Assembly: GCA_030431855.1 (NCBI GenBank)
Contig: JAUIII010000003.1
Span: 1 to 60,453 of the forward strand
Direction of reading: 5' to 3'
DNA: 60,453 nucleotides
Source: a bacterium
GTDB taxonomy: Bacteria; Patescibacteriota; Saccharimonadia; Saccharimonadales; Saccharimonadaceae
Below the pieces are notes generated by a model. The model searched no databases. It had not been told where the DNA came from and saw nothing but the letters and a program-made list of their open reading frames with translations. Both the position numbers and the translations under genes were made by a program. Positions 1-60,453 of this stretch are shown one piece after another. Every line of letters begins with the position of its first letter. The first letter of the stretch is position 1.

Positions 1-2
1 TG

Positions 3-119
3 AAATCACAAGATCAACCAAAGCGTATGCCACGCTATCTAGAGCAGAAGAAACACATGATGCAGCGCGGTGCGCCCAAGGGTTCACAGTTCTTCGACGG
101 AACCTGCGTCCCTATCTAG
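3..119 (+). CDS. 3' end of a gene that starts left of the window (product unknown)
   Basis: An open frame enters from the left edge and ends at TAG 117-119. The 38 visible residues are basic and end in GSQFFDGTCVPI. I do not recognise the family. The stop overlaps the valS stop tail to tail by four bases, the same tight convergent arrangement seen elsewhere in this window (for example pyrG with its neighbour), which makes a real gene end plausible. A chance open stretch cannot be excluded because only 117 nt are visible. Confidence 0.4.
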   Translation, partial: KSQDQPKRMPRYLEQKKHMMQRGAPKGSQFFDGTCVPI

Positions 120-2674
120 TTGCCAATTACTTCAAGTTCGTTTTCAAGCCGTTGGATCAATGCTTCGGTTTCAGCTAGCTCTTGCTGCGATGCTTCCACC
201 AAATGAGCAGGCGCTTTCTCGACGTACGACTTGTTCTCAAGCCGGCCTCTCAGTGCTTTCATGCGTTGCTTGGTTTCGGCCAATCGCACTTCTAGGTTGG
301 TTTGGTGTTCGTATAGCGTCGCCTCGTCGATAAGCAGCCATGCCTCACGACCAGATGCGGCCAGGCGAAGGCCAGATGGCGTATCAGTTGCTTCCACTTT
401 TTCTAAGCGCGCAAGATGGCGAATCAGGGCTGCGTTGTCTGCTACTAAGCTATCTACGCCGTAGCCAACAGAGTACTTCTTGCCAGCGGGTAGATCAGTA
501 ACAACGAAGCGAATTTCACTGACAAGTGCTTGCAAGCGCTCGAATTCGCTGGCAGCAATTTCATCGAAGTCTGGCACCTTTGGCCAGCTACTTGCAATCA
601 CCATGCTGCCCTGTTTGTACCACGGTAGCGTCTGCCAGATAGTTTCTGTGACAAATGGCGCGAATGGATGGGTTAAACGCAATGTAGTGTCGAGTACCCA
701 CGCGAGCATATCAGGGTTTTGCTGTTTTTTACTGGCTTCGATATACCAGTCAGCTACGCTACTCCACACCGTGTGATACACGGTTTCAGAGGCTTCTGCG
801 AAACGATAATCTGCTAGCAATGACTCAATTGTTTCTGCGGCAGTAGATAATTCGCGCATTATCCAATGGTCGGCCAAGGTCTGCGGAGTAGCTGTACGCA
901 TGTGGTAGTTTTCGCCCAGAACCCCTTCGATATAGCGGGCAATATTCCATAATTTATTGCAGAAATTGCGCCCAGCTACGACTTTACTGGTTGCAAAGGC
1001 CTGATTTTGGCCTGCACTACGAGACGCAACGAGTCCGAGCCTGAGTGCATCGGAACCATATTCGGCCAACGCTTCCATCGGGTTCACGACATTCCCCTTA
1101 CTTTTCGACATTTTCTGACCGTGCTCATCGAGTACGAGCCCATGCAGATACACGTCTTTGAACGGTACTTGGCCGGTTACTTTCAGGCCTAGCATTATCA
1201 TGCGCGATACCCATTGGTACAAGATGTCGTGCCCTGTTTCCATGACGCTCAGCGGGTAGTATTTTGCTAACTCGCCACCATCAAGTGCGCCCGTGGTGAT
1301 GAATGGCCACTGACCACTCGAAAACCAGGTATCAAAGGTGTCTTCCTCGCGACGATAGGTTTTTCCATCGACTTCAATGTGCTCTTCATCAACCCGTTCA
1401 TCAAAAATCCAGTCGCTTGGGTCGTTCACGTTTTGGAATGCAGGAATAGGAATACCCCAAGCAATCTGTCGTGACAGGTTCCAGTCACGGATATTCTTGT
1501 AATAGCGGATGACATCGTGCTTTTTTGTATCGGGCACAAAGCGAACCTCGTCGTTTTCAATCGCTTCTATGGCACGCTCGGCGAGGGGCTGCATCTTTAT
1601 AAACCACTGGTCTTTTACTAGAGGTTGAATGACGCTGCCGCACTTGTAGCAGTGACCAACGGCATGTTCGATATCAGATTCTCCCCTACGCAACTCTTGT
1701 GCATCAAGCGCGGCAAGCACTCGCTTGCGGGCTTCGTCAATCGCTAGGCCTTCAAATTGTTGCGGTACGTTTATCATGCGGCCATCAAAGTCAATAACCT
1801 GTAGCTCCTCAAGCTGGTGCCGTTTGCCTATTTCGAAATCATTCGGATCGTGCGAAGGAGTTATTTTGACCGCACCAGTACCGAAGTCTTTGTCTACGTA
1901 CTCATCGGCGATGATAGGTATTTCCCTATCGGTCAGGGGTAGCAGAACATGTGAGCCAATGAGGTGTTTGTAACGTTCATCGTCGGGATGAACAGCTACG
2001 GCGGTATCGCCCAGCATTGTTTCAGGACGAGTGGTCGCGACCACAATTTCATCAACCTTATCGAGGGTTGGGTACGCGATTTTATATAGCTTCCCCTTTT
2101 CGTTTTTATGCTCTACCTCTATATCGGCAAAACTCGTTTGGTGGGTGGTACAGTAGTTAACTATACGCTCACCTCTGTACACAAGCCCTTCATCCCATAA
2201 TTGTTTGAAGGTTTGGTATGTGCGATTTATCACCTTTTCATCGAGAGTAAATACCAAATCGTCCCAGCTCGCGCTGGCGCCGAGTGCGCGCAGTTGTAGC
2301 TCCATGTTGCCGCGTTGTTGGTCGACGAAATTCCATACCTGGCTATACAGCTGTTCACGCGAAAAATCGAATCGACTCTTGCCTGCTTTTTGTAGTTCCC
2401 TTTCGTATACGACCCATGTTTCAAAGCCGGCATGGTCGGCGCCTGGAATGTAAACGACGTCCCTCCCCTTCATTCGGTAGAAGCGTACGAGGATGTCTTC
2501 GAGTACGGCCATAAGTGCATGCCCGATGTGCAGATTGCCATTGGCGTTAGGTGGCGGCATGATGATGCTGTACGGTTCACCCTCACCACGTGGTTTAAAT
2601 GCACCAGAAGTCTCCCACAGCGCGTAAATAGTCGGTTCGTAGTTGTTTGGTTCGTATGTTTTCGGTAAATTCAT
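116..2674 (-). CDS. valS: valyl-tRNA synthetase
   Basis: ValRS charges tRNA-Val with valine in the cytoplasm. The class I signature NLHIGHAL lies near the N-terminus, the editing (CP1) domain follows, and KMSKSKGNVV marks the second ATP-binding loop. The C-terminal ~60 residues form the usual ValRS charged coiled-coil arm. Length is 852 aa, normal for the shorter bacterial form. The frame can be read 10 codons further upstream to a TTG, but ATG 2674 (MNLPKTYEPN) is the family-like start. The probable promoter is an extended -10 (tgcTATACT on the minus strand, near 2733-2738), giving a leader of about 50 nt that contains a perfect 12-bp palindrome. There is no clear Shine-Dalgarno. The promoter region is shared with the divergent femX gene. 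Confidence 0.97.
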   Translation of the reverse strand: MNLPKTYEPNNYEPTIYALWETSGAFKPRGEGEPYSIIMPPPNANGNLHIGHALMAVLEDILVRFYRMKGRDVVYIPGADHAGFETWVVYERELQKAGKSRFDFSREQLYSQVWNFVDQQRGNMELQLRALGASASWDDLVFTLDEKVINRTYQTFKQLWDEGLVYRGERIVNYCTTHQTSFADIEVEHKNEKGKLYKIAYPTLDKVDEIVVATTRPETMLGDTAVAVHPDDERYKHLIGSHVLLPLTDREIPIIADEYVDKDFGTGAVKITPSHDPNDFEIGKRHQLEELQVIDFDGRMINVPQQFEGLAIDEARKRVLAALDAQELRRGESDIEHAVGHCYKCGSVIQPLVKDQWFIKMQPLAERAIEAIENDEVRFVPDTKKHDVIRYYKNIRDWNLSRQIAWGIPIPAFQNVNDPSDWIFDERVDEEHIEVDGKTYRREEDTFDTWFSSGQWPFITTGALDGGELAKYYPLSVMETGHDILYQWVSRMIMLGLKVTGQVPFKDVYLHGLVLDEHGQKMSKSKGNVVNPMEALAEYGSDALRLGLVASRSAGQNQAFATSKVVAGRNFCNKLWNIARYIEGVLGENYHMRTATPQTLADHWIMRELSTAAETIESLLADYRFAEASETVYHTVWSSVADWYIEASKKQQNPDMLAWVLDTTLRLTHPFAPFVTETIWQTLPWYKQGSMVIASSWPKVPDFDEIAASEFERLQALVSEIRFVVTDLPAGKKYSVGYGVDSLVADNAALIRHLARLEKVEATDTPSGLRLAASGREAWLLIDEATLYEHQTNLEVRLAETKQRMKALRGRLENKSYVEKAPAHLVEASQQELAETEALIQRLENELEVIGN

Positions 2675-2686
2675 TGTACTGAAACT

Positions 2687-2698
2687 TTTCACGTGAAA
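2687..2698. promoter_or_regulatory. perfect 12-bp palindrome in the valS leader
   Basis: TTTCACGTGAAA is a perfect palindrome lying 13 nt upstream of the valS ATG, inside the predicted leader. It could be an operator or a small RNA hairpin. No regulator is identified in the window. Confidence 0.35.
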
Positions 2699-2762
2699 CG
2701 TCAAATCTGACCTCTAATAGTATCTCTTGTAGTATAGCATATCAGACAGCGGTGGCATCTTG

Positions 2763-2768
2763 TATAAT
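2763..2768 (+). promoter_or_regulatory. -10 box of a leaderless promoter (femX)
   Basis: TATAAT preceded by TG is followed by exactly 7 nt and then ATG 2776. The transcript should therefore begin at or next to the A of the start codon. This is the type case of a pattern seen at about 20 genes in the window. Confidence 0.7.
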
Positions 2769-2775
2769 AGAGACA

Positions 2776-3762
2776 ATGATACAAACTCGTGTAATAAGTG
2801 ATGCCGCGGCCTGGGATGAGCTGGTAGCTACAAATGATGGGCACCCACTGCAACTGTGGGGGTGGGGAGAGGTAAAAGCAGCAGGGAACTGGCGCGCTAA
2901 TCGCATCGCAGTGTATGAAGACGACAAGCTGCTAGGTGCGGCCCAAGTATTGATACGTAACTTGCCAATGCCTTTTACAGCGCTAGCATACGTGCCGCGT
3001 GGTCCGATAGTTGCTGTGCAGGGAAGGGAAACTGACATTCTGAGCGCGCTCGTTGAGCACGCACGTTCACTCGGGGCGGTTTCGCTACGTATTGAGCCAG
3101 ATGAAAAAGAGTTCTCGGTACCAGGCAAGTGGCGCAAGGTGGGCAACACGATTCTACTGCCGCACACCGCCACTGTTGATCTTACTCGAAGTGAGGACGA
3201 TATTTTGTCGGATATTGCAGGCAAACGACGCTACGATATTCGAAAATCATCGAAGAATGCCGAATTTAAAGAGGTGAGTCGTGAGCAGATTGACGCAGTG
3301 TTGGCTGTATATCATCACACGGCCAGCCGGGCAGGGTTTGCACTACACGACGACGCGTACTACACGGCAATCGCCGACGAACTGGGCGAACATTCACGAA
3401 TTGTCGGAGCATTTACTGCTGAGGGTGAGCTACTTGCGTTTACGTGGTTAGCTGCAACACCACGAGTGGCTTTTGAGCTATACAGTGGTATCACGGATGA
3501 AGGACAACGCTTGCGTGTGAATTATGGCTTGAAATGGTGGGCAATCACCACGATGAAGCGTGATGGGGTGAAAACGTATGATTTCAACGGGTTGCTAAAC
3601 GATGGCATCAGTGACTTCAAGCGAGCGTTCATAAAAGAAGATACTCATCTGGCTGGTAGCTTTGAATATCCGCTGAGTATCTGGTACCCTCTGTGGCAGC
3701 ACGGGTTGCCGACTATGAAGCGGGTGGCGCAATCTCTACGGCGCCTGCTCGGAAAACAGTAA
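2776..3762 (+). CDS. FemAB/FemX-like aminoacyltransferase (GNAT fold)
   Basis: FemX-type enzymes use aminoacyl-tRNA to add amino acids to the peptidoglycan stem peptide, acting at the cytoplasmic face on lipid II or a precursor. The 328-aa protein has the duplicated GNAT layout: a first half ending near GPIVAVQGRETDILSALVEH, then the typical 'DLTRSEDDILSDIAGKRRYDIRK' type segment in which basic residues precede the second lobe, and a C-terminal YDFNGLLNDGISDFKRAF motif typical of the family. ATG 2776 is chosen because TATAAT sits 7 nt upstream (leaderless); the frame is open further upstream. The 3' end overlaps tsaC tail to tail by 50 bp. A second FemX gene lies at 10121-11146, so two different bridge-forming steps are possible. 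The substrate is not deducible. Confidence 0.85.
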   Translation: MIQTRVISDAAAWDELVATNDGHPLQLWGWGEVKAAGNWRANRIAVYEDDKLLGAAQVLIRNLPMPFTALAYVPRGPIVAVQGRETDILSALVEHARSLGAVSLRIEPDEKEFSVPGKWRKVGNTILLPHTATVDLTRSEDDILSDIAGKRRYDIRKSSKNAEFKEVSREQIDAVLAVYHHTASRAGFALHDDAYYTAIADELGEHSRIVGAFTAEGELLAFTWLAATPRVAFELYSGITDEGQRLRVNYGLKWWAITTMKRDGVKTYDFNGLLNDGISDFKRAFIKEDTHLAGSFEYPLSIWYPLWQHGLPTMKRVAQSLRRLLGKQ

Positions 3763-4303
3763 TGTCACCATTTGGCTGCACGCCTATGATGGTAGACGCA
3801 GCCTGACCGGATAAATCTCCGCCATCGACATAGAATTCGATTCCGTCACCGAAGTATTCTTTTGCCATGGCAACAGTAGTAGAAGTGGGTGCGCCTGGGG
3901 CATTGGCGCTGGTGGTCATCAGGGGGCCTGTTTTTCCGAGCAAGGCTAATAGTGCTGGCGAGTCAGGAATGCGAACCGGTAAGCTTGTCCGGTCTTGCTT
4001 GAGATATTTCGGAACGTTACTCGCATCGATTACCACGCTAACAGCATTTGGCCAATAGCGAGAGGCAACGCTTAGCTCTGCTTGCGGAAATCCCAACTTT
4101 TGTAGCTGCTCTGTTGAAGCGGCGATAATGGTACCCGGTTGGCTAGCGCGGCGCTTTACGCTATACATGCGGTGTACGGCGGCTTCGTTTTGAGCAATGG
4201 CAACAAGACCGTAGACCGTATCAGTAGGGATGACACCAATAGAGCCGTCTAGCAGCAGAGCTGATACAGCTTCCGACTGAAGTGAATCAAGAGTTTGTGT
4301 CAT
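3713..4303 (-). CDS. tsaC: threonylcarbamoyl-AMP synthase (Sua5/YciO/YrdC)
   Basis: TsaC makes threonylcarbamoyl-AMP from threonine, bicarbonate and ATP, the first step of t6A37 tRNA modification. The protein (196 aa) starts with the YrdC core: GVIPTDTVYGL, then KRRASQPGTII, LPVRIPDSP and TTSANAPGAP, all family landmarks. It has no Sua5 C-terminal domain, so it is the short YrdC type. Its ATG follows the tsaD stop after a single base (TAA-G-ATG), so it is translated from the tsaD transcript and probably coupled. The 3' end runs 50 bp into the end of the convergent femX gene. Confidence 0.95.
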   Translation of the reverse strand: MTQTLDSLQSEAVSALLLDGSIGVIPTDTVYGLVAIAQNEAAVHRMYSVKRRASQPGTIIAASTEQLQKLGFPQAELSVASRYWPNAVSVVIDASNVPKYLKQDRTSLPVRIPDSPALLALLGKTGPLMTTSANAPGAPTSTTVAMAKEYFGDGIEFYVDGGDLSGQAASTIIGVQPNGDITVFRAGAVEIAPPAS

Positions 4304-4304
4304 C

Positions 4305-5393
4305 TTAAGTCGTCGCTCCCCAAGCCGTTTCGTTCATCGAAAGCGTTGGTTTAACTTCTAGGTCATCGGGGTTGGTAGGTGCAACCACCTGTGCTTGATA
4401 GTACCCAAGTGTTGCTATCATGGCGCCGTTGTCTGTGCACAGCTGAATGGGCGCGTAATCAATAGTGATTGGGAGTGCCTGGGAAAGTTGCTCGCGCAAG
4501 TCCGTATTTGCCGCAACGCCGCCTGCAATCACTACGCTTGCGGGTTTGAACTCCTCGTAGGCTTTTAGCGTGGCACGAACGAGCGTTGAATTGGCAGTGT
4601 ATTGGAAACTCGCGGCAAAGTTTGCCTGCTGAACGTCGTCTAGACGCGCTGCAAGCTCGAATGACGGAAAAGTGTGGTCAACACCCACTTCACGCTGTAC
4701 TGCCCGTAGGACGGCTGTCTTAAGGCCTGAGAAGCTAAAACTATATGGGTCCTGGAGTCGAGCTCGGGGGAATTGATATGCGTTTGGGTCACCAGTCAGG
4801 GCAGCCTTGGCGATACTGGGGCCGCCTGGATAGGGAAGGCCAAGAATTTTGGCGACCTTATCGTACGCCTCGCCCACGGCGTCATCGAGTGTTTCGCCGA
4901 GCAAATGGTACTTGCCGTGATCTTCGAACATTACCAATTGCGAGTGTAGCCCACTAACGGCGAGTGCAAGCATAGGAAATTGTGGCGCCGCCTTTGGTAG
5001 AGAATAGGATATATTGTCTGACTTTTCGGTAATAAAATTGGCGTAGATATGGCCTTCGACATGATGGACAGGATAGAGTGGTTTGTCGTGTAATTTCGCA
5101 AGGGTGGCAGCTGCGAGGCAGCCAACAAGCAGCGAGCCAATCAGCCCTGGTGCGTTGGCAACAGCAATAGCGTCAATATCATCCCAATCGACGTTCGCTT
5201 GCTGCATTGCCTGGCGAATAACGGGGTTGATAACCTCGATATGGCTGCGTGCAGCAACCTCTGGAACTACGCCACCGTATTCGGCATGGATGTCAACTTG
5301 TGACTGCACGACACTAGACAACAACTCGCGGCCATCTCTTACGATGGCTGCGGCGGTTTCATCACAGCTACTTTCAATACCGAGTACTATCAT
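4305..5393 (-). CDS. tsaD: tRNA N6-adenosine threonylcarbamoyltransferase
   Basis: TsaD transfers the threonylcarbamoyl group to A37 of ANN-decoding tRNAs. The 362-aa ASKHA-fold protein begins MIVLGIESSCDETA. The metal-binding HxxxH is visible as HHVEGH, and AVSGLHSQLV, GGPSIA and IAGGVAANTDLR are family motifs. It forms a two-gene unit with tsaC, together covering both catalytic steps of t6A synthesis. On the minus strand TATACT precedes the ATG by 8 nt, so the mRNA is probably leaderless. The promoter region of only 70 bp is shared with the divergent Mur-ligase-like gene, which also has a leaderless-type start. Confidence 0.97.
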   Translation of the reverse strand: MIVLGIESSCDETAAAIVRDGRELLSSVVQSQVDIHAEYGGVVPEVAARSHIEVINPVIRQAMQQANVDWDDIDAIAVANAPGLIGSLLVGCLAAATLAKLHDKPLYPVHHVEGHIYANFITEKSDNISYSLPKAAPQFPMLALAVSGLHSQLVMFEDHGKYHLLGETLDDAVGEAYDKVAKILGLPYPGGPSIAKAALTGDPNAYQFPRARLQDPYSFSFSGLKTAVLRAVQREVGVDHTFPSFELAARLDDVQQANFAASFQYTANSTLVRATLKAYEEFKPASVVIAGGVAANTDLREQLSQALPITIDYAPIQLCTDNGAMIATLGYYQAQVVAPTNPDDLEVKPTLSMNETAWGATT

Positions 5394-5463
5394 TAGGTAC
5401 TAGTATACCACCTCTGGTAAAAAGTTTTGCCCATGCAGCCTAAGAGCGTGTAAAATAGAAACA

Positions 5464-6534
5464 ATGAGTGGAGCAAAAAAACTTTCAGCCAAACTCGCGG
5501 CGTCTCGGTATAGACACCCAGCTAAAAACCTGCGCGTGCTTACGATAGCTGGCCCGTATGGAAAAACCACGACGGCATTGCTGCTTGCCGAGATTCTGCA
5601 GGAAGCAGGACATAGCGTACTAACCCTTACGAATCGAGTGTGCAAGCTCAACGATCAAACGCTTGAGGTTGATTTTGTACCAAAAGCAGGCCCACTGCAG
5701 CGCTTGCTTGCTATTGGTCGTAAGAAAAAGGTCGACTTCGTTATCCTTGAAGTAAACCAAGCAGTGCTGGATAGTCATGTACTCAGTACTATTACGCTCG
5801 AAATGTCTATCATCACTGGCGATAGTTCAGAGGCGAACGCGCTCAGCGAACAGCCGGTTGCCTACACCGTAGTACCATCATCTCGCTCGAGCGAGAGCGC
5901 ACAGGTGGTGCCACACCAGGCAATTAGCTTTGGCGACGACGAACTGGCAGACGCTCGCATCAAAAATGTAAAACTGTACCAGAAGGGTACCGAAGTAAGC
6001 CTGGTAATCGACCATCATATTGATATGCCGCTAGCTACGCACCTTATTGGCCGTGCGAATGCATACAATGTGGCGGCAGCAGTCGCCGCTGCATACGTGC
6101 TATCTGTTGATACGAGCCGATTTGAGGAAGGCGTAGCTCGACTGGAATATGTACCCGGCAACTACGAGCACTTACCATTAGATCGTCTCTACGCAGTAGT
6201 CGTAGATGGTGCTCATATCCCTCGCTCGCTTGACTTGGTGGTGGCAGACGCCAAGAAGCTTACCAAGCGACGGCTGCTTGTAGTTGCCGATGAAAGCGTG
6301 ACCGAGCAGGGTTATGCGAAAGTACGACCACATGCGAGTGGCTTTATTGCCGTTGGTGCACATGATGGCCCAGGTATTAAGGGCGCAAGTGACAACAAGG
6401 TAGCTGCTGAAGTAACTTTGCGTGGCGCTAAGCAAGAAGACACTGTATTATTTTTAGGCAAACAGTACGCCTCGCAGGATAGTGAAAATCTCAGCGTGGC
6501 ACAGCGTATGGTAGAGGCCACCAGTGAGCAGTAA
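5464..6534 (+). CDS. Mur-ligase-like protein (MurE paralogue, possibly non-canonical)
   Basis: The 356-aa protein resembles the central ATP-binding and C-terminal domains of a Mur ligase without the N-terminal UDP-sugar domain. A P-loop reads GPYGKTTT (canonical GTNGKTTT) at about residue 31, GRANAYNVAAAVAAAY matches the domain junction, and DGAHIPRSLDLVV matches the AHTPDSFE region of the neighbouring murE. The usual catalytic Glu context (ETTSH in the neighbour) reads ILEVNQAVL here. It overlaps murE by 11 bp (murE starts at GTG 6524), so the two are co-translated. It may be a divergent ligase, or a partner subunit of the adjacent MurE. TAAAAT lies 7 nt before ATG 5464, a leaderless start. 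Confidence 0.75.
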   Translation: MSGAKKLSAKLAASRYRHPAKNLRVLTIAGPYGKTTTALLLAEILQEAGHSVLTLTNRVCKLNDQTLEVDFVPKAGPLQRLLAIGRKKKVDFVILEVNQAVLDSHVLSTITLEMSIITGDSSEANALSEQPVAYTVVPSSRSSESAQVVPHQAISFGDDELADARIKNVKLYQKGTEVSLVIDHHIDMPLATHLIGRANAYNVAAAVAAAYVLSVDTSRFEEGVARLEYVPGNYEHLPLDRLYAVVVDGAHIPRSLDLVVADAKKLTKRRLLVVADESVTEQGYAKVRPHASGFIAVGAHDGPGIKGASDNKVAAEVTLRGAKQEDTVLFLGKQYASQDSENLSVAQRMVEATSEQ

Positions 6535-7819
6535 AGTTCGTAGTGCCGTAAAAGCGTTGATACCTACTGCGCTATTTCGCCGTATCGAACCCTATGGCCA
6601 CCTGGTTGAATCAATGCTATGGGCGACCTACTACGGGTTTCCGGCTCGCAAGCTTCACGTGATTGGAGTAACAGGGACAAACGGCAAAACGACTACGAGT
6701 TACATGATTCACAATATGCTGGTAGAGGCTGGCTACAAATCTTCGCTGATGACGACGGTTGCAAATGGTGTCGGTACGGACATACAACCGCAAGTTGCAC
6801 ACATGACTACTGTATCGTCGCGTTTATTACAACAGCGATTGAAACAATTCACTCAGCAAGGCGCCGAGTGGCTAGTGCTCGAGACAACGTCACATTCACT
6901 AGCACAGTATCGAGTATGGGGCGTGCCCTACGAGGCGGCGGTGATTACCAACATTACGCACGAGCATCTGGATTACCACGGAACATTTGAAAATTATAAG
7001 GCGGCAAAACGAAAACTATTTACGCTGGCAGGAAAGCACGGAATGAAACTGGGTGTAGTAAACGCTGATGACCCAGAAAGCCGTGATTTTGCTGATGAAA
7101 CTGAACATCGTATCTCGTACGGCATAAAGGATGGTGACGCCCGGGCCACCGACGTAAAACTGCGACCAGACGGCAGTAGCTACACAGCACAGGTCGACGG
7201 TGCATCATACGACATTTCCTGTAATATCCCTGGTGAGTTCAACGTCTACAACAGTTTGGCAGCAGTTAGCCTGGGGTATAAGCTGGGGCTTGAAAAAGCA
7301 GCTATTGAAAACGGCATCGCTAGCCTAGCTGGGGTAGAGGGCCGAATGGACACGATAGACGAAGGACAAGCTTTTTCCGTGATTATCGACTTTGCTCATA
7401 CGCCCGATAGCTTCGAGCGGTTGCTTTCCGACTTACGAAAATCTACCAAAGGCAAGTTGGTGGTGATGTTTGGCAGTGCTGGCAGACGAGACGAGGCTAA
7501 ACGTTGGACGCAGGGTGAAATTGCGGGTAAATACGCGGACGAATTGGTGCTGACCGAAGAGGACGATCGCGATATCGATGGCAACTTGATACTTTCACAA
7601 ATCGCCGAAGGCGCCGAGCGCAGCGGCAAGATAAAAGACAAAGACATGTTTCTCGTGCTCGATAGGTCAGAGGCAATTCAGTTCGCTATTTCTCGTGTTT
7701 CAGACAAAGCCGACGCTGTAGTGCTGCTGGGCAAAGGCCACGAAAAAACCATCGAGCGTGCCGATGGTGAACATCCCTGGGATGAAGCTGGGGAAGTTCG
7801 TAAAGCAATTAAAGGGTAA
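6524..7819 (+). CDS. murE: UDP-N-acetylmuramoyl-tripeptide synthetase-type Mur ligase
   Basis: MurE-type ligases add the third residue (DAP or Lys) to UDP-MurNAc-Ala-Glu in the cytoplasm. The 431-aa protein has GVTGTNGKTTT (ATP loop), LETTSHSLAQYR, NITHEHLDYHGTFENY, the lysine region YKAAKRKLF (carbamylated Lys in the family) and DFAHTPDSFERLL. It is shorter than typical MurE (about 490 aa): the first 45 residues are not a full UDP-binding Rossmann domain. At the position of the DAP-recognising DNPR motif it reads TEEDDRDID, so the added amino acid cannot be assigned. The GTG start overlaps the upstream Mur-like gene by 11 bp, and a HAD phosphatase follows after 5 nt. Confidence 0.85.
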   Translation: MSSKVRSAVKALIPTALFRRIEPYGHLVESMLWATYYGFPARKLHVIGVTGTNGKTTTSYMIHNMLVEAGYKSSLMTTVANGVGTDIQPQVAHMTTVSSRLLQQRLKQFTQQGAEWLVLETTSHSLAQYRVWGVPYEAAVITNITHEHLDYHGTFENYKAAKRKLFTLAGKHGMKLGVVNADDPESRDFADETEHRISYGIKDGDARATDVKLRPDGSSYTAQVDGASYDISCNIPGEFNVYNSLAAVSLGYKLGLEKAAIENGIASLAGVEGRMDTIDEGQAFSVIIDFAHTPDSFERLLSDLRKSTKGKLVVMFGSAGRRDEAKRWTQGEIAGKYADELVLTEEDDRDIDGNLILSQIAEGAERSGKIKDKDMFLVLDRSEAIQFAISRVSDKADAVVLLGKGHEKTIERADGEHPWDEAGEVRKAIKG

Positions 7820-7824
7820 AGGCT

Positions 7825-8496
7825 ATGATAAAGCTCGTTGTGTTTGACTGGGACGACACGTTCACCCTTCATTCGCTAGCCGGCTACATGGCTTGCTACC
7901 AAGCCGCCCTGAAAGACGTCGGACAAGAGCGTGACTACGAGACAACTTATACATCTGCACGACGATTTTGGGGGCAACCTCACGAAGCTACACTGGCCGA
8001 CTTGTTGCAAGGGCACGAAGATTTGGTGCAACAAGCGTGCGATGCGTACGAAACACATCTTTTTGGCGGTACGTATGTTGAAAAACTGGATATTGTTCAG
8101 GGTTCGGCGGAATTTATCGAACATTTGAAGACAAAGTATACGCTTGCTATCTGCACCGGAGCACACCCAAAGATATTAAAAGACGCGATGAATCGGTTTG
8201 GCATACCTGATGTATTTACGGCTATCGTTAGTAGTTACGAATTGCACGATCCACGCCTGGCAAAACCACACTCGCACATGCTCGAAGAAGTAATGAAGCG
8301 GTGTGACGCGTTGCCGGCACACACGATTATGGTAGGCGACGGTGATAATGACGTGGAGATGGCAAAAAACGCAGGCGTCGAGCCCGTTGTCGTGCTCACC
8401 GGCCACTTGTCTGAAGCCGAAGCGCACAATATGGGCGTGCGATACGTAGTTTCGGATATAACGAAGCTCGAGAGTGTTTTAAGTAAGCATGGCTAG
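7825..8496 (+). CDS. HAD-superfamily phosphatase
   Basis: The 223-aa protein has the HAD layout: nucleophile motif FDWDDT near residue 7, an alpha-helical cap, the ICTGAH region with the motif II Ser/Thr, and a C-terminal GDGDNDVEMAKNAG acidic motif. It is of the phosphoglycolate-phosphatase-like type (subfamily IA) and would hydrolyse a small phosphorylated metabolite. The substrate cannot be read from sequence. It starts 5 nt after murE, so it belongs to the Mur-ligase operon; a role in phosphosugar or nucleotide recycling near cell-wall synthesis is only an inference. Confidence 0.85.
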   Translation: MIKLVVFDWDDTFTLHSLAGYMACYQAALKDVGQERDYETTYTSARRFWGQPHEATLADLLQGHEDLVQQACDAYETHLFGGTYVEKLDIVQGSAEFIEHLKTKYTLAICTGAHPKILKDAMNRFGIPDVFTAIVSSYELHDPRLAKPHSHMLEEVMKRCDALPAHTIMVGDGDNDVEMAKNAGVEPVVVLTGHLSEAEAHNMGVRYVVSDITKLESVLSKHG

Positions 8497-8505
8497 ATAA
8501 GAGTT

Positions 8506-8525
8506 ACGTCTTGCGGGTAAGACGT
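8506..8525. terminator. hairpin between convergent genes
   Basis: ACGTCTT and AAGACGT form a 7-bp stem around a 6-nt loop, between the ends of the HAD gene (+) and the GNAT gene (-). No T-run follows on either strand, so it is a weak terminator candidate. Confidence 0.35.
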
Positions 8526-8534
8526 GCTGGAGCG

Positions 8535-9203
8535 CTATACGTTACCGTCAATGTTGGTATTTAAGCCATCAAGCGCCCATCCGACCAGCTCAGGCTGACG
8601 CATTCTCGCATCCAGGCGGTAATCAATCACAGTGCCCGCGTCTATTAACTCTGTGTACCAACCTGCATCCGTTGCGATAGCTCTTATGAGTTGCATTGAC
8701 TCAGGTAGTTCGGCAGACAGAAATTGGTTCAATATTTTTGGGTCTGTTTCATCAAATTGTACAGACAGCTGAAGTGTACGAATTGTTTCTTCGTCGCACG
8801 TGATTTGGCGTTGAGGGCCATAGCTTGCAGTCACTGCTGGACCATTTTTTCGGTACATGGGCTGAAATAGCGTTTTGTAAATGACATATCCGGCTAGCCC
8901 TTTGCCTCGATGCTCTGGGTGCGTCCATAGGTCTAGTACACTTGATTGAGTGCGGTCACTTTTATCTATAATTCCATATGCAATAGCATCTCCTTGACTG
9001 CCATCAGCTCCCTGTGTTCTGATGGTATGAATCCCACCCAGGCGCATCAACTCTTGTAGAACTTGTTTATCTATTGGAGGCAAACCTCTGGCGTCACGAA
9101 TGTTCGCTATATCTGGAATGTCGTCTAAGTGTTTTGTCAGATGTTCACCGCCGGAATTGTGGGAGGTGTATCCATCTGGGAGCTCAAATTTTGGATAAAT
9201 CAT
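8535..9203 (-). CDS. GNAT-family N-acetyltransferase
   Basis: The 222-aa protein carries the acetyl-CoA binding motif A as LDLWTHPEHRGKGLAGYVI, preceded by a central strand (AIAYGIIDKSD). Regions outside the motif do not match a family I can name, so the substrate is unknown. On the minus strand a TACATT -10-like box lies 7 nt before the ATG, consistent with the leaderless pattern but weaker than most. It is convergent with the HAD gene and is followed upstream by the DDAH-like gene on the same strand with a 46-bp gap. Confidence 0.75.
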   Translation of the reverse strand: MIYPKFELPDGYTSHNSGGEHLTKHLDDIPDIANIRDARGLPPIDKQVLQELMRLGGIHTIRTQGADGSQGDAIAYGIIDKSDRTQSSVLDLWTHPEHRGKGLAGYVIYKTLFQPMYRKNGPAVTASYGPQRQITCDEETIRTLQLSVQFDETDPKILNQFLSAELPESMQLIRAIATDAGWYTELIDAGTVIDYRLDARMRQPELVGWALDGLNTNIDGNV

Positions 9204-9249
9204 TACACCTAATGTAAGGAAAGGCGCTGACTAAGACAAGCATAATCGA

Positions 9250-10119
9250 CTAGGTGAGTGTCAGCGTAGTACAGCGGATGTAGCCACCACCCTTGGCGAG
9301 TTCGCTGATGTGCGGTGTAATAACATCTAGGCCGTGTGCCCTCAGCTGTTTAGTGAATTCTGGTGCATGGGCACTTTTCACCACTTTTTTGCCAGTCGAG
9401 ACGAGATTGCAGGCGAAGGCGCCTTTGGCTTCTTTCTCTGAAACTAAAATCTTATCCACTTCATCGAGTTCTTGTAGAATCTTTCTACTTTCAGGCACAA
9501 ATGCCTCCGGGCAATAGGCAATGAGGCCTTTTTTACCATCCGCTGGAGCTTTCAAGATAGAAAGCGCGAGGTCGATATCGTAGTAAAAGCTATCGAGCCA
9601 GCCCGATGACGCATTGACGACGGGTCGACCGTCGACATCGAGCTGTGGCACGGCCTGAAGCTGAATACGCTTGTAGCCAAGCGTCTCGGCGGCAAATTGC
9701 TGTGCGGCCACATCAGAACGATACGCACTGCCACAAAACAGCAGGTCGCCACATGGCAGAGCGTCGCCTTGGCCGCTAAAGCGCAAGCCGTCACGCACGC
9801 GAACTACCTCGATACCAAGCTTTGTTAGTTCGGCTTCTGCCCAATCTTCCTCTGTTTTTCGTGCATTTGGTAGACTTGCCAGCACTGCTTTTTTACCGCG
9901 CACCAGTGCCCAGTTTGCTGTGTAGACACCATCTTGGCTGGTCGGTGGCGGAGATACTTTCACTACGGTAATACCCGCTTTTTCCAGGGCAGCTTGTATG
10001 TCGGCATGTTCTTGCTTGGCTTTTTCAAGATCGATCGATTCGTCGGCGTAGTAGGGGTTTATCGGTGCGTCATTTGAAAAATAATCAGCACCCGACATCA
10101 GTACGGTGGCGTTGAGCAT
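9250..10119 (-). CDS. dimethylarginine dimethylaminohydrolase/amidinotransferase-like protein
   Basis: The fold family (guanidino-group-modifying enzymes) includes DDAH, arginine deiminase and amidinotransferases. The 289-aa protein starts MLNATVLMSGADYFS, has RVRDGLRFSGQGDALPCG and FCGSAYRSD in the middle and ends GGGYIRCTTLTLT, where the Cys fits the catalytic cysteine. The catalytic His normally seen as H-x-D is not apparent: the corresponding stretch reads SFYYDIDLALSIL, so chemistry may differ. ATG 10119 is separated from the upstream femX stop by one base (TAG-C-ATG), the same spacing as tsaD-tsaC, so the pair is an operon. Reading further upstream would overlap femX and adds non-family sequence. 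Confidence 0.75.
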   Translation of the reverse strand: MLNATVLMSGADYFSNDAPINPYYADESIDLEKAKQEHADIQAALEKAGITVVKVSPPPTSQDGVYTANWALVRGKKAVLASLPNARKTEEDWAEAELTKLGIEVVRVRDGLRFSGQGDALPCGDLLFCGSAYRSDVAAQQFAAETLGYKRIQLQAVPQLDVDGRPVVNASSGWLDSFYYDIDLALSILKAPADGKKGLIAYCPEAFVPESRKILQELDEVDKILVSEKEAKGAFACNLVSTGKKVVKSAHAPEFTKQLRAHGLDVITPHISELAKGGGYIRCTTLTLT

Positions 10120-10120
10120 G

Positions 10121-11146
10121 CTAGTACCATGACTCCTTATGTAGTATAAAATACAACCTACGGACAATTTTCTCGAGGTATTTCGTCCAAAGCTTGGTCT
10201 GCAACTGGCGTATAGGAACTTCGTAGGTGCCCACGTACTCGGTGACGGTTTTATTAAAGCTAGTCTTGAATCGTCCCATGCCATAGAAGGGGTGGTCTGG
10301 GTTTTTAATTTCGGCAATAGGTGGGCAACCCGCCAAGTCGTGCTCTTTCGAGCCTTTTTCTTTCGCCCACTGAATCACATGCCATTGCAGCAGGTGGCTC
10401 GCGCCGTAAGCAGTACGTTCGCGAACACTGGCGCCATCTTTGTACATGCTTTTTTCACCTTGTACCATGGCGTATGCTCCCGCTACGGGCTTGCCTTCGA
10501 AATAAGCAAAGAACAGCTGACCATTCTCGCCATATCTGTTGTAAAAATCTCTATAATACTGAGGAGAACGTATGACAAAGCCAGCGCCTGCAGAAGTTTC
10601 CTGGAAGAGTTCAAACATTGTTTGGCAGTTCTCGTCAGTGCTATCGACTGCCTTTACCGTCACGCCATCTCGTTCGGCGCGCCGAATGGCATGACGCCCC
10701 TTCTGATTCAGATTTTTCATAATGTCTTCAAGACTAGGCGACAGGTCGACGAGCACGGTCGCATAGTTGTATTGGATCGGTCGAGTCTTTATAAGCCCGA
10801 GACTACTCATATCTGTCGTGTGGTCGAGCTCGGGTTCGATTTTTATAGTAAACACCCCATGTTTTTTAGCGAATGGGCGTAGGTTGTCTAGTAATTTTTG
10901 CAAATCTTTTACAGAAGTTGTGCTAGGGCCTTTCGGGCAATACCAAACTTTACCCATCAGTGGAACTTGTTTTTCCATGAAGGCCATCGCGCGGTTGCCA
11001 ATGAATACATACCGAGTTTTCCAGCCGCTTTTTTGTTTGATCTCCATGAACTCACGACCTTGCAAAATATTTCCGCCGTCTGGATTGGCGTTGATGTAGT
11101 CGTTCCAGTTTTCAATCTCTTCTGGCGTAGCAAAGCGTGCGGTCAT
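10121..11146 (-). CDS. FemAB/FemX-like aminoacyltransferase
   Basis: This 341-aa protein is the second FemX paralogue of the window. Landmarks are WYCPKGPS (first lobe), the KNLNQKGRHAIRRAERDG segment (tRNA-contact and second-lobe entry in the family), FFAYFEGKPVAGAYAMVQG, and HDLAGCPPIAE followed by GMGRFKTSFN. It would transfer an amino acid from aminoacyl-tRNA to a peptidoglycan precursor. TACAAT lies 8 nt before the ATG on the minus strand (leaderless). It is the first gene of an operon with the DDAH-like gene, and is divergent from groES. Identity with the first FemX (2776-3762) is low, so it is not a recent duplicate. Confidence 0.88.
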   Translation of the reverse strand: MTARFATPEEIENWNDYINANPDGGNILQGREFMEIKQKSGWKTRYVFIGNRAMAFMEKQVPLMGKVWYCPKGPSTTSVKDLQKLLDNLRPFAKKHGVFTIKIEPELDHTTDMSSLGLIKTRPIQYNYATVLVDLSPSLEDIMKNLNQKGRHAIRRAERDGVTVKAVDSTDENCQTMFELFQETSAGAGFVIRSPQYYRDFYNRYGENGQLFFAYFEGKPVAGAYAMVQGEKSMYKDGASVRERTAYGASHLLQWHVIQWAKEKGSKEHDLAGCPPIAEIKNPDHPFYGMGRFKTSFNKTVTEYVGTYEVPIRQLQTKLWTKYLEKIVRRLYFILHKESWY

Positions 11147-11187
11147 TACGCTCTATTGTACCGTGAAATGTATCGCGCGAGAATGTA

Positions 11188-11214
11188 TTAGCACTCACGC
11201 TTGACGAGTGCCAA
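11188..11214. promoter_or_regulatory. CIRCE operator (HrcA binding site)
   Basis: TTAGCACTC, 9 nt, GAGTGCCAA: the consensus inverted repeat TTAGCACTC-N9-GAGTGCTAA with one mismatch. It overlaps the groES -35 box, so a HrcA-type repressor would block transcription of the chaperonin genes until heat shock. hrcA itself is not in the window. Confidence 0.93.
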
Positions 11215-11230
11215 TTTGATTCGCTACAAT
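11201..11230 (+). promoter_or_regulatory. groES promoter
   Basis: TTGACG (11201-11206), an 18-bp spacer and TACAAT (11225-11230). The -35 box lies inside the CIRCE operator. Confidence 0.85.
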
Positions 11231-11266
11231 GGGTATATTCGAACAAATAATTTTGGAGGAAATGAT

Positions 11267-11530
11267 ATGAGTTCACCTATCAAACCTCTTGGCGACCGCG
11301 TGGTAGCGGTGCGAGAGGAAGCCGCGAACAAGACTTCAAGTGGCTTGTATTTACCAGATAACGCCAAGGAGAAGCCTGTGCTAGCGAAAATCGTAGCTAC
11401 CGGTAAAGACGTGAAAAACGTGAAAAATGGCGACAAGATTCTGTACAAAGAATACTCAACCACCGAGATAAAAATCGACGGTACTGAGTATTTGATTGTA
11501 AAAGAAGAAGATATTTTAGGCACCGTATAA
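11267..11530 (+). CDS. groES: co-chaperonin GroES (Hsp10)
   Basis: GroES caps the GroEL folding chamber in the cytoplasm. The 87-aa protein starts MSSPIKPLGDRVVA and contains the mobile-loop region EEAANKTSSGLYLPDNAKEKP and the GDKILYKEYSTTEIK core; length is slightly below the usual 94-97 aa. The start at ATG 11267 is fixed by the Shine-Dalgarno GGAGG (11255-11259); the frame is open for 22 codons upstream but those include the promoter. Expression should be under HrcA/CIRCE control. groEL follows after an unusually long 280-nt structured spacer. Confidence 0.96.
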   Translation: MSSPIKPLGDRVVAVREEAANKTSSGLYLPDNAKEKPVLAKIVATGKDVKNVKNGDKILYKEYSTTEIKIDGTEYLIVKEEDILGTV

Positions 11531-11545
11531 CTGTAATTTAACAAA

Positions 11546-11667
11546 CCGACAACTCACCGTACGTTTCTTTCAACAGGGCGTTACGCGCAGGTTTTCGCCT
11601 ACTTTTAGGGAAAATCTGGCTGCACTACGCTTTTACCCTATTGAAAGAAAGTCCGAAGATTTGTCGG
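11546..11667 (+). ncRNA. long imperfect hairpin in the groES-groEL spacer
   Basis: Paired arms, from outside in: CCGACAA 11546-11552 with TTGTCGG 11661-11667; a 15-nt arm 11564-11578 with 11636-11650 (one mismatch); GCGT with ACGC 11627-11630; CAGGTTTTC 11588-11596 with GAAAATCTG 11610-11618; CCTA 11598-11601 with TAGG 11606-11609 around a 4-nt loop. The whole 122-nt stretch folds on itself. It lies in the likely polycistronic transcript. Its function (processing site, stability element, temperature-responsive structure or partial terminator) is unknown. No open frame in it looks genuine. Confidence 0.6.
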
Positions 11668-11755
11668 CAGCGTAATAACGAAAGAAAGGAGAGCTTTGCT
11701 TTACGAAAGGAAAAAGAGCAGCCCGCGTGGCGGATTCACTCCGGCACACGGCGCG

Positions 11756-11782
11756 ATGAGAAAAAACGTAGTTTTGTCTCAT
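11756..11782 (+). promoter_or_regulatory. hairpin just upstream of groEL
   Basis: Two 12-nt arms (11756-11767 and 11771-11782, one mismatch) around the loop GTA, ending 28 nt before the groEL ATG. groEL has only a weak GGA as Shine-Dalgarno, so this structure may matter for translation. The rest of the spacer between 11668 and 11755 is purine-rich without a recognisable feature. Confidence 0.5.
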
Positions 11783-11810
11783 TAGTGAAGCGAAGCGAAA
11801 CGGAAATACC

Positions 11811-13493
11811 ATGGCAAAGAAAGTATTTTATGACGAAGATGCACGAAGCCGGATTTTAGGTGGTGCGCAGGCGCTGTACGACGCTGTAAAGGTAACGTAC
11901 GGGCCAAAAGGCCGCAATGTAGTGATAGCGAAAGGCTACGGTGGCCCAACGGTGACGCACGATGGTGTGACTGTAGCAGAAGCGGTAGAGCTGCCAGAGG
12001 ACGACGATGAGACACTTGGCTACAAAGTTGGCGCCGAGCTGATAAAACAAGCTGCTAGCAAGCTAAACAAAGTTGCTGGTGACGGTACCACTACCGTAAC
12101 CGTGCTCACCTATAACATCTTGAAAGAAGCCAACCGACTGATTGCCGCTGGTCATAACCCGATGGAGCTGAAAAAGGGCATCGAAGCTGCCGGTAAAGAA
12201 GTGGTAAAGGCAATTGATGGCCTATCTGAGAGCATAGAAGGCAAGAAAGAGCGAGTGGCAGAAGTAGCGACAATCTCTGCTGGTGATAGCGGTATCGGTA
12301 AACTGATTGCTGATGTAATGGAAAAGGTCGGTAAAGACGGCGTGATTACTGTAGAAGCCGGCCAAGGCCTCGAGATGGAGAGTGAAGTGGTCGAAGGCTT
12401 TAGCCTAGATAAAGGCTGGGCGAGTCCATTCTTTGTAACAGATACTAATCGCCAGGAAGCCGTGTACGAAAAGCCATCTATCGTCATCACCGATAAAAAG
12501 ATATCGAGTGCTGCCGAGCTGCTGCCACTGATCGAAAAGCTTGCCCAGGCTGGCCGCAAGGACATCGTGCTGGTAGCAGATGAAGTAGAAGGCGAAGCTC
12601 TGAGCATTTTGGTACTAAACAAGCTAAAGGGCGTGCTAAACACCGTCGTGGTAAAGGCGCCAAGCTTTGGTGACCGTCGCAAAGACATCATGGCCGATAT
12701 GGCTGTCCTGACCGGTGCTGAGGTAATCTCAGACGACCGTGGTATGACATTTGAAAACGTTGGCCTAGAAGTAGTGGGAACCGCACGTAAAGTAATCGTG
12801 GGCAGAGATGACACCACGATTATCGAAGGTGCGGGCAAAGACGCTGACCTAAAGGCACGTATCAAGCAAATCTACGGTATGGCAGAAAACGCCAACAGCG
12901 AATATGACAAAGAACAGCTGGAAAAACGTGCTGCAGCACTCTCAGGCAAAGTTGCTGTCATCAAGGTAGGTGGTGCTACTGAAACCGAAATCGATGAAAA
13001 GAAATTCCGTGTAGACGACGCCGTGGCAGCCACCAAAGCTGCACTTGCCGAAGGAATCGTTGCTGGTGGTGGCGTAACACTCTTAAACATAGCGGGCGAT
13101 TTGATTGGTGCGAAATTATCAGGAAAATCCGAAGAAGCACTTGCATCCCTTCAATCGAACAGGCAGATTACTGATAATCCTGGCTATGACATAGTTATTC
13201 GTGCGCTACATGAACCATTCAATACATTGCTAGTTAATGCCGGGCTAAATCCTGCTGGATACTACCTACAACTTGGAGGTAAGTACGGAAAGGGTGTAGA
13301 TGTTAATACCGGTAAGGTCGGTGATATGAAGAAAATGGGAGTTATTGACCCAACTCGTGTCACAAAAGAAGCCGTGCAAAACGCGGTATCCATCGCTAGC
13401 ACCGCAGCCACGATGGGCGCACTAGTAGTAGACGTGCCAGAACCAGAAGCACCTGCAGCCCCTATGGGTGGCGGTATGCCTGGCATGATGTAA
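11811..13493 (+). CDS. groEL: chaperonin GroEL (Hsp60)
   Basis: GroEL is the ATP-driven folding chamber. The 560-aa protein has the full equatorial, intermediate and apical domains: VTYGPKGRNV, HDGVTVA, the ATP motif GDGTTT, GIVAGGGVTLL, and the flexible C-terminal tail GGGMPGMM. ATG 11811 (MAKKVFYDEDARSRIL) is the family start. Length is a little above the usual 540-550 aa because of an insertion after the GGGV motif. The stretch coding that region (about 13085-13350) is lighter in GC and uses different codons from the rest of the gene. It ends 2 bp from the end of a convergent gene, and no terminator is visible. Confidence 0.98.
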   Translation: MAKKVFYDEDARSRILGGAQALYDAVKVTYGPKGRNVVIAKGYGGPTVTHDGVTVAEAVELPEDDDETLGYKVGAELIKQAASKLNKVAGDGTTTVTVLTYNILKEANRLIAAGHNPMELKKGIEAAGKEVVKAIDGLSESIEGKKERVAEVATISAGDSGIGKLIADVMEKVGKDGVITVEAGQGLEMESEVVEGFSLDKGWASPFFVTDTNRQEAVYEKPSIVITDKKISSAAELLPLIEKLAQAGRKDIVLVADEVEGEALSILVLNKLKGVLNTVVVKAPSFGDRRKDIMADMAVLTGAEVISDDRGMTFENVGLEVVGTARKVIVGRDDTTIIEGAGKDADLKARIKQIYGMAENANSEYDKEQLEKRAAALSGKVAVIKVGGATETEIDEKKFRVDDAVAATKAALAEGIVAGGGVTLLNIAGDLIGAKLSGKSEEALASLQSNRQITDNPGYDIVIRALHEPFNTLLVNAGLNPAGYYLQLGGKYGKGVDVNTGKVGDMKKMGVIDPTRVTKEAVQNAVSIASTAATMGALVVDVPEPEAPAAPMGGGMPGMM

Positions 13494-13495
13494 GG

Positions 13496-14692
13496 CTAAT
13501 TGGTCTTCGAGAACTGTTGGCGTAGCTTACTAAAGGCTGCGCCAACTTTTTCTGCGCCACTACCTACACCGCGCACTACAGCGCTATCCGCTGCTTGCAA
13601 GGTTTCGCTATGTTTCACGGCAAGTACCGAGCCAGCACCGAGCACGGCGGACTCGACATTGATACCAAGTAGATCAAGTTTGTGTCCGTCGTAGCCAACC
13701 AAGTCCATTAGACCGCGGAAGCCGTATGATGCAATCAGCATGTAGACTAAATCAAGGGCGATTTCTTCGGTGGCATCTTCATCGGTCGGATCAATGTTCA
13801 AGATAAATGCGGCAGCCTTTTTGCCCACTTCACCTGCTGAGCTTGCAACCAATTTTAGTTTTTCAGGAGCATTCTCAACATATTCGTGCTTCGCTGCAGT
13901 TGCAGCCATATCGGTAAGGGCTAGTGTGGCAAAAATGGTAGCTCCGGCAACACCAACACTCATTGCTACCTCTGCTGTATTGAAGCCACGTGCCTTCATA
14001 GTGGTGTAGGTGCCCGCGCCAGACGCAGCCGCGTCGTACGAAACGCCCCATATCGCTCCCGGGACTAGCGCGAGCTTGAGTAACCTCTCTGCTTTAACTT
14101 TGTCTATCAAGTTTTCAAGCTCATCAGATTCATCACCATCTTCGCCAGACAATTCCTTCATGACGAACCCTAGCGCTACAGTAGCGCCTGCAGCCGTGAT
14201 AGTTTTGTTCAACGCCGCCTGGTCTTCGCCAAGTGATTCAACAAACTCTGGCCCTAATGTAGAAAGTGACATGAAGAAAACATGAGCGATAGTCATCGCT
14301 GCATTCAAGCGAACTCTGTCTTTTTTCTCTAGGCTAGGGTAAAGCGCAAGATACAAAAAAGCAGCATCAACCGCTAGGCTAATACCCTTACCAACACTAC
14401 TTGAGAGAAAATCACGTAAACTACCGCCATTTGCCAGGTAGCCATCAATATCTTGCTGAGCACCGTCTATACGAGATTCAAGCTCAGTGACGCTTGTACT
14501 TTGCAGTTTTTCGGCATATTCCGAGGCTAATTCGTGATCGGGATCGCCAACGCTTTCTTCCGCTTCGTATGAAGCCACAGTAGGGGTGCGCGCTTCAACG
14601 ACAGAGGGGAATGCCATCACGGCGCCAGTGCCCAGTACCCCACCAAGAAGTGCTCGGCGAGACACGCGCGTCGGGTCGGTATCATTAAACAT
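13496..14692 (-). CDS. membrane-associated protein with Tat-like signal (unknown function)
   Basis: I do not recognise this 398-aa protein. The N-terminus is polar, then SRRALLGG followed by a hydrophobic stretch (VLGTGAVMAFPSVVEA) resembling a twin-arginine signal with an A-x-A-like cleavage site. Several further hydrophobic or small-residue helices follow (around ISLAVDAAFLYLALYP, ITAAGATVALGFVM, VAMSVGVAGATIFATLALT, LDLVYMLIASYGF), separated by acidic segments. It could be a polytopic membrane protein or an exported helical protein. No tat genes are in the window. TAGTAT lies 6 nt before the ATG on the minus strand (leaderless). Confidence 0.7.
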   Translation of the reverse strand: MFNDTDPTRVSRRALLGGVLGTGAVMAFPSVVEARTPTVASYEAEESVGDPDHELASEYAEKLQSTSVTELESRIDGAQQDIDGYLANGGSLRDFLSSSVGKGISLAVDAAFLYLALYPSLEKKDRVRLNAAMTIAHVFFMSLSTLGPEFVESLGEDQAALNKTITAAGATVALGFVMKELSGEDGDESDELENLIDKVKAERLLKLALVPGAIWGVSYDAAASGAGTYTTMKARGFNTAEVAMSVGVAGATIFATLALTDMAATAAKHEYVENAPEKLKLVASSAGEVGKKAAAFILNIDPTDEDATEEIALDLVYMLIASYGFRGLMDLVGYDGHKLDLLGINVESAVLGAGSVLAVKHSETLQAADSAVVRGVGSGAEKVGAAFSKLRQQFSKTN

Positions 14693-14770
14693 ACAGTAAT
14701 ACTAGCAAAACAGGGGTGAAAGCCAAAGCACAAGCAAAAACAAAAAATAGAAACGACCCCGGTGAATATA

Positions 14771-14799
14771 TTGACAAAACACTAGCATTATGCTATCAT
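14771..14799 (+). promoter_or_regulatory. consensus promoter setting a leaderless GTG start
   Basis: TTGACA (14771-14776), a 17-bp spacer and TATCAT (14794-14799); GTG 14806 follows after 6 nt. This decides the start of the downstream gene, whose frame is open for a further 30 codons upstream across the promoter. Confidence 0.8.
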
Positions 14800-14805
14800 G
14801 TAAAG

Positions 14806-16032
14806 GTGAAAGATAGAGATATTCCACCACTCTCTGATTCTCCTACGCCACCTGACATGGCTGAATTTGAAACTACCGAGCACTGGCAAGAGCTGCTTGG
14901 TACCTACGATGACTTGCTGAGTACCGAACCGGAAGTGCTCCATTTGCCTGCACGAACCTACCCACCAAGTGACAAGACGGTTGATGTTGTCGTTGCCCCG
15001 AGAGTTCAGTTTATTTCTAGTGGTAATGTAGAGATTGTGCCGATGAGTGAGCTAATGGGTACGGTGCGCGACGAAGACTCTAAACAGATTGGCTCAACGT
15101 ATGAAATTCTGCAGAAACTTATTCATGAAGCTGGAAGCTACGATGAGTTGACAATGGTAGCTGAGCGCTTGGCAGATCCTCGCTTTACAGAACGGCGTGC
15201 ACAAGAGTTTAATGACCAACGATTTTTATATCGATTTGCTTCTCCTGACGTGCATTTACAGCCAACCACCAACAGTAAAGACTTGGTAAAGGGCGCTCTC
15301 TCCTACTTGAAGCGGTCATTTTACACAGCAGCCATCCATATATTTGAGCAGCAACATGAGACAGACGCTGTTATGGCAGACACCCAGCTAGTAGGTTTTA
15401 TACAGACAGTAGATAAGATAAATCCAAGCATTGTGTTAGGACTGGAGACGGCGTGTCGTACGATGATCGTCTCAGAGAAAGAAGACGAAACAGTGCTTGC
15501 GCTTACACTGTTGGAGACGCTTGAACGCGGTGACTTAGCGACAAGGGCTATCGACAAACATCCTGTCTTTTCCTCGGCAAGCGTAGTCGTATCAGATACG
15601 CGAGTGGCTGCGATATTACAGGCTAAATTGGCACGTGAACAAGCGACAGCAGGTAGTACAAAGCACGAGAAGGCATATCGCGACGAGGCACGCTACATTG
15701 TGCAGCTGCTTCTTCAGAAGATGGCACAAGATCCAGATAGACACCGCGAAAATGTGAACGCAATCCGCCAGAGGGTATTTCCAGATGTGCGACGTCGTGA
15801 TTCGATGAGCCGTTCAAATCTTCTTCAGCTCGCCACCGGAGTTTCTACAAAACTTGATGGCGACAGCGCCGAGGTATTTCGCGACGAACAAAGTGGCGTG
15901 GTAGAACATTCTCTTAGGTGCGTGCTGCGCCTTACGCGCTCTACTGACAAAGAAATCGCCGCCCAGCAGGAGCTGGACGACGAATTGTATTGTCAGGTAA
16001 TTGGTATGTTGCTTGAACAGCGTGCCGCGTAA
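14806..16032 (+). CDS. conserved-looking soluble protein, unknown function
   Basis: The 408-aa protein is mostly alpha-helical and charged, with no signal peptide or membrane segment and no motif I recognise. The N-terminal ~60 residues are acidic and Pro-rich (PPLSDSPTPPDMAEFE). Helical segments such as LVGFIQTVDKINPSIVLGLE and ETVLALTLLETLERGDLA might be repeats of an ARM/HEAT-like type, but this is only an impression. The start is GTG 14806 because a consensus promoter sits 6 nt upstream; the in-frame ATG 14716 lies upstream of that promoter. It is divergent from the Tat-like gene and ends 1 bp from the convergent Pro-rich gene. Confidence 0.7.
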   Translation: MKDRDIPPLSDSPTPPDMAEFETTEHWQELLGTYDDLLSTEPEVLHLPARTYPPSDKTVDVVVAPRVQFISSGNVEIVPMSELMGTVRDEDSKQIGSTYEILQKLIHEAGSYDELTMVAERLADPRFTERRAQEFNDQRFLYRFASPDVHLQPTTNSKDLVKGALSYLKRSFYTAAIHIFEQQHETDAVMADTQLVGFIQTVDKINPSIVLGLETACRTMIVSEKEDETVLALTLLETLERGDLATRAIDKHPVFSSASVVVSDTRVAAILQAKLAREQATAGSTKHEKAYRDEARYIVQLLLQKMAQDPDRHRENVNAIRQRVFPDVRRRDSMSRSNLLQLATGVSTKLDGDSAEVFRDEQSGVVEHSLRCVLRLTRSTDKEIAAQQELDDELYCQVIGMLLEQRAA

Positions 16033-16033
16033 A

Positions 16034-16588
16034 CTACTGCTGGTTCTGACTAAGAAAATCAATTTCCTTGATGATGTCTAGCAGTGCCTGAGCACGGCGG
16101 GCTTCATCGCCAATTGCCTTTGCTGCTTCGTGCGCAGGAGCGATGAGCTCTTTATCATCTGTACTACGTAGGAGTAGTAGGTAGGTATCAAACTTTTCTT
16201 CTGGGTTAACATCTAGTTTGTCTACCAGTGGTCGAAGCTCGCCAAGAGCTTCTTTTTTAATGCTGTCGAGTTCGCCAGATGGAGCTGGGGTGCTCGAGTC
16301 GTCACTTGATAGCTCTGGCATTGATAAAGACGGAGTTGATTCTTCAACTGGTTCGGGCAGAGTTGGCTCTGGCATAGCACTGGGAGTTGGCATTGCTGAC
16401 GAATCATCAGATGAGCTCGGCTTGGCTGCTGGAGCAGCCGAAGGCAACACAGCGCCAGGAATAACAGGAGTAGGAACGACTGCTGGCTCTTCGCTCGCAG
16501 CGGCTTCGTTTTCTTGACTCACGCCAGCAAGCACCTTTGCCAGTTCTTGGTCGTCGCTAATTGGCTGAATAGTTGTATCGTTTGGCAT
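16034..16588 (-). CDS. Pro/Ser-rich linker protein with C-terminal helical domain (unknown)
   Basis: The 184-aa protein begins with about 30 helical residues, continues with about 80 residues of low-complexity Pro/Ser/Ala/Glu sequence containing PTP, PEP and SSDDSS runs, and ends in a 70-residue helical domain (LGELRPLVDKLDVNPEEKF onwards). There is no signal peptide or membrane segment. Start ATG 16588 (MPNDTT) follows a GAGGTG Shine-Dalgarno, so this is a leadered gene. Function is unknown; the layout suggests a tethering or adaptor protein. Confidence 0.7.
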   Translation of the reverse strand: MPNDTTIQPISDDQELAKVLAGVSQENEAAASEEPAVVPTPVIPGAVLPSAAPAAKPSSSDDSSAMPTPSAMPEPTLPEPVEESTPSLSMPELSSDDSSTPAPSGELDSIKKEALGELRPLVDKLDVNPEEKFDTYLLLLRSTDDKELIAPAHEAAKAIGDEARRAQALLDIIKEIDFLSQNQQ

Positions 16589-16654
16589 GCCCACCTCTAG
16601 TTGTTGATTATTCTTACGCTTAGAAATACTGTATCATAAAGCAAACGAGTGAGT

Positions 16655-16682
16655 AAAGAGAACTTGCTCGCATGTTCTCTTT
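16655..16682. repeat. inverted repeat in a divergent promoter region
   Basis: AAAGAGAAC (16655-16663) and GTTCTCTTT (16674-16682) are perfect 9-bp arms around 10 nt. It lies between two divergent genes, so it is more likely an operator or 5' RNA structure than a terminator. Confidence 0.55.
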
Positions 16683-16700
16683 CGAGCCGTGCAGCTTTAT

Positions 16701-16724
16701 ATACTTGGTACAAGTATGTAAAAT
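16701..16724 (+). promoter_or_regulatory. operator-like palindrome abutting a -10 box (isomerase promoter)
   Basis: ATACTTG-GTA-CAAGTAT (16701-16717) is a perfect 7-bp-arm palindrome ending 1 nt before the -10 box TAAAAT (16719-16724). A protein bound there would occlude the promoter. Confidence 0.6.
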
Positions 16725-16757
16725 AGAGTTAACAGAGCAATACAGAAGGAGGGACCG

Positions 16758-17789
16758 ATGCTCGACGATCAGAACCGTATCAAACAACTCGATACATTCG
16801 ACGCACTAACATTAGCCGCTAATACGCCGGATCAACTACGACATGATTTTTCGATACCGAAACAAGACGTGCCGCGTGAGATCAAGAATGTTGTGTACTG
16901 TGGCATGGGGGGCAGCGGCTTGCAAGCTGAGTTTGTGCAAACATGGCCAGGCCTAGCCGTGCCGTTTGTACTGTGGCGCGATTACGACCTGCCTGATTTT
17001 GTAAATGAACACACGCTGGTAATGATAGCCAGCTATTCGGGCAACACCGAAGAAGCCTTGTCTTCGCTGGCTTTGGCACGCGAAAAAGGCGCCATGATTT
17101 GTATTATGGCCGGCGGAGGTAAGCTACAAGAACAAGCCGGAGCGAATGGCGACGTAATGGGCATTATTCCAAAGGCCGTACAGCCACGCATGGCGGTGTT
17201 TCACTCGTTCCGCATGCTAGTAGACATGCTGATTGCTTATGGGCTTGTGGAAGAGAGCGCACTTGATGAGCTCGACCAAGCGGCTGACTTTTTAGATGAT
17301 AAGAAGACAACATGGCTCAAAGAAGTGCCCACCGGTGAGAACGAGGCAAAGCAGCTGGCTGAAAAACTGGTAGGGAAAACGCCGATTTTCTATGCAGCCA
17401 GTCGGTTTGCGGGCGCGGCGTACAAATGGAAGATTGGCGTGAATGAAAACGCCAAAAACACCGCTTGGTACAACGTGTACCCAGAGTTTAATCACAACGA
17501 ATTCATGGGCTGGACATCGCACCCAGTAGAAAAGCCGTTCGCCGTGGTAGACCTACGCACGGACTTCGACCACGAACGAATCAAGCAACGATTTGATTTA
17601 GGTGACCGCATGCTTTCTGGCATGAGACCGCATGCAATCTCAGTACATGCTCAAGGCGAGACACCGTTGCAGCAGCTGCTCTATCTCGTATTATTTGGTG
17701 ACTTCGCTACGGCCTACATGGGCTTACTAAACGGCGTTGACCCAAGCCCAGTGGCATTGATAGAGAAGTTCAAGAAAGAACTAGGGTAG
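16758..17789 (+). CDS. bifunctional phosphoglucose/phosphomannose isomerase (SIS domain)
   Basis: Enzymes of this family interconvert glucose-6-P, fructose-6-P and mannose-6-P. The 343-aa protein has two SIS domains: GMGGSGLQAEF near residue 50 and IASYSGNTEEALSS near residue 91 are the sugar-phosphate-binding loops, and the C-terminal part has ENAKNTAWYNVYPEFNHNEFMGW with the conserved Glu/His region. A strong AAGGAGGG Shine-Dalgarno precedes ATG 16758. It lies directly upstream of manC, so it probably feeds mannose-6-P to GDP-mannose synthesis; a phosphomannomutase is not in the window. The promoter has an operator-like palindrome. Confidence 0.92.
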   Translation: MLDDQNRIKQLDTFDALTLAANTPDQLRHDFSIPKQDVPREIKNVVYCGMGGSGLQAEFVQTWPGLAVPFVLWRDYDLPDFVNEHTLVMIASYSGNTEEALSSLALAREKGAMICIMAGGGKLQEQAGANGDVMGIIPKAVQPRMAVFHSFRMLVDMLIAYGLVEESALDELDQAADFLDDKKTTWLKEVPTGENEAKQLAEKLVGKTPIFYAASRFAGAAYKWKIGVNENAKNTAWYNVYPEFNHNEFMGWTSHPVEKPFAVVDLRTDFDHERIKQRFDLGDRMLSGMRPHAISVHAQGETPLQQLLYLVLFGDFATAYMGLLNGVDPSPVALIEKFKKELG

Positions 17790-17845
17790 ATACGCTATAA
17801 TAAAGAGCAGAAACTGCGCTGAAACAGCCAGAACTAGTAGACTAT

Positions 17846-18934
17846 ATGACACAGACTGAATCATCGACTCATAATTATGCAGTAGTAGTAGCGGGCGGTA
17901 GCGGCACACGCCTTTGGCCTATGAGCCGAAAAAAGTTGCCGAAACAAATTCAGAAATTGATTAGTGACAAGACACTCATCGAAGAAACTGTCGATAGGCT
18001 CTCAGGACTGGTTCCGTATGAGAATATTTATGTTTCAACCACGAGTAACTACGCCGAGAAGATACATTCCGTCTTGCCTAAAGTACCAAAAGAGAATGTT
18101 GTGGTGGAACCCGTCGCACGTGGCACGACTGCTGCGTTTGCGCTGTTTAGCGAAGTCATCTATCGGCGTGATCCACAGGCGACTATTATCAGCCTTGCCT
18201 CGGACCATGCTGTTTCAGAAATCGAGGTGTTCCAGGACTCAGTACAAGCCGCCTATGATTTTATTGCCCAAAACCCGACGAGCATCGGGCTCATTGGTAT
18301 AAAACCGACCAAGCCCGACACGGGCCTAGGGTATATAAAGGTCGACAAAGTCATACAAGATTCACCTTTGGTGTATTCAGTCGAGAAATTCGTCGAGAAG
18401 CCATCGCTGAACGTGGCAGAAAAATATGTTGCTTCAGGTGAATATTTTTGGAATGCGGCTTACTACTGTTTCAAGGCAGAGACGCTCATCCGGGCCTATG
18501 AAGAAGCTGACAAAGAAATACTTGATAATATACGAGCATTCTTGGCGTCGGGTGAACAAGCAGATTTTGAAAAGGTGCCGGTGAAACCGCATGAAATTGA
18601 GCTCATCAACGCAAACAAGTTCCCTCTGGCGGTCGTTGCATCCGATTTTGTATGGAGCGATATCGGCAACTGGGGAACACTGCATGATATCTTGGCGGAT
18701 GTGGAAAGCAACAAAAACATTGTTGCAACTGGGGCAGAGCTAGTGGATGTTGATAGTAAAAACTGCATGATTGTCGTGGAGGACAAGAATAAGCTTGTCG
18801 CGACGGTTGGCCTAGATAACATCGTGGTAGTCGACACCAAAGACGTGCTCCTCGTGCTGGATAAAAATCACACCCAAGACATCAAATCAGTGCTCAAGGA
18901 CATTGAGCAGCGCGGACTAGATAAGTACCTGTAG
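17846..18934 (+). CDS. manC: mannose-1-phosphate guanylyltransferase
   Basis: It makes GDP-mannose from mannose-1-P and GTP in the cytoplasm. The 362-aa protein has the nucleotidyltransferase signature VVAGGSGTRLWPMSRKKLPKQ, the LASDHAV metal motif, VEKFVEKPS and FVWSDIGNWGTLHD, all typical of the ManC/RfbM family. It lacks the C-terminal isomerase domain of two-domain enzymes, matching the separate isomerase upstream. A TATAAT box (17796-17801) 7 nt after the upstream stop predicts a leader of about 38 nt containing two back-to-back mini-hairpins; there is no Shine-Dalgarno. wecB follows after 7 nt. Confidence 0.94.
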   Translation: MTQTESSTHNYAVVVAGGSGTRLWPMSRKKLPKQIQKLISDKTLIEETVDRLSGLVPYENIYVSTTSNYAEKIHSVLPKVPKENVVVEPVARGTTAAFALFSEVIYRRDPQATIISLASDHAVSEIEVFQDSVQAAYDFIAQNPTSIGLIGIKPTKPDTGLGYIKVDKVIQDSPLVYSVEKFVEKPSLNVAEKYVASGEYFWNAAYYCFKAETLIRAYEEADKEILDNIRAFLASGEQADFEKVPVKPHEIELINANKFPLAVVASDFVWSDIGNWGTLHDILADVESNKNIVATGAELVDVDSKNCMIVVEDKNKLVATVGLDNIVVVDTKDVLLVLDKNHTQDIKSVLKDIEQRGLDKYL

Positions 18935-18941
18935 GAGGACG

Positions 18942-20282
18942 ATGGAATATTTCACGGAAGAAGCAATTGAACGACTGAGTCAGGCTGAGTCAAAAGTAGT
19001 GCATGTTGTACTTATCGCAACAAAACCGGACATCATAAAGCAAGCGCCAATATACCTAGAGCTCAAGGAGCGTGGTGAGTTTGTGCTGCTCTGTCATACT
19101 GGCCAACACCATGATTTTCGCTACAGTGGCGGCATGGAAGAAGAGTTTGGCTTGACGACCGATGTTCATCTGACCATTGACGGCGACTTGCACAGCAAGG
19201 TCGCGCAGATGATAGAACGCTTCGGCGCTGTGCTCAAGTACTTGATCGATGTAGGGAAAACACCGATTCCCTACATTCATGGGGATACCAGCACGTCGAT
19301 GGCGATCGGGCTTAGTTCATACATGCACCGTGTCGCATGTGTTCACGTCGAGGCGGGTATTCGCACATTAACACCAAAGGCTGAAGTATACCAAAAGTTT
19401 TATGATGATTTTAAAGCCGGAAACTTTAACTGGGAAGAATACTATCGAGCGCAGCAGGTTAGGGATAATTTTGAGCTTGGCAGCATGGAACCATTTCCCG
19501 AACAGTACAACACGCGTGTATCCGAGCCAGCCTCGGGGTATCACGCCGCACCTGTCGAGCTGGTCAAGGACTTTATCTTGAGTGAAGGGTTTGACCCAGC
19601 AACGGTAGAGGTGGTAGGCAACACTGTGGCAGATGCTACCAAGCTTGCCATCGCAGACTCAGACAAGTCGACTATATTTGAGAAGTACCCACAGCTTGAA
19701 AATGGCAAATTTGTACGGTTTTGTATACACCGACGTGAAAATACCCAGGACGAACATCGCTTTACGGTTCTTATAGATGCAATGGAAACGCTGGTGCGCT
19801 CAGGCGAACACGTGCTTCTTATATCACTATTTGGTACCGAACAGGCGATTGACGCATTTGGTCTGCGTCAGAGAATTGAAGATCTGGTGAACGAGTTTCC
19901 AGAAACCTTTATCTATTCTGACGTTTGGCCATACTACCGTGATGTAGTAGCCGCTATGAGAAAATGTGCTGCTGTTGCTACCGATTCAGGCAGTATGCAA
20001 GAGGAGATGAACATCCTCGGTATCCCATGTGTGACGCTCCGTTTCGGCACAGATCGAGGCGAATCAGTACTTGCAGGCGCCAACGTACAAGCACCACCTA
20101 TCGATAGCGACTTTATCGTTGAGATTATCAAAGGCGCCATGAACAACCAGATTATGGCGAGTGTCGGTAATATTTACGGCGAAGATGTGTCGAAGAAACT
20201 TGTCGACGGTGTGTTGGCGCGCGTTGATAAAGAACACGGTCTCTTTCAGACTGAAGAAAAACGAATCAAGCTGCGTCTTTAG
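18942..20282 (+). CDS. wecB: UDP-N-acetylglucosamine 2-epimerase-like enzyme
   Basis: WecB-type epimerases convert UDP-GlcNAc to UDP-ManNAc for surface polysaccharides. Family motifs are visible: HTGQHHDF (TGQHxD), IHGDTSTSMA (hGDt), HVEAGIRTL, VVGNTVADA, CIHRRENTQDEHRF (HRREN) and ATDSGSMQEEMNILGIPCVTLR. The 446-aa length exceeds the usual 370-380 aa because of an N-terminal extension and an insertion of about 60 residues after the EAGIRT motif, rich in aromatic and acidic residues. A GGAGGA Shine-Dalgarno lies 7 nt after the manC stop, so the two are co-transcribed. The end overlaps a convergent gene by 17 bp. Confidence 0.9.
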   Translation: MEYFTEEAIERLSQAESKVVHVVLIATKPDIIKQAPIYLELKERGEFVLLCHTGQHHDFRYSGGMEEEFGLTTDVHLTIDGDLHSKVAQMIERFGAVLKYLIDVGKTPIPYIHGDTSTSMAIGLSSYMHRVACVHVEAGIRTLTPKAEVYQKFYDDFKAGNFNWEEYYRAQQVRDNFELGSMEPFPEQYNTRVSEPASGYHAAPVELVKDFILSEGFDPATVEVVGNTVADATKLAIADSDKSTIFEKYPQLENGKFVRFCIHRRENTQDEHRFTVLIDAMETLVRSGEHVLLISLFGTEQAIDAFGLRQRIEDLVNEFPETFIYSDVWPYYRDVVAAMRKCAAVATDSGSMQEEMNILGIPCVTLRFGTDRGESVLAGANVQAPPIDSDFIVEIIKGAMNNQIMASVGNIYGEDVSKKLVDGVLARVDKEHGLFQTEEKRIKLRL

Positions 20283-21108
20283 CGCGTAGTTCTGTGAGCA
20301 TATCCCAGTGAGGGTTACCACGGCTTAGCGGGTCACGTTCGTCACGTTTGGCAGCGAGGCTTCCGGTGTAGTTTGGATCGTCTTGTTTGCCCTCGTACTC
20401 TTTGCCTAGGGGATCGGCCTGGAACGCGGCGAGCGCTTTGGCTTCACCTTTTTCCGCCATAATCAGATCTGCTGGATCAGGGTTGTTCACGCCGACATAG
20501 CTAAAATCATGCTGGGCGATACCGAGTGCACCGATGTGGTGAAGAAAACGCTGACGCTTGAATTCCCAGCCGAGCACGGAAATATCACGGGGTAACTCAC
20601 CAGTGAGGGCCATAAAACTTGCGATGTCACCGAGTACATTTTCGATAGAGTCACGGGCATATTCGTTTAGGGCGACCGTGACTTCTCCACGTTGTGGGGT
20701 CCAGAGTTTTTTCAGGGGTATTGCAATCGTTTGGCCGCTCGGTGTTGTATATGTAATGGTCTCTAGGTCCTCAATCTCGTACCAGCCCGAGCGTTCGCCG
20801 GCCGCGAGGTAGGAGCTGGCTTCTGACCAATCGTGTTGTCCGCCAACAGAGTCGGGGCGGGTAAAACCACCGCTGACAACTAGCAGGTTTTTTGGGTCTT
20901 CTGAAGCTTGTTCGACACCTTCCTTTAGGTGCTCGCCGTAGTAGTGAGGTTCACCTTTTTGAAACGGCGCCAGTACCCACGGAGTGTCGTCCTCAAATGG
21001 ATCCACCGGTAATTCGTTGGGTGCGTAATCTGTTTTGAAGGCAGCATGACCAACAACAGCGACCAGGTTGTCGCTAGAGATGTGAGGTGTTTCGTTTTTT
21101 GCGGGCAT
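20266..21108 (-). CDS. DUF218/YdcF-like protein
   Basis: The 280-aa protein looks like the DUF218 (ElyC/SanA/YdcF) superfamily: an N-terminal VAVVGHAAF strand, LLVVSGGFTRPD, SEASSYLAAGERSG, an ENVLGDIASF helix and DISVLGWEFKRQRFLHH. No membrane segment is visible, unlike SanA/ElyC, so it is probably cytosolic. Members are linked to envelope metabolism in other bacteria, but their reaction is not established. TATAAT lies 10 nt before the ATG on the minus strand. It overlaps the end of wecB. Confidence 0.65.
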   Translation of the reverse strand: MPAKNETPHISSDNLVAVVGHAAFKTDYAPNELPVDPFEDDTPWVLAPFQKGEPHYYGEHLKEGVEQASEDPKNLLVVSGGFTRPDSVGGQHDWSEASSYLAAGERSGWYEIEDLETITYTTPSGQTIAIPLKKLWTPQRGEVTVALNEYARDSIENVLGDIASFMALTGELPRDISVLGWEFKRQRFLHHIGALGIAQHDFSYVGVNNPDPADLIMAEKGEAKALAAFQADPLGKEYEGKQDDPNYTGSLAAKRDERDPLSRGNPHWDMLTELRAKDAA

Positions 21109-21154
21109 TACAATATAAATTATACATGAATAAGGCTAAAAAGTCAATATCTGA

Positions 21155-22258
21155 CTACTGTTTCTGACGCAATGCACGCAGATAGGCATCATATGTTTGC
21201 TCGGCAGTTCGTGTCCACGAAAATTTTTTTACTTGCTGCTGGCCTTTTTTCACTAACTCTTTGGCTAAAGCGGGGTTGTCCAGTAGTCGCAGTATTGTAT
21301 CGGCCAGTTGGTCGACATTGTTCGGCTCGAAATAGAGCGCGGCATCACCCGCTACTTCTGGTAGACAGGTCGCATTGGATGAAATAACTGGACAGTTTTC
21401 GTACATAGCTTCATGCAGTGGCATATGAAACCCTTCGGACAGCGATGCCACTACGTAGGCTTGAGCATGGCGCATAAGCCACATCTTTTCCTCGTCGCTG
21501 ATGTAGCCGAGGATATGTACGTCTGGAATATCGTGTGCTTCGGCATATGCTTCGAGCTCGTCGTAGAACAGATCACGCTTACCTGCTAGTGCGAGGTGGA
21601 GGTCGGGACGCTGCTTTTTAACGATAGCAAACGCCTTGACGATTTTATCGACATTTTTGTAGGGAAACGCATTGCCGACCCAGAAGAGGAACTGTTTGCC
21701 TTTAAATTCTTCAACCGGAACCGGTTCTGCCTCAATCGCATCTCCGGCAATTTTGACAGTTAACAACTTGTTGGTGTATAGGTGACCTGTCCACTTATCG
21801 AGGTCGTTCGACACATACTTTGTCGGGGAAAGTATAGACTTTGATCGCCAAATAACGTTTCTCATAAGAAAAGTAAAGATAGCTTTCTGCAGCTTGTAAA
21901 CGTATTTGTTTCCGTCGATATTTTCGTAGCGAATCAGGGTTGTATCGTGAATGGTAGTGACGCGTTTGCCAAACCACAGTATTGGCTGCTGCGGCATCGT
22001 AAAGTGGACGATGTCAGGCTTGAGACGGTATAACAAAATCGGTAGCAGTAGCTGCTCGGCAAAGGTGTAATGATCGGCCGTGGTGGTGACGACACGCATA
22101 TTATCAGAGGTCGGTTGGTAATGGTCTTTTTCTTTTTCTAGCACAATGACAGTGTAGGTGTGCTCGGTCGGGATTTTTCCTAGATGTTCGAGCAGCTTTT
22201 GCGTATAATGACCGGTCGATGAATTGATGCGGCGTGCGTCGATAACGATATGGCTCAC
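21155..22258 (-). CDS. GT4-family glycosyltransferase
   Basis: The 367-aa GT-B-fold protein begins MSHIVIDARRINSSTGHY, has the inter-domain linker FLFWVGNAFPYKNVDKIVKAF, and the catalytic/nucleotide-sugar E-x7-E region SLSEGFHMPLHEAMYENCPVI. It would transfer an activated sugar (possibly mannose, given manC nearby) to a lipid or polysaccharide on the inner face of the membrane. The ATG overlaps the stop of the second GT4 gene by 4 bp (ATGA), so the two are translationally coupled and probably act in sequence on one glycan. Confidence 0.92.
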   Translation of the reverse strand: MSHIVIDARRINSSTGHYTQKLLEHLGKIPTEHTYTVIVLEKEKDHYQPTSDNMRVVTTTADHYTFAEQLLLPILLYRLKPDIVHFTMPQQPILWFGKRVTTIHDTTLIRYENIDGNKYVYKLQKAIFTFLMRNVIWRSKSILSPTKYVSNDLDKWTGHLYTNKLLTVKIAGDAIEAEPVPVEEFKGKQFLFWVGNAFPYKNVDKIVKAFAIVKKQRPDLHLALAGKRDLFYDELEAYAEAHDIPDVHILGYISDEEKMWLMRHAQAYVVASLSEGFHMPLHEAMYENCPVISSNATCLPEVAGDAALYFEPNNVDQLADTILRLLDNPALAKELVKKGQQQVKKFSWTRTAEQTYDAYLRALRQKQ

Positions 22259-23391
22259 GAAGCAGTCCTTTCATAGCTTTTGTAGGTAAAATTTCGGATC
22301 TTATTGACGAAGAGTGTTTTGTCGAAGCGTTTTGCGCGGTTTCGTAATATTGTTGGCGAGAAGCGAATCGCTTCAGCGGCTTTGATTGCTTCTACGACAG
22401 CATCGACCGTTTGCTCGGCAAACAATACGCCTGTTTCTTTGTCGGTTACAATCTCACTTGAACCACCCGCCCGGTAGGCTATCACTGGTGCGCCCGCAGC
22501 CATCGCTTCGACTGAGACAATGCCAAAGTCTTCCTCTGCCGGGAAGATAAACCCCTTGGCGTGATTGAGAGCTTGCTCGACGACAGCGTCACTGGCATTG
22601 CCGAAACGCTCGGTGTAAAACTCAATACTTTCACCAGCGAGCGAGCGTAGTTTTTCGTGCTCACTACCGCTGCCGTACACCTTTAGCGTTACGCCTAGCT
22701 GCGTACAGGCTCGTACGGCGAGCTCATGCTTTTTATACGGTATCTGACGTCCTAGAGCCACATAGTAATCATCGCGGCTGGCACTCGGTTTGAATCGTTT
22801 AGTATCCACGGGTGGATAGATGACCGTAGCCGGTTTTTTGTAGTATTTCTCAATACGTGCCTTCACGGTGGTTGAATTGCCAATGAAATAGTCGACATCT
22901 TGGGCAGCTTTGAAATCCGCGCGCTTTAGTGGCGGTACCATCAGGGGCATCATCAGTCGCACCAGCCAATTCAATTTTCCAAATCCAGGGTCGGCTTTGT
23001 AGTTTTCGTAGTGGCTCCAATAGTAGCGAATGGGCGTGTGGCAGTAGCAGACGTGTACCTGACCAGGGCGAGTTTTTCGCACTTGTTTGGCTTCAGCGCT
23101 GGCACTTGAAAGGATGACATCGAATTCAGACAGGTCTAGCTTGCGAAAAGCATGCACGCGCAGCATTGGGAAAAACTTGTGCAAGTTTCGTAAGGGGCCG
23201 GGCAGTTTTTGTAGGTAAGTGGTACGCACATCGGCATGTTTAAACGCGGGCACGTTTTCAGGTACATATACGCTGGTATAAATCGGCGCATCTGGGAATG
23301 CCTCGTGAAAGGCCAGAATCACTTGCTCGGCGCCTGCCATGTTGGTAAGCCAGTCGCAGACGATGGCCACTTTTGGTTTGGGAGTGCTCAT
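22255..23391 (-). CDS. GT4-family glycosyltransferase (WbaZ/mannosyltransferase-like)
   Basis: The 378-aa protein starts KVAIVCDWLTNMAGAEQVIL, has CHTPIRYYWSHYENYK (typical of mannosyl/rhamnosyl GT4 enzymes), VIYPPVDTKRF, YVALGRQIPYKKHELAV and FGIVSVEAMAAGAPVIAYRAGG (E-x7-E). Sugar specificity is not deducible, but mannose is plausible. It is the first gene of a two-gene operon. TATAAT lies exactly 7 nt before ATG 23391 on the minus strand (leaderless). Confidence 0.92.
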   Translation of the reverse strand: MSTPKPKVAIVCDWLTNMAGAEQVILAFHEAFPDAPIYTSVYVPENVPAFKHADVRTTYLQKLPGPLRNLHKFFPMLRVHAFRKLDLSEFDVILSSASAEAKQVRKTRPGQVHVCYCHTPIRYYWSHYENYKADPGFGKLNWLVRLMMPLMVPPLKRADFKAAQDVDYFIGNSTTVKARIEKYYKKPATVIYPPVDTKRFKPSASRDDYYVALGRQIPYKKHELAVRACTQLGVTLKVYGSGSEHEKLRSLAGESIEFYTERFGNASDAVVEQALNHAKGFIFPAEEDFGIVSVEAMAAGAPVIAYRAGGSSEIVTDKETGVLFAEQTVDAVVEAIKAAEAIRFSPTILRNRAKRFDKTLFVNKIRNFTYKSYERTAS

Positions 23392-23404
23392 TTACTCTAT
23401 TATA

Positions 23405-24637
23405 TCAGTGATAGCGGCGCAGTGATTCAATAGGATCTTTGCGAGCGGCGCGCCAGGCGGGGTATAGGCCAAACAACATACCAACACCGATGGAAAGCAC
23501 GGCGGCGACAGCAGCAATTTGCCAGCTGAGCAGCGGGTCGTACGGAATGAACATGCTGATAATAAACGCCATGAAATAACCCAAGATGTAACCCATCAAG
23601 CCACCCAGCACGCTAATAATCAGTGATTCGATGATGAATTGCATCATGATAGTGCCGTTACTGGCACCAACAGCTTTACGCAGGCCAATCTCGCGCGTGC
23701 GCTCTGAAATACCCACCAGCATGATATTCATAATGCCAATACCACCAACAAACAGGGCAATACCAGCGATTGACGAGAAGGCGAGGCTAATAAGGTCGAA
23801 AAATTGATTGCTTGAGCGTGAGATGTCTTCGCCCACCAGCACGCTGATGTCTTCTTGGTCGTCGTGCCGAGCAGCAAGTTCGGCGGTGAGCTCTTTTTTG
23901 TAGGCATTCATATTGGTGCCCTCTTTGGCCAGTACGTTAATTTGCTGAATCTGCGCGACGCCGTCGTTGAATAATTTACCGCTATTAAAACCAATAATCG
24001 CCGCGTAGTCGTAATCGATAGAGTTGAAATTGATGGGCTGATTCAAGCGCTTCAGCACGCCAATTACCGTGAAGGTTTGGCCACGAATTAAGAACGTACG
24101 GCCGATAGTTTGTTCGGTACCAAATAAGTCTACCGATAGTTGAGCACCAATGACTGCCGTGTTTTCGAGGGTAACGCTGTCGATAAATTGCCCGTCGCGT
24201 AGCTTCAGTTGGTTGATGCTTGCAAGGTCGGGCGAGGTGGCTACTAGCGTACTTTTGTTAGGTCGTTCATCACCAGCGCGAATACTAGCGCTGATGGTCA
24301 TCAGTGGGGCAGCGGCTTCTGTGCTTGGCAACTTGCGCACGGCGGCAAGGTCGGTTTCGGTAAGCGGACTGGTAGTGTACGCGTTCTGCGAAACTGGGTT
24401 ATTAAGGCTTGCCAGGCTGGTTGCTGTATCCATGGGGCGGACCACCGCAAGGTTTGGCCCAATTTCCTCCACCTGCTGGGCCACGATAGATGAAATACCG
24501 CCCGATAGTGCCAAGATAGTGGTAATACTCGCCACGCCAATTGCCACGCCAGAAATGGTAAGCAATGTGCGGGCGCGTGCGCGCTCGAGCGACTGCTTGG
24601 CGGTACGATAATGGTCGACCATCAGTGAACCAATCAT
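23405..24637 (-). CDS. MacB/LolC-type ABC transporter permease
   Basis: The 410-aa protein has the MacB layout: a cytosolic start, a first TM helix (LLTISGVAIGVASITTILALS), an extracytoplasmic MacB-PCD domain of about 220 residues, and three C-terminal TM helices with the FtsX-domain signature GIGIMNIMLVGISERTREIGLRKAVGA. Such transporters work by mechanotransmission, moving peptides, lipoproteins or toxins on the outer side of the membrane rather than across it. The ATG overlaps the stop of the ATPase gene (ATGA, 24634-24637). The substrate is unknown. Confidence 0.93.
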   Translation of the reverse strand: MIGSLMVDHYRTAKQSLERARARTLLTISGVAIGVASITTILALSGGISSIVAQQVEEIGPNLAVVRPMDTATSLASLNNPVSQNAYTTSPLTETDLAAVRKLPSTEAAAPLMTISASIRAGDERPNKSTLVATSPDLASINQLKLRDGQFIDSVTLENTAVIGAQLSVDLFGTEQTIGRTFLIRGQTFTVIGVLKRLNQPINFNSIDYDYAAIIGFNSGKLFNDGVAQIQQINVLAKEGTNMNAYKKELTAELAARHDDQEDISVLVGEDISRSSNQFFDLISLAFSSIAGIALFVGGIGIMNIMLVGISERTREIGLRKAVGASNGTIMMQFIIESLIISVLGGLMGYILGYFMAFIISMFIPYDPLLSWQIAAVAAVLSIGVGMLFGLYPAWRAARKDPIESLRRYH

Positions 24638-25497
24638 GTGTTCGCCTCTTTCTTCTTGGCAGTAGTCTTCTTGGCTGGCTTTTTCTTGGGTTTTGCTTTG
24701 GTGGTCGCACGCTTCTTGGTAGTTTTCGTCTTTGTAGCCTTGGTGGTTTTGGTGGCTTTGCCCAGTGGTCGCTTCGCTGCTGGTTTCTTTTCTTCTACCA
24801 CGATGTCTTTGGTGTCTGAATCTATCCTGCCATCAAGCATGGTAATCACACGGCTGGCGTAGGTAGTCAGATTCGGGTTGTGCGTCACCATAATAATCGT
24901 GTTGCCCTTTTTGTGTACTTCGCTCAGCTCTTCCATAATTACGTGCGACGAACGGCTATCCAAATTGCCGGTAGGCTCGTCTGCTAGAATAATCGACGGA
25001 TCGTTCACAAGGGCTCGCGCAATCGCAACGCGCTGAGTTTGACCGCCGGAAAGCTGCCACGGCATGTAGTATTCACGCTCGCCTAGGTGGAATGTTTTCA
25101 GCATTTCGCTGGCGCGCTCCAGCCGCTTTAGGTGCGAAACATGGCTGTAGGTAAGAGGCAGAGCAACGTTTTCTATCACGTTCAAGCGTTCAACAAGGTT
25201 GAAATTTTGAAACACAAAACCAATTTGATGGGCGCGTACCTTTGCGTGGCGACTACTAGAGAAATCTTCTACGTTGCGACCATCTAGCACGTATTCGCCA
25301 TCAGTTGCGCGGTCTAGCAAGCCGATAATATTTAGCAGCGTGGTCTTGCCACAGCCACTAGGACCCATAATGGCGATAAACTCACCTTTTTTCACTGTTA
25401 GATCCACGCCGTCGAGCGCGTATTGCTCGGCGTCACCAACCCCAAACCTGCGTTTGAGGCCCTTTAATTCGATTACTGGTGTGGTGGATTTGCTCAT
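24634..25497 (-). CDS. MacB/LolD-type ABC transporter ATPase with Lys/Ala/Thr-rich tail
   Basis: The first ~225 residues are a complete ABC ATPase: Walker A GPSGCGKTT, Q-loop VFQNFN, signature LSGGQTQRVA, Walker B IILADEPTGNLD and H-loop VTHNP. The last ~55 residues are an extra low-complexity tail of Lys, Ala, Thr and Pro (KKP, KKT, TTKA repeats) resembling histone H1 or HU-type tails; LolD/MacB ATPases normally end near residue 225-235. The gene pairs with the permease by a 4-bp overlap. TATAAT lies 7 nt before ATG 25497 on the minus strand (leaderless). Confidence 0.93.
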   Translation of the reverse strand: MSKSTTPVIELKGLKRRFGVGDAEQYALDGVDLTVKKGEFIAIMGPSGCGKTTLLNIIGLLDRATDGEYVLDGRNVEDFSSSRHAKVRAHQIGFVFQNFNLVERLNVIENVALPLTYSHVSHLKRLERASEMLKTFHLGEREYYMPWQLSGGQTQRVAIARALVNDPSIILADEPTGNLDSRSSHVIMEELSEVHKKGNTIIMVTHNPNLTTYASRVITMLDGRIDSDTKDIVVEEKKPAAKRPLGKATKTTKATKTKTTKKRATTKAKPKKKPAKKTTAKKKEANT

Positions 25498-25560
25498 TTA
25501 TTCAATTATAAAGAGACAAACAGAGGAAAAGCAACCGTAAGCGTAGCGTAAATTTGACAA

Positions 25561-26346
25561 CTACCTGACAGGAATGCCTAATACGTTGCTCGAACCAGCA
25601 ACAGTGCTGGGCAATTTACCGTCCCACTTGTCGATAGCCAGCTTGCGTAGGTAAGCGCTACTCAGGGTTTGACTCTGGGCTTTTTGAGCCTGTGCATCAG
25701 TTTGCGCGGCTTCTAGGTTGAACTTGGCGCGTTCGGCGTTTTGCTGAGCAACTTGCTTGTCTTCAATGGCTTTCGCGAAGCTTTCGCTAAATTGGAAATT
25801 GGTGATGCTCACGTCGTCTACCACGATACCGTATTTGCCCAGGCGATCGCGTAGTTGGTCGTACACGTCTTTTTTCAGCGATGCACGCTGGGTAATCAGC
25901 TCACTGGCATTGTACTTAGCACTGGCGCCCTTGAAGGTTTCATTCAAAGAGGGGACAACCAGCTTGTCGTTGTACAGCACGCCAACAGTTTGGTGCATAC
26001 GGCTTACTTCGCCGCGGCCCAGGTGGTAGTTTAGTACTACTTCGGCGGTCACATCTTGCAGGTCTTTCGTGGCTGCCTGGGTATTGGCAACTTCTTTTTG
26101 CACTTTGATGTCATATACAGACACACTGTTTAGGCCAAATGGCACAATGAACGACAGGCCTTCGCTGAGCTCTCGGCCAGTTACTTTACCGTATTGAGTG
26201 ACCACGCCTACTTCACCCGTGCCAATAGTGCGCACGCCAGTAAACAGCGCCCACACCGCCAATAGTACCAACAACACCTTTAGCCAAAATCGTTTGCTTG
26301 GCATCTTTAGCTCGTCTTGATTTACCACTTTTGCTTTTACCGCCAC
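25561..26346 (-). CDS. SPFH/prohibitin-family membrane protein
   Basis: The 261-aa protein has a short cytosolic start, one TM helix (FWLKVLLVLLAVWALFTGV), then an SPFH/Band-7 domain (GTGEVGVVTQYGKVTGRELSEGLSFIVP, EVVLNYHLG) and a coiled-coil (KQVAQQNAERAKFNLEAAQTDAQAQKAQ). Such proteins form ring scaffolds that organise membrane domains or restrain proteases; the client is unknown here. The start is GTG 26346 with AAGGAG 8 nt upstream. It follows the pilin-like gene by 19 nt and is probably co-transcribed. Confidence 0.9.
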   Translation of the reverse strand: MAVKAKVVNQDELKMPSKRFWLKVLLVLLAVWALFTGVRTIGTGEVGVVTQYGKVTGRELSEGLSFIVPFGLNSVSVYDIKVQKEVANTQAATKDLQDVTAEVVLNYHLGRGEVSRMHQTVGVLYNDKLVVPSLNETFKGASAKYNASELITQRASLKKDVYDQLRDRLGKYGIVVDDVSITNFQFSESFAKAIEDKQVAQQNAERAKFNLEAAQTDAQAQKAQSQTLSSAYLRKLAIDKWDGKLPSTVAGSSNVLGIPVR

Positions 26347-26365
26347 AAGTATTGCTCCTTTTTGC

Positions 26366-27061
26366 TTAGCTAGCTATTACCGTTAGTCGTTTTACGTCTT
26401 TGTCGAACTGGGTGTACAGAGTTTGTAGGTCGATTGATGAGGATTCTGCTTGTTCAGGGGGCCCCATATACGATTGACTAGCTAGGCTAATCTTTACCAG
26501 TTTGCCGTCCACGATACCTACATATGTAGTTGTGAGAACACCGGCATCTCCTATAGAACCGCGGAAGAATTTGATTCCGTCAATTTTTACTGACGGGACA
26601 GCTTCTTTAGAGGTAGTTGTAGTGAGAGTATATTTCTTTGAGTCGAAGGACGTAGTGCCGAGTTGGTGGAATACACCAATATCGCCATCACGTACCGTTT
26701 CAGTAGAGATTGAAAGCGTGTAAAGCGTACTCTTCTCAGTACCTATTTCGGCGCTGTAGCCAGACAAGCGATTCTCATTCTCCACGGTCATAGGGAGTAG
26801 CTTTCCACTAAATTCGTCTGGTACTGGTACGTTCACAGGTATAGTACTGACGCAAAAGTATCCATCGCTACCGGTTTTGTCGCCTTTGCATTCTGGAGCA
26901 ACCACCTTCTTCTCGGTTGTTCCGGAGCTTTTAGTCGTTTCTGTCTTCGCCTGATCTTCGCCTGATTTAGAGAAGTATAACCACGCAAGAGCGCCTGCTA
27001 GCGCTACCACCAAGAGCACAAGTATTATTTCAATTGCCGAGAAGCCGCTTGTTCGTTTCAT
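26366..27061 (-). CDS. type IV pilin-like protein
   Basis: The N-terminus MKRTSGFSAIEIILVLLVVALAGALAWLYF fits a class III (prepilin) signal: a short basic leader, Gly before Phe+1, Glu at +5, then a 20-residue hydrophobic helix. A Ser/Thr/Lys linker follows, then about 170 residues of beta-rich extracellular domain with two Cys (ECKGDKTGSDGYFC) that may form a disulphide. It is 231 aa. It may be a major or minor pilin or a pseudopilin; no other pilus genes lie in the window. An AAGGTGG Shine-Dalgarno precedes ATG 27061. Confidence 0.8.
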   Translation of the reverse strand: MKRTSGFSAIEIILVLLVVALAGALAWLYFSKSGEDQAKTETTKSSGTTEKKVVAPECKGDKTGSDGYFCVSTIPVNVPVPDEFSGKLLPMTVENENRLSGYSAEIGTEKSTLYTLSISTETVRDGDIGVFHQLGTTSFDSKKYTLTTTTSKEAVPSVKIDGIKFFRGSIGDAGVLTTTYVGIVDGKLVKISLASQSYMGPPEQAESSSIDLQTLYTQFDKDVKRLTVIAS

Positions 27062-27126
27062 AGATCCACCTTAAATTTAGTTGCTGTGTATATAATAAAG
27101 CAGAAGCGGCAAATTGCCTATATGCA

Positions 27127-27150
27127 ATAGAGAGGTGGCCGAGTGGTTGA
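27127..27150 (+). repeat. orphan copy of the tRNA-Ser 5' end (copy 1)
   Basis: Positions 27130-27150 are identical to bases 2-22 of the intact tRNA-Ser at 27427 (acceptor 5' strand plus D-arm). No variable arm, T-arm or 3' acceptor follows, so this is not a tRNA gene. An 8-bp hairpin (GTCAAGCG/CGCTTGAC) and a TATAAT box (27192-27197) follow. Confidence 0.8.
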
Positions 27151-27248
27151 CGCCAGTCAAGCGTTCATCGCTTGACCAGGTAGTGAACTGATATAATTTA
27201 TTATCAGTGAACGTTCTCAAGCACGAGGTAAAAGTACTTTCGTTCGAT

Positions 27249-27272
27249 ATAGAGAGGTGGCCGAGTGGTTGA
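27249..27272 (+). repeat. orphan copy of the tRNA-Ser 5' end (copy 2)
   Basis: The same 24-nt block as copy 1 (27127-27150), extended by AGG to match the intact tRNA. It is followed by about 100 nt of small hairpins (GGACTGCC/GGCAGTCC, TGAAAGC/GCTTTCA) and the tRNA promoter, with no T-arm. The 525-bp stretch 27062-27586 holds only these repeats, the tRNA and promoters. Confidence 0.8.
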
Positions 27273-27367
27273 AGGTGAGGACTGCCGGTGGCAGTCCGGA
27301 AGGAAACTTTCCGATGAAAGCTGTGCTTTCAATCGCGAAATTTCGGGGTCGCGGAACGTGACCACGC

Positions 27368-27396
27368 TTGGACCAGCGTGCGCTAACCACTATAAT
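27368..27396 (+). promoter_or_regulatory. promoter of tRNA-Ser
   Basis: TTGGAC (27368-27373), 17 bp, TATAAT (27391-27396), 30 nt upstream of the tRNA. Confidence 0.7.
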
Positions 27397-27426
27397 TGTT
27401 CAAGTAGCAGGTAGTTATATATTTCT

Positions 27427-27518
27427 GGAGAGGTGGCCGAGTGGTTGAAGGCGCACGCTTGGAAAGCGTGTAAACGTCGCAAGATGTTTCGCGGGTTCAA
27501 ATCCCGCTCTCTCCGCCA
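27427..27518 (+). tRNA. tRNA-Ser (anticodon GGA)
   Basis: A complete class II tRNA: acceptor GGAGAGG paired with TCTCTCC (one G-U), D-arm GCCGAGTGGTTGAAGGC, anticodon stem CACGC/GCGTG with loop TTGGAAA (anticodon GGA, reads UCC/UCU), a long variable arm typical of tRNA-Ser, T-arm GCGGGTTCAAATCCCGC, discriminator G and an encoded CCA. Confidence 0.97.
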
Positions 27519-27522
27519 AGAA

Positions 27523-27551
27523 TTGACTTTAAATTAGTAAACTGATATAAT
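27523..27551 (+). promoter_or_regulatory. consensus promoter of the GC-rich orphan gene
   Basis: TTGACT (27523-27528), 17 bp, TATAAT (27546-27551). The -10 region lies in the palindrome TGATATA-A-TATATCA (27543-27557). It starts 5 nt after the tRNA CCA end. Confidence 0.85.
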
Positions 27552-27589
27552 ATATCAATCAGATTGCCCCGAGCTCACGAGGAGACGTG

Positions 27590-28018
27590 ATGAGAGTTGT
27601 CTGGTTGTTGGTCGAGTTGGCCGCGATCCTGTTCTTCGGTATCAACTACGGAGTGGATCACGGCGGCACGACGGTGGGAGGCAAGGCACTTCTGGCCATC
27701 CTGGCCATGGCAGTGATCTTCGTGGCCTTCCTGATCTTCGATACGCTGGTGGGGTTGGCCTTCGGAAGGCCGTCCTACCGGTCGCGTGAGTACGTGGGCA
27801 AGCCAGTCCCACGCACCTACAGCGGCACACCCGAGGACGCGATCGCCAGCGTGAGGCAGCGCCGTGAAGACAAGGAGGCCGGACTCCGACAGGGGCAGAC
27901 GCCCCAGGAGATCGACGCCGCCGAGGCGGAGCGCCGCAAGCAGGCCGCCGATCAGCAGACCGGCGCCTTCTGGGAGCGTGTGCGCGGTACGCCGCCGCTG
28001 CCTCCCTCGGGGGAGTGA
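27590..28018 (+). CDS. GC-rich orphan gene 1: two-TM protein with charged tail (unknown)
   Basis: I do not recognise this 142-aa protein. The N-terminus holds two hydrophobic helices (VVWLLVELAAILFFGINYG and ALLAILAMAVIFVAFLIFDTLVG), followed by an 80-residue charged, Pro-containing tail with a helical stretch QTPQEIDAAEAERRKQAADQ. The gene is much richer in G/C at third positions than its neighbours. It has its own consensus promoter, a GAGGAG Shine-Dalgarno 5 nt before ATG 27590, and its own intrinsic terminator, so it is a self-contained cassette. Foreign origin (for example an actinobacterial host or phage) is inferred from composition only. Confidence 0.65.
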   Translation: MRVVWLLVELAAILFFGINYGVDHGGTTVGGKALLAILAMAVIFVAFLIFDTLVGLAFGRPSYRSREYVGKPVPRTYSGTPEDAIASVRQRREDKEAGLRQGQTPQEIDAAEAERRKQAADQQTGAFWERVRGTPPLPPSGE

Positions 28019-28030
28019 TTCCCCCACCAG

Positions 28031-28055
28031 CCCCTCGCAGCCAGCGAGGGGTTTT
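28031..28055 (+). terminator. intrinsic terminator of GC-rich orphan 1
   Basis: CCCCTCGC-agcca-GCGAGGGG followed by TTTT: an 8-bp perfect GC-rich stem. Confidence 0.92.
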
Positions 28056-28079
28056 CCCTTATTTGCTACTATACATATA

Positions 28080-29501
28080 GTGAAACGAATAGGAAAATTA
28101 GAAATTATCGCCTTTGTGACTGGCTTTGCGCTGCTGGCGTTTGAGCTAGTAGCGGCGCGCTTGCTGGCGCCGAGTATTGGCAGCTCTACCTATGTATGGA
28201 CCAGTGTTATCGGGGTAATTATCGCAGCCTTGAGCCTGGGCTACTACATGGGAGGCAAGCTAGCCGACGCGCGTAATGCGTCGTCTGATGTGGTGATGCT
28301 GCTACTGGCATCGGCCGTGGCGGTGGTATTTACGCTTCTCTATTATGAATCGGTATTACAGTGGGCGGTGACAGCAGCAAGCGATGCGCGCATGCAGGCA
28401 CTGCTGGCATCGCTCATATTATTTGTGCCAGCGAGCTTTGTGATGGGCGCCATTAGCCCGTATCTTGCCAAGCTAAATGTGCGTTCACTAAAAACGTCGG
28501 GTAGCGCCATTGCCAGCCTGAGCGCACTGAATTCTATTGGTGGTATAGCCGGTACGTTTGTGACCGGCTTTTTGCTGTTTGGCTACGTGGGCTCGCGAGA
28601 AACACTAAGTATACTGATAGTTCTCTTGGTTGCTAGTAGTTGGCTGATGGTGCCGCGATGGCGGCTGTGGCAACGAGTGGGCGTGAGCGTGGTGCTATTA
28701 CTTGTGGCGATTCCCTCGACTTCGCAAACTGACGACGTGATAACCTATGACACGCCCAGCGCCACCTACCAAGTGCATTCGTATGTTATAGATGGCCGCC
28801 TGGCAAGTGGACTGACAACTGGCCCTCGTGGCACGCAGTCGCTGGCATTTACCAATGGCCCGCACGACCTATATTTTTGGTATACCAAACAAATGGCTGC
28901 GCGCACTATAGAGCAGCAGCCGAAATCGGTGCTGATGTTGGGCGGCGGCGCGTTTACTATACCGCAGTATTTGGCAGAAAAACTACCGAACACGCAGATA
29001 GATGTGGTAGAGATAGACCCAGCGCTAGAACAGATATCGATAGATCATTTCAACTATATGCAGCCGAAAAACGTGCAGCTGTATTTTGAAGACGCACGAA
29101 GCTATATAAATAATACGAACAAGCGCTACGACGTGGTGCTGATAGATGTATATGGTGACACGGCGATTCCATTTGCGCTGACAACGGCTGAATTTGGCCA
29201 GCGACTGCATGAAGTAGTGCAGCCAGATGGACTACTGGTGGTAAATTTGGTGGCAGGCGAAACTGGGGTGTGTAAACCTGCGTTCGACGCGGTAACAGCG
29301 GCGTATTGGCAGCCAAGCTGGGACGCGGTGTATGTGCGTGACCCTAGCGATCCACCAGAGCGAGCAAACTATATTGTAATGTATGGTAAGCATATCGAAA
29401 CACCAGCTGGCTACAAACCATTACCGCGACCACCGCAGGCTGCGTATACCGACAACTTTGCCCCCACGGATCGTTTGTATTATCAGTGCGACCAAGTGTA
29501 A
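28080..29501 (+). CDS. fused MFS/spermidine-synthase-like membrane protein
   Basis: The 473-aa protein has about six to seven TM helices in the first 210 residues (FVTGFALLAFELVAARLLAPSIGSS is the typical opening of the family), then a soluble spermidine-synthase/methyltransferase-like domain: VLMLGGGAFTIPQYLAE (SAM-binding loop), VDVVEIDPALEQIS-like acidic loop, FEDARSYI, and YDVVLIDVYGDTAIPF. Whether it makes polyamines is uncertain; family members often lack proof of activity. The start is GTG 28080 because tgcTACTAT ends 7 nt upstream (leaderless); upstream in-frame codons lie inside the previous gene and its terminator. Confidence 0.85.
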   Translation: MKRIGKLEIIAFVTGFALLAFELVAARLLAPSIGSSTYVWTSVIGVIIAALSLGYYMGGKLADARNASSDVVMLLLASAVAVVFTLLYYESVLQWAVTAASDARMQALLASLILFVPASFVMGAISPYLAKLNVRSLKTSGSAIASLSALNSIGGIAGTFVTGFLLFGYVGSRETLSILIVLLVASSWLMVPRWRLWQRVGVSVVLLLVAIPSTSQTDDVITYDTPSATYQVHSYVIDGRLASGLTTGPRGTQSLAFTNGPHDLYFWYTKQMAARTIEQQPKSVLMLGGGAFTIPQYLAEKLPNTQIDVVEIDPALEQISIDHFNYMQPKNVQLYFEDARSYINNTNKRYDVVLIDVYGDTAIPFALTTAEFGQRLHEVVQPDGLLVVNLVAGETGVCKPAFDAVTAAYWQPSWDAVYVRDPSDPPERANYIVMYGKHIETPAGYKPLPRPPQAAYTDNFAPTDRLYYQCDQV

Positions 29502-29515
29502 ATATGAAAACATAA

Positions 29516-29531
29516 ACGCTATATATAGTGT
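29516..29531. promoter_or_regulatory. NrdR box-like site 1
   Basis: ACGCTATATATAGTGT matches the NrdR box (acaCwAtATaTwGtgt) at 15 of 16 positions. It lies 293 bp upstream of nrdA. Confidence 0.7.
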
Positions 29532-29609
29532 AGCGTTGCTTTTTTACAACACTATAAGGGGTAAAATAAGCAAAAACAGCATGTGGTTAAAAAAACTATC
29601 AAAAAAGCC

Positions 29610-29638
29610 TTGCAATGACTATATATAGGGTCTATAGT
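29610..29638 (+). promoter_or_regulatory. nrd operon promoter with NrdR-like box 2 in its spacer
   Basis: TTGCAA (29610-29615), 17 bp, TATAGT (29633-29638). The spacer is almost entirely the 16-mer TGACTATATATAGGGT (29616-29631), a second NrdR-like box centred exactly 100 bp from box 1. Bound NrdR would occlude RNA polymerase. Confidence 0.65.
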
Positions 29639-29650
29639 CGTAGGCAGACC

Positions 29651-29664
29651 ACTACATATGTAGT
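29651..29664. promoter_or_regulatory. 14-bp perfect palindrome downstream of the nrd start site
   Basis: ACTACATATGTAGT, centred 34 bp after NrdR-like box 2. It may be a third operator. Confidence 0.45.
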
Positions 29665-29687
29665 CGTTCAATAAAATACACAAAGAT

Positions 29688-29778
29688 GCAAACCTGCACT
29701 GGGAGGTAAGGCACCACTACGTAGTGCCATGGTTTGCTGTTGTCTCGAGGAGGTGCGAGATACACAATCTGCGTGTAT
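29688..29778 (+). ncRNA. structured nrdA leader RNA (candidate cis-regulatory element)
   Basis: Stem GCAAACC (29688-29694) with GGTTTGC (29731-29737) encloses a hairpin GGCAC (29710-29714)/GTGCC (29724-29728). Next, TCTCG (29743-29747)/CGAGA (29756-29760) presents AGGAGGTG, a perfect Shine-Dalgarno, in its loop, 53 nt before the nrdA ATG. ATACAC (29760-29765)/GTGTAT (29773-29778) shares a base with the previous stem, and GCACT (29696-29700) can pair with AGTGC (29723-29727) instead of the inner hairpin. The interval 29502-29808 holds no convincing gene; a 15-codon frame MWLKKLSKKPCNDYI (29581-29628) lies over the promoter. Confidence 0.5.
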
Positions 29779-29808
29779 AGAACATAACAAAATAAACTAG
29801 GGGACATC

Positions 29809-32235
29809 ATGAACGGAATTCATGTGGTACATCGCGATGGCACACGCATACCATTTGACGCCAACAAGATAAACCTTGCGCTTCTGAAGGCAGCAGAGGG
29901 ATTGCCTGATCCAGTAAGCAAGGTAGTACAAGTAGCAACCGAGCTACAACTAACATTATTCGATGGAATTACCACCGAGCAACTAGACGAAGCGGTGATA
30001 CACACTGCACTGCAAAACGTCAAAGACGACCCAGACTACGACACTGTAGCGGCTCGCCTAATGCTAAAGAATGTCTATAAAAACATTCTGGGTGATTTCG
30101 AATCTGCAGAAGACGTCAAGAAACTGCACGAGAAAAAGTTCCCTGCATATGTAAAGCAAGCCGTAAAAGACGGCCTACTCGACAAGCGCATGAGCGATGG
30201 TCGCTACGACCTAAAGAAACTAGCCGAAGCGCTGGTACCGGAACGCGACGATTATTTCCGCTATGTTGGTTTGGTAACCAACATGAACCGCTACGCGCTG
30301 CGCCTACACGGTGACGCAAAGAAGCCACTAGAGGTACCACAGTTTACGCACATGCGTATTGCCATGGGTCTCAGCTTCAATGAAAAAGACCCAACCGCTA
30401 GCGCGCTAGAGTTCTACGACCACATGAGTCGGCTGGAATACGTAACTGGTGGTTCGACTCGCGTGAACGCTGGTGGCGCATTCCCACAACTTTCAAACTG
30501 TTTCCTACTAGAAGTTCAAGACGACATGGAAGCGATTGCAAAATCGGTACGTGACACGATGTGGATTGCTAAGGGGACTGGTGGCATTGGCATTACTATG
30601 ACCAAGCTACGCGCAGCGGGGAGTCCTGTTAAGACAACCAACACTGAAAGTACCGGCCCAATTCCGTTCATGAAAATGATCGACACAGCGCTATTTGCCG
30701 TGAGCCGTAAAGGCAAGAAGATGGGTGGAGCAGCGATGTACCTGGAAAACTGGCACATCAACTTCCCAGAATTTTTGGACCTACGTGCCAACTCGGGCGA
30801 CCCATACATGCGTACTCGTATTATGAACACCGCTTGCTACCTGAGTGACGAATTCATGAAGCGCGTGGAAAAAGGCCAAGATTGGTACATGTTTGACCCG
30901 AGCGAAGTGAGTGACCTACCAGAACTATACGGTAGTGCATTCTCAAAGCGCTACGCAGAATATGTAAAGATGGCAGAAGCCGGTAAACTGCGTGTATTCA
31001 AGAGTATTCCTGCCCGCCAGCAGTGGCGTCAGATTCTAACGCAACTACAGGCAACCAGCCACCCATGGGTTACGTGGAAAGACGCTATCAACGTGCGGGC
31101 ACTAAACAACAACACTGGTACTATTCACTGTTCAAACATGTGCACAGAGATTACGCTGCCACAAGACGAAAAGAACATTTCTGTGTGTAACTTGATTTCT
31201 ATCAACCTCAGCCGTCACCTTGGTGATGACCTGAAATGGGACTGGAAGCGCATGGAGCAATCTGTTCGCGCAGCGACTCGCCAGCTTGATAACCTAGTGG
31301 ACATCACCGACACACCAGTAGTAGAAGCGATGAACTCGAACACCAAAAACCGCGCTGTTGGCCTAGGCCTGATGGGCTTTACCGAAGTAATCGAACGCTT
31401 GAACCACAGCTACGATTCAGAAGAAGCCTACGAACTAATCGACCAAGTTACCGAGTTTATTAGCTACTACGCCATCGACGAATCAACCAAGCTTGCTAAA
31501 AGCCGTGGTAACTACGAAAACTTCAAAGGCAGTGGCTGGGATCAAGGCTTGCTACCTATCGACTCGCTCGACATTCACGGTAAAGATCGTAAAGAACGCG
31601 TGACGGTGAGCCATAAAACCCGCCTCGACTGGGAAGCACTGCGCGCCAAGACTAAAAAAGGCATGCGCAACGCAACCCTCATGGCGATTGCGCCAACCGC
31701 CAACATTGGTTTGGTCGCTGGTACGACACCTGGTCTCGACCCACAGTTCGCACAAATCTTCTCGCGTGCTACATTGAACGGTAAGTTTCTTGAAGTAAAC
31801 CGCAACATGGTGGCGAAACTGAAAGAACTTGAACTATGGGAACAAGTAAAAGACGAAGTGCTGGCAAACCAAGGTGATATTCAAACTATCGATGCCATCC
31901 CACAGCACGTAAAAGATGTGTACAAGACGAGCTTCCAGCTCAGCCCATACGCGTTTATCGAAGTAGCGGCTCGCGCACAGAAATGGGTAGACCAAGCGAT
32001 TTCACGCAACATGTATCTTGAAACCCGCAACGTTGATGACTACGAAGACATTTACATGGAAGCCTGGAAGCGTGGCCTAAAAACCACCTACTACCTGCAC
32101 GTAAAGCCTCGTCACCAGGCCGAGCAAAGCACCACTAAAGTTAACAAGACAGAAGAGATGGCAAAGAAATCTGGCGGCCCACGCCGATCAGGGTTCGGCT
32201 TCGCGACAAAACAAACAGTAGGAGGGGGAACATGA
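29809..32235 (+). CDS. nrdA: ribonucleoside-diphosphate reductase large subunit (class I)
   Basis: NrdA reduces NDPs to dNDPs using a radical delivered by NrdB. The 808-aa protein begins with an ATP-cone (residues ~3-92), so dATP inhibition is expected. The catalytic core has C231 and C460 (redox pair) and N443-C445-E447 (thiyl radical site within CSNMCTEI); KTTYYLHVKPR carries the Tyr-Tyr radical-transfer pair. It ends ...TKQTVGGGT without the C-terminal Cys pair that normally re-reduces the active site. A micro-ORF with such a tail starts in an ATGA overlap at the stop, behind a run of five G. A GGGGA Shine-Dalgarno precedes ATG 29809. The operon continues to nrdB. Confidence 0.97.
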   Translation: MNGIHVVHRDGTRIPFDANKINLALLKAAEGLPDPVSKVVQVATELQLTLFDGITTEQLDEAVIHTALQNVKDDPDYDTVAARLMLKNVYKNILGDFESAEDVKKLHEKKFPAYVKQAVKDGLLDKRMSDGRYDLKKLAEALVPERDDYFRYVGLVTNMNRYALRLHGDAKKPLEVPQFTHMRIAMGLSFNEKDPTASALEFYDHMSRLEYVTGGSTRVNAGGAFPQLSNCFLLEVQDDMEAIAKSVRDTMWIAKGTGGIGITMTKLRAAGSPVKTTNTESTGPIPFMKMIDTALFAVSRKGKKMGGAAMYLENWHINFPEFLDLRANSGDPYMRTRIMNTACYLSDEFMKRVEKGQDWYMFDPSEVSDLPELYGSAFSKRYAEYVKMAEAGKLRVFKSIPARQQWRQILTQLQATSHPWVTWKDAINVRALNNNTGTIHCSNMCTEITLPQDEKNISVCNLISINLSRHLGDDLKWDWKRMEQSVRAATRQLDNLVDITDTPVVEAMNSNTKNRAVGLGLMGFTEVIERLNHSYDSEEAYELIDQVTEFISYYAIDESTKLAKSRGNYENFKGSGWDQGLLPIDSLDIHGKDRKERVTVSHKTRLDWEALRAKTKKGMRNATLMAIAPTANIGLVAGTTPGLDPQFAQIFSRATLNGKFLEVNRNMVAKLKELELWEQVKDEVLANQGDIQTIDAIPQHVKDVYKTSFQLSPYAFIEVAARAQKWVDQAISRNMYLETRNVDDYEDIYMEAWKRGLKTTYYLHVKPRHQAEQSTTKVNKTEEMAKKSGGPRRSGFGFATKQTVGGGT

Positions 32236-32297
32236 CAGAAACCACCTGCAACTGCAGTTGCAGCTGCTGCCAAAACTGCGACAGCTGCCAAAAATAA
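32232..32297 (+). CDS. Cys-rich micro-ORF resembling the NrdA C-terminal redox tail
   Basis: A 21-codon frame, MTETTCNCSC then SCCQNCDSCQK, with seven Cys. The end CDSCQK resembles the C-x2-C tail that closes many bacterial NrdA proteins (endings like CESCQ). Its ATG overlaps the nrdA TGA (ATGA), in the -1 frame, and GGAGGGGG directly upstream serves both as a Shine-Dalgarno and as a possible slippery run. One extra G in the run would make the tail contiguous with nrdA. It could be a separate redox peptide, the product of -1 frameshifting or transcriptional slippage, or the result of a G-homopolymer sequencing error. All three keep the tail meaningful. Confidence 0.7.
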   Translation: MTETTCNCSCSCCQNCDSCQK

Positions 32298-32332
32298 ATC
32301 TAAACATTACAAGGGTATAAGGGAACAACCAA

Positions 32333-32506
32333 ATGAACGCAAACTCAATCATCACCGACAACATGACACTAGAGGAAAAACTAGCGGCTATTGACGCGGC
32401 GATGGCAAACGCACAAGCACAAGCCAACGACGAAGCGGCTGCAAATGGCACCATAGCAGCACCAATCGACCCAGCACTATTAACAATTTGCGAAGGCTGT
32501 GAGTAA
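32333..32506 (+). CDS. 57-aa small protein ending in CEGCE, within the nrd operon
   Basis: The frame MNANSIITDNMTLEEKL... is helical and very rich in Ala/Asn/Gln in the middle (AAMANAQAQANDEAAANG), and ends LLTICEGCE, a second C-x2-C terminus directly after the Cys-rich micro-ORF. I know no family for it. AAGGG is about 15 nt upstream, so the ribosome site is weak. The last codons overlap the GTG of the next gene by 8 bp, an arrangement that supports real translation. A role as thiol partner of the reductase is an inference from position and the Cys pair. Confidence 0.6.
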   Translation: MNANSIITDNMTLEEKLAAIDAAMANAQAQANDEAAANGTIAAPIDPALLTICEGCE

Positions 32507-32747
32507 CGAGTTCAGCTTTGGTAACGCAAAACACTGGGTAAGCTCAGTCGCGTTCCAGGAAGAGCTTATTATCCTCGACTGCATGAACGACCAAGCGTCG
32601 AGGCGAAGAGCAGAAAAATTACGTAGTAAAGTCCTAGAGGGAACAATCACACTGGTCGCTTTCTCTCCTATGTGGGAGGAAACATTAGAAGACCCCGCGA
32701 CACTGTACCCAACGCTAACATTAGTAACCAAAGAGGAGGTAGCATAA
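32499..32747 (+). CDS. 82-aa small protein between the nrd subunit genes (unknown)
   Basis: The protein starts at GTG 32499 (MSNEFSFGNAKHWVSS), overlapping the previous ORF by 8 bp, and its TAA shares a base with the nrdB ATG (TAATG), so it is translationally coupled on both sides. Sequence: an aromatic N-terminus, a helix with one Cys (LIILDCMNDQASRRRAEKLRSKVLEG) and a C-terminal beta-like part (TITLVAFSPMWEETL, TLTLVTKEEVA). I recognise no family. Position suggests a ribonucleotide reductase accessory protein. Confidence 0.7.
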   Translation: MSNEFSFGNAKHWVSSVAFQEELIILDCMNDQASRRRAEKLRSKVLEGTITLVAFSPMWEETLEDPATLYPTLTLVTKEEVA

Positions 32748-33748
32748 TGGCAGGAATATTAGGCACCGGTATTCAAGATGGACTACTCTTGAAACCTATT
32801 CATTACCCGTGGGCAATGGAACTATACGACCAAGCGGTCGCGAACACATGGTTCCCGAACGAGATTCAACTAGGCCAAGACCTAGCTGACTGGAAAAACA
32901 TGACCGACGAGGAGCGACACGCAGTTGAGTTCCTGATGGCATACTTTAACCCAAATGAGCTATTGGTAAACAAGGCGCTCGCCTTTGGTGTATACCCGTA
33001 CGTCAACGCCGCGGAATGTCACTTGTACCTAGCCAAGCAAATGTGGGAAGAAGCCAACCACTGTATGGCATTTGAATACGTGCTAGAAACCTTCCCGATC
33101 GACCGTGATAAAGCCTACGCAGCACACGTAGACGAGCCAACAATGGCGCGAAAAGAAGCGTTCGAGACCGAAGCCATCAAGCGAATGACCGAAAAGCACC
33201 TGGATATTACTACCACAGAAGGCAAAAAAGATTTCATTCGCAACCTCGTGGCCTACAACATTATTCTAGAAGGCATTTGGTTCTACAGTGGCTTCATGGT
33301 GGCGCTTTCATTCCGTCAGCGCAACTTGCTACGCAACTTCGCGAGCCTGATCGACTGGGTAGTACGCGACGAAAGCTTGCACCTAAAGTTCGGTATCAAT
33401 TTGATTCTGACGACCCTTGAAGAAAACGAAGATCTGCAAACCGAAGAGTTTGCCAACGAGATCAAGCAAACCATTCTAGAAGCAGTAGAAATGGAAGAAG
33501 AATACAACAAGGCTATGCTGCCAAAAGGTATTCTGGGCTTGAACGCCGACTATGTAAACCAATATGTGAAATACCTGACCGACCGTCGCCTGGAAGAGCT
33601 TGGCTTTGGCGCGCACTACAAAGTGAGCAACCCAGCCAAATGGATGGCAGCAGCCAACGACACCTATGAGTTAGTAAACTTCTTTGAAGCCACCAACACG
33701 AGTTACGAAGTAAACGCCACAAAGGGCTCGGATAAAAAAGAGAAGTAG
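32747..33748 (+). CDS. nrdB: ribonucleotide reductase small subunit lacking the radical Tyr (class Ic-like)
   Basis: The 333-aa ferritin-like protein has all metal ligands: E71 (NPNELLVN), E102 and H105 (EEANH), E175 (LEGIWFY), E209 and H212 (DESLH). At H+4, where E. coli NrdB has radical Tyr122, it has Phe109 (HCMAF). This matches Chlamydia trachomatis NrdB (EEAVHTHTF), which uses a Mn(IV)/Fe(III) cofactor instead of a tyrosyl radical, and the first ligand is Glu as in that class. A Mn-only (class Id) cofactor is the alternative. GAGGAGG precedes ATG 32747. A Mn/Fe transporter gene follows downstream. Confidence 0.95.
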   Translation: MAGILGTGIQDGLLLKPIHYPWAMELYDQAVANTWFPNEIQLGQDLADWKNMTDEERHAVEFLMAYFNPNELLVNKALAFGVYPYVNAAECHLYLAKQMWEEANHCMAFEYVLETFPIDRDKAYAAHVDEPTMARKEAFETEAIKRMTEKHLDITTTEGKKDFIRNLVAYNIILEGIWFYSGFMVALSFRQRNLLRNFASLIDWVVRDESLHLKFGINLILTTLEENEDLQTEEFANEIKQTILEAVEMEEEYNKAMLPKGILGLNADYVNQYVKYLTDRRLEELGFGAHYKVSNPAKWMAAANDTYELVNFFEATNTSYEVNATKGSDKKEK

Positions 33749-33796
33749 CCACCATTTACGGCGGAACGTACCTTTTATAACAAACAGCTACAAAAA

Positions 33797-33829
33797 CGAG
33801 CGCGGGCGGGCAACCACACTCCGCGCTCG
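33797..33829 (+). terminator. terminator-like hairpin after nrdB
   Basis: CGAGCGCGG and CCGCGCTCG form a 9-bp stem around 15 nt, followed by CTTTGTC (short T-run). Confidence 0.6.
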
Positions 33830-33860
33830 CTTTGTCGCCACTAAAAACAGGAGTAACCAC

Positions 33861-33962
33861 ATGACAACCAAGCAAAAAATCAACGTATCAATGTTTACCA
33901 CCGTGTTGGTACTTGCCTACGCCATGATGTTTGTCGTAGAAGCAGGCAGGCTAGGCGCATAG
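33861..33962 (+). CDS. 33-aa single-pass membrane peptide
   Basis: MTTKQKINVS followed by a hydrophobic helix (MFTTVLVLAYAMMFVVEAG) and RLGA. AGGAG lies 7-8 nt before ATG 33861, and its stop is 3 nt before the CYTH gene, so it heads that operon. Basic N-terminus then hydrophobic helix suggests insertion with the N-terminus inside. Function is unknown. Confidence 0.55.
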   Translation: MTTKQKINVSMFTTVLVLAYAMMFVVEAGRLGA

Positions 33963-33965
33963 CGT

Positions 33966-34568
33966 ATGCAGGCAGAGATTGAAGCTAAGTTCTTAAATGT
34001 TGATATAGACGCCGTACGCGCTGCACTAGAAAAGGCAGGTGGTACGCTAGAGCAACCAATGCGTCTAATGAAGCGTGCACTCATCGAGCAAGATCATCAC
34101 TATGAAAACCATTCGTTTATCCGTATTCGCGATGAAGGCGATAAAGTAACGCTGACCTACAAAAAGCGTGGCCACCGCGATGCAAACCGTATCGACAATA
34201 CCGCTGAAATAGAGGTAGAAGTAAGTGATTTTGATACAACGATAGAGCTATTCAAAGAGGCTGGCTGGGAATATAAAACATTCCAAGAATCAAAGCGTGA
34301 AACGTGGCATGTTGGCGACGTAGAGGTGGTAATAGATGAGTGGCCATGGATTGAGCCTATGATTGAGATAGAGGCAGACAGCGAGGAAAAAGTTCGCAGC
34401 ACGGCTGAAACACTTGGTTTTGATTGGGCTGATGCGATGTTTAGTCATATCGATGCAGCGTACCAAACAAAATACGATTTCGCCCCCGGGTTTCGTGGCG
34501 TGATAGATGTAAAAGAGGTGCGGTTTGGCAACCCACTTCCAGACGGATTTCTGCCAAAAGGTACGTAG
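33966..34568 (+). CDS. CYTH-domain protein (class IV adenylate cyclase/thiamine-triphosphatase-like)
   Basis: The 200-aa protein starts MQAEIEAKFL, containing the E-x-E-x-K signature of CYTH tunnel-fold phosphohydrolases and cyclases. Alternating charged strands (FIRIRDEGDKVTLTYKKRG, EIEVEVSDFD, DVEVVIDEWPWIEPMIEIEAD) fit the eight-stranded tunnel. Members act on triphosphates (tripolyphosphate, thiamine triphosphate or ATP) with divalent metal; the precise substrate is not deducible. It begins 3 nt after the membrane peptide and ends 2 nt before mntH, so the three are one operon. Confidence 0.88.
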   Translation: MQAEIEAKFLNVDIDAVRAALEKAGGTLEQPMRLMKRALIEQDHHYENHSFIRIRDEGDKVTLTYKKRGHRDANRIDNTAEIEVEVSDFDTTIELFKEAGWEYKTFQESKRETWHVGDVEVVIDEWPWIEPMIEIEADSEEKVRSTAETLGFDWADAMFSHIDAAYQTKYDFAPGFRGVIDVKEVRFGNPLPDGFLPKGT

Positions 34569-34570
34569 AA

Positions 34571-35782
34571 ATGGTTCAAAAGGCGCGAAAAGTTGTTGTT
34601 TTACTGGGGCCGGCGTTTATCGCCGCGGTAGCCTATGTAGACCCAGGCAACTTTGCCGCCAACTTTTCGGCGGGTGCCGAATACGGGTACACACTGTTGT
34701 GGGTGCTGGTATTCGCCAACCTGATGGCTAGTTTAGTGCAATACCTCAGCGCCAAAGTGGGGCTAGTAACGGGCAAAAGCTTGCCTGAAGTAATAGCAGA
34801 AAAACTCGGCACTAGAAGCCGCGTTGCCTACTGGTTTCAAGCAGAGCTGGTGGCCATTGCCACCGATATTGCCGAGGTAGTGGGTGGTGCGCTGGCATTA
34901 AAAATTTTGTTCAATGTACCGCTGCTACTAGGTGCGGCCATTACCGGGCTGGTTAGCATGGCACTACTATTTATTTACAGCAACAGAGGTCAAAAAATCT
35001 TCGAACGCGTGATCGTAGGGCTGCTGCTGATTATTCCACTAGGCTTTATTGTAGGGCTATTTATGCAGCCACCAAATGGTGGCGATATGCTGGCTGGCCT
35101 GGTGCCACATATTGGCAGCACGGACATGCTACTCATCGCTACCGCCATGCTGGGCGCAACGGTTATGCCGCACGTGGTGTATTTGCACTCGGCCTTGGCG
35201 CGCGATAGGCATGGCCGCAAGGGTGGTGCCGAGCTAAAACATCTACTAAAATCTACCAAGATTGATGTAGGCGCTGCCATGGTGATAGCTGGTGGGGTAA
35301 ATATTTCTATGCTGCTACTGGCTGCCAGTGCGCTACGCGGGCTAGAAGGTACCGACACACTAGAAGGCATCTACAACGCACTAAACAATGAACTCAGCGT
35401 GCTGGTGGGCAGTCTGTTTGGCCTTAGCTTGCTGATTTCTGGCTTTGCCTCTACCGCTGTGGGCGGGCACGCCGGCGCGGTTATTATGGATGGCATGCTG
35501 AAGCGCAAAATTGCGCTGCACTGGCGCCGATTAATAACGATTATTCCCGCTATTGTTATTGTAGCGTTCGGTATAGATCCCACCTTCGCCCTTATTGTTT
35601 CGCAGGTAATACTTAGCTTCGGCATACCGTTCGCGCTAGTTCCATTGCTAGTGGCTACATCTAGCAGCAACATCATGGGCTCGTACAAAAACCACCCAGC
35701 ACTCACATGGCTGCTAGGTGTTATTACGGCAGTCATTGTGGCTATCAATATCGCGCTGATTTGGCTGACGTTTGTAGGGTAG
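34571..35782 (+). CDS. mntH: Nramp-family Mn2+/Fe2+ transporter
   Basis: The 403-aa polytopic protein has the Nramp metal-binding motifs DPGNF in the first TM helix (AAVAYVDPGNFAANF) and the Met-Pro-His of TM6 (GATVMPHVVYLHS). About 11 hydrophobic helices are visible. It imports Mn2+ (and possibly Fe2+) with protons. Its place directly downstream of a reductase whose NrdB appears to need Mn gives a functional rationale. It is co-transcribed with the CYTH gene (2-nt gap). Confidence 0.93.
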   Translation: MVQKARKVVVLLGPAFIAAVAYVDPGNFAANFSAGAEYGYTLLWVLVFANLMASLVQYLSAKVGLVTGKSLPEVIAEKLGTRSRVAYWFQAELVAIATDIAEVVGGALALKILFNVPLLLGAAITGLVSMALLFIYSNRGQKIFERVIVGLLLIIPLGFIVGLFMQPPNGGDMLAGLVPHIGSTDMLLIATAMLGATVMPHVVYLHSALARDRHGRKGGAELKHLLKSTKIDVGAAMVIAGGVNISMLLLAASALRGLEGTDTLEGIYNALNNELSVLVGSLFGLSLLISGFASTAVGGHAGAVIMDGMLKRKIALHWRRLITIIPAIVIVAFGIDPTFALIVSQVILSFGIPFALVPLLVATSSSNIMGSYKNHPALTWLLGVITAVIVAINIALIWLTFVG

Positions 35783-35785
35783 ATA

Positions 35786-35816
35786 TTGACTTTTACACTA
35801 AAATTTGGCATAGTAT
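35786..35816 (+). promoter_or_regulatory. promoter of GC-rich orphan 2
   Basis: TTGACT (35786-35791), with TAGTAT (35811-35816) at a 19-bp spacing or CATAGT (35809-35814) at 17 bp. It starts 3 nt after the mntH stop. Confidence 0.6.
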
Positions 35817-35860
35817 TTCCTAAGCTCACACGCACCTACCAGAGACGAGGAGACGACGAC

Positions 35861-36367
35861 ATGAGCATGTTGTCTGATTTGCGCGCCGCCATCGAGGCGC
35901 ACGACCAGCTGCGGCTGGTGACCGAGAACGAGTATTGGGGTAGGAAGAACTACTACCACACCGTCGAGCTGTTCGTGGCTCCGAGCCCCGGTACCTACGG
36001 CAGGGATCGCCTGAACCTACTGATGGACGGCCTGGCTGTGCCGCGGCCCATCGAGTCTGGGCGGTTCATGCGTTACCACAACCGCCAGATGGGGTGGGGC
36101 TGGATGGAGTTCGCCGAGCCCGTGGCCGAGGTCGTGACGGTGGGGACCAAGACCTACACGGCGCTTGACCCCGATGTCCGACTGCCGGACGGCGCACCGA
36201 GTGGCGCCTCCGTCGACATCTCAACCACCGACAAGCTCTGGCGGCGCATCATGCTCATCGTCTACCCCAGCAGCAAGTACGCAAGGGACGGCAGCAAGGG
36301 GAAGAACAAGTTCATCAGTGATGGTCCGATGGTACGGACCGACGGGCTGACCCTCGTGAGGGGATGA
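35861..36367 (+). CDS. GC-rich orphan gene 2: soluble protein (unknown)
   Basis: I do not recognise this 168-aa protein. It has no signal or membrane segment, and is rich in Trp, Tyr and Arg (RFMRYHNRQMGWGWMEF, KLWRRIMLIVYPSS). Third positions are strongly G/C-biased compared with mntH before it and the esterase after it. ATG 35861 follows a GAGGAG Shine-Dalgarno; the leader (AGCTCACA...GACGAGGAGACG) resembles that of orphan 1 (GAGCTCACGAGGAGACG). It has its own promoter and GC-rich terminator. Horizontal acquisition is inferred from composition. Confidence 0.65.
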   Translation: MSMLSDLRAAIEAHDQLRLVTENEYWGRKNYYHTVELFVAPSPGTYGRDRLNLLMDGLAVPRPIESGRFMRYHNRQMGWGWMEFAEPVAEVVTVGTKTYTALDPDVRLPDGAPSGASVDISTTDKLWRRIMLIVYPSSKYARDGSKGKNKFISDGPMVRTDGLTLVRG

Positions 36368-36405
36368 ACTGAAGGTGCGTGTGAAGTTCGAGCCGCTTCG
36401 GTGCG

Positions 36406-36437
36406 TGACGAGAGTCGTTCGCCCGGGCGGCTCTTGT
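36406..36437 (+). terminator. GC-rich hairpin terminator of orphan 2 without a U-tract
   Basis: GACGAGAG (36406-36413) pairs with CTCTTGTC (36430-36437, one G-U) and CGCCC pairs with GGGCG inside. The absence of a T-run resembles hairpins of high-GC bacteria. GAGCCGC (36389-36395) can also pair with GCGGCTC (36426-36432). Confidence 0.65.
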
Positions 36438-36510
36438 CATGCCCAGAATAAATTCATTGTAGTCTCAGAAAAAGATTGCTACTATTAAAATAGTTTTAGC
36501 AAAGGAACAC

Positions 36511-39405
36511 ATGCGAGGAAAGTGGGCGACGCGACAACTGTGGGGTATGTTCGGCATTTTGGCCGTCAGTTTCTGTAGCGTTGCGTTCGCTCATACTTCA
36601 TTTGCCACCTCTCCGGATTGGTTCAGCGGTACCCCGTCAGTAGAACTTTTCGATGACACCAGAACGCCATCAACGGTGCCGACTAATGTAACAGCAGGTG
36701 ATTGTACCTGGCAGGAAGTACGTTATAAGTACGCTCAGCCGCCATTTTATCGGTCGGTTCGTGCATGTGTGCATCAGGCAAACTCGTTTCAGCTAGCGCA
36801 CATGACTGATTGTGTTCCAGATTGGTATGGGAACTGTTCCACTATCCATTGGACGGCTATTCGATTTGGGTCAGACAATTACTTTTACCGTGCAAATATT
36901 GGCACAGGGTCTGGGCCGTATTGCTGGCGTACGCAGGCCGCAAGTAATGATGTTGTGTATGCGTGTAATGGTCGAATGAGCATAATTTATGATTTACCAA
37001 TGAAAGTGGTCCGTCATACAGACATTAATGGTGCCTACTATGATGCAAAACCAGGTGCTGTGGTAGATCTTGCAGATGAAAATGGCTCGGTGGTTTCTGT
37101 CGGAGCCACTGTTGCATCCAAAGATAAGAAATGGCTAGTATTTGAAGCGCGAAACTACGGCTTGGTACGCATGAATATGGAGGACAAATCGCTCCATTTG
37201 TTTACCAAAGATGTTCGCCCGTATGGGTATGGTAGCGACCCTACGTATGAGTTTAGTATCACCAATGACGGCAAGTACGTGGCAGTGGGGGGCAACAATG
37301 CAGGCGCCAGCATTTATAGTATTTCTGGCGCATGTGGCGAAGCATCTGCCAACTTCAAATCTACTTGGCGACAAAAGGTAGCCGGCTTTCAGGAATGCCC
37401 AAAACAAGATTTGGTATGGCCGGTTATGAATGTGAACGGTGGCACGGCTGCTGGTTTTCGCTACTTTAAACTCCCGAGTTTTAACTACGACGACGGTGTG
37501 CTGGAAGGCTACTATGTACCATACCGCACAGTGAATGGCGGCAAGGTGAGCTGGGTGAGGTTTACAGCGACTAGGTATGTTTCGAGCACGCAACCAATAG
37601 AGTACCTGGCGCTTGGCGACTCATTTAGTAGCGGTGAAGGCGATACAGAGAAGTTTGAGAATAATGAAAAGTTCTACAGAGACCTTACTGACATAAAGGG
37701 CAACGACGAGTTAGGCATTCCACAGGAGATGTGCCATCTCAGCCTACGCTCATATCCGTATATTTTGGCTGAGAATATGGGCTTAGGTGCGCCAGGTATC
37801 GCTGGGCAAACCGATTGGCAGAGTGTGGCGTGTTCTGGAGCGGTAGCAGCAGATGACTACAGGTTGAGTGAAGTTTATAACGGCCAGAATGCACGACTCA
37901 AAGATTATATAGGTGCTACCGAATTGAGGGAGGATGCATTGATTAATTATGTTCCAGGTAGAGTCGAGCAGTATAATTTTGTTCAACGCGATCAACCGAA
38001 AACGCTTACTATCACAGCAGGCGGCAACGATGTAGGATTTGGTGAAATAATCAAAAAGTGTGCACTTCCAGGAACGTGTGATTACGCCGAGGGTAAAGTA
38101 AAGACCGCAGCGCTAGCGCATACTATACAAGACCAGCGCCAGAAACTCGCAAACCTTTACTCGAATATCCATGACTTGTCGCCTAACACAAAGATATATG
38201 TCGTTGGTTATCCACAGTTTATATCTGAAGACTACAACTGTAGAGCGAACGTGCAGTTAAATGAGGATGAGCGCAGCTTTACGCGCCAGGCAGTTACATT
38301 TATGAATGAAATTATTGCAGCGGCTGCAAATGATGCTGGAGTGCATTACATAGATCTAGAGGATGTTCTAGGGACAAATGCACTGTGTGGCAATGAAGAA
38401 AGCTATGTGAGCGGGATAAACAGAGATTGTCTTTGGGTGTTTGGCATCGGGTCTGGTGACGATTGCCAGGAATCTTTTCACCCAAACCACCTAGGACACC
38501 AGGCAATGGCAAATCGCATCAATGCTGATATTGGGGACCTTCGGTCATTTGAGTATTGTCCAGACGGCAAAACAACATGTCCTTCGGATGGAGCTACTAT
38601 AGAAATTCCGCCACTACTTCAGTCCGCGCTAGATACAACAACGTTCGCGCAAGATAACGATACTAAGTATAGCCATAAAACCATAGCGTCAGAAAATTAT
38701 GCACGTAAAAACCCACACGCTACATTCAATATTCAATTAGATGGTCTACAGCCAAACTCAACAGGAAATGCTGACTTAGCATCTACGCCTACAACTTTAG
38801 GCACGTTTACTGCAGACAGCACTGGCAAGGTAGATGTAACTTTCACTGTGCCCGCCAATATTCCAGCTGGCGACCATACTTTGTCTGTAGATGTGAAGTC
38901 ATTTTCTGGAGAGCCACTTCACTTGTGGCAAATCGTTACTATATACGGTGCCGATGGAGATTTGGATGAAGATGGCATTGTGGATAGCGAAGACACCTGC
39001 ATGTTTGTTACACCAGCGAATGCGGATTTCGACGGTGATGGCGTAGATGATGGCTGTGACTTATACATAGGGCCAGAGGTAGACAAAAAAACAACCAGCA
39101 CGGCGAAACCCGGCCCATTCTTAGCTAGAAATACATATACAAACCATGCAGATTCCTCCGATAACTTAGAGCGACAGACTTTATTTACAGAGGATGACAC
39201 GGATCAGAACTTGGCAGACTCTGGCGTCAGTGGGAAGAACAAGAGTATTGATGAAGGCGAAGTCAAAGGAACGTCTACTAGCGTTACTCAGTCTGCAAAG
39301 AACGAAAAGACAGATTGGTGGTGGGCGACAATACCAATACTGCTCATGCTTTTTGTTACTATGCTGTTACTCGTATATACTAAACGCAGAAGGAAGACCA
39401 TATGA
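36511..39405 (+). CDS. large surface-anchored SGNH/GDSL esterase
   Basis: The 964-aa protein has a signal peptide (to about residue 32), a ~330-residue beta-rich Cys-containing domain (propeller-like by its repeats such as DNGKYVAVGG-type turns), then an SGNH hydrolase: LALGDSFSSGEGD (catalytic Ser), TAGGNDVGFGE and FHPNHLGHQAMA (catalytic Asp/His). An Ig-like stretch follows, then calcium-binding acidic repeats (DGDLDEDGIVDSEDTC, DFDGDGVDDGCD), a linker, one TM helix (TIPILLMLFVTMLLLVY) and a KRRRK cytosolic tail. It would cut ester bonds in an extracellular lipid or glycan, possibly of a host cell. AAGGA precedes ATG 36511. The next gene overlaps by 4 bp. Confidence 0.9.
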   Translation: MRGKWATRQLWGMFGILAVSFCSVAFAHTSFATSPDWFSGTPSVELFDDTRTPSTVPTNVTAGDCTWQEVRYKYAQPPFYRSVRACVHQANSFQLAHMTDCVPDWYGNCSTIHWTAIRFGSDNYFYRANIGTGSGPYCWRTQAASNDVVYACNGRMSIIYDLPMKVVRHTDINGAYYDAKPGAVVDLADENGSVVSVGATVASKDKKWLVFEARNYGLVRMNMEDKSLHLFTKDVRPYGYGSDPTYEFSITNDGKYVAVGGNNAGASIYSISGACGEASANFKSTWRQKVAGFQECPKQDLVWPVMNVNGGTAAGFRYFKLPSFNYDDGVLEGYYVPYRTVNGGKVSWVRFTATRYVSSTQPIEYLALGDSFSSGEGDTEKFENNEKFYRDLTDIKGNDELGIPQEMCHLSLRSYPYILAENMGLGAPGIAGQTDWQSVACSGAVAADDYRLSEVYNGQNARLKDYIGATELREDALINYVPGRVEQYNFVQRDQPKTLTITAGGNDVGFGEIIKKCALPGTCDYAEGKVKTAALAHTIQDQRQKLANLYSNIHDLSPNTKIYVVGYPQFISEDYNCRANVQLNEDERSFTRQAVTFMNEIIAAAANDAGVHYIDLEDVLGTNALCGNEESYVSGINRDCLWVFGIGSGDDCQESFHPNHLGHQAMANRINADIGDLRSFEYCPDGKTTCPSDGATIEIPPLLQSALDTTTFAQDNDTKYSHKTIASENYARKNPHATFNIQLDGLQPNSTGNADLASTPTTLGTFTADSTGKVDVTFTVPANIPAGDHTLSVDVKSFSGEPLHLWQIVTIYGADGDLDEDGIVDSEDTCMFVTPANADFDGDGVDDGCDLYIGPEVDKKTTSTAKPGPFLARNTYTNHADSSDNLERQTLFTEDDTDQNLADSGVSGKNKSIDEGEVKGTSTSVTQSAKNEKTDWWWATIPILLMLFVTMLLLVYTKRRRKTI

Positions 39406-39992
39406 AAAACAGTGCGAAGAGGACTGACACAAAGAACAGAAAAATCTCGATTATAATCATCACCATACTTCTTATACTTGGGCTGTATTTAGCAATTTCC
39501 GCATTTATGCAAAAACAAGAGAATAGTAAACTTGCAGACGATATTACTGCAACACACACCGAGCTGGCAGACATCACACAACAGTTATCTAGCGAAAGTG
39601 GACTCAAGTGGCGTGATGCAAGCGAATGTTATCGACTAAAGCCACGACTGTTCGGAGACAAATACACTAATGTATGTGACGTAATTTATTCTGTGAATAG
39701 CCAAAAAATATCACAAGCGAAACTTATAAAAATAATAAACGGAACGGTTATAAAAGGAGAATCGGTAAGTTTCGGTAATGGTGTTAAGATTAACAATACC
39801 CAATCGTATAGTGCAGGGTTCATGCCTGGAGAGAAATTACACGAATCCCGGCCCTGTGTACTAACATATAACTACTTAAAAACAGCACTAGAACTAAGTG
39901 CGGAAATGAGCTGTTACTACAAAGTTGATGAAGGCACTTATAAATATTTAGGCCAACAAGATATACTTCCAAATGGCGAAGATCGATTCTAA
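39402..39992 (+). CDS. single-pass membrane protein, paralogue A (unknown)
   Basis: The 196-aa protein has a basic N-terminus, one TM helix (ISIIIITILLILGLYLAISAF), a short coiled segment (MQKQENSKLADDITATHTEL) and an extracytoplasmic domain with four Cys (SECYRL, NVCDV, RPCVL, MSCYY) that likely form two disulphides. ATG 39402 overlaps the esterase stop (ATGA), so it is co-expressed with it and may be a partner. A paralogue follows at 40051. No family recognised. Confidence 0.7.
   Translation: MKNSAKRTDTKNRKISIIIITILLILGLYLAISAFMQKQENSKLADDITATHTELADITQQLSSESGLKWRDASECYRLKPRLFGDKYTNVCDVIYSVNSQKISQAKLIKIINGTVIKGESVSFGNGVKINNTQSYSAGFMPGEKLHESRPCVLTYNYLKTALELSAEMSCYYKVDEGTYKYLGQQDILPNGEDRF
39489..39566 (+). 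repeat. 78-bp exact repeat, copy 1
   Basis: Identical to 40126-40203 with no mismatch, although the flanking coding sequence of the two paralogues has diverged strongly. Confidence 0.95.
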
Positions 39993-40050
39993 AAAAGCTG
40001 AGGGTATATGCTAAAAGCTACAACCTAAGACAGAAAACGACCAAAACACC

Positions 40051-40638
40051 GTGAACAAGACCGAAACAAAGAACAAAAAAATCTCGATCGTAATTATCGC
40101 TGTACTTTCTATACTGGGTCTATACTTAGCAATTTCCGCATTTATGCAAAAACAAGAGAATAGTAAACTTGCAGACGATATTACTGCAACACACACCGAG
40201 CTGACGAGTATCGCACGCATACTATCCAAACAGACCGGTCTCGATTGGAATGACGAAAGTGAATGCTATCGGTTAAAACCCAGATTATTTGGAGATGATT
40301 ATAAGTATGAATGTCTAGTGAAATATGTCAGTGACTCGCAGCCTTACAGCAACGATAAAAGTTTACGCATTATTAACTCTACAACCATTAACAATCAAGC
40401 GGTGAATCTCGGTCTCGGCTCATCAGATTTAGCTAAACATTACACAACCTATTCAGGAATAGTTACACCACTTATAAAATCCGCAAGCAGTGATGCAGTT
40501 TGTCGATTGACGTATATAAAGCCGTACAGAGCCAAAGGTCTTGAAGGTAATGTTTGGTGTAGTTATGAAATGGAGCAGGCCTCGTTTGAGTATCTTTGGA
40601 GTAAAGAGGTTCTTAGATTCGGTGAAGATAGGGCTTAA
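40051..40638 (+). CDS. single-pass membrane protein, paralogue B (unknown)
   Basis: This 195-aa protein has the same architecture as its upstream neighbour: basic start, TM helix, the identical segment ISAFMQKQENSKLADDITA, then an extracytoplasmic domain with four Cys at matching places (SECYRL, YECLV, AVCRL, VWCSY) and the same C-terminal GEDR motif. The domains differ at most other positions. GTG 40051 is the only sensible start and has no Shine-Dalgarno. It arose by tandem duplication followed by divergence, with a recently homogenised 78-bp block. Confidence 0.65.
   Translation: MNKTETKNKKISIVIIAVLSILGLYLAISAFMQKQENSKLADDITATHTELTSIARILSKQTGLDWNDESECYRLKPRLFGDDYKYECLVKYVSDSQPYSNDKSLRIINSTTINNQAVNLGLGSSDLAKHYTTYSGIVTPLIKSASSDAVCRLTYIKPYRAKGLEGNVWCSYEMEQASFEYLWSKEVLRFGEDRA
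40126..40203 (+). repeat. 78-bp exact repeat, copy 2
   Basis: Second copy of the block at 39489-39566. Confidence 0.95.
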
Positions 40639-40702
40639 TTAGCTTCAGAGATACGTGCTGAAAGTCACAACACAAGATGCGTAGGCGTAATAGGAATAGT
40701 AT

Positions 40703-41050
40703 ATGGCACAAAACAATACATCAAACGTTAAGAAAAACCAACTTTCGAAAAGCAAAAAAACATTAGTGTATGTGATTGTGTTTGCTGTCATCGTAATCAT
40801 CTACGATTTAGCAATAGGCGGAAATATTCGCTTCTATTCAAAATGGATTGAATGTGGTCGAAAACCTGTGTCGGTCAGCCTAGGTCTGAAAGTTAGCGGA
40901 CAGGGTGCGAGAAGCTATGAGACACCTGGGACGTTCCCTGATCCCATGCGGCTAAAGCCCGTACTCTTCTGTACAGAAATTGATGCTGAAAAAGCTGGCT
41001 ATTCGGCGAATCCAAATACCTATGAATTCCCGCATTTAAATAAAGAGTAA
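40703..41050 (+). CDS. small single-pass membrane protein (unknown)
   Basis: The 115-aa protein has a basic Asn/Lys-rich start, one TM helix (TLVYVIVFAVIVIIYDLAI) and an extracytoplasmic domain of about 65 residues with two Cys (WIECGRK, LFCTEID). The arrangement is that of the two preceding paralogues in miniature, so it may belong to the same surface cluster, though similarity is limited to layout. No family recognised. Confidence 0.6.
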   Translation: MAQNNTSNVKKNQLSKSKKTLVYVIVFAVIVIIYDLAIGGNIRFYSKWIECGRKPVSVSLGLKVSGQGARSYETPGTFPDPMRLKPVLFCTEIDAEKAGYSANPNTYEFPHLNKE

Positions 41051-41054
41051 ACAC

Positions 41055-41240
41055 ATGCTAAAAGGTACAATACTCACCACCATCGGCTTCATTGGCATCG
41101 CCTGGAGCTTTTTCGCGCCGCTAGGCATGATGGGAGCAAAACCGCGACAGTGGGTAATATACGCGCTGCTAACAGGCACGTTTTTTGTAATGACGGCCGT
41201 AGGGCTAAACATCCGCAGCAAATACTTGAAAAAGAAGTAA
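41055..41240 (+). CDS. 61-aa two-TM membrane protein (unknown)
   Basis: Two hydrophobic helices (TILTTIGFIGIAWSFFAPLGMMG and WVIYALLTGTFFVMTAVGL) and a basic tail RSKYLKKK. It starts 4 nt after the preceding gene and is probably co-transcribed. Function is unknown. Confidence 0.6.
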   Translation: MLKGTILTTIGFIGIAWSFFAPLGMMGAKPRQWVIYALLTGTFFVMTAVGLNIRSKYLKKK

Positions 41241-41265
41241 CCGCTACAAGTACAGTAGTAGCGTA

Positions 41266-41294
41266 TTGAATATTTCACTAAAATATGCTATAAT
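41266..41294 (+). promoter_or_regulatory. promoter of GC-rich orphan 3
   Basis: TTGAAT (41266-41271), 17 bp, TATAAT (41289-41294, with TG upstream as extended -10). It predicts a leader of about 125 nt. Confidence 0.8.
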
Positions 41295-41342
41295 GTACTA
41301 ACTTCGTCGATGAAGGTGTATTTGCCTTTACCCGAAGCACTT

Positions 41343-41355
41343 TGACAAGCAGACA
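41343..41355 (+). repeat. 13-bp inverted repeat flanking orphan 3, left arm
   Basis: TGACAAGCAGACA; its exact reverse complement lies at 41907-41919, beyond the gene. Confidence 0.8.
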
Positions 41356-41357
41356 AC

Positions 41358-41409
41358 GGTTGAACACGGCTTTCGGTGCATGAATATGCCTCGAAAGCTT
41401 TGTTCAATC
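41358..41409 (+). promoter_or_regulatory. nested leader hairpin upstream of orphan 3
   Basis: GGTTGAAC (41358-41365) pairs with GTTCAATC (41402-41409), GCTTTCG (41369-41375) with CGAAAGC (41392-41398), and GCAT (41378-41381) with ATGC (41386-41389) around GAAT. It ends immediately before the Shine-Dalgarno GAGGAAAGG (41410-41418). It may be a cis-regulatory RNA; the type is unknown. Confidence 0.65.
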
Positions 41410-41428
41410 GAGGAAAGGAAACACCGGA

Positions 41429-41821
41429 ATGTCGGTTCGTGAGAAGAAGCTAGACATCGACGTGCTTCTCGCACACATTTCCATCTGGGTGTTTGTGCCG
41501 TTGTCACTGTGGAGCGTGAGCTACAACCTCGCGCACTTCGGTGAAACAATCACAGCCCCCGAGAACGCACACTGGTGGCACTACGTGTTCACCACCGCAG
41601 TGTTCGCTCTGGCGATCGAGACGGTGTGGGAAGTGAGCATGGTGCCGTGGCGTACGCCGATGGCGGTGATGCTGGCGATCGGCGTGCTGTACGACGTGTA
41701 CGTGTTCACAGTGGTGGGCCATGAAGTTCACGATGTCACTCGCTTCGTCCTGGACTTCGCCTGGATGATGGGACTGCTGTCGCTGTACAAGTTCCCACCA
41801 GTTCTGAAGGAGGTGGCCTGA
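41429..41821 (+). CDS. GC-rich orphan gene 3: four-TM protein (unknown)
   Basis: This 130-aa protein has four predicted membrane helices (LLAHISIWVFVPLSLWSVSY; YVFTTAVFALAIETVWEV; AVMLAIGVLYDVYVFTVVG; FVLDFAWMMGLLSLY) and conserved-looking charged residues in them (E in AIETVWE, D in YDVYV, HEVHD). It uses far more G/C-ending codons than neighbours. It has its own promoter, a structured leader and a terminator, and is bracketed by a 13-bp inverted repeat. Family not recognised. Confidence 0.7.
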   Translation: MSVREKKLDIDVLLAHISIWVFVPLSLWSVSYNLAHFGETITAPENAHWWHYVFTTAVFALAIETVWEVSMVPWRTPMAVMLAIGVLYDVYVFTVVGHEVHDVTRFVLDFAWMMGLLSLYKFPPVLKEVA

Positions 41822-41906
41822 TGGTTGCCCCGCGCGAATGTGGCAAGTGGATATGGGTTCAAACCTAGGTTCACGACTAGCGCCCGTGATGTTTTCCTAC
41901 ACCCCA

Positions 41907-41919
41907 TGTCTGCTTGTCA
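41907..41919 (+). repeat. 13-bp inverted repeat flanking orphan 3, right arm
   Basis: TGTCTGCTTGTCA, the exact reverse complement of 41343-41355. Both arms would be inside one transcript. Confidence 0.8.
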
Positions 41920-41970
41920 TGTTCGCACTGAATTTTTTAAACACCGAGTAATGTGAGTTGTGACCGCATA

Positions 41971-42006
41971 CTCTCGAGAGGCGCCTCAGGCTGAGAGGTC
42001 TTTTTT
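41971..42006 (+). terminator. intrinsic terminator after orphan 3
   Basis: CTCTC (41971-41975) pairs with GAGAG (41993-41997) around the self-complementary AGGCGCCT, followed by GTC and TTTTTT. Confidence 0.7.
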
Positions 42007-42041
42007 AGTTGGAAACCCGGTATATGAGCTATAGTTGAAAT

Positions 42042-43259
42042 GTGGACAGCCATCTCAATAAAAAAATATCCGCAGACTTATTTGAAAGACTAGAACTCCT
42101 TGGAAATTATTTAAGCGAAGATTTACAAGCAGCAGACCTGTCTGAAACAGATCTTATCCATGCTCAGCGAGAGCTTAACGAAATTACAGATTTAATATAT
42201 GAAAACAGATACGATATGAATGATCGTATGTTTTTAATTCATGAGGTACAAGCACTCATATACTGGGCTAGTGGCAACGAAGAACTTGCGTTTGAGCAGG
42301 CGAGTATCGCAAATGAAAAATGTGGAATGTATCATTTAACACGAACAACCCAAGCCATACTTAGCGAAAAGGAGAGCAGAAAGTCAGAGTATCGCGGTAA
42401 ACAAAGGAGTAAGATAAAGTGGGCACTTCTTGGGATGATTATACTAGGCACTTTTATCTTTAACTCCGATCAGTACGTGATTATGACTGCAGACAGTAAC
42501 ATGGTCAGTCTAGCTGAGGATGCAGGTATGACTTATCAAGGAAAAGTTCAATTTCTTCGCTCTTACCCGACCATTATTGATGAAGGTGAGATACGGTCTG
42601 TATGTTCAGGAACAGACATAGGAAAAAGCGGTATCCCGTTGGGGTGTTTTGACCCAAATACTGAAAGAATCTACATACGGGATCTTCCCACGAAGTACGA
42701 TTACTATGAGCGAACAATAGCCGTGCATGAAATGCTTCACGCTGCATACTTTAGAAGTAAGCCAAATGATTCTATACTTCAGGCAATTAATTCGTCTGGA
42801 GACAGCGCATCAATAAAAAAAGTACTCAAGGAATATGAATTCACGGATAGTGAAGAACAGTTGGACGAAAAACATTCATACGTTGCAATTTATCGCAAAA
42901 GTATCACATACGACTTAGACCAATACTACTCAAAGTATTTATCTGAGCGGTCATACATCAATAGCCTACATAGAGAATTAACAGCAGACTTTGCAACTCA
43001 GAAAAAACAAATGGATAAGATTGAAAAAGCAATTAAAGCTGGGTTTAGTGTAGCCGACCAATACTATTCAAGTCACGCAGCAGCAGCAAACTACGGGGAT
43101 GTCTACAATACTAACTTGTATTATGAACTCTATGAAAACAAGTTAAATGAAACAAATCGTATGGTCAAAAAATATAATTCAAAAGTTAATAAATATAACG
43201 AAAGCATTAGTATTATTAGCGGCAAGCCAGTGGAAGACCTTACGCCGCAAAAATTCTAG
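42042..43259 (+). CDS. membrane-anchored HExxH metallopeptidase
   Basis: The 405-aa protein has an N-terminal cytosolic helical region (~125 residues, TPR-like LIYWASGNEELAFEQASIANEKCG), a TM helix (WALLGMIILGTFIF), then an extracytoplasmic domain with VHEMLHAAYF, a zinc-peptidase HExxH motif, and a long C-terminal coiled coil. A third ligand is not obvious; the Glu/His in EEQLDEKHSYVAIY are candidates. The class and target are unknown. GTG 42042 is chosen because TATAGT lies 6 nt upstream (leaderless). Base composition returns to AT-rich here, opposite to the preceding orphan gene. Confidence 0.75.
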   Translation: MDSHLNKKISADLFERLELLGNYLSEDLQAADLSETDLIHAQRELNEITDLIYENRYDMNDRMFLIHEVQALIYWASGNEELAFEQASIANEKCGMYHLTRTTQAILSEKESRKSEYRGKQRSKIKWALLGMIILGTFIFNSDQYVIMTADSNMVSLAEDAGMTYQGKVQFLRSYPTIIDEGEIRSVCSGTDIGKSGIPLGCFDPNTERIYIRDLPTKYDYYERTIAVHEMLHAAYFRSKPNDSILQAINSSGDSASIKKVLKEYEFTDSEEQLDEKHSYVAIYRKSITYDLDQYYSKYLSERSYINSLHRELTADFATQKKQMDKIEKAIKAGFSVADQYYSSHAAAANYGDVYNTNLYYELYENKLNETNRMVKKYNSKVNKYNESISIISGKPVEDLTPQKF

Positions 43260-43272
43260 TTAGTAGTGGTAA

Positions 43273-43773
43273 CTAAAAATTAGTTAGGTAACTACCGCCG
43301 GGGCGGATGTAGTGGCACGTGTAGCCGAAGGGGACTTTTTGTAAGTAATCTTGGTGCTCTGGCTCGGCGACCCAGAATTTAGTGAATGGTTCCAGTGTGG
43401 TAACGACAGGGTTTTTCCAGCGGCCAGAGGCATTTACCGTTTCGATGAATTCTTCAGCGGTCTTTTTTTCTGTGTCATTTTGATAAAAAATAGCCGAACG
43501 GTAGCTGCTGCCAACATCATTGCCCTGACGGTCTTTTGTAGTGGGATCGTGAATTTGAAAAAAGAAATCGAGCAAGGCTTCGAAAGATGTTTTATCAGCA
43601 TCGTAAGTAATTTCGAGTGCTTCCGCATGGCCAGCGTGGTTGTAATAGTTTGGCGAATCGTTTTTGCCGCCTGTGTAGCCAGCCTCGGTATCTACTACGC
43701 CAGGTTGAACCCGGAACAACTCTTCCATGCCCCAGAAACACCCACCAGATAGATATGCTTTTTGAACACCCAT
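43273..43773 (-). CDS. msrA: peptide methionine (S)-S-oxide reductase
   Basis: MsrA repairs methionine-S-sulphoxide. The 166-aa protein has the catalytic [10 protein letters not shown], the substrate motif [23 protein letters not shown] and [11 protein letters not shown]. Only one further Cys is near the end (GYTCHYI), so recycling may be direct by thioredoxin. ATG 43773 is chosen: TACAAT lies 8 nt upstream on the minus strand (leaderless); the open frame continues ~55 codons upstream but over the divergent DUF427 gene. msrB is at 51705, not adjacent. Confidence 0.95.
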
Positions 43774-43809
43774 TACTATATATTGTATACTAAATAGAGG
43801 AGGAACGCG

Positions 43810-44112
43810 ATGAAAGCAACATGGAACGGCGTGGTGGTTGCAGAGGCCCCACAAGAAGATTTGATAAAAATAGAAGGCAACTGGTATTTTCCACCCGATG
43901 CAGTGAAAATGGAATATTTTACGCCAACCGACCAGCACACAACGTGTTTTTGGAAAGGCGAAGCAAGCTACTACACGGTAGAAGCAGATGGCGAGAAATT
44001 CGAAAATGGCGCGTGGTACTATCCAGAGCCAAAAGACGGCTCAGTGGAACGAGTGAAAAAAGACTTTACGAACTACGTGGCGTTTTACCCACAAGTCAGT
44101 GTGAGCGAGTAG
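43810..44112 (+). CDS. DUF427-family protein
   Basis: The 100-aa protein matches the DUF427 pattern: [47 protein letters not shown] and [10 protein letters not shown]. It is a small beta-fold of unknown biochemical role. A GAGGAGG Shine-Dalgarno precedes ATG 43810. Only 36 bp separate it from msrA; the two -10 boxes (TATACT 43786-43791 on +, TACAAT 43787-43782 on -) overlap by 2 bp, so expression of the two is probably mutually exclusive or balanced. Confidence 0.9.
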
Positions 44113-44120
44113 TTTTCCAC

Positions 44121-44160
44121 ATCTAGCGTGGTATAAAACTACAACGCTCTATATCTAGCG
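44121..44160 (+). promoter_or_regulatory. paired ATCTAGCG repeats upstream of pyrG
   Basis: ATCTAGCG occurs at 44121-44128 and 44153-44160, 32 bp apart (three helical turns); the second is part of the near-palindrome CGCTCTATATCTAGCG. They lie just upstream of the pyrG -10 (TATAAT 44180-44185). A regulator site is likely but unidentified. Confidence 0.5.
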
Positions 44161-44193
44161 CCAACGAAACCAACATTGCTATAATGAAATCCC

Positions 44194-45792
44194 ATGGAAG
44201 AACAGAAACGCCATGGGCGCAAACAGAAATATATATTTGTCACGGGGGGAGTTCTCTCGGGGGTAGGAAAAGGCATTACAGCTGCGAGTATTGGAGCAGT
44301 TCTAAAAGCTCAAGGCTTGTCGGTTTCCATACAAAAATGTGACCCGTATCTCAATGTAGATGCGGGTCTTCTGAATCCTGCGGAGCATGGCGAATGTTTT
44401 GTGGCCAAGGACGGTGCTGAGACCGACCTCGACCTAGGGCACTACGAACGCTTTTTAGACGAAGAAATGACACAGAAAAACGCCACCCTCTCGGGCCGGC
44501 TACTGTCTGAGCTCATCGCCGATGAACGCGCTGGTAAATTTGGTGGCAAAACCGTGCAGCTAGTGCCACATCTGACACGCGCGATACAGAAATCGATTGT
44601 GATAGCAGGGCATGGCCAAGACGTGCATATAGTAGAAATCGGTGGCACAGTAGGCGACTACGAAGGTTTGAGTTTTGTAGAAGCCATACGTGAATTCGCA
44701 TTGCGGGTAGGGCGCGAAAACTGCATGTACGTGCACGTGGTGTATGTGCCGTTTATTGGTACCAGCAAAGAATTTAAATCGAAGCCAGCGCAGAACGCAC
44801 TAAACGACTTACGTGGCTTTGGTATTGTGCCAGATGCCGTGATAGTGCGTACCGATAATCCAGCACCTGTCTCGATTGCCAAAAAGATCGCGCTATTTGG
44901 CGGCTTGCCTGAAACATCTGTACTAATGATGCCAAATGTCGATAGTGTATTTCGCATACCAGAAGGCATTGCCAATAGCACGCTGATGGACCTACTAGAT
45001 AGTTTTACTGGTGAAACAAGTGAGCCAGAACTATCTGGCTGGCGCGAATTGGTCAAAAAGCAGCGCGCCAAAAAAGCGCATAAAGCAGTAATTGGCCTGG
45101 TGGCTAAATATACAGACAACGAAGATACCTACATTTCTGTGCTAGAAGCGCTAAAGGCAGCGGCATGGGATGAGAATACGGAGCTAGAAGTGAAATGGAT
45201 TAACGCTGAAACGGCAGATGATGATGATTTTGCCAGTGTGGACGGTATATTGGTGCCTGGTGGCTTTGGCACGCGTGGGCTAGAGGGCAAGATAGCCGCG
45301 GCTGGCTATGCGCTCGACCACAACAAACCATACCTTGGTATATGTTTAGGCTTGCAAATGGCGGTAGTAGCCGCCGCGCGCAAGGCGGGGCTGAAAGACG
45401 CTAGCAGTACCGAACTTGACCCAGAAACAAAGCACGATGTGGTGTATATAATGGAAGGCCAAGCTGGCAAAGAATCGACTGGCGGTACGTTGCGACTGGG
45501 CGACTACCCAGCCAAACTAAAATCTGGCTCGAAAATTGCCGAAGTATACGGCAGTGAAAAGGCAACCGAGCGCCACAGGCATCGCTATGAAGTGAACCAG
45601 AAATTTACCAAGGAAATAGAAGCCGGTGGGCTGACTATTTCAGGCACATCGCCAGACGGCAAGCTTGTGGAATATATTGAGGGCACTGAGCACCCGTATT
45701 TTGTGGCTACTCAAGCTCACCCAGAATTTAGAAGTCGCCCTATGCGACCGCACCCGATGTTCGTCGGCTTAATTCGTGCCAGTAAACACTAA
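44194..45792 (+). CDS. pyrG: CTP synthase
   Basis: PyrG aminates UTP to CTP using glutamine and ATP. The 532-aa protein has the synthase domain (TGGVLSGVGKGITAASIG P-loop, CDPYLNVDAG, HGECFVAKDGAETDLDLGHYERF, EIGGTVGDYE) and the class I glutamine amidotransferase domain (PGGFGTRG, GICLGLQ with catalytic Cys, THPEF-type QAHPEFRSRP). CTP synthase commonly begins within a few residues of the P-loop strand; here a 12-residue basic extension (MEEQKRHGRKQK) precedes it. TATAAT lies 8 nt upstream (leaderless). The stop overlaps a convergent gene by 4 bp. Confidence 0.98.
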   Translation: MEEQKRHGRKQKYIFVTGGVLSGVGKGITAASIGAVLKAQGLSVSIQKCDPYLNVDAGLLNPAEHGECFVAKDGAETDLDLGHYERFLDEEMTQKNATLSGRLLSELIADERAGKFGGKTVQLVPHLTRAIQKSIVIAGHGQDVHIVEIGGTVGDYEGLSFVEAIREFALRVGRENCMYVHVVYVPFIGTSKEFKSKPAQNALNDLRGFGIVPDAVIVRTDNPAPVSIAKKIALFGGLPETSVLMMPNVDSVFRIPEGIANSTLMDLLDSFTGETSEPELSGWRELVKKQRAKKAHKAVIGLVAKYTDNEDTYISVLEALKAAAWDENTELEVKWINAETADDDDFASVDGILVPGGFGTRGLEGKIAAAGYALDHNKPYLGICLGLQMAVVAAARKAGLKDASSTELDPETKHDVVYIMEGQAGKESTGGTLRLGDYPAKLKSGSKIAEVYGSEKATERHRHRYEVNQKFTKEIEAGGLTISGTSPDGKLVEYIEGTEHPYFVATQAHPEFRSRPMRPHPMFVGLIRASKH

Positions 45793-46361
45793 GAATTGCG
45801 ATGGCTAGCAGCTCTACCGAGGCGTAGCCTAGTTCTTTTTGCTCGTTTAGGACGAACCGTTTCAAGGTATTTGTTAATTTCTCTTAGTGCATCATCAATT
45901 GCTTGCAGCTCTTTCCAGTTTGCTTCATGGAGGTCATCGCCTAATGCTGTTACAAACCCTTCGGGTGTTACCTGGAATTGGTGAAGCCTATCGCGACCTG
46001 CCAGTATTTTAAGTGCGACATAAAGGTTAGGGTCCTGTTCGATAATGCGCGCTTCAGCATGATGTTTGCGATGCCCGCGATTGTAGTTGTAAGACTTTTG
46101 TGGAGGTAACTGAAGCACAGAGGAGTTTTCATCATAATCGGTTATTTCTCGTTCATAACTGACCGTTGGCGTAGTCCACGACCTATCGCCAGCGAATTCG
46201 GTTTCCGCTAGGCTGCCTTTACGTGCGTTCATGGCATCTATTACAGCTGGTGCTAATTGAGCAAGAGGTCCTTTTACTTCATGCGTATCGCGAGTTCTAG
46301 CATCAATTTCTCCCCAGAGCGCTGGGGTGGAACGGTTGTCGTCTTTCGGTGGCTTTATCAT
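45789..46361 (-). CDS. uncharacterised basic protein
   Basis: The 190-aa protein has no signal or membrane segment. Its N-terminus is Pro/Asp-rich, the middle carries QSYNYNRGHRKHHAEARI, and the C-terminus is strongly basic (RPKRAKRTRLRLGRAASHR), so nucleic-acid or ribosome contact is possible but unproven. A consensus promoter on the minus strand (TTGACT 46420-46415, 17 bp, TATTAT 46397-46392) gives a leader of about 25 nt. No family recognised. Confidence 0.65.
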   Translation of the reverse strand: MIKPPKDDNRSTPALWGEIDARTRDTHEVKGPLAQLAPAVIDAMNARKGSLAETEFAGDRSWTTPTVSYEREITDYDENSSVLQLPPQKSYNYNRGHRKHHAEARIIEQDPNLYVALKILAGRDRLHQFQVTPEGFVTALGDDLHEANWKELQAIDDALREINKYLETVRPKRAKRTRLRLGRAASHRNS

Positions 46362-46391
46362 GTATTTTTTGTTTTATAAGATAACCTATTT

Positions 46392-46420
46392 ATAATAGCA
46401 TAAGCGGAATAAAAAGTCAA
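46392..46420 (-). promoter_or_regulatory. consensus promoter of the basic protein gene
   Basis: TTGACT at 46420-46415, 17-bp spacer, TATTAT at 46397-46392 (minus strand). It lies back to back with the promoter at 46432. Confidence 0.8.
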
Positions 46421-46431
46421 GCATTGCTGTA

Positions 46432-46460
46432 TTGACGACAAACCGTAAGCGGTATATAAT
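46432..46460 (+). promoter_or_regulatory. consensus promoter of the 53-aa gene
   Basis: TTGACG (46432-46437), 17 bp, TATAAT (46455-46460). Confidence 0.8.
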
Positions 46461-46485
46461 AAAGCTACAAAAGAACAAAACACAT

Positions 46486-46647
46486 ATGGCAGAAGAAGAA
46501 TACAACGAATCAACAACTGGGTTAGACGACATGAGCGTGCTACGCGAATTGTTGCATACGATTCGTGGCCTGAGCCCTGTTTCTAGCTTGCAATACGAGC
46601 TAGCCGAAATTAATGACGATGCCGAAGCTGAAGTTAGTTACAGCTAG
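46486..46647 (+). CDS. 53-aa acidic small protein (unknown)
   Basis: MAEEEYNESTTGLDDMSVLRELL continues as one acidic amphipathic helix and ends EAEVSYS. It has its own consensus promoter 26 nt upstream of the ATG, which places the start at 46486 rather than further upstream. There is no Shine-Dalgarno. argS follows from its own promoter. Function is unknown. Confidence 0.6.
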   Translation: MAEEEYNESTTGLDDMSVLRELLHTIRGLSPVSSLQYELAEINDDAEAEVSYS

Positions 46648-46671
46648 GCGACCTCTGCTATACTTGAACAG

Positions 46672-48336
46672 ATGAACAAGCGTGTTGCGAGTGCGGTAAA
46701 GGAACTCTTCGATCAAGATGTCGAAGTGGTTTTAACACGCCCCGAAGCGCAATTTGGCGACTATGCAACTAATGTTGCTATGCAGCTGGCCAAGCCATTG
46801 GGACGAAACCCTCGCGAGGTGGCTGAAGAGATTGTTGAAACATTGCGTGGCTCTGATGAGTTTGCCGAGGTAGCGGTAGCAGGGCCTGGCTTTATAAACA
46901 TTCGACTTACTGACATGGCCTTGCTGAACGAAGCAAAACGAGAGCCAGGCAAACCATATACGGGCGTTTCGTACGTGATGGAGTACAGTTGCCCGAATGC
47001 ATTTAAAGAGCTACATACTGGCCATTTGTACCAGACATTTGCCGGCGATATATTGGCAAAATTGGTTGAAAACGCTGGGGCCACGGTGCACCGTACCAGT
47101 TTTGGTGGCGATGTAGGCCTGCACGTGGCGAAATGTTTGTGGGGTATGGTAGCAGAGCTAGGCGAGATTTCACCTGAAAAATTGAACACTGTGGGTGATG
47201 ATGCATTCGCGCGCGCGCGATGGATTAGTAACTGCTACGTAAAGGGCGCCGGAGCCTACGAAGAGAGTGATGAAGCTAAGCAAGAAATTGATGAGCTAAA
47301 CAAAACGATTTACGGCTTTCATAACGACGATGACCACGACAGTCCGCTGGCGCAAATTTACTGGCAAACACGTCAATGGAGCTTTGATTATTTTGATGCG
47401 TTTTATGAGCAACTGCAGGTGGATAGCCTGCGCTACTACCCAGAGAGTGCAACCGCGCCAACGGGAATGGAAGTGGTAAAAGCGCAGCTGGAAAAGGGTA
47501 ATCTAAAAGAGTCTGAGGGTGCAGTGGTATTTGAAGGAGACGAAGAAAAGCATCTACATACCCGTGTGTTTGTGACTAGCAAAGGCCTGCCAACCTATGA
47601 GACAAAAGACATTGGCGTGATATGGCAAGAACAGGCTGACTACAACTTTGACAAACGTATTTTGATAACGGGCAACGACCAAAAGGAATACATGCGCGTG
47701 GTGTTTGCCGCGGCTGATACCTTCCAGCCTGGTATTGCCGAGACTATGACACATCTGACCAACGGAACCGTGAAATTTGGCGATGGCAAGAAGATGAGTT
47801 CGCGACTGGGCAACGTGACACGGGCAGTTGATGTGCTAGAGGTAGTACGAGAAAAAACGCGGGAACTTGTGCAAGACGAAGCACTGGTAGAGCCAGTTGC
47901 GCTGGGTGCAATAAAATATGTGTTCGCCAAGTATCGACTTGGTGGCGACATTGCATTTAACGTAGACGATACAGTGACATTGAATGGTAATTCGGGTCCA
48001 TATATACAGTATGCGCACGCCAGGGCATGCAGTATCCACGATAAAGCAAGCGCCACGCCGACTCAGCCAGAAACACTGGATGAAAACGAGCGTGCACTAG
48101 TGCGAAAATTAGGCGAGTACGCTGGTGTGGTAGAAGCAGCCACGCGCGAGCTGATGAGTCATTTGATTTGTACGTATTTGTACGAGCTAGCCCAAGAATT
48201 CAACCGTTTTTACGAAAAATCACGCATAGTAGGCGACGTGCGTGAGGCTGAGCGTTTGTATTTGGTGGAACAATACATCGGCACACTAGCTGATGGGTTA
48301 CGGCTACTGGGGATACACGCGCCTGAGAAACTATAG
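46672..48336 (+). CDS. argS: arginyl-tRNA synthetase
   Basis: ArgRS charges tRNA-Arg. The 554-aa protein has a short N-terminal Add-1 domain (tRNA D-loop recognition; FGDYATNVAMQLAK), the class I HIGH region as NAFKELHTGHLY, the KMSK-like GKKMSSRLGN, and a C-terminal DALR anticodon-binding domain (LCTYLYELAQEFNRFYEKSRI). TATACT lies 7 nt before ATG 46672 (leaderless), in the gap after the 53-aa gene. Confidence 0.96.
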   Translation: MNKRVASAVKELFDQDVEVVLTRPEAQFGDYATNVAMQLAKPLGRNPREVAEEIVETLRGSDEFAEVAVAGPGFINIRLTDMALLNEAKREPGKPYTGVSYVMEYSCPNAFKELHTGHLYQTFAGDILAKLVENAGATVHRTSFGGDVGLHVAKCLWGMVAELGEISPEKLNTVGDDAFARARWISNCYVKGAGAYEESDEAKQEIDELNKTIYGFHNDDDHDSPLAQIYWQTRQWSFDYFDAFYEQLQVDSLRYYPESATAPTGMEVVKAQLEKGNLKESEGAVVFEGDEEKHLHTRVFVTSKGLPTYETKDIGVIWQEQADYNFDKRILITGNDQKEYMRVVFAAADTFQPGIAETMTHLTNGTVKFGDGKKMSSRLGNVTRAVDVLEVVREKTRELVQDEALVEPVALGAIKYVFAKYRLGGDIAFNVDDTVTLNGNSGPYIQYAHARACSIHDKASATPTQPETLDENERALVRKLGEYAGVVEAATRELMSHLICTYLYELAQEFNRFYEKSRIVGDVREAERLYLVEQYIGTLADGLRLLGIHAPEKL

Positions 48337-48368
48337 ACTTTTAGATATAAAAATGTTATAATATAAAG

Positions 48369-49472
48369 ATGAAGCTCGCTCATATACGAGAGTCTGCTGG
48401 ATTGTTGACGCCACGAAAAGATATTGCTGATCGTGACCCCGGTTTGAATCGCACCGAACTAATCTCGTCACAACGCCTTCGACGTATTGAAGCGGTATAT
48501 CTTGGCTCTGAACAAACATTTGCAGATAAGGTAGAAGCGGCCAATGAAGTAGGGCACATGGTGCGCCAGACATTACTGTTCGGTTCGATGGTAAAACAGG
48601 GTAATCAGCTATGGACGGAAGATGCTGAAACAGATTCAATGAAAACAAACTGCTATGGACACACGATCGTAACGTCTGAACTATTAGATGCACTAGCGAT
48701 TCCGCATTCGATCAGCTTTGCGAACGGTCATTCGTTTGTAACAATGTTCGACGAAGAAGGTAGCTATGCGCACATGATTGATGCACCATCGAAAGATCTG
48801 TTTGTGGAACTCGATAGTGCTGTGTACGGCAATTGGCCTGCGACTGTACTGGAAGACGAAGGCGTGAAATGCGTCACTAACATGCTCGACACGAGTAAAA
48901 TATTGGCACAAGTGAAACGTAAGCAACCGTATGAAATGCTACAAGAACATCCATGGCTGACTCATGCTAAATTGGTGCATGTTGATGAAGAGCCGACGGC
49001 GTCTGGCGTGTATGTGGTGATGATGCGTACATATCGACCTAAAGAAGGCAGAGAGATGCTGCGCCACTACGCGATGGCATTTCAGTATATGCACAATGGC
49101 AGCCTGGGTTCGGCATTGGATGCATTTGTGCAACTGGAGGGCTATTACCCTGATGTTGATAAAGAAAACCGACTCCAGCTGGCATCTAAACTACGTGAAC
49201 GGTTGGCGAAAGCAGGTCTGATAGATCAGATGGAAGATGTCGCTCGTGTGGTAGACGAAAGTCTCGCTAAAGATGGCCCGGCTGAAGACAGAACGAGCAA
49301 CCAATATTTCTTGTTGGATACTGCACGACGCATGGCGTATCTTTCAGGCAGCGATGAAGCATTGGATGATGTTGCAGAGGGCTATCTGCATGTAGGTAGG
49401 GTTACCGAGCTTGCCAAAGGAAAACAAAAGCGCGCACGCAACTTGGCTGCGCAAATTCGCAAACAGCGATAG
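48369..49472 (+). CDS. transglutaminase-like protein with helical C-terminus (putative)
   Basis: I know no exact family. The first ~180 residues show a Cys-His-Asp series in transglutaminase order: TNCYGHTIVTSELLDALAIP, then FANGHSFVTMF, then AHMIDAPSKD, with the Cys at the start of a helix as in the papain/transglutaminase fold. The C-terminal half is helical and TPR-like (YAMAFQYMHNGSLGSALDAF). The 367-aa protein has no signal peptide. It may be a cysteine peptidase, a crosslinking enzyme or an inactive homologue. TATAAT is 6 nt before the ATG (leaderless). Confidence 0.55.
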   Translation: MKLAHIRESAGLLTPRKDIADRDPGLNRTELISSQRLRRIEAVYLGSEQTFADKVEAANEVGHMVRQTLLFGSMVKQGNQLWTEDAETDSMKTNCYGHTIVTSELLDALAIPHSISFANGHSFVTMFDEEGSYAHMIDAPSKDLFVELDSAVYGNWPATVLEDEGVKCVTNMLDTSKILAQVKRKQPYEMLQEHPWLTHAKLVHVDEEPTASGVYVVMMRTYRPKEGREMLRHYAMAFQYMHNGSLGSALDAFVQLEGYYPDVDKENRLQLASKLRERLAKAGLIDQMEDVARVVDESLAKDGPAEDRTSNQYFLLDTARRMAYLSGSDEALDDVAEGYLHVGRVTELAKGKQKRARNLAAQIRKQR

Positions 49473-49522
49473 GAATTTAGTGATATAATTTCTTTAGAAT
49501 TTAATCTAAGGGAGTTTTTGCA

Positions 49523-49852
49523 ATGGTAAAAAAGCACGCAAGCGGATTTATGACATTTATTCGTGAACAAGGTGTTGTAGGCTTGGCAGTAGGTCTAGCA
49601 ATTGGTGTAGCAGCAGGCGACACGGTGGCAAAGCTGGTGGAGGGCTTTGTAAACCCAATCGTAGCGCTGATAGTAGGTTCACAGGAAGGCCTGCAGGCAG
49701 CAGTATGGACAGTCAATGTTGGCGACCGATCAGCTGACTTTGCCTGGGGTGCATTTGTGAGCTCGGCGATTACACTATTAGCTACTGCATTGGTTATTTA
49801 CTGGCTGGTACACGTAGCCAAGCTAGACCGCATGGACAAGAAAAAAGACTAA
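49523..49852 (+). CDS. mscL: large-conductance mechanosensitive channel
   Basis: The 109-aa protein has the MscL layout: N-terminal amphipathic helix (SGFMTFIREQGVVGLAVGLAIG leading into TM1), a periplasmic loop and TM2 (AITLLATALVIYWLVHVAKL) with a basic tail. It opens under membrane tension to release solutes on osmotic downshock. A GGGAG Shine-Dalgarno is preceded by a small hairpin (TTAGA/TCTAA); TATAAT (49484-49489) gives a leader of about 30 nt. A terminator follows. Confidence 0.85.
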   Translation: MVKKHASGFMTFIREQGVVGLAVGLAIGVAAGDTVAKLVEGFVNPIVALIVGSQEGLQAAVWTVNVGDRSADFAWGAFVSSAITLLATALVIYWLVHVAKLDRMDKKKD

Positions 49853-49867
49853 TCCGTAAAACGCATA

Positions 49868-49905
49868 GTAAAGCCTCGCCAAATGCGGGGCTTTTACTTT
49901 ATTTT
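49868..49905 (+). terminator. intrinsic terminator of mscL
   Basis: GTAAAGCCTCGC (49868-49879) pairs with GCGGGGCTTTTAC (49885-49897) around CAAAT, then TTTATTTT. Confidence 0.9.
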
Positions 49906-49950
49906 GTATAGTAAATGACGTATACTAAAGATATAACAAAAGGAGCGTAC

Positions 49951-50508
49951 ATGAAGGTAGCCGTGATAGTAGGAACGACTCGTGAAGGTCGAGTGACACC
50001 AAAGCTCGCCAAGTGGGTAGAGACACGATTGAAGACAAAACACGATGACGTAGAAGTGCTGGATCTGATAGACTACGACATGCCGCTGCTGCCAGAAGCC
50101 CCGTGGACACCAGAGAGAGAACTGACCGATGGTGCCAAGCAGTGGCTGGATGCGCTAGAACGTGCCGATGCGTATGTGTTTGTGACGGCGGAATATAACC
50201 ATGGCATCCCGGCGGTGCTAAAAAACGCGATAGACTACACGAATGGTCAGCTAAAACGAAAGCCAGTCGGAATCGTGAGCCATGGAGTCGTTAGCGGTGC
50301 GAGGGCTAACGAACAACTGCGGCAAGTACTGGGTGCGAAGGTTGGCTCGGCTGTTTTGCCAGATACCGTGACGTTCTTTGGCAAGGTAGACGGTGGCATA
50401 CACGATGACGGCACGTTGGCACCTGAGACAGAGCAAAACAATGCTAACCTCGACCGTCATATAGATGATTTGTTGTGGTACGGTAATGCCTTGGCCGCGG
50501 CGCGCTAG
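49951..50508 (+). CDS. NAD(P)H-dependent FMN reductase-like flavoprotein
   Basis: The 185-aa flavodoxin-fold protein starts MKVAVIVGTTREGRVTPKLAKW (FMN phosphate loop) and has VFVTAEYNHGIPAVLKNAIDY, the hallmark of the NADPH-dependent FMN reductase (SsuE/YieF-like) family, then PVGIVSHGVVSGARA. It likely reduces flavin, quinones or chromate-like acceptors. ATG 49951 is chosen from AAAGGAG 8 nt upstream. Glutamate dehydrogenase follows but has its own promoter. Confidence 0.92.
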   Translation: MKVAVIVGTTREGRVTPKLAKWVETRLKTKHDDVEVLDLIDYDMPLLPEAPWTPERELTDGAKQWLDALERADAYVFVTAEYNHGIPAVLKNAIDYTNGQLKRKPVGIVSHGVVSGARANEQLRQVLGAKVGSAVLPDTVTFFGKVDGGIHDDGTLAPETEQNNANLDRHIDDLLWYGNALAAAR

Positions 50509-50523
50509 GAGTATACTAGACCT

Positions 50524-51708
50524 ATGAATATGTTAGAAAGTGCCGAGGCGTTGATACGACGCTCGGCAGGGAAATTGGGCTGGAGCGACGATGATGTGGA
50601 CGAACTGCTGACACCACAGCAGGTACATGAATTTGAGATAACAGTCGGTGATATTACGCACCAGGCTTTCCGGGTACAACACAGCAACAAGCGTGGGCCG
50701 TACAAGGGCGGCATACGCTTTCACCCGCATGTAGATAAAGATGAAGTACGTGCACTTGCGACGCTGATGAGCATAAAAGGCGCAGCGGTAGATATCCCTA
50801 TGGGCGGTGGTAAAGGCGGTGTGGCATTTGATCCGCGTGAATTCGATGATTCGCATATAGAAGAAGTTGCCAGAAAATATGTGCGAGCACTACAAGAGCA
50901 TATTGGCCCAGACAAGGACGTGCCAGCACCTGACGTGAATACAGACGGACAAGTGATCGACTGGATGGTCGACGAATACGAGCTGCTGACGGGTGACACA
51001 ACCAAAGCTAGCTTTACCGGTAAAAAGATAGCACACGGCGGCTCTCAGGGCCGCGAGGCTGCAACTGGACGTGGCGGTATGATTGCTCTTCGGGAATACT
51101 GCAAGGCGAATGATATTGAAACGAGAGGTCTGACAGTTGCCGTGCAAGGTGTAGGCAATGTTGGGTTTTATTTTGCACAACTAGCGCAAAAAGAACTGGG
51201 TGTGAAGCTGATTGCTGCGGCAAATTCGAAAGTCACAAAGTACAACTCAGACGGTCTCGACTTTTCTGGTCTAGAGTTTTCACGTACCATTATGGACGAG
51301 CTAACAGGGGAAGAGCGACCGAGTAACGAAATTATTCAGGTAAATGCAGACGTGCTGGTGTTTGCTGCGCTAGGCGATGTGATCGATGCTGAAAATCAAG
51401 GCGATATACAGGCTGACGTCGTGCTAGAGCTAGCGAATGGGCCGGTGGATGACGAAGCCTTGCAACAGCTGGAAGCTCGTGATGTGCATGTGATTCCCGA
51501 TGTGATTGCCAATGCCGGTGGCGTGATAGTGAGCTACCTAGAGTGGCAGCAAAATCGTGCTGGGGAACATTGGAGCGAAGAGAAAGTGAACCAACAACTC
51601 GACGACATTCTAACAAAAGCAATGAACGATGCAGCGCAGCATGCTGCAACCGCAAAAATCTCGCTGAAAGAAGCAGCCTTTTCCCTGGCGCTAGAAAGAT
51701 TAGCATGA
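50524..51708 (+). CDS. gdhA: Glu/Leu/Phe/Val dehydrogenase
   Basis: This enzyme interconverts an amino acid (probably glutamate) and its 2-oxo acid with NAD(P)H and ammonia. The 394-aa protein has PYKGGIRFHPHVD (substrate lysine region), PMGGGKGG, PAPDVNTDG and the Rossmann loop VAVQGVGNVGFYFAQ, then VIANAGGVIVSYLEW. Specificity among Glu, Leu and Phe cannot be fixed by eye. TATACT lies 6 nt before ATG 50524 (leaderless), only 16 bp after the previous stop. msrB overlaps its end by 4 bp. Confidence 0.92.
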   Translation: MNMLESAEALIRRSAGKLGWSDDDVDELLTPQQVHEFEITVGDITHQAFRVQHSNKRGPYKGGIRFHPHVDKDEVRALATLMSIKGAAVDIPMGGGKGGVAFDPREFDDSHIEEVARKYVRALQEHIGPDKDVPAPDVNTDGQVIDWMVDEYELLTGDTTKASFTGKKIAHGGSQGREAATGRGGMIALREYCKANDIETRGLTVAVQGVGNVGFYFAQLAQKELGVKLIAAANSKVTKYNSDGLDFSGLEFSRTIMDELTGEERPSNEIIQVNADVLVFAALGDVIDAENQGDIQADVVLELANGPVDDEALQQLEARDVHVIPDVIANAGGVIVSYLEWQQNRAGEHWSEEKVNQQLDDILTKAMNDAAQHAATAKISLKEAAFSLALERLA

Positions 51709-52106
51709 ATAAAACCGACGACGAATGGAAGAAAGAACTGACAGATGAACAGTACCGTGTGCTGCGTGAGCAAAAAACCGAGCAGCCTGGCACGGGGAAA
51801 TATATTTTGCCGCCAGATGAAGATGGTGTGTATGCATGCGTCGCATGCGGTAATGAGCTTTTTAAAACGAGTGACCAATATGAAAGTACAACGCCTGGGC
51901 TTGTAGGCTGGCCGAGCTTTTCCGACCTAGCGAAAAACGACGCGGTGGAACTACGCGAAGACAACAGCATGTTTATGCACCGCACAGAAGTTGTCTGTGC
52001 TAAATGCGGTGGGCATTTGGGGCATTTATTCGCCGATGATAGCTCGCCAAACGGGCAGCATTACTGTATCAATTCAGTTTGTTTGAATTTTACGCCAAAA
52101 AAATAA
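51705..52106 (+). CDS. msrB: peptide methionine (R)-S-oxide reductase
   Basis: MsrB repairs methionine-R-sulphoxide. The 133-aa protein has two zinc CxxC pairs (CVACG, CAKCGGHLGH), VGWPSFSDL and the catalytic QHYCINSVCLNF, with the nucleophile Cys of YCIN. An extra Cys replaces the usual small residue three positions later (SVC). ATG 51705 overlaps the gdhA TGA (ATGA), so the two are coupled. A hairpin follows the stop. Confidence 0.95.
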   Translation: MNKTDDEWKKELTDEQYRVLREQKTEQPGTGKYILPPDEDGVYACVACGNELFKTSDQYESTTPGLVGWPSFSDLAKNDAVELREDNSMFMHRTEVVCAKCGGHLGHLFADDSSPNGQHYCINSVCLNFTPKK

Positions 52107-52121
52107 ACCTCTGTTGAGGTT
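52106..52121 (+). terminator. short hairpin after msrB
   Basis: AACCTC-TGTT-GAGGTT, starting within the msrB stop codon; no T-run follows. Confidence 0.45.
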
Positions 52122-52127
52122 GCTCGC

Positions 52128-52205
52128 CCGAAGGCGAGACGAGTTGCCCGGAGAGCTCGCCCTGCAGTGGCTGCTCATCGTACTGTTATCTCGTCTCGCC
52201 TTCGG
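52128..52205. terminator. 16-bp perfect inverted repeat between msrB and orphan 4
   Basis: Arms 52128-52143 (CCGAAGGCGAGACGAG) and 52190-52205 are exact reverse complements separated by 46 nt. The left arm can also fold locally (CTCGCC-CGAA-GGCGAG). It may end both converging transcripts, or mark a cassette edge. Confidence 0.6.
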
Positions 52206-52225
52206 TTGCTGAACGCCTGTGAGCG

Positions 52226-52591
52226 TCAGGCCGCGCTGGGAAGCGCGACGTGGGGGTTCAGCTTGTAGCCCGTCTGCCACCGAGTGAAGACCTCCGCGGC
52301 GAACAGCTCACGGAAGGCCTTCTTCAGGACGTCGTAGACCTGGTGGTGCCGGCCGATCTTGCCGTCGGTGTTCTTGACCCACCGCTTCAGCGTCGCCACC
52401 GCGTCGTTGAGACAGGTCGCGGGGATGAAGCCGTTGCCGCGCTTGTGCGTGGCACCGATGATGCGCTGGTGAGCCCGGCGCACCATCTCGCGGAAGGTCG
52501 GCTGCTTCTTGCGAGGCGTCTTGCCGCTCTTCCGACGGTGGGTGAACTTCTCGTCGTTGTAAGGATGGTTGCTCAACGTACGGTTGCTCAA
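52226..52591 (-). CDS. GC-rich orphan gene 4: basic protein (unknown)
   Basis: This 121-aa protein is rich in Lys/Arg and His (EKFTHRRKSGKTPRKKQPTF, RRAHQRIIGATHKRG) and has no signal or membrane segment; RNA or DNA binding is plausible. I recognise no family. TTG 52591 is taken as the start because GGGAG lies 6 nt upstream and no ATG or GTG fits. Codons are strongly G/C-ending, unlike the flanking msrB and orn. The upstream region on the minus strand carries TTGACT and an AT-rich -10 region (52630-52680), so it has its own promoter. Confidence 0.6.
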   Translation of the reverse strand: MSNRTLSNHPYNDEKFTHRRKSGKTPRKKQPTFREMVRRAHQRIIGATHKRGNGFIPATCLNDAVATLKRWVKNTDGKIGRHHQVYDVLKKAFRELFAAEVFTRWQTGYKLNPHVALPSAA

Positions 52592-52714
52592 CGTGTCTCC
52601 CGAAATGCTCCACGTGGCCCGACGGTTGTCGGGTTATCTGTGGTTATTTATAAAATAGTACATAAATACGTCAAAAGTCAAGCATTTTCAGAAAAATGTG
52701 ATATTATTTAGACA

Positions 52715-53248
52715 ATGACAAAACATGCGACGCTACTATGGATTGACCTAGAAATGACGGGGCTCGACCCAAGAGAGGACCGCATACTTGAAGTGGCGGC
52801 AATTGCAACAGATTGGGAATTTAATGAAATTGCTCGCTATGAAGCTGTTACCCGAGTTGACACGGAACTCATGAACCAGCGCATGGTAGGGCAGTTCTGG
52901 GAAACATTTAGCGATGTGCGTGACCAGCTGATGGAACAAAACGAAAATGGTAAAGACGTTTTAGCAGTAGAAGACGAGCTGCTGACATTTGTCGACGAGC
53001 ATTTTGACAGCGAAAAACCAGTGTTACTAGCAGGGAATTCGATACACCAAGATCGCAAGTTTATAGAAAACGAGTGGCCACGGCTAAACGCAAAACTACA
53101 TTATCGTATGCTGGATGTAAGCGCATGGAAAGTGGTATTCGAAGGAAAGTACAAAAAGAAATTTGCCAAGCCCGAAGCGCACCGAGCGATAGAAGACATT
53201 CAGGGCAGTATTGAAGAATTAAAATACTACTTAGCAAAATTGAAATGA
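52715..53248 (+). CDS. orn: oligoribonuclease
   Basis: Orn degrades dinucleotides and short RNAs to mononucleotides. The 177-aa DEDDh exonuclease has WIDLEMTGLD (Asp, Glu), GNSIHQDRKFIENE (third Asp) and AHRAIEDIQGSIEEL (His and last Asp). Length and motifs match canonical Orn. TATTAT lies 7 nt before ATG 52715 (leaderless). The next gene overlaps by 4 bp. Confidence 0.96.
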   Translation: MTKHATLLWIDLEMTGLDPREDRILEVAAIATDWEFNEIARYEAVTRVDTELMNQRMVGQFWETFSDVRDQLMEQNENGKDVLAVEDELLTFVDEHFDSEKPVLLAGNSIHQDRKFIENEWPRLNAKLHYRMLDVSAWKVVFEGKYKKKFAKPEAHRAIEDIQGSIEELKYYLAKLK

Positions 53249-53583
53249 CACATAAAGAGCTAGAAGACCATTTATTGAGTTTTTCGAACACGTGGCTAGA
53301 CTTTCCGTTTGGCGAAGGCACAAGCGTGTACAAGGTTGGCAATAAAGAAACAGGCGAGGGCAAGCTGTTTGCAATCGTTGCCGACGGCAGCAAGCCGCTG
53401 CGAGTCAGTTTGAAGTGTGACCCACAGCTGGCTGAGAATTTACGCGAAAAATACGAGAGTGTGCAGCCAGGCTACCATTTGAATAAAAAACACTGGAACA
53501 CCATTATATGTACGGGCCAGCTGAGCGACGATGATATAAAAGACCTGGCACGCCTCAGCTATGATTTGGTCGCAAGCAACTAG
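53245..53583 (+). CDS. MmcQ/YjbR-family protein
   Basis: The 112-aa protein has the MmcQ/YjbR pattern: FPFGEGTSVYKVG, KLFAIVADGSKPLRVSLKCDP and YHLNKKHWNTIIC, a double-wing fold thought to bind DNA or ligands. Its role is not established. The ATG overlaps the orn stop (ATGA), and it overlaps the convergent gene by 4 bp at its end. Confidence 0.88.
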   Translation: MTHKELEDHLLSFSNTWLDFPFGEGTSVYKVGNKETGEGKLFAIVADGSKPLRVSLKCDPQLAENLREKYESVQPGYHLNKKHWNTIICTGQLSDDDIKDLARLSYDLVASN

Positions 53584-54215
53584 TCGGCGTTGTAGCTACT
53601 GAAATCTTTCACAAACGGCGCAAGATTTTCATCTGCCGATACAAGAAAGTCATGAACGGTTTGGTTCTTTGTTTGCTGGTACAAGCCACTCATTTCAGTA
53701 CGAACAGTTTTAAGGTAATAGGTCATCTCGCGCGCGTAAGCACGGTCGAATATGCCATTGAGCCGAGCGTCTTCTAGTTTGCTTTTTACATCGTTTACCT
53801 GAGAATTTACTTCTACAACCAGTTTATTTTTCTCATCAGTGGTGGCGCCAATAGCGCTCACCGCATCGGTACTATCGCGGTTGATATTTGCCAGTACCAA
53901 CGAGAGGCTACTGTTGAGCGTGCGTAACTCGGAGCCTTGAATATTTTCGGTAGCATCGGTGGTAATATCTTGGAGCGCACTAAGCTCCACGGCAAGCGTA
54001 GACATGGTGTCTTTACCAGATGCTCCGCTGCTACTTGCCGCCAGCAGTAGCACGACAGAAATCGCAACAATCACTACGCCAATAATTGCTGCCCATAACA
54101 CAAGCGGGTTGAGCGTTTTTTGTTGCGCAGGCGCTGCTATTTGATTTAGGTAATCAAGTGAAGGGTTGGGCGTTGGCTGCGGCTGCGGTTGTGGCTGCTG
54201 GTATTCTGGTTGCAT
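53580..54215 (-). CDS. single-pass membrane protein with Gln/Pro-rich N-terminus (unknown)
   Basis: The 211-aa protein has a Gln/Pro-rich cytosolic start (MQPEYQQPQPQPQP), a TM helix (LVLWAAIIGVVIVAISVVLLLAA) and an extracytoplasmic helical domain with Asn/Ser-rich segments. No family recognised. TTAACT lies 7 nt before the ATG on the minus strand, consistent with a leaderless start but a weak box. Confidence 0.7.
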   Translation of the reverse strand: MQPEYQQPQPQPQPTPNPSLDYLNQIAAPAQQKTLNPLVLWAAIIGVVIVAISVVLLLAASSSGASGKDTMSTLAVELSALQDITTDATENIQGSELRTLNSSLSLVLANINRDSTDAVSAIGATTDEKNKLVVEVNSQVNDVKSKLEDARLNGIFDRAYAREMTYYLKTVRTEMSGLYQQTKNQTVHDFLVSADENLAPFVKDFSSYNAD

Positions 54216-54269
54216 ATGTACTAGTTAAGCATAAACGATTACAGAGGTAAATAGTGGTACAATGATAGC

Positions 54270-55997
54270 ATGCAAGACGCGAAAGAAGAGGTGCGTGCAC
54301 GTCTGAATATTGAAGACGTTGTTGGCGAGTATGTGCAGTTGAAGCGCGCAGGGCGGAACTTTAAGGGTTTAAGCCCATTTACGAGCGAAAAGACACCTAG
54401 TTTCGTTGTAAGCCCAGATAAACACATTTGGCATGACTTTAGCAGCGGCAAAGGCGGCGATATTTTTAGTTTTGTGATGGAAGTTGAAGGCCTAGACTTT
54501 CGAGCAGCCCTAGAGCAACTCGCGCGAAAAGCTGGGGTTGATTTGAGTATGTACGACAGTAAAGGTTCGGGCGAGATTGCGAAGAAGAAAAAGCGACTAC
54601 TTGAGGCAAATGAACTCGCAGCGAAATACTATCAGCAGAGTTTGTTGAAAAACCAGCACGCGTTAGAATATGTGTTTAAAACTCGCGGCTTCTCGAAAGG
54701 AATTGTACAAGATTTCCGCCTGGGCTATGCGCCAGATGATGGTGAAGTGCTGACGCGGATACTGCTAAATAAAGGCTTTAATAAAAAAGAACTGTCTGAT
54801 GCTGGTCTGACGAATCGTTATGGAAGTGACTTGTTTCGTGGCCGCATGACCGTACCGTTGATGGATCCGAGCGGGCAAGTGATTGGCTTTACGGGTCGTA
54901 TTTTAGTAGATGATCCGAAAGCGCCGAAATATCTGAATACACCACAGACCTTACTCTACGATAAATCACGTCATGTGTTTGGGTTGAGCCAGGCGAAGGA
55001 AGCTATTCGCAAAAATGATGCCAGCGTGATAGTTGAGGGAAATCTTGATGTCGTGAGCAGCCACCAAGCCGGCGTGAAAAATGTCGTGGCATCTGCTGGC
55101 ACCGCTATGACCGAGTATCACTTGAAGGCATTGAGTCGCCTCAGCCACAATGTACGGTTGAGTTTCGACAGCGATAAGGCAGGGCTGGCTGCGACCGAAC
55201 GAGCCATTCCGATCGCGGCGAGAACAGACGTGGAGCTTTCGATTATTCGCTTACCAGAAGGTGTAAAAGATCCAGATGAGCTGATACAAAAAGACGCGAG
55301 TGCATGGCAAAAGGCGACTCAATCAGCAGAACCAGTAGTGGACTGGGTGCTGGAGGAATTTTCAAAGCGTGAAAATCTATCGAGTGCTGCGGGGAAGCGA
55401 CGGTTTACTACCGAGAGCTTGCGAATCGTACGCATGCTACGCGACAGCGTAGAGCGAGAACATTACGTGAAACAGATAGCGGTGTTAACAGATAGCTCCG
55501 AAGCCGCAGTGCAAGCAAAATTAACCGAAGAAACAACCACGACAACCGAGCCACGAAAGGTAGTCAAAGCAGAAGAATCAGAACACGATACGCGCTACGC
55601 CTATCAAGATGATGTACTTGCCGCTTTATGGGCGAATTCAGCGCAGCGATTTCAGCTAGCAAACTACAGCAGCGACATGTTTATTGGCGAACATCGGCAG
55701 TACCTAGCGACAGTACTGGCGAAATCAAACGCTGAACTTACTGCAACAGAGTTGCAACCAGTGGCGACCTATGTCAAAATAGTAGAACTAAGGGCCGAGA
55801 CCAGATACGATGGCTGGAGTGACGAAGATGTGTCACAAGAAATAGCCAAACTGCTCCGCCAAACGGAAGTTGAACACAAGAAACAAACCAAACATGAATT
55901 GATACAGCGGCTGCGCGAGGCCGAGACTGTCGGTGATGACGCACAGGCAGATGAACTACGCGAACAACTTTCTAAACTAATCAAGGAGGCTGCCTAG
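54270..55997 (+). CDS. dnaG: DNA primase with degenerate zinc-binding domain
   Basis: DnaG makes RNA primers for replication. The 575-aa protein keeps the CHC2-fold sequence ([34 protein letters not shown]) but the four zinc ligands are replaced by S35, T38, D56 and S59 (normally C, H, C, C). The TOPRIM domain is intact: [10 protein letters not shown] and [12 protein letters not shown] (acidic residues), with the DnaG core around LGYAPDDGE and [11 protein letters not shown]. The C-terminal helical (DnaB-binding) region is present. TACAAT lies 6 nt before ATG 54270 (leaderless). rpoD overlaps its end. Confidence 0.95.
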
Positions 55998-57100
55998 TGG
56001 GCAACAGTGATGACGATGTAAAACAACAACTTTCAGGCGACGAAGAGGAAGTTGACCTGCTGGATGTGGTGGATGAACCAGACGAAGAAGATCTGGAAGA
56101 TGAAGTAGAAGACGACGAAGATACGCTGAATAGTAATCAGTATTTCGATGATGTTTCAGACGACTCGGTGCGTTTGTATTTGCGTGAGATTGGTAAAATT
56201 CCTCTGCTGAACGCAGAAGAAGAACTCGAGCTTGCTCAGCAGATCGTGGCAAATCACGAGGAACTAGCTGAAGTGCAAGAAAAAATTGCCAAGCTTGACG
56301 CTGAAGATTCGATGACCGAGAAACATAAAGCGGACCGTGCAAAGCTAGTGACAAAAGCGGCTAAACTGAGCAAACCGAAAGACAAAATGGCCGAAGCGAA
56401 CATGCGTTTGGTGGTGAGTATCGCAAAACGTTACAGTGGTCGAGGGCTTGATTTTCTTGATTTGATTCAGGAAGGTAACACTGGTTTACTGCGTGCGGTA
56501 GAAAAGTTTGACCCAGATAAAGGCTTTAAATTTAGTACCTACGCTACCTGGTGGATTCGCCAGGCGATCACCCGTGCGATTGCTGATCAGGCTAGGGTAA
56601 TTCGTATTCCGGTGCACATGGTGGAAACCATTAATAAACTACTGCGTACACAGCGCCGAATGACGCAAGAGCTGAATCGTGAGCCAAGTATTGAAGAACT
56701 TGCCAAAGAGCTTGAGATGGAACCTGAAAAGGTGGAGTATGTGATCAAGATTAAACAGGATATTCAAAGTTTGGATGCCGGTGTTGGTCGCGATGGCGAA
56801 GACGAAGATAGCGTGCTACAAGATTTCATTGAAGATGAAGACAGCATTACCCCAGAAGAATCTGCCACCACGCAGCTACTGAAAGAGCAAGTGCAAGACG
56901 TGCTTTCGACACTTTCTGACCGTGAACAAAAAATTATTCGAATGCGCTTTGGCCTGGATAATGGGAAAAGCCACACGCTTGAAGAGGTGGGGCAGGAATT
57001 TGCCGTGACTCGCGAACGTATTCGCCAGATTGAAGCAAAGGCACTCGCAAAACTTCGTAAGCACAAAGACTCAAAGAAGCTACACGAGTATCTAAAATAA
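55997..57100 (+). CDS. rpoD: RNA polymerase sigma-70 factor (housekeeping)
   Basis: RpoD directs RNA polymerase to the -10/-35 promoters seen in the window. The 367-aa protein has an acidic N-terminus of about 50 residues, region 1.2 ([17 protein letters not shown]), region 2 ([47 protein letters not shown]), region 3 and region 4 ([25 protein letters not shown]). It lacks the long region 1.1 of E. coli RpoD. The start is GTG 55997, overlapping the dnaG TAG, with AAGGAGG upstream. The next gene overlaps by one base (TAATG). Confidence 0.98.
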
Positions 57101-57681
57101 TGAAGTTGCCGCGAATTATAGGAGTTGCGGGTACGAATGGTTCGGGTAAGGACACGCTTGGCGAGCTACTCTCCGAAGAGGCTGGCTATACGGATGTTAG
57201 TCTGAGTGATATCCTACGCGGTATCCTAGACGAACAGGGTTTGCCGCACACACGGGAAAACTTAAGTGCCACCAGCAAAGCCATACGCGAGGCTGAGGGC
57301 GATGGTGCGATGGTGCGTCGTGTTGTGGCCGAGCATGGCTACGACACAGGTCTTTGTATTACGAGTATTCGTACGGGTGGAGAAGTGGACGAGCTACATA
57401 GGGCAGGCGGCATATTAGTATGGATTGATGCTGACGAAAAGGTTCGCTATGATCGAATCGTATCAGCGAAACGCGGTCGAAATGAAGATACGGTAACATT
57501 CGAAGAGTTTCAGCGGCAGCAACGAGCAGAAATGACTCCGTCGGTGCAAGGTGGTGGCTTAAACATGGGCGCTGTACTTGAAAAAGCAGACGTGCTACTA
57601 GAGAATGAGTTTAAATCATTGGATGCATACAAGCAGTATCTGCGCGACTACTTTGAAATTAGCTCGTTGAGCTCAGAATAG
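57100..57681 (+). CDS. P-loop kinase (nucleotide/dephospho-CoA-kinase-like)
   Basis: The 193-aa protein has a Walker A GVAGTNGSGKDTLGELL, an acidic Walker B-like ILVWIDADE, and lid-type basic residues (SAKRGRNEDTV), as in NMP/dephospho-CoA kinases and AAA_18 proteins. The exact substrate cannot be assigned. ATG 57100 shares a base with the rpoD stop, so it is co-transcribed with dnaG-rpoD. It ends 34 bp inside a convergent gene coding a degenerate P-loop protein of similar layout. Confidence 0.75.
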   Translation: MKLPRIIGVAGTNGSGKDTLGELLSEEAGYTDVSLSDILRGILDEQGLPHTRENLSATSKAIREAEGDGAMVRRVVAEHGYDTGLCITSIRTGGEVDELHRAGGILVWIDADEKVRYDRIVSAKRGRNEDTVTFEEFQRQQRAEMTPSVQGGGLNMGAVLEKADVLLENEFKSLDAYKQYLRDYFEISSLSSE

Positions 57682-58085
57682 AACTTGTCGAGATTCTCAT
57701 CGTTCACGATGTATTCATCGGCAGTTGCGATAAGCGCGGCTACATTTGTATTTTCTAGTACGTTATTATCTAGCTCAATGATATTGTCGTTACCTCTAGT
57801 TTGACGTGTGTGTTTTGACGCAAGAACAGCGACCAATCGTACTGTGCCTGGGTGCTCATGTTTGAGACTTCGCAAGGTTTCTGTATCCGTAAGATTACCA
57901 ATGACAATACAATGCTGACCCGCATGAAGCAAGTTAGTTGCTTCGCGGACAACTTCTGCGGGTAGCGTGTTTTCTGTAGAAATCTTTGGAATGCCCTTGC
58001 CTGTCAGGTGTTCAACAGCTGCCTGGACTCCGCTATTTGGCATACCTACGAGCGCGAGGATCATTGCATGGGATTTTTCAGCCAT
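57648..58085 (-). CDS. degenerate P-loop protein (kinase-like fold)
   Basis: The 145-aa protein looks like a small kinase: [20 protein letters not shown], a switch-like [31 protein letters not shown] and [16 protein letters not shown]. The P-loop lacks the Lys and Ser/Thr ([10 protein letters not shown] instead of G-x4-GK-[ST]), so nucleotide hydrolysis is doubtful. It may bind but not turn over nucleotides. ATG 58085 is supported by TATACT 7 nt upstream on the minus strand (leaderless). The end overlaps the neighbouring kinase gene by 34 bp. Confidence 0.6.
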
Positions 58086-58180
58086 GCAGCATAGTATATC
58101 ATGGCATTAAACCTATTTACGTTCATAAGCATATACAGTACAGTGGTAAGCATATCCTATTTGTAAGGAGGGAAACAGAA

Positions 58181-59668
58181 GTGCCACGCCTACCAATACC
58201 AGGCGCCGACGAAGGAACGTGGGGAGACATCCTTAACCAGTACTTACTGGCGGCGCACAAAACCGACGGTTCGCTGAAGGACGACGCGGTACCAGCTGCT
58301 GCTATTCCTGATGCAACTATCACAGAAGCAAAATTAGACTCCGCGCTGGCTACAAAAGTAAACGGTGCTGGGGGCAATCCAACTATGGGTGGTGATCTGT
58401 CGGGGACTGCTAGCAATGCACAGATTGTGGCTGGAGCGGTTGGTACTACTGAACTCGCAGCCAGCAGTGTGACCAACGCGAAAATAGCCGATGGCACAAT
58501 TGCAGAAACAAAGCTAGATAGCGCAACTCAAACAAAGCTCAATGCTTCAGCGACTATAGCAGATGGTGCGGTTACCACTGTAAAAATTGCTGATGGCAAT
58601 GTGACCGCGGTCAAGCTTGCGTCGAGTGCAGTGAGTACGACCAAAATCGCCGATGCCAACGTGACAACTGCAAAGCTAGCAGATAACTCTGTAACGGTAG
58701 ACAAAATCGCCACTGCCGTTGGCCCAACAAACGGCCAGCTACTGGTTTACAATGGTACTACGCTGGGCTGGACTGACCCGACGGGTGTACCCACCACGCT
58801 TGATGATCTTTCAGACGTAAATACATCTGGTGCAAGCGATGGTCAGTCACTCGTCTACCAATCTGGTACAAGTACATGGGTACCCGCTACCGTGTCTAGT
58901 GGTGGTGGGGTAACAGATCATGGTGCTTTGACAGGGCTCGCAGATGATGATCATGCGCAATATCACAACGATGCTCGTGGTGACGCTCGCTACTACACGA
59001 AATCTGAACTCGATACTTCACTGGCTGGCAAAGTAGATGACAGCGATGCACGACTCAGCGACAATCGTACACCAGTAGATGGCTCGGTTACTAGCACCAA
59101 ACTCGCCAGCGACAGTGTGACAGAACCAAAATTATCCATAACTAATTCACCCAGCAGCAGTGACGTACTTAGCTGGAATGGTAGTGGGCTAGAGTGGACT
59201 GCAGCAGGTGCAGGGGTAAGCGACCACGGCGCCTTAACTGGTCTGAGCGATGACGACCATCCACAATACCACAATGATACTCGGGGTGATGCTCGTTACT
59301 ACACACAATCTCAAGTAGACACCTCACTGTCGGGCAAGGCAGATACGTCCCACGTTCATGCAGCGGGAGACATCACCTCCGGAACTATTGCAACTGCGCG
59401 GTTGGGCTCTGGCACTGCAAATAGCACGACATATCTTCGTGGTGATGGGACATGGGCAACACCAAGCGCTGGAACCGTTACGTATGCGGATGTACCAGCT
59501 GGATCTACATTTACGGTATATAAGCCACCGGCTGGGTCATGGCCCGGCTCTCGTCCCTCAGCTCGTACCGATATCTACTTTATATTCAAGGGTTCAGGCA
59601 CCGCAGGTACCGGCTCAAGCCCTGAATCTATCATGATTGACGGAGACGACTGGCAGATCCTTCCATGA
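58181..59668 (+). CDS. phage-tail-fibre-like repeat protein
   Basis: The 495-aa protein begins [22 protein letters not shown], typical of phage or tail-fibre N-termini, then many short repeats of the type VTTAKIADGAVT (residues ~60-190). Two copies of the tail-fibre motif [27 protein letters not shown] follow (about residues 248 and 348), then a beta C-terminal domain. Such repeats form trimeric fibres that bind receptors. It is probably a surface adhesin or part of a phage or tailocin-like element. GTG 58181 is chosen from AAGGAGGG upstream; the frame is open further upstream. The next gene overlaps by 4 bp. Confidence 0.8.
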
Positions 59669-60453
59669 GTACGTTACCTAGCTGGACAATGGTTGAGAAC
59701 CAAACGAAACTCGTATACCGCGGGCGAACTGATCATCTGTTAGATCCCGGTTCTGGTTCGAGTGGTACTCCACTATTTGCTGGTCATGTTCCATGGACGA
59801 ACTTTTGGGGGATGAACGCCTCTGAGAGCGTTAGACCAACTGAAGACGAAGCCCTAACGATTATCGGTGGAAACATCTACTCTCGACGTAAATTTACGTC
59901 ATCCGAGGTTACCACAAATTGGCTGAACTCGCGCTTGGATGAAATCGATATATTAGGAGCATACGGCGTACTATCGTGTAAAGTAAACGGAGACGCCTGG
60001 GACCAAGTCGTGGCAGGAAACAAAGATTCCATGCTAAATATCGTGCGCGATGTGGCCATAGCTCGTCGCGGGGCGGGCAAGCCTGCATTTGCATTTACGA
60101 TACATCATGAACCAGACGGTGACGGACCAATAGGTGATCCATCATCGAGTAATGCTGACCGAATAGCAAACCTCGAACTATGGGCGCAGATGCAAATATA
60201 TTGTTCAAACTACTTCGCAGGAATAAAAGACGCTAGCTACAACGCGGCAAATGATGTGTCAGATGTAATGGCGTGGTGTTCGATTGCAAACGGCCACTGG
60301 TGGGGGACAAAGTTCCCGAAACCAGACCGTGTGGCAGCCGCCCACCCACAGGAGCTGTATGATGTGTTTGAGCAAAATGGTTCGATACTCTTAGGAGATT
60401 TTTATGATCCCGAACCACCAAATGGCGACAGAGACAACCCTGGTGGTTACCCC
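59665..60453 (+). CDS. probable glycoside hydrolase (GH26-like), cut by the window end
   Basis: At least 263 codons are open from ATG 59665, which overlaps the tail-fibre TGA (ATGA), with no stop before the window ends. The visible part starts with about 40 polar residues, then a TIM-barrel-like region: [12 protein letters not shown], a long helix-strand pattern, [16 protein letters not shown] and [44 protein letters not shown]. The HHEP segment resembles the acid/base region of GH26-type mannanases. Attribution to that family is tentative. The fibre and this enzyme may be one glycan-binding and cutting system. Confidence 0.55.

Follow-up and report, generated by a model that had tools for sequence, protein, structure and literature searches.

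In a class I ribonucleotide reductase (RNR), the active-site cysteines of the catalytic subunit NrdA are re-reduced after each turnover by a second cysteine pair at its C-terminus, which thioredoxin, glutaredoxin or NrdH recharges in turn (PMC5704485; PMC6187632), and all class I RNRs are said to hold such a redox-active pair in NrdA (PMC6187632, a 2018 paper). The nrdA-nrdB locus of the window (the whole 60,453-nt stretch of DNA analysed here, on contig C14 of the 830-kb genome G000) encodes a NrdA that ends without this pair, raising the question of where the re-reduction cysteines reside and what the small open reading frames (ORFs) between the two subunit genes encode. In Saccharibacteria, the cysteine tail of the RNR is apparently a separate protein of ~57 residues, a detached and swappable part. 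From sequence comparison, we place the probability at about 0.9 that the 57-aa ORF of this locus represents the C-terminal redox tail of a class I NrdA, now encoded as a gene of its own.

The features of the locus are collected in Table 1. The initial annotation had described two small ORFs between nrdA and nrdB, locked to each other and to nrdB by overlaps of 8 bp and TAATG and resembling neither NrdH nor NrdI. Both overlaps are found as described, the 57-aa and 82-aa ORFs sharing 8 nt (GTGAGTAA) and the TAA of the latter sharing one base with the nrdB ATG at 32747, and neither ORF gives a Pfam or NCBIfam match above cut-off, nor does either match the NrdI-type flavodoxin-like family in Pfam, NCBIfam or PHROGs. 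The same annotation had made the standing of the small ORFs depend on their conservation beside nrdA and nrdB; the 57-aa ORF is kept alongside them, and the 82-aa ORF is not kept while they are. Relatives bearing the same small gene are, in the named collection, metagenome-assembled genomes (MAGs) and single cells of Candidatus Saccharibacteria, TM7 or Patescibacteria, or else MAGs bearing no label but 'bacterium'. Upstream of nrdA, at ~29515-29532 and 29617-29632, are CTATATATAG-type palindromic motifs, which we take to be NrdR-box-like; an Rfam search of the nrdA leader gave no credible match.

Table 1. Features of the nrdA-nrdB locus, in positions of the window
Feature	Position	Strand	Description
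nrdA	29809..32235	+	Catalytic subunit of a class I RNR (808 aa, one ATP-cone); keeps the catalytic cysteines, lacks a C-terminal CxxC; end ...RRSGFGFATKQTVGGGT
Cysteine-rich micro-ORF MTETTCNCSCSCCQNCDSCQK	32232..32297	+	21 aa; start overlaps the nrdA stop (ATGA); Shine-Dalgarno (SD) sequence AGGAGG upstream
Shine-Dalgarno-like AAGGGA	32319..32324	+	8 nt 5' of the tail-gene ATG; GGGTATAAGGG motif kept in most same-genus loci
Putative detached NrdA redox tail ORF	32333..32506	+	57 aa, ATG start, TAA stop; end ...TICEGCE; N-terminal helix MTLEEKLAAIDAAMANAQ..., C-terminal APIDPALLTICEGCE
82-aa orphan ORF	32499..32747	+	GTG start; variable slot; overlap-coupled to the tail gene and nrdB; 3' end holds the nrdB SD (GAGGAGG)
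nrdB	32747..33748	+	Radical subunit of class Ic-like type (333 aa), with Phe in place of the radical tyrosine; PF00268, 1.3e-72

The NrdA of the window matches PF02867 (1.7e-161), PF03477 (9.4e-17) and PF00317 (2.7e-12), the RNR barrel and all-alpha domains thus being present, and retains the catalytic cysteines, its PQLSNC, GTIHCSNMC and SVCNL segments aligning to PQLSSC, CSNLC/HSSNLC and VCNL (5d1y; 5im3). Its match to NF005101 (NCBIfam) ends at profile position 788 of 822, and the cysteine-free terminus (...GFGFATKQTVGGGT) stops just past the conserved GFGFAK segment. All related NrdAs checked in the order share this ending after GFGFAK and have no CxxC. On these alignments, the protein is a class I catalytic subunit that lacks a C-terminal redox tail of its own. 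NrdB, when aligned to the Chlamydia R2 structures bearing Phe (1syy) or Tyr (2ani), carries Phe in that column, and because this is the radical-tyrosine position, both the subunit and the RNR as a whole read as class Ic-like. A single classical thioredoxin is encoded by the genome.

The 57-aa ORF is found in 13 of 13 same-genus genomes with an intact locus, always at a length of 57 aa and always with the end [IM]C[DE]GC[EQ], and it is under strong purifying selection (median dN 0.12, dS 1.2, dN/dS 0.084; 78 pairs within the genus). Its codon score is 0.343, compared with a coding mean of 0.234. Among the 92 copies found with the 57-aa profile, which are usually 57-59 aa long, every one contains exactly two cysteines, both in the terminal CxxC, and 89 match the DP...CxxC pattern as tested. 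The gene lies between nrdA and nrdB in 64 loci and 3' of nrdB in 25, preceded by an SD-like motif in 88 of 89. A near-fused arrangement was seen at one locus (L201, in G100), where one TAG codon alone parts nrdA from an in-frame tail gene. In the predicted structure of the 57-aa protein, residues 13-38 form a single helix (pLDDT about 80), and the CxxC end beyond it is loose; a search of the PDB with the tail profile returned only designed coiled coils and one marginal match.

The ends of these small proteins, such as APIDPALLTICEGCE and APLDPADLTMCEGCQ, or APVDPQDAFQCEGCE in a different family of the order, resemble those of NrdAs that retain a tail. The five nearest fused NrdAs (52-65% identical in the C-terminal region) end in CP[IV]DPQxRxxC[DE]SCQ (CPVDPQLRLQCDSCQ, CPIDPQERLQCDSCQ, CPIDPQERLTCDSCQ, CPVDPQERAQCDSCQ and CPVDPQERLNCESCQ), and the motif common to the free tail and these nearest fused tails is P-[IV]-D-P-x4-C-x2-C-[QE], the free protein keeping P-x-D-P-x4-C-x2-C-[QE] at its terminus. 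We read the free-tail and fused-tail endings as one motif. Fused tails have nothing equivalent to the N-terminal helix, so clear homology is limited to the last ~15 residues.

The distribution of the small ORF follows that of the tail-less NrdA. Across 295 genomes of the order, with related NrdA called at E below 1e-50, 49 contain a related NrdA and all 49 contain the small ORF: the 57-aa profile picks it up in 46, and in the remaining three (G249, G330 and G383) direct reading showed divergent copies that adjoin nrdA and end in DP..D.xxCEGCQ. In the 246 order genomes without a related NrdA, the search for the small ORF yielded two weak profile matches, neither convincing. A weak match in G250 was rejected, the terminal CxxC being absent, and those in G200 (a 23-residue match within a 600-aa frame) and G460 (a stop inside) are treated as chance. 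In the wider family sample, the tail is present in nearly every locus whose contig is long enough, the exception (L148) ending shortly past nrdB. Related NrdA was itself seen in only about half of the near-complete genomes of a family sample (matches in 79 of 139, a few of them just distant, class II-like ones), and the remaining genomes may lack a class I RNR.

Beyond the order, a fused tail is the general state, occurring in 24 of 26 Patescibacteria NrdAs from the phylum sample. For the two exceptions, G529 and G624, it was predicted that a separate tail ORF would lie somewhere in the genome, and this held in both. With the tail profile and the pattern C-[DE]-x-C-Q-stop, the reversed pattern serving as control, one pattern match was found in each genome and the reversed control gave 0; two fused-tail genomes (G420 and G706) likewise gave one match each, located at the nrdA end. 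The separate tail ORF of G529 lies just 3' of nrdB and ends ...GDPNLNVCESCQ, and the fused NrdA tails of its family relatives end GDPNLNICESCQ. That of G624 is a 36-aa ORF, MPDKKAQKNSIADSDWDKPMVCPIDPEELKECEACQ (MPDKK...MVCPIDPEELKECEACQ), situated behind a strong SD and 66 kb from nrdA. Detachment of the tail therefore took place no fewer than three times. In a tree built on 150 columns, both NrdAs fall among distant fused forms, away from the Saccharibacterial group. Split and fused forms of the near subfamily are divided by a single change; the 150 columns do not fix its direction (fission or later fusion), which rests instead on the fused state being general.

Two other explanations for the 57-aa protein deserve weighing. 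It could be a small protein of independent origin that shuttles thiols or stands in for a redoxin, with an NrdH-like role in reducing NrdA or NrdB, and that was never derived from an NrdA tail. Its place between nrdA and nrdB, its terminal CxxC and its helix, absent from fused tails, would suit such a protein, and a second thiol shuttle is what the initial annotation had suggested. However, the end of the protein agrees with fused NrdA tails, the NrdA lacks its own tail wherever a 57-aa-type ORF occurs, the separate ORFs of G529 and G624 are unmistakable NrdA tails, and neither a redoxin fold nor an N-terminal redox motif is present, the 57-aa protein having no redoxin match in Pfam or NCBIfam. 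An independent shuttle is thus improbable; the earlier suggestion was right in spirit, and what appears to be encoded is not an extra, NrdH-like redoxin but the NrdA's own tail, missing from the enzyme here and fused to it in outgroups. A point counted against this tail reading is that the micro-ORF near nrdA could supply an additional thiol donor within the same genus.

Alternatively, stop-codon readthrough or frameshifting might join the tail to NrdA in translation, so that no separate protein would be made. In six genomes nrdA and the tail ORF are kept apart by just one in-frame stop, and the distance between the nrdA stop and the tail ATG is 3-181 nt in 65 loci, yet the frame offset in these 65 loci is random (19, 20 and 26 across the three frames), the gene has an SD of its own, and it lies 66 kb from nrdA in G624 and alone on viral contigs. 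Since the tail is 3' of nrdB in 25 loci, it is not a readthrough extension of NrdA there. This joining was rejected on the random frame, the gene's own SD and the loci with the tail 3' of nrdB, and it is the least probable of the explanations considered.

In ordinary class I RNRs the NrdA tail is flexible, and it is disordered in structures. For the detached form, we infer that the N-terminal amphipathic helix would dock the free tail on NrdA or on the NrdA/NrdB complex, replacing the covalent tether. Once in the active site, the tail would reduce the disulfide in trans and depart oxidised, plausibly to be reduced in turn by the thioredoxin of the cell. An AlphaFold2 model of a natural NrdA-plus-tail readthrough frame (G003) was poor, with a mean pLDDT of 53 from only 21 sequences, and speaks neither for nor against docking. 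The trans scheme would account for the truncated look of Saccharibacterial NrdAs, would supply a ready means of assaying the re-reduction step, itself poorly understood, in trans, and would assign a function open to testing to a small ORF outside all family models used here. The CxxC tail has been described as built into every class I RNR, and a natural two-piece form would show the tether to be dispensable.

The tail protein is also encoded, at 51-58 aa, on 20 IMG/VR contigs of 5-86 kb (e.g. MNANEVVNDDMTLDEKLAAIDAAMEKAQVEAKKDNPNAAPLDPADLTMCEGCQ), none of which has a PF02867 or PF00268 match to an RNR subunit, although the contigs may be fragments. Neighbouring genes include those for a terminase, a primase and an amidase (endolysin), and in L310-L313 the tail gene is followed, within about 200 nt, by a redoxin ORF, that of L312 being a glutaredoxin (PF00462, 6.5e-13). 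In the MAG UBA6039, a tail is found on a 37-kb contig sharing several ORFs with the viral locus L304, and a chromosomal nrdA-tail locus is present in the same MAG, a hint that the viral host is a Saccharibacterium. No tail match was obtained among isolated phage genomes. By carrying the tail on its own, in some cases next to a glutaredoxin, viruses would increase the electron supply to the host RNR. We consider it fairly probable that the tail diffuses freely and can be exchanged in Saccharibacteria (two or more other Patescibacteria having reached this state independently), and that viruses of Saccharibacteria carry it alone, sometimes with a dedicated glutaredoxin, to raise host RNR activity without an RNR of their own. 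If so, the viral tail would count as an auxiliary metabolic gene of unusually small size, and the viral copies would point to re-reduction as a limit on RNR in these ultra-small parasites. The viral tail genes of L303, L305 and L307 adjoin a polynucleotide kinase-phosphatase-like gene (PF25109/PF13671; profile-checked in L303 only).

Compared with known class I (Ic-like) enzymes, the ATP-cone and active-site cysteines of NrdA, the Phe of NrdB as in Chlamydia class Ic, and the tail motif as in outgroup NrdA are all familiar, whereas the cysteine pair here appears on a separate small protein rather than on NrdA. The closest precedent comes from class II, in the split NrdJa and NrdJb of Pseudomonas, where the re-reduction cysteines likewise belong to a separate gene (PMC5704485; PMC9669993); NrdJb, however, is a folded class II cysteine-rich/zinc-finger domain of 150-220 aa, in contrast to a class I tail of ~57 aa comprising a helix and two cysteines. 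NrdH-redoxin and glutaredoxin are also small CxxC proteins delivering electrons to RNR from within nrd operons, a role that would be shared by the 57-aa protein, but they possess a thioredoxin fold with an N-terminal CxxC, and the 57-aa protein has neither. The glutaredoxin-NrdB fusion of Facklamia ignava (PMC6187632) is similarly a rearranged electron supply to a class I RNR, though there an external reductant was fused, whereas here the internal shuttle of the enzyme itself would have been detached. No report of a split class I tail was found in the open-access literature searched, most subscription papers lying outside it. What we rate as new is the architecture of a familiar enzyme, with a detached class I tail, together with the viral copies of the detached part.

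The 82-aa ORF poses a different problem. Its composition score of 0.143 is coding-like (95% of non-coding frames fall below 0.049) and it is probably translated, and no homologue was found in 60 relatives. Between the tail gene and nrdB is a slot that, across the genus, is occupied by unrelated ORFs of 33-144 aa, among them an unrelated 89-aa ORF in the closest species (G012, NrdB 98% identical); in many genera it is nearly empty, with a gap of 5-63 nt (under 70 nt). The initial annotation had proposed a radical-cofactor assembly factor. The tight TAATG coupling to nrdB and the coding-like codon use would befit such a dedicated NrdB partner, but because the content of the slot varies, even in so close a relative, and many genera have no ORF there at all, a conserved assembly factor is not supported and this role is very improbable.

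That the 82-aa ORF is a fast-evolving or de novo translational bridge, its sequence largely free and its main task to bring ribosomes from the tail gene over the gap to nrdB, stands at about even odds and is compatible with the tail reading. Slot ORFs usually start at or near the tail stop (often at an offset of -1, -8 or -10), the majority of them span the gap, the 82-aa ORF encodes the nrdB SD in its own end, and slot sequences are non-homologous between most genera. Against a bridge of free sequence, some slot ORFs are kept in neighbouring genomes (L007/L015, 55% over 134 aa; L137/L150; L010/L014/L016), which hints at functional, lineage-specific products. A translational bridge or a lineage-specific product is therefore likelier than a conserved assembly factor. 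Slot ORFs were seen in about 29 loci, mostly non-homologous and translationally coupled, and several in the genus carry FQGxxVP.

The cysteine-rich micro-ORF at the nrdA stop ('CDSCQK') was rejected as a general NrdA tail, since most genera lack it and its copies in three same-genus genomes are degenerate; equal position and pattern are found in the other 10 of 13 same-genus loci. MTDCTCNCSCDCCK-like micro-ORFs of 11-25 aa occur in the window, in L006-L010 and L014-L017, and also in L136, L158, L162 and L166, a patchy conservation. The product is possibly a metal- or thiol-binding peptide. In the genus, the micro-ORF always starts at an ATGA overlap with the nrdA stop, with a good SD in front.
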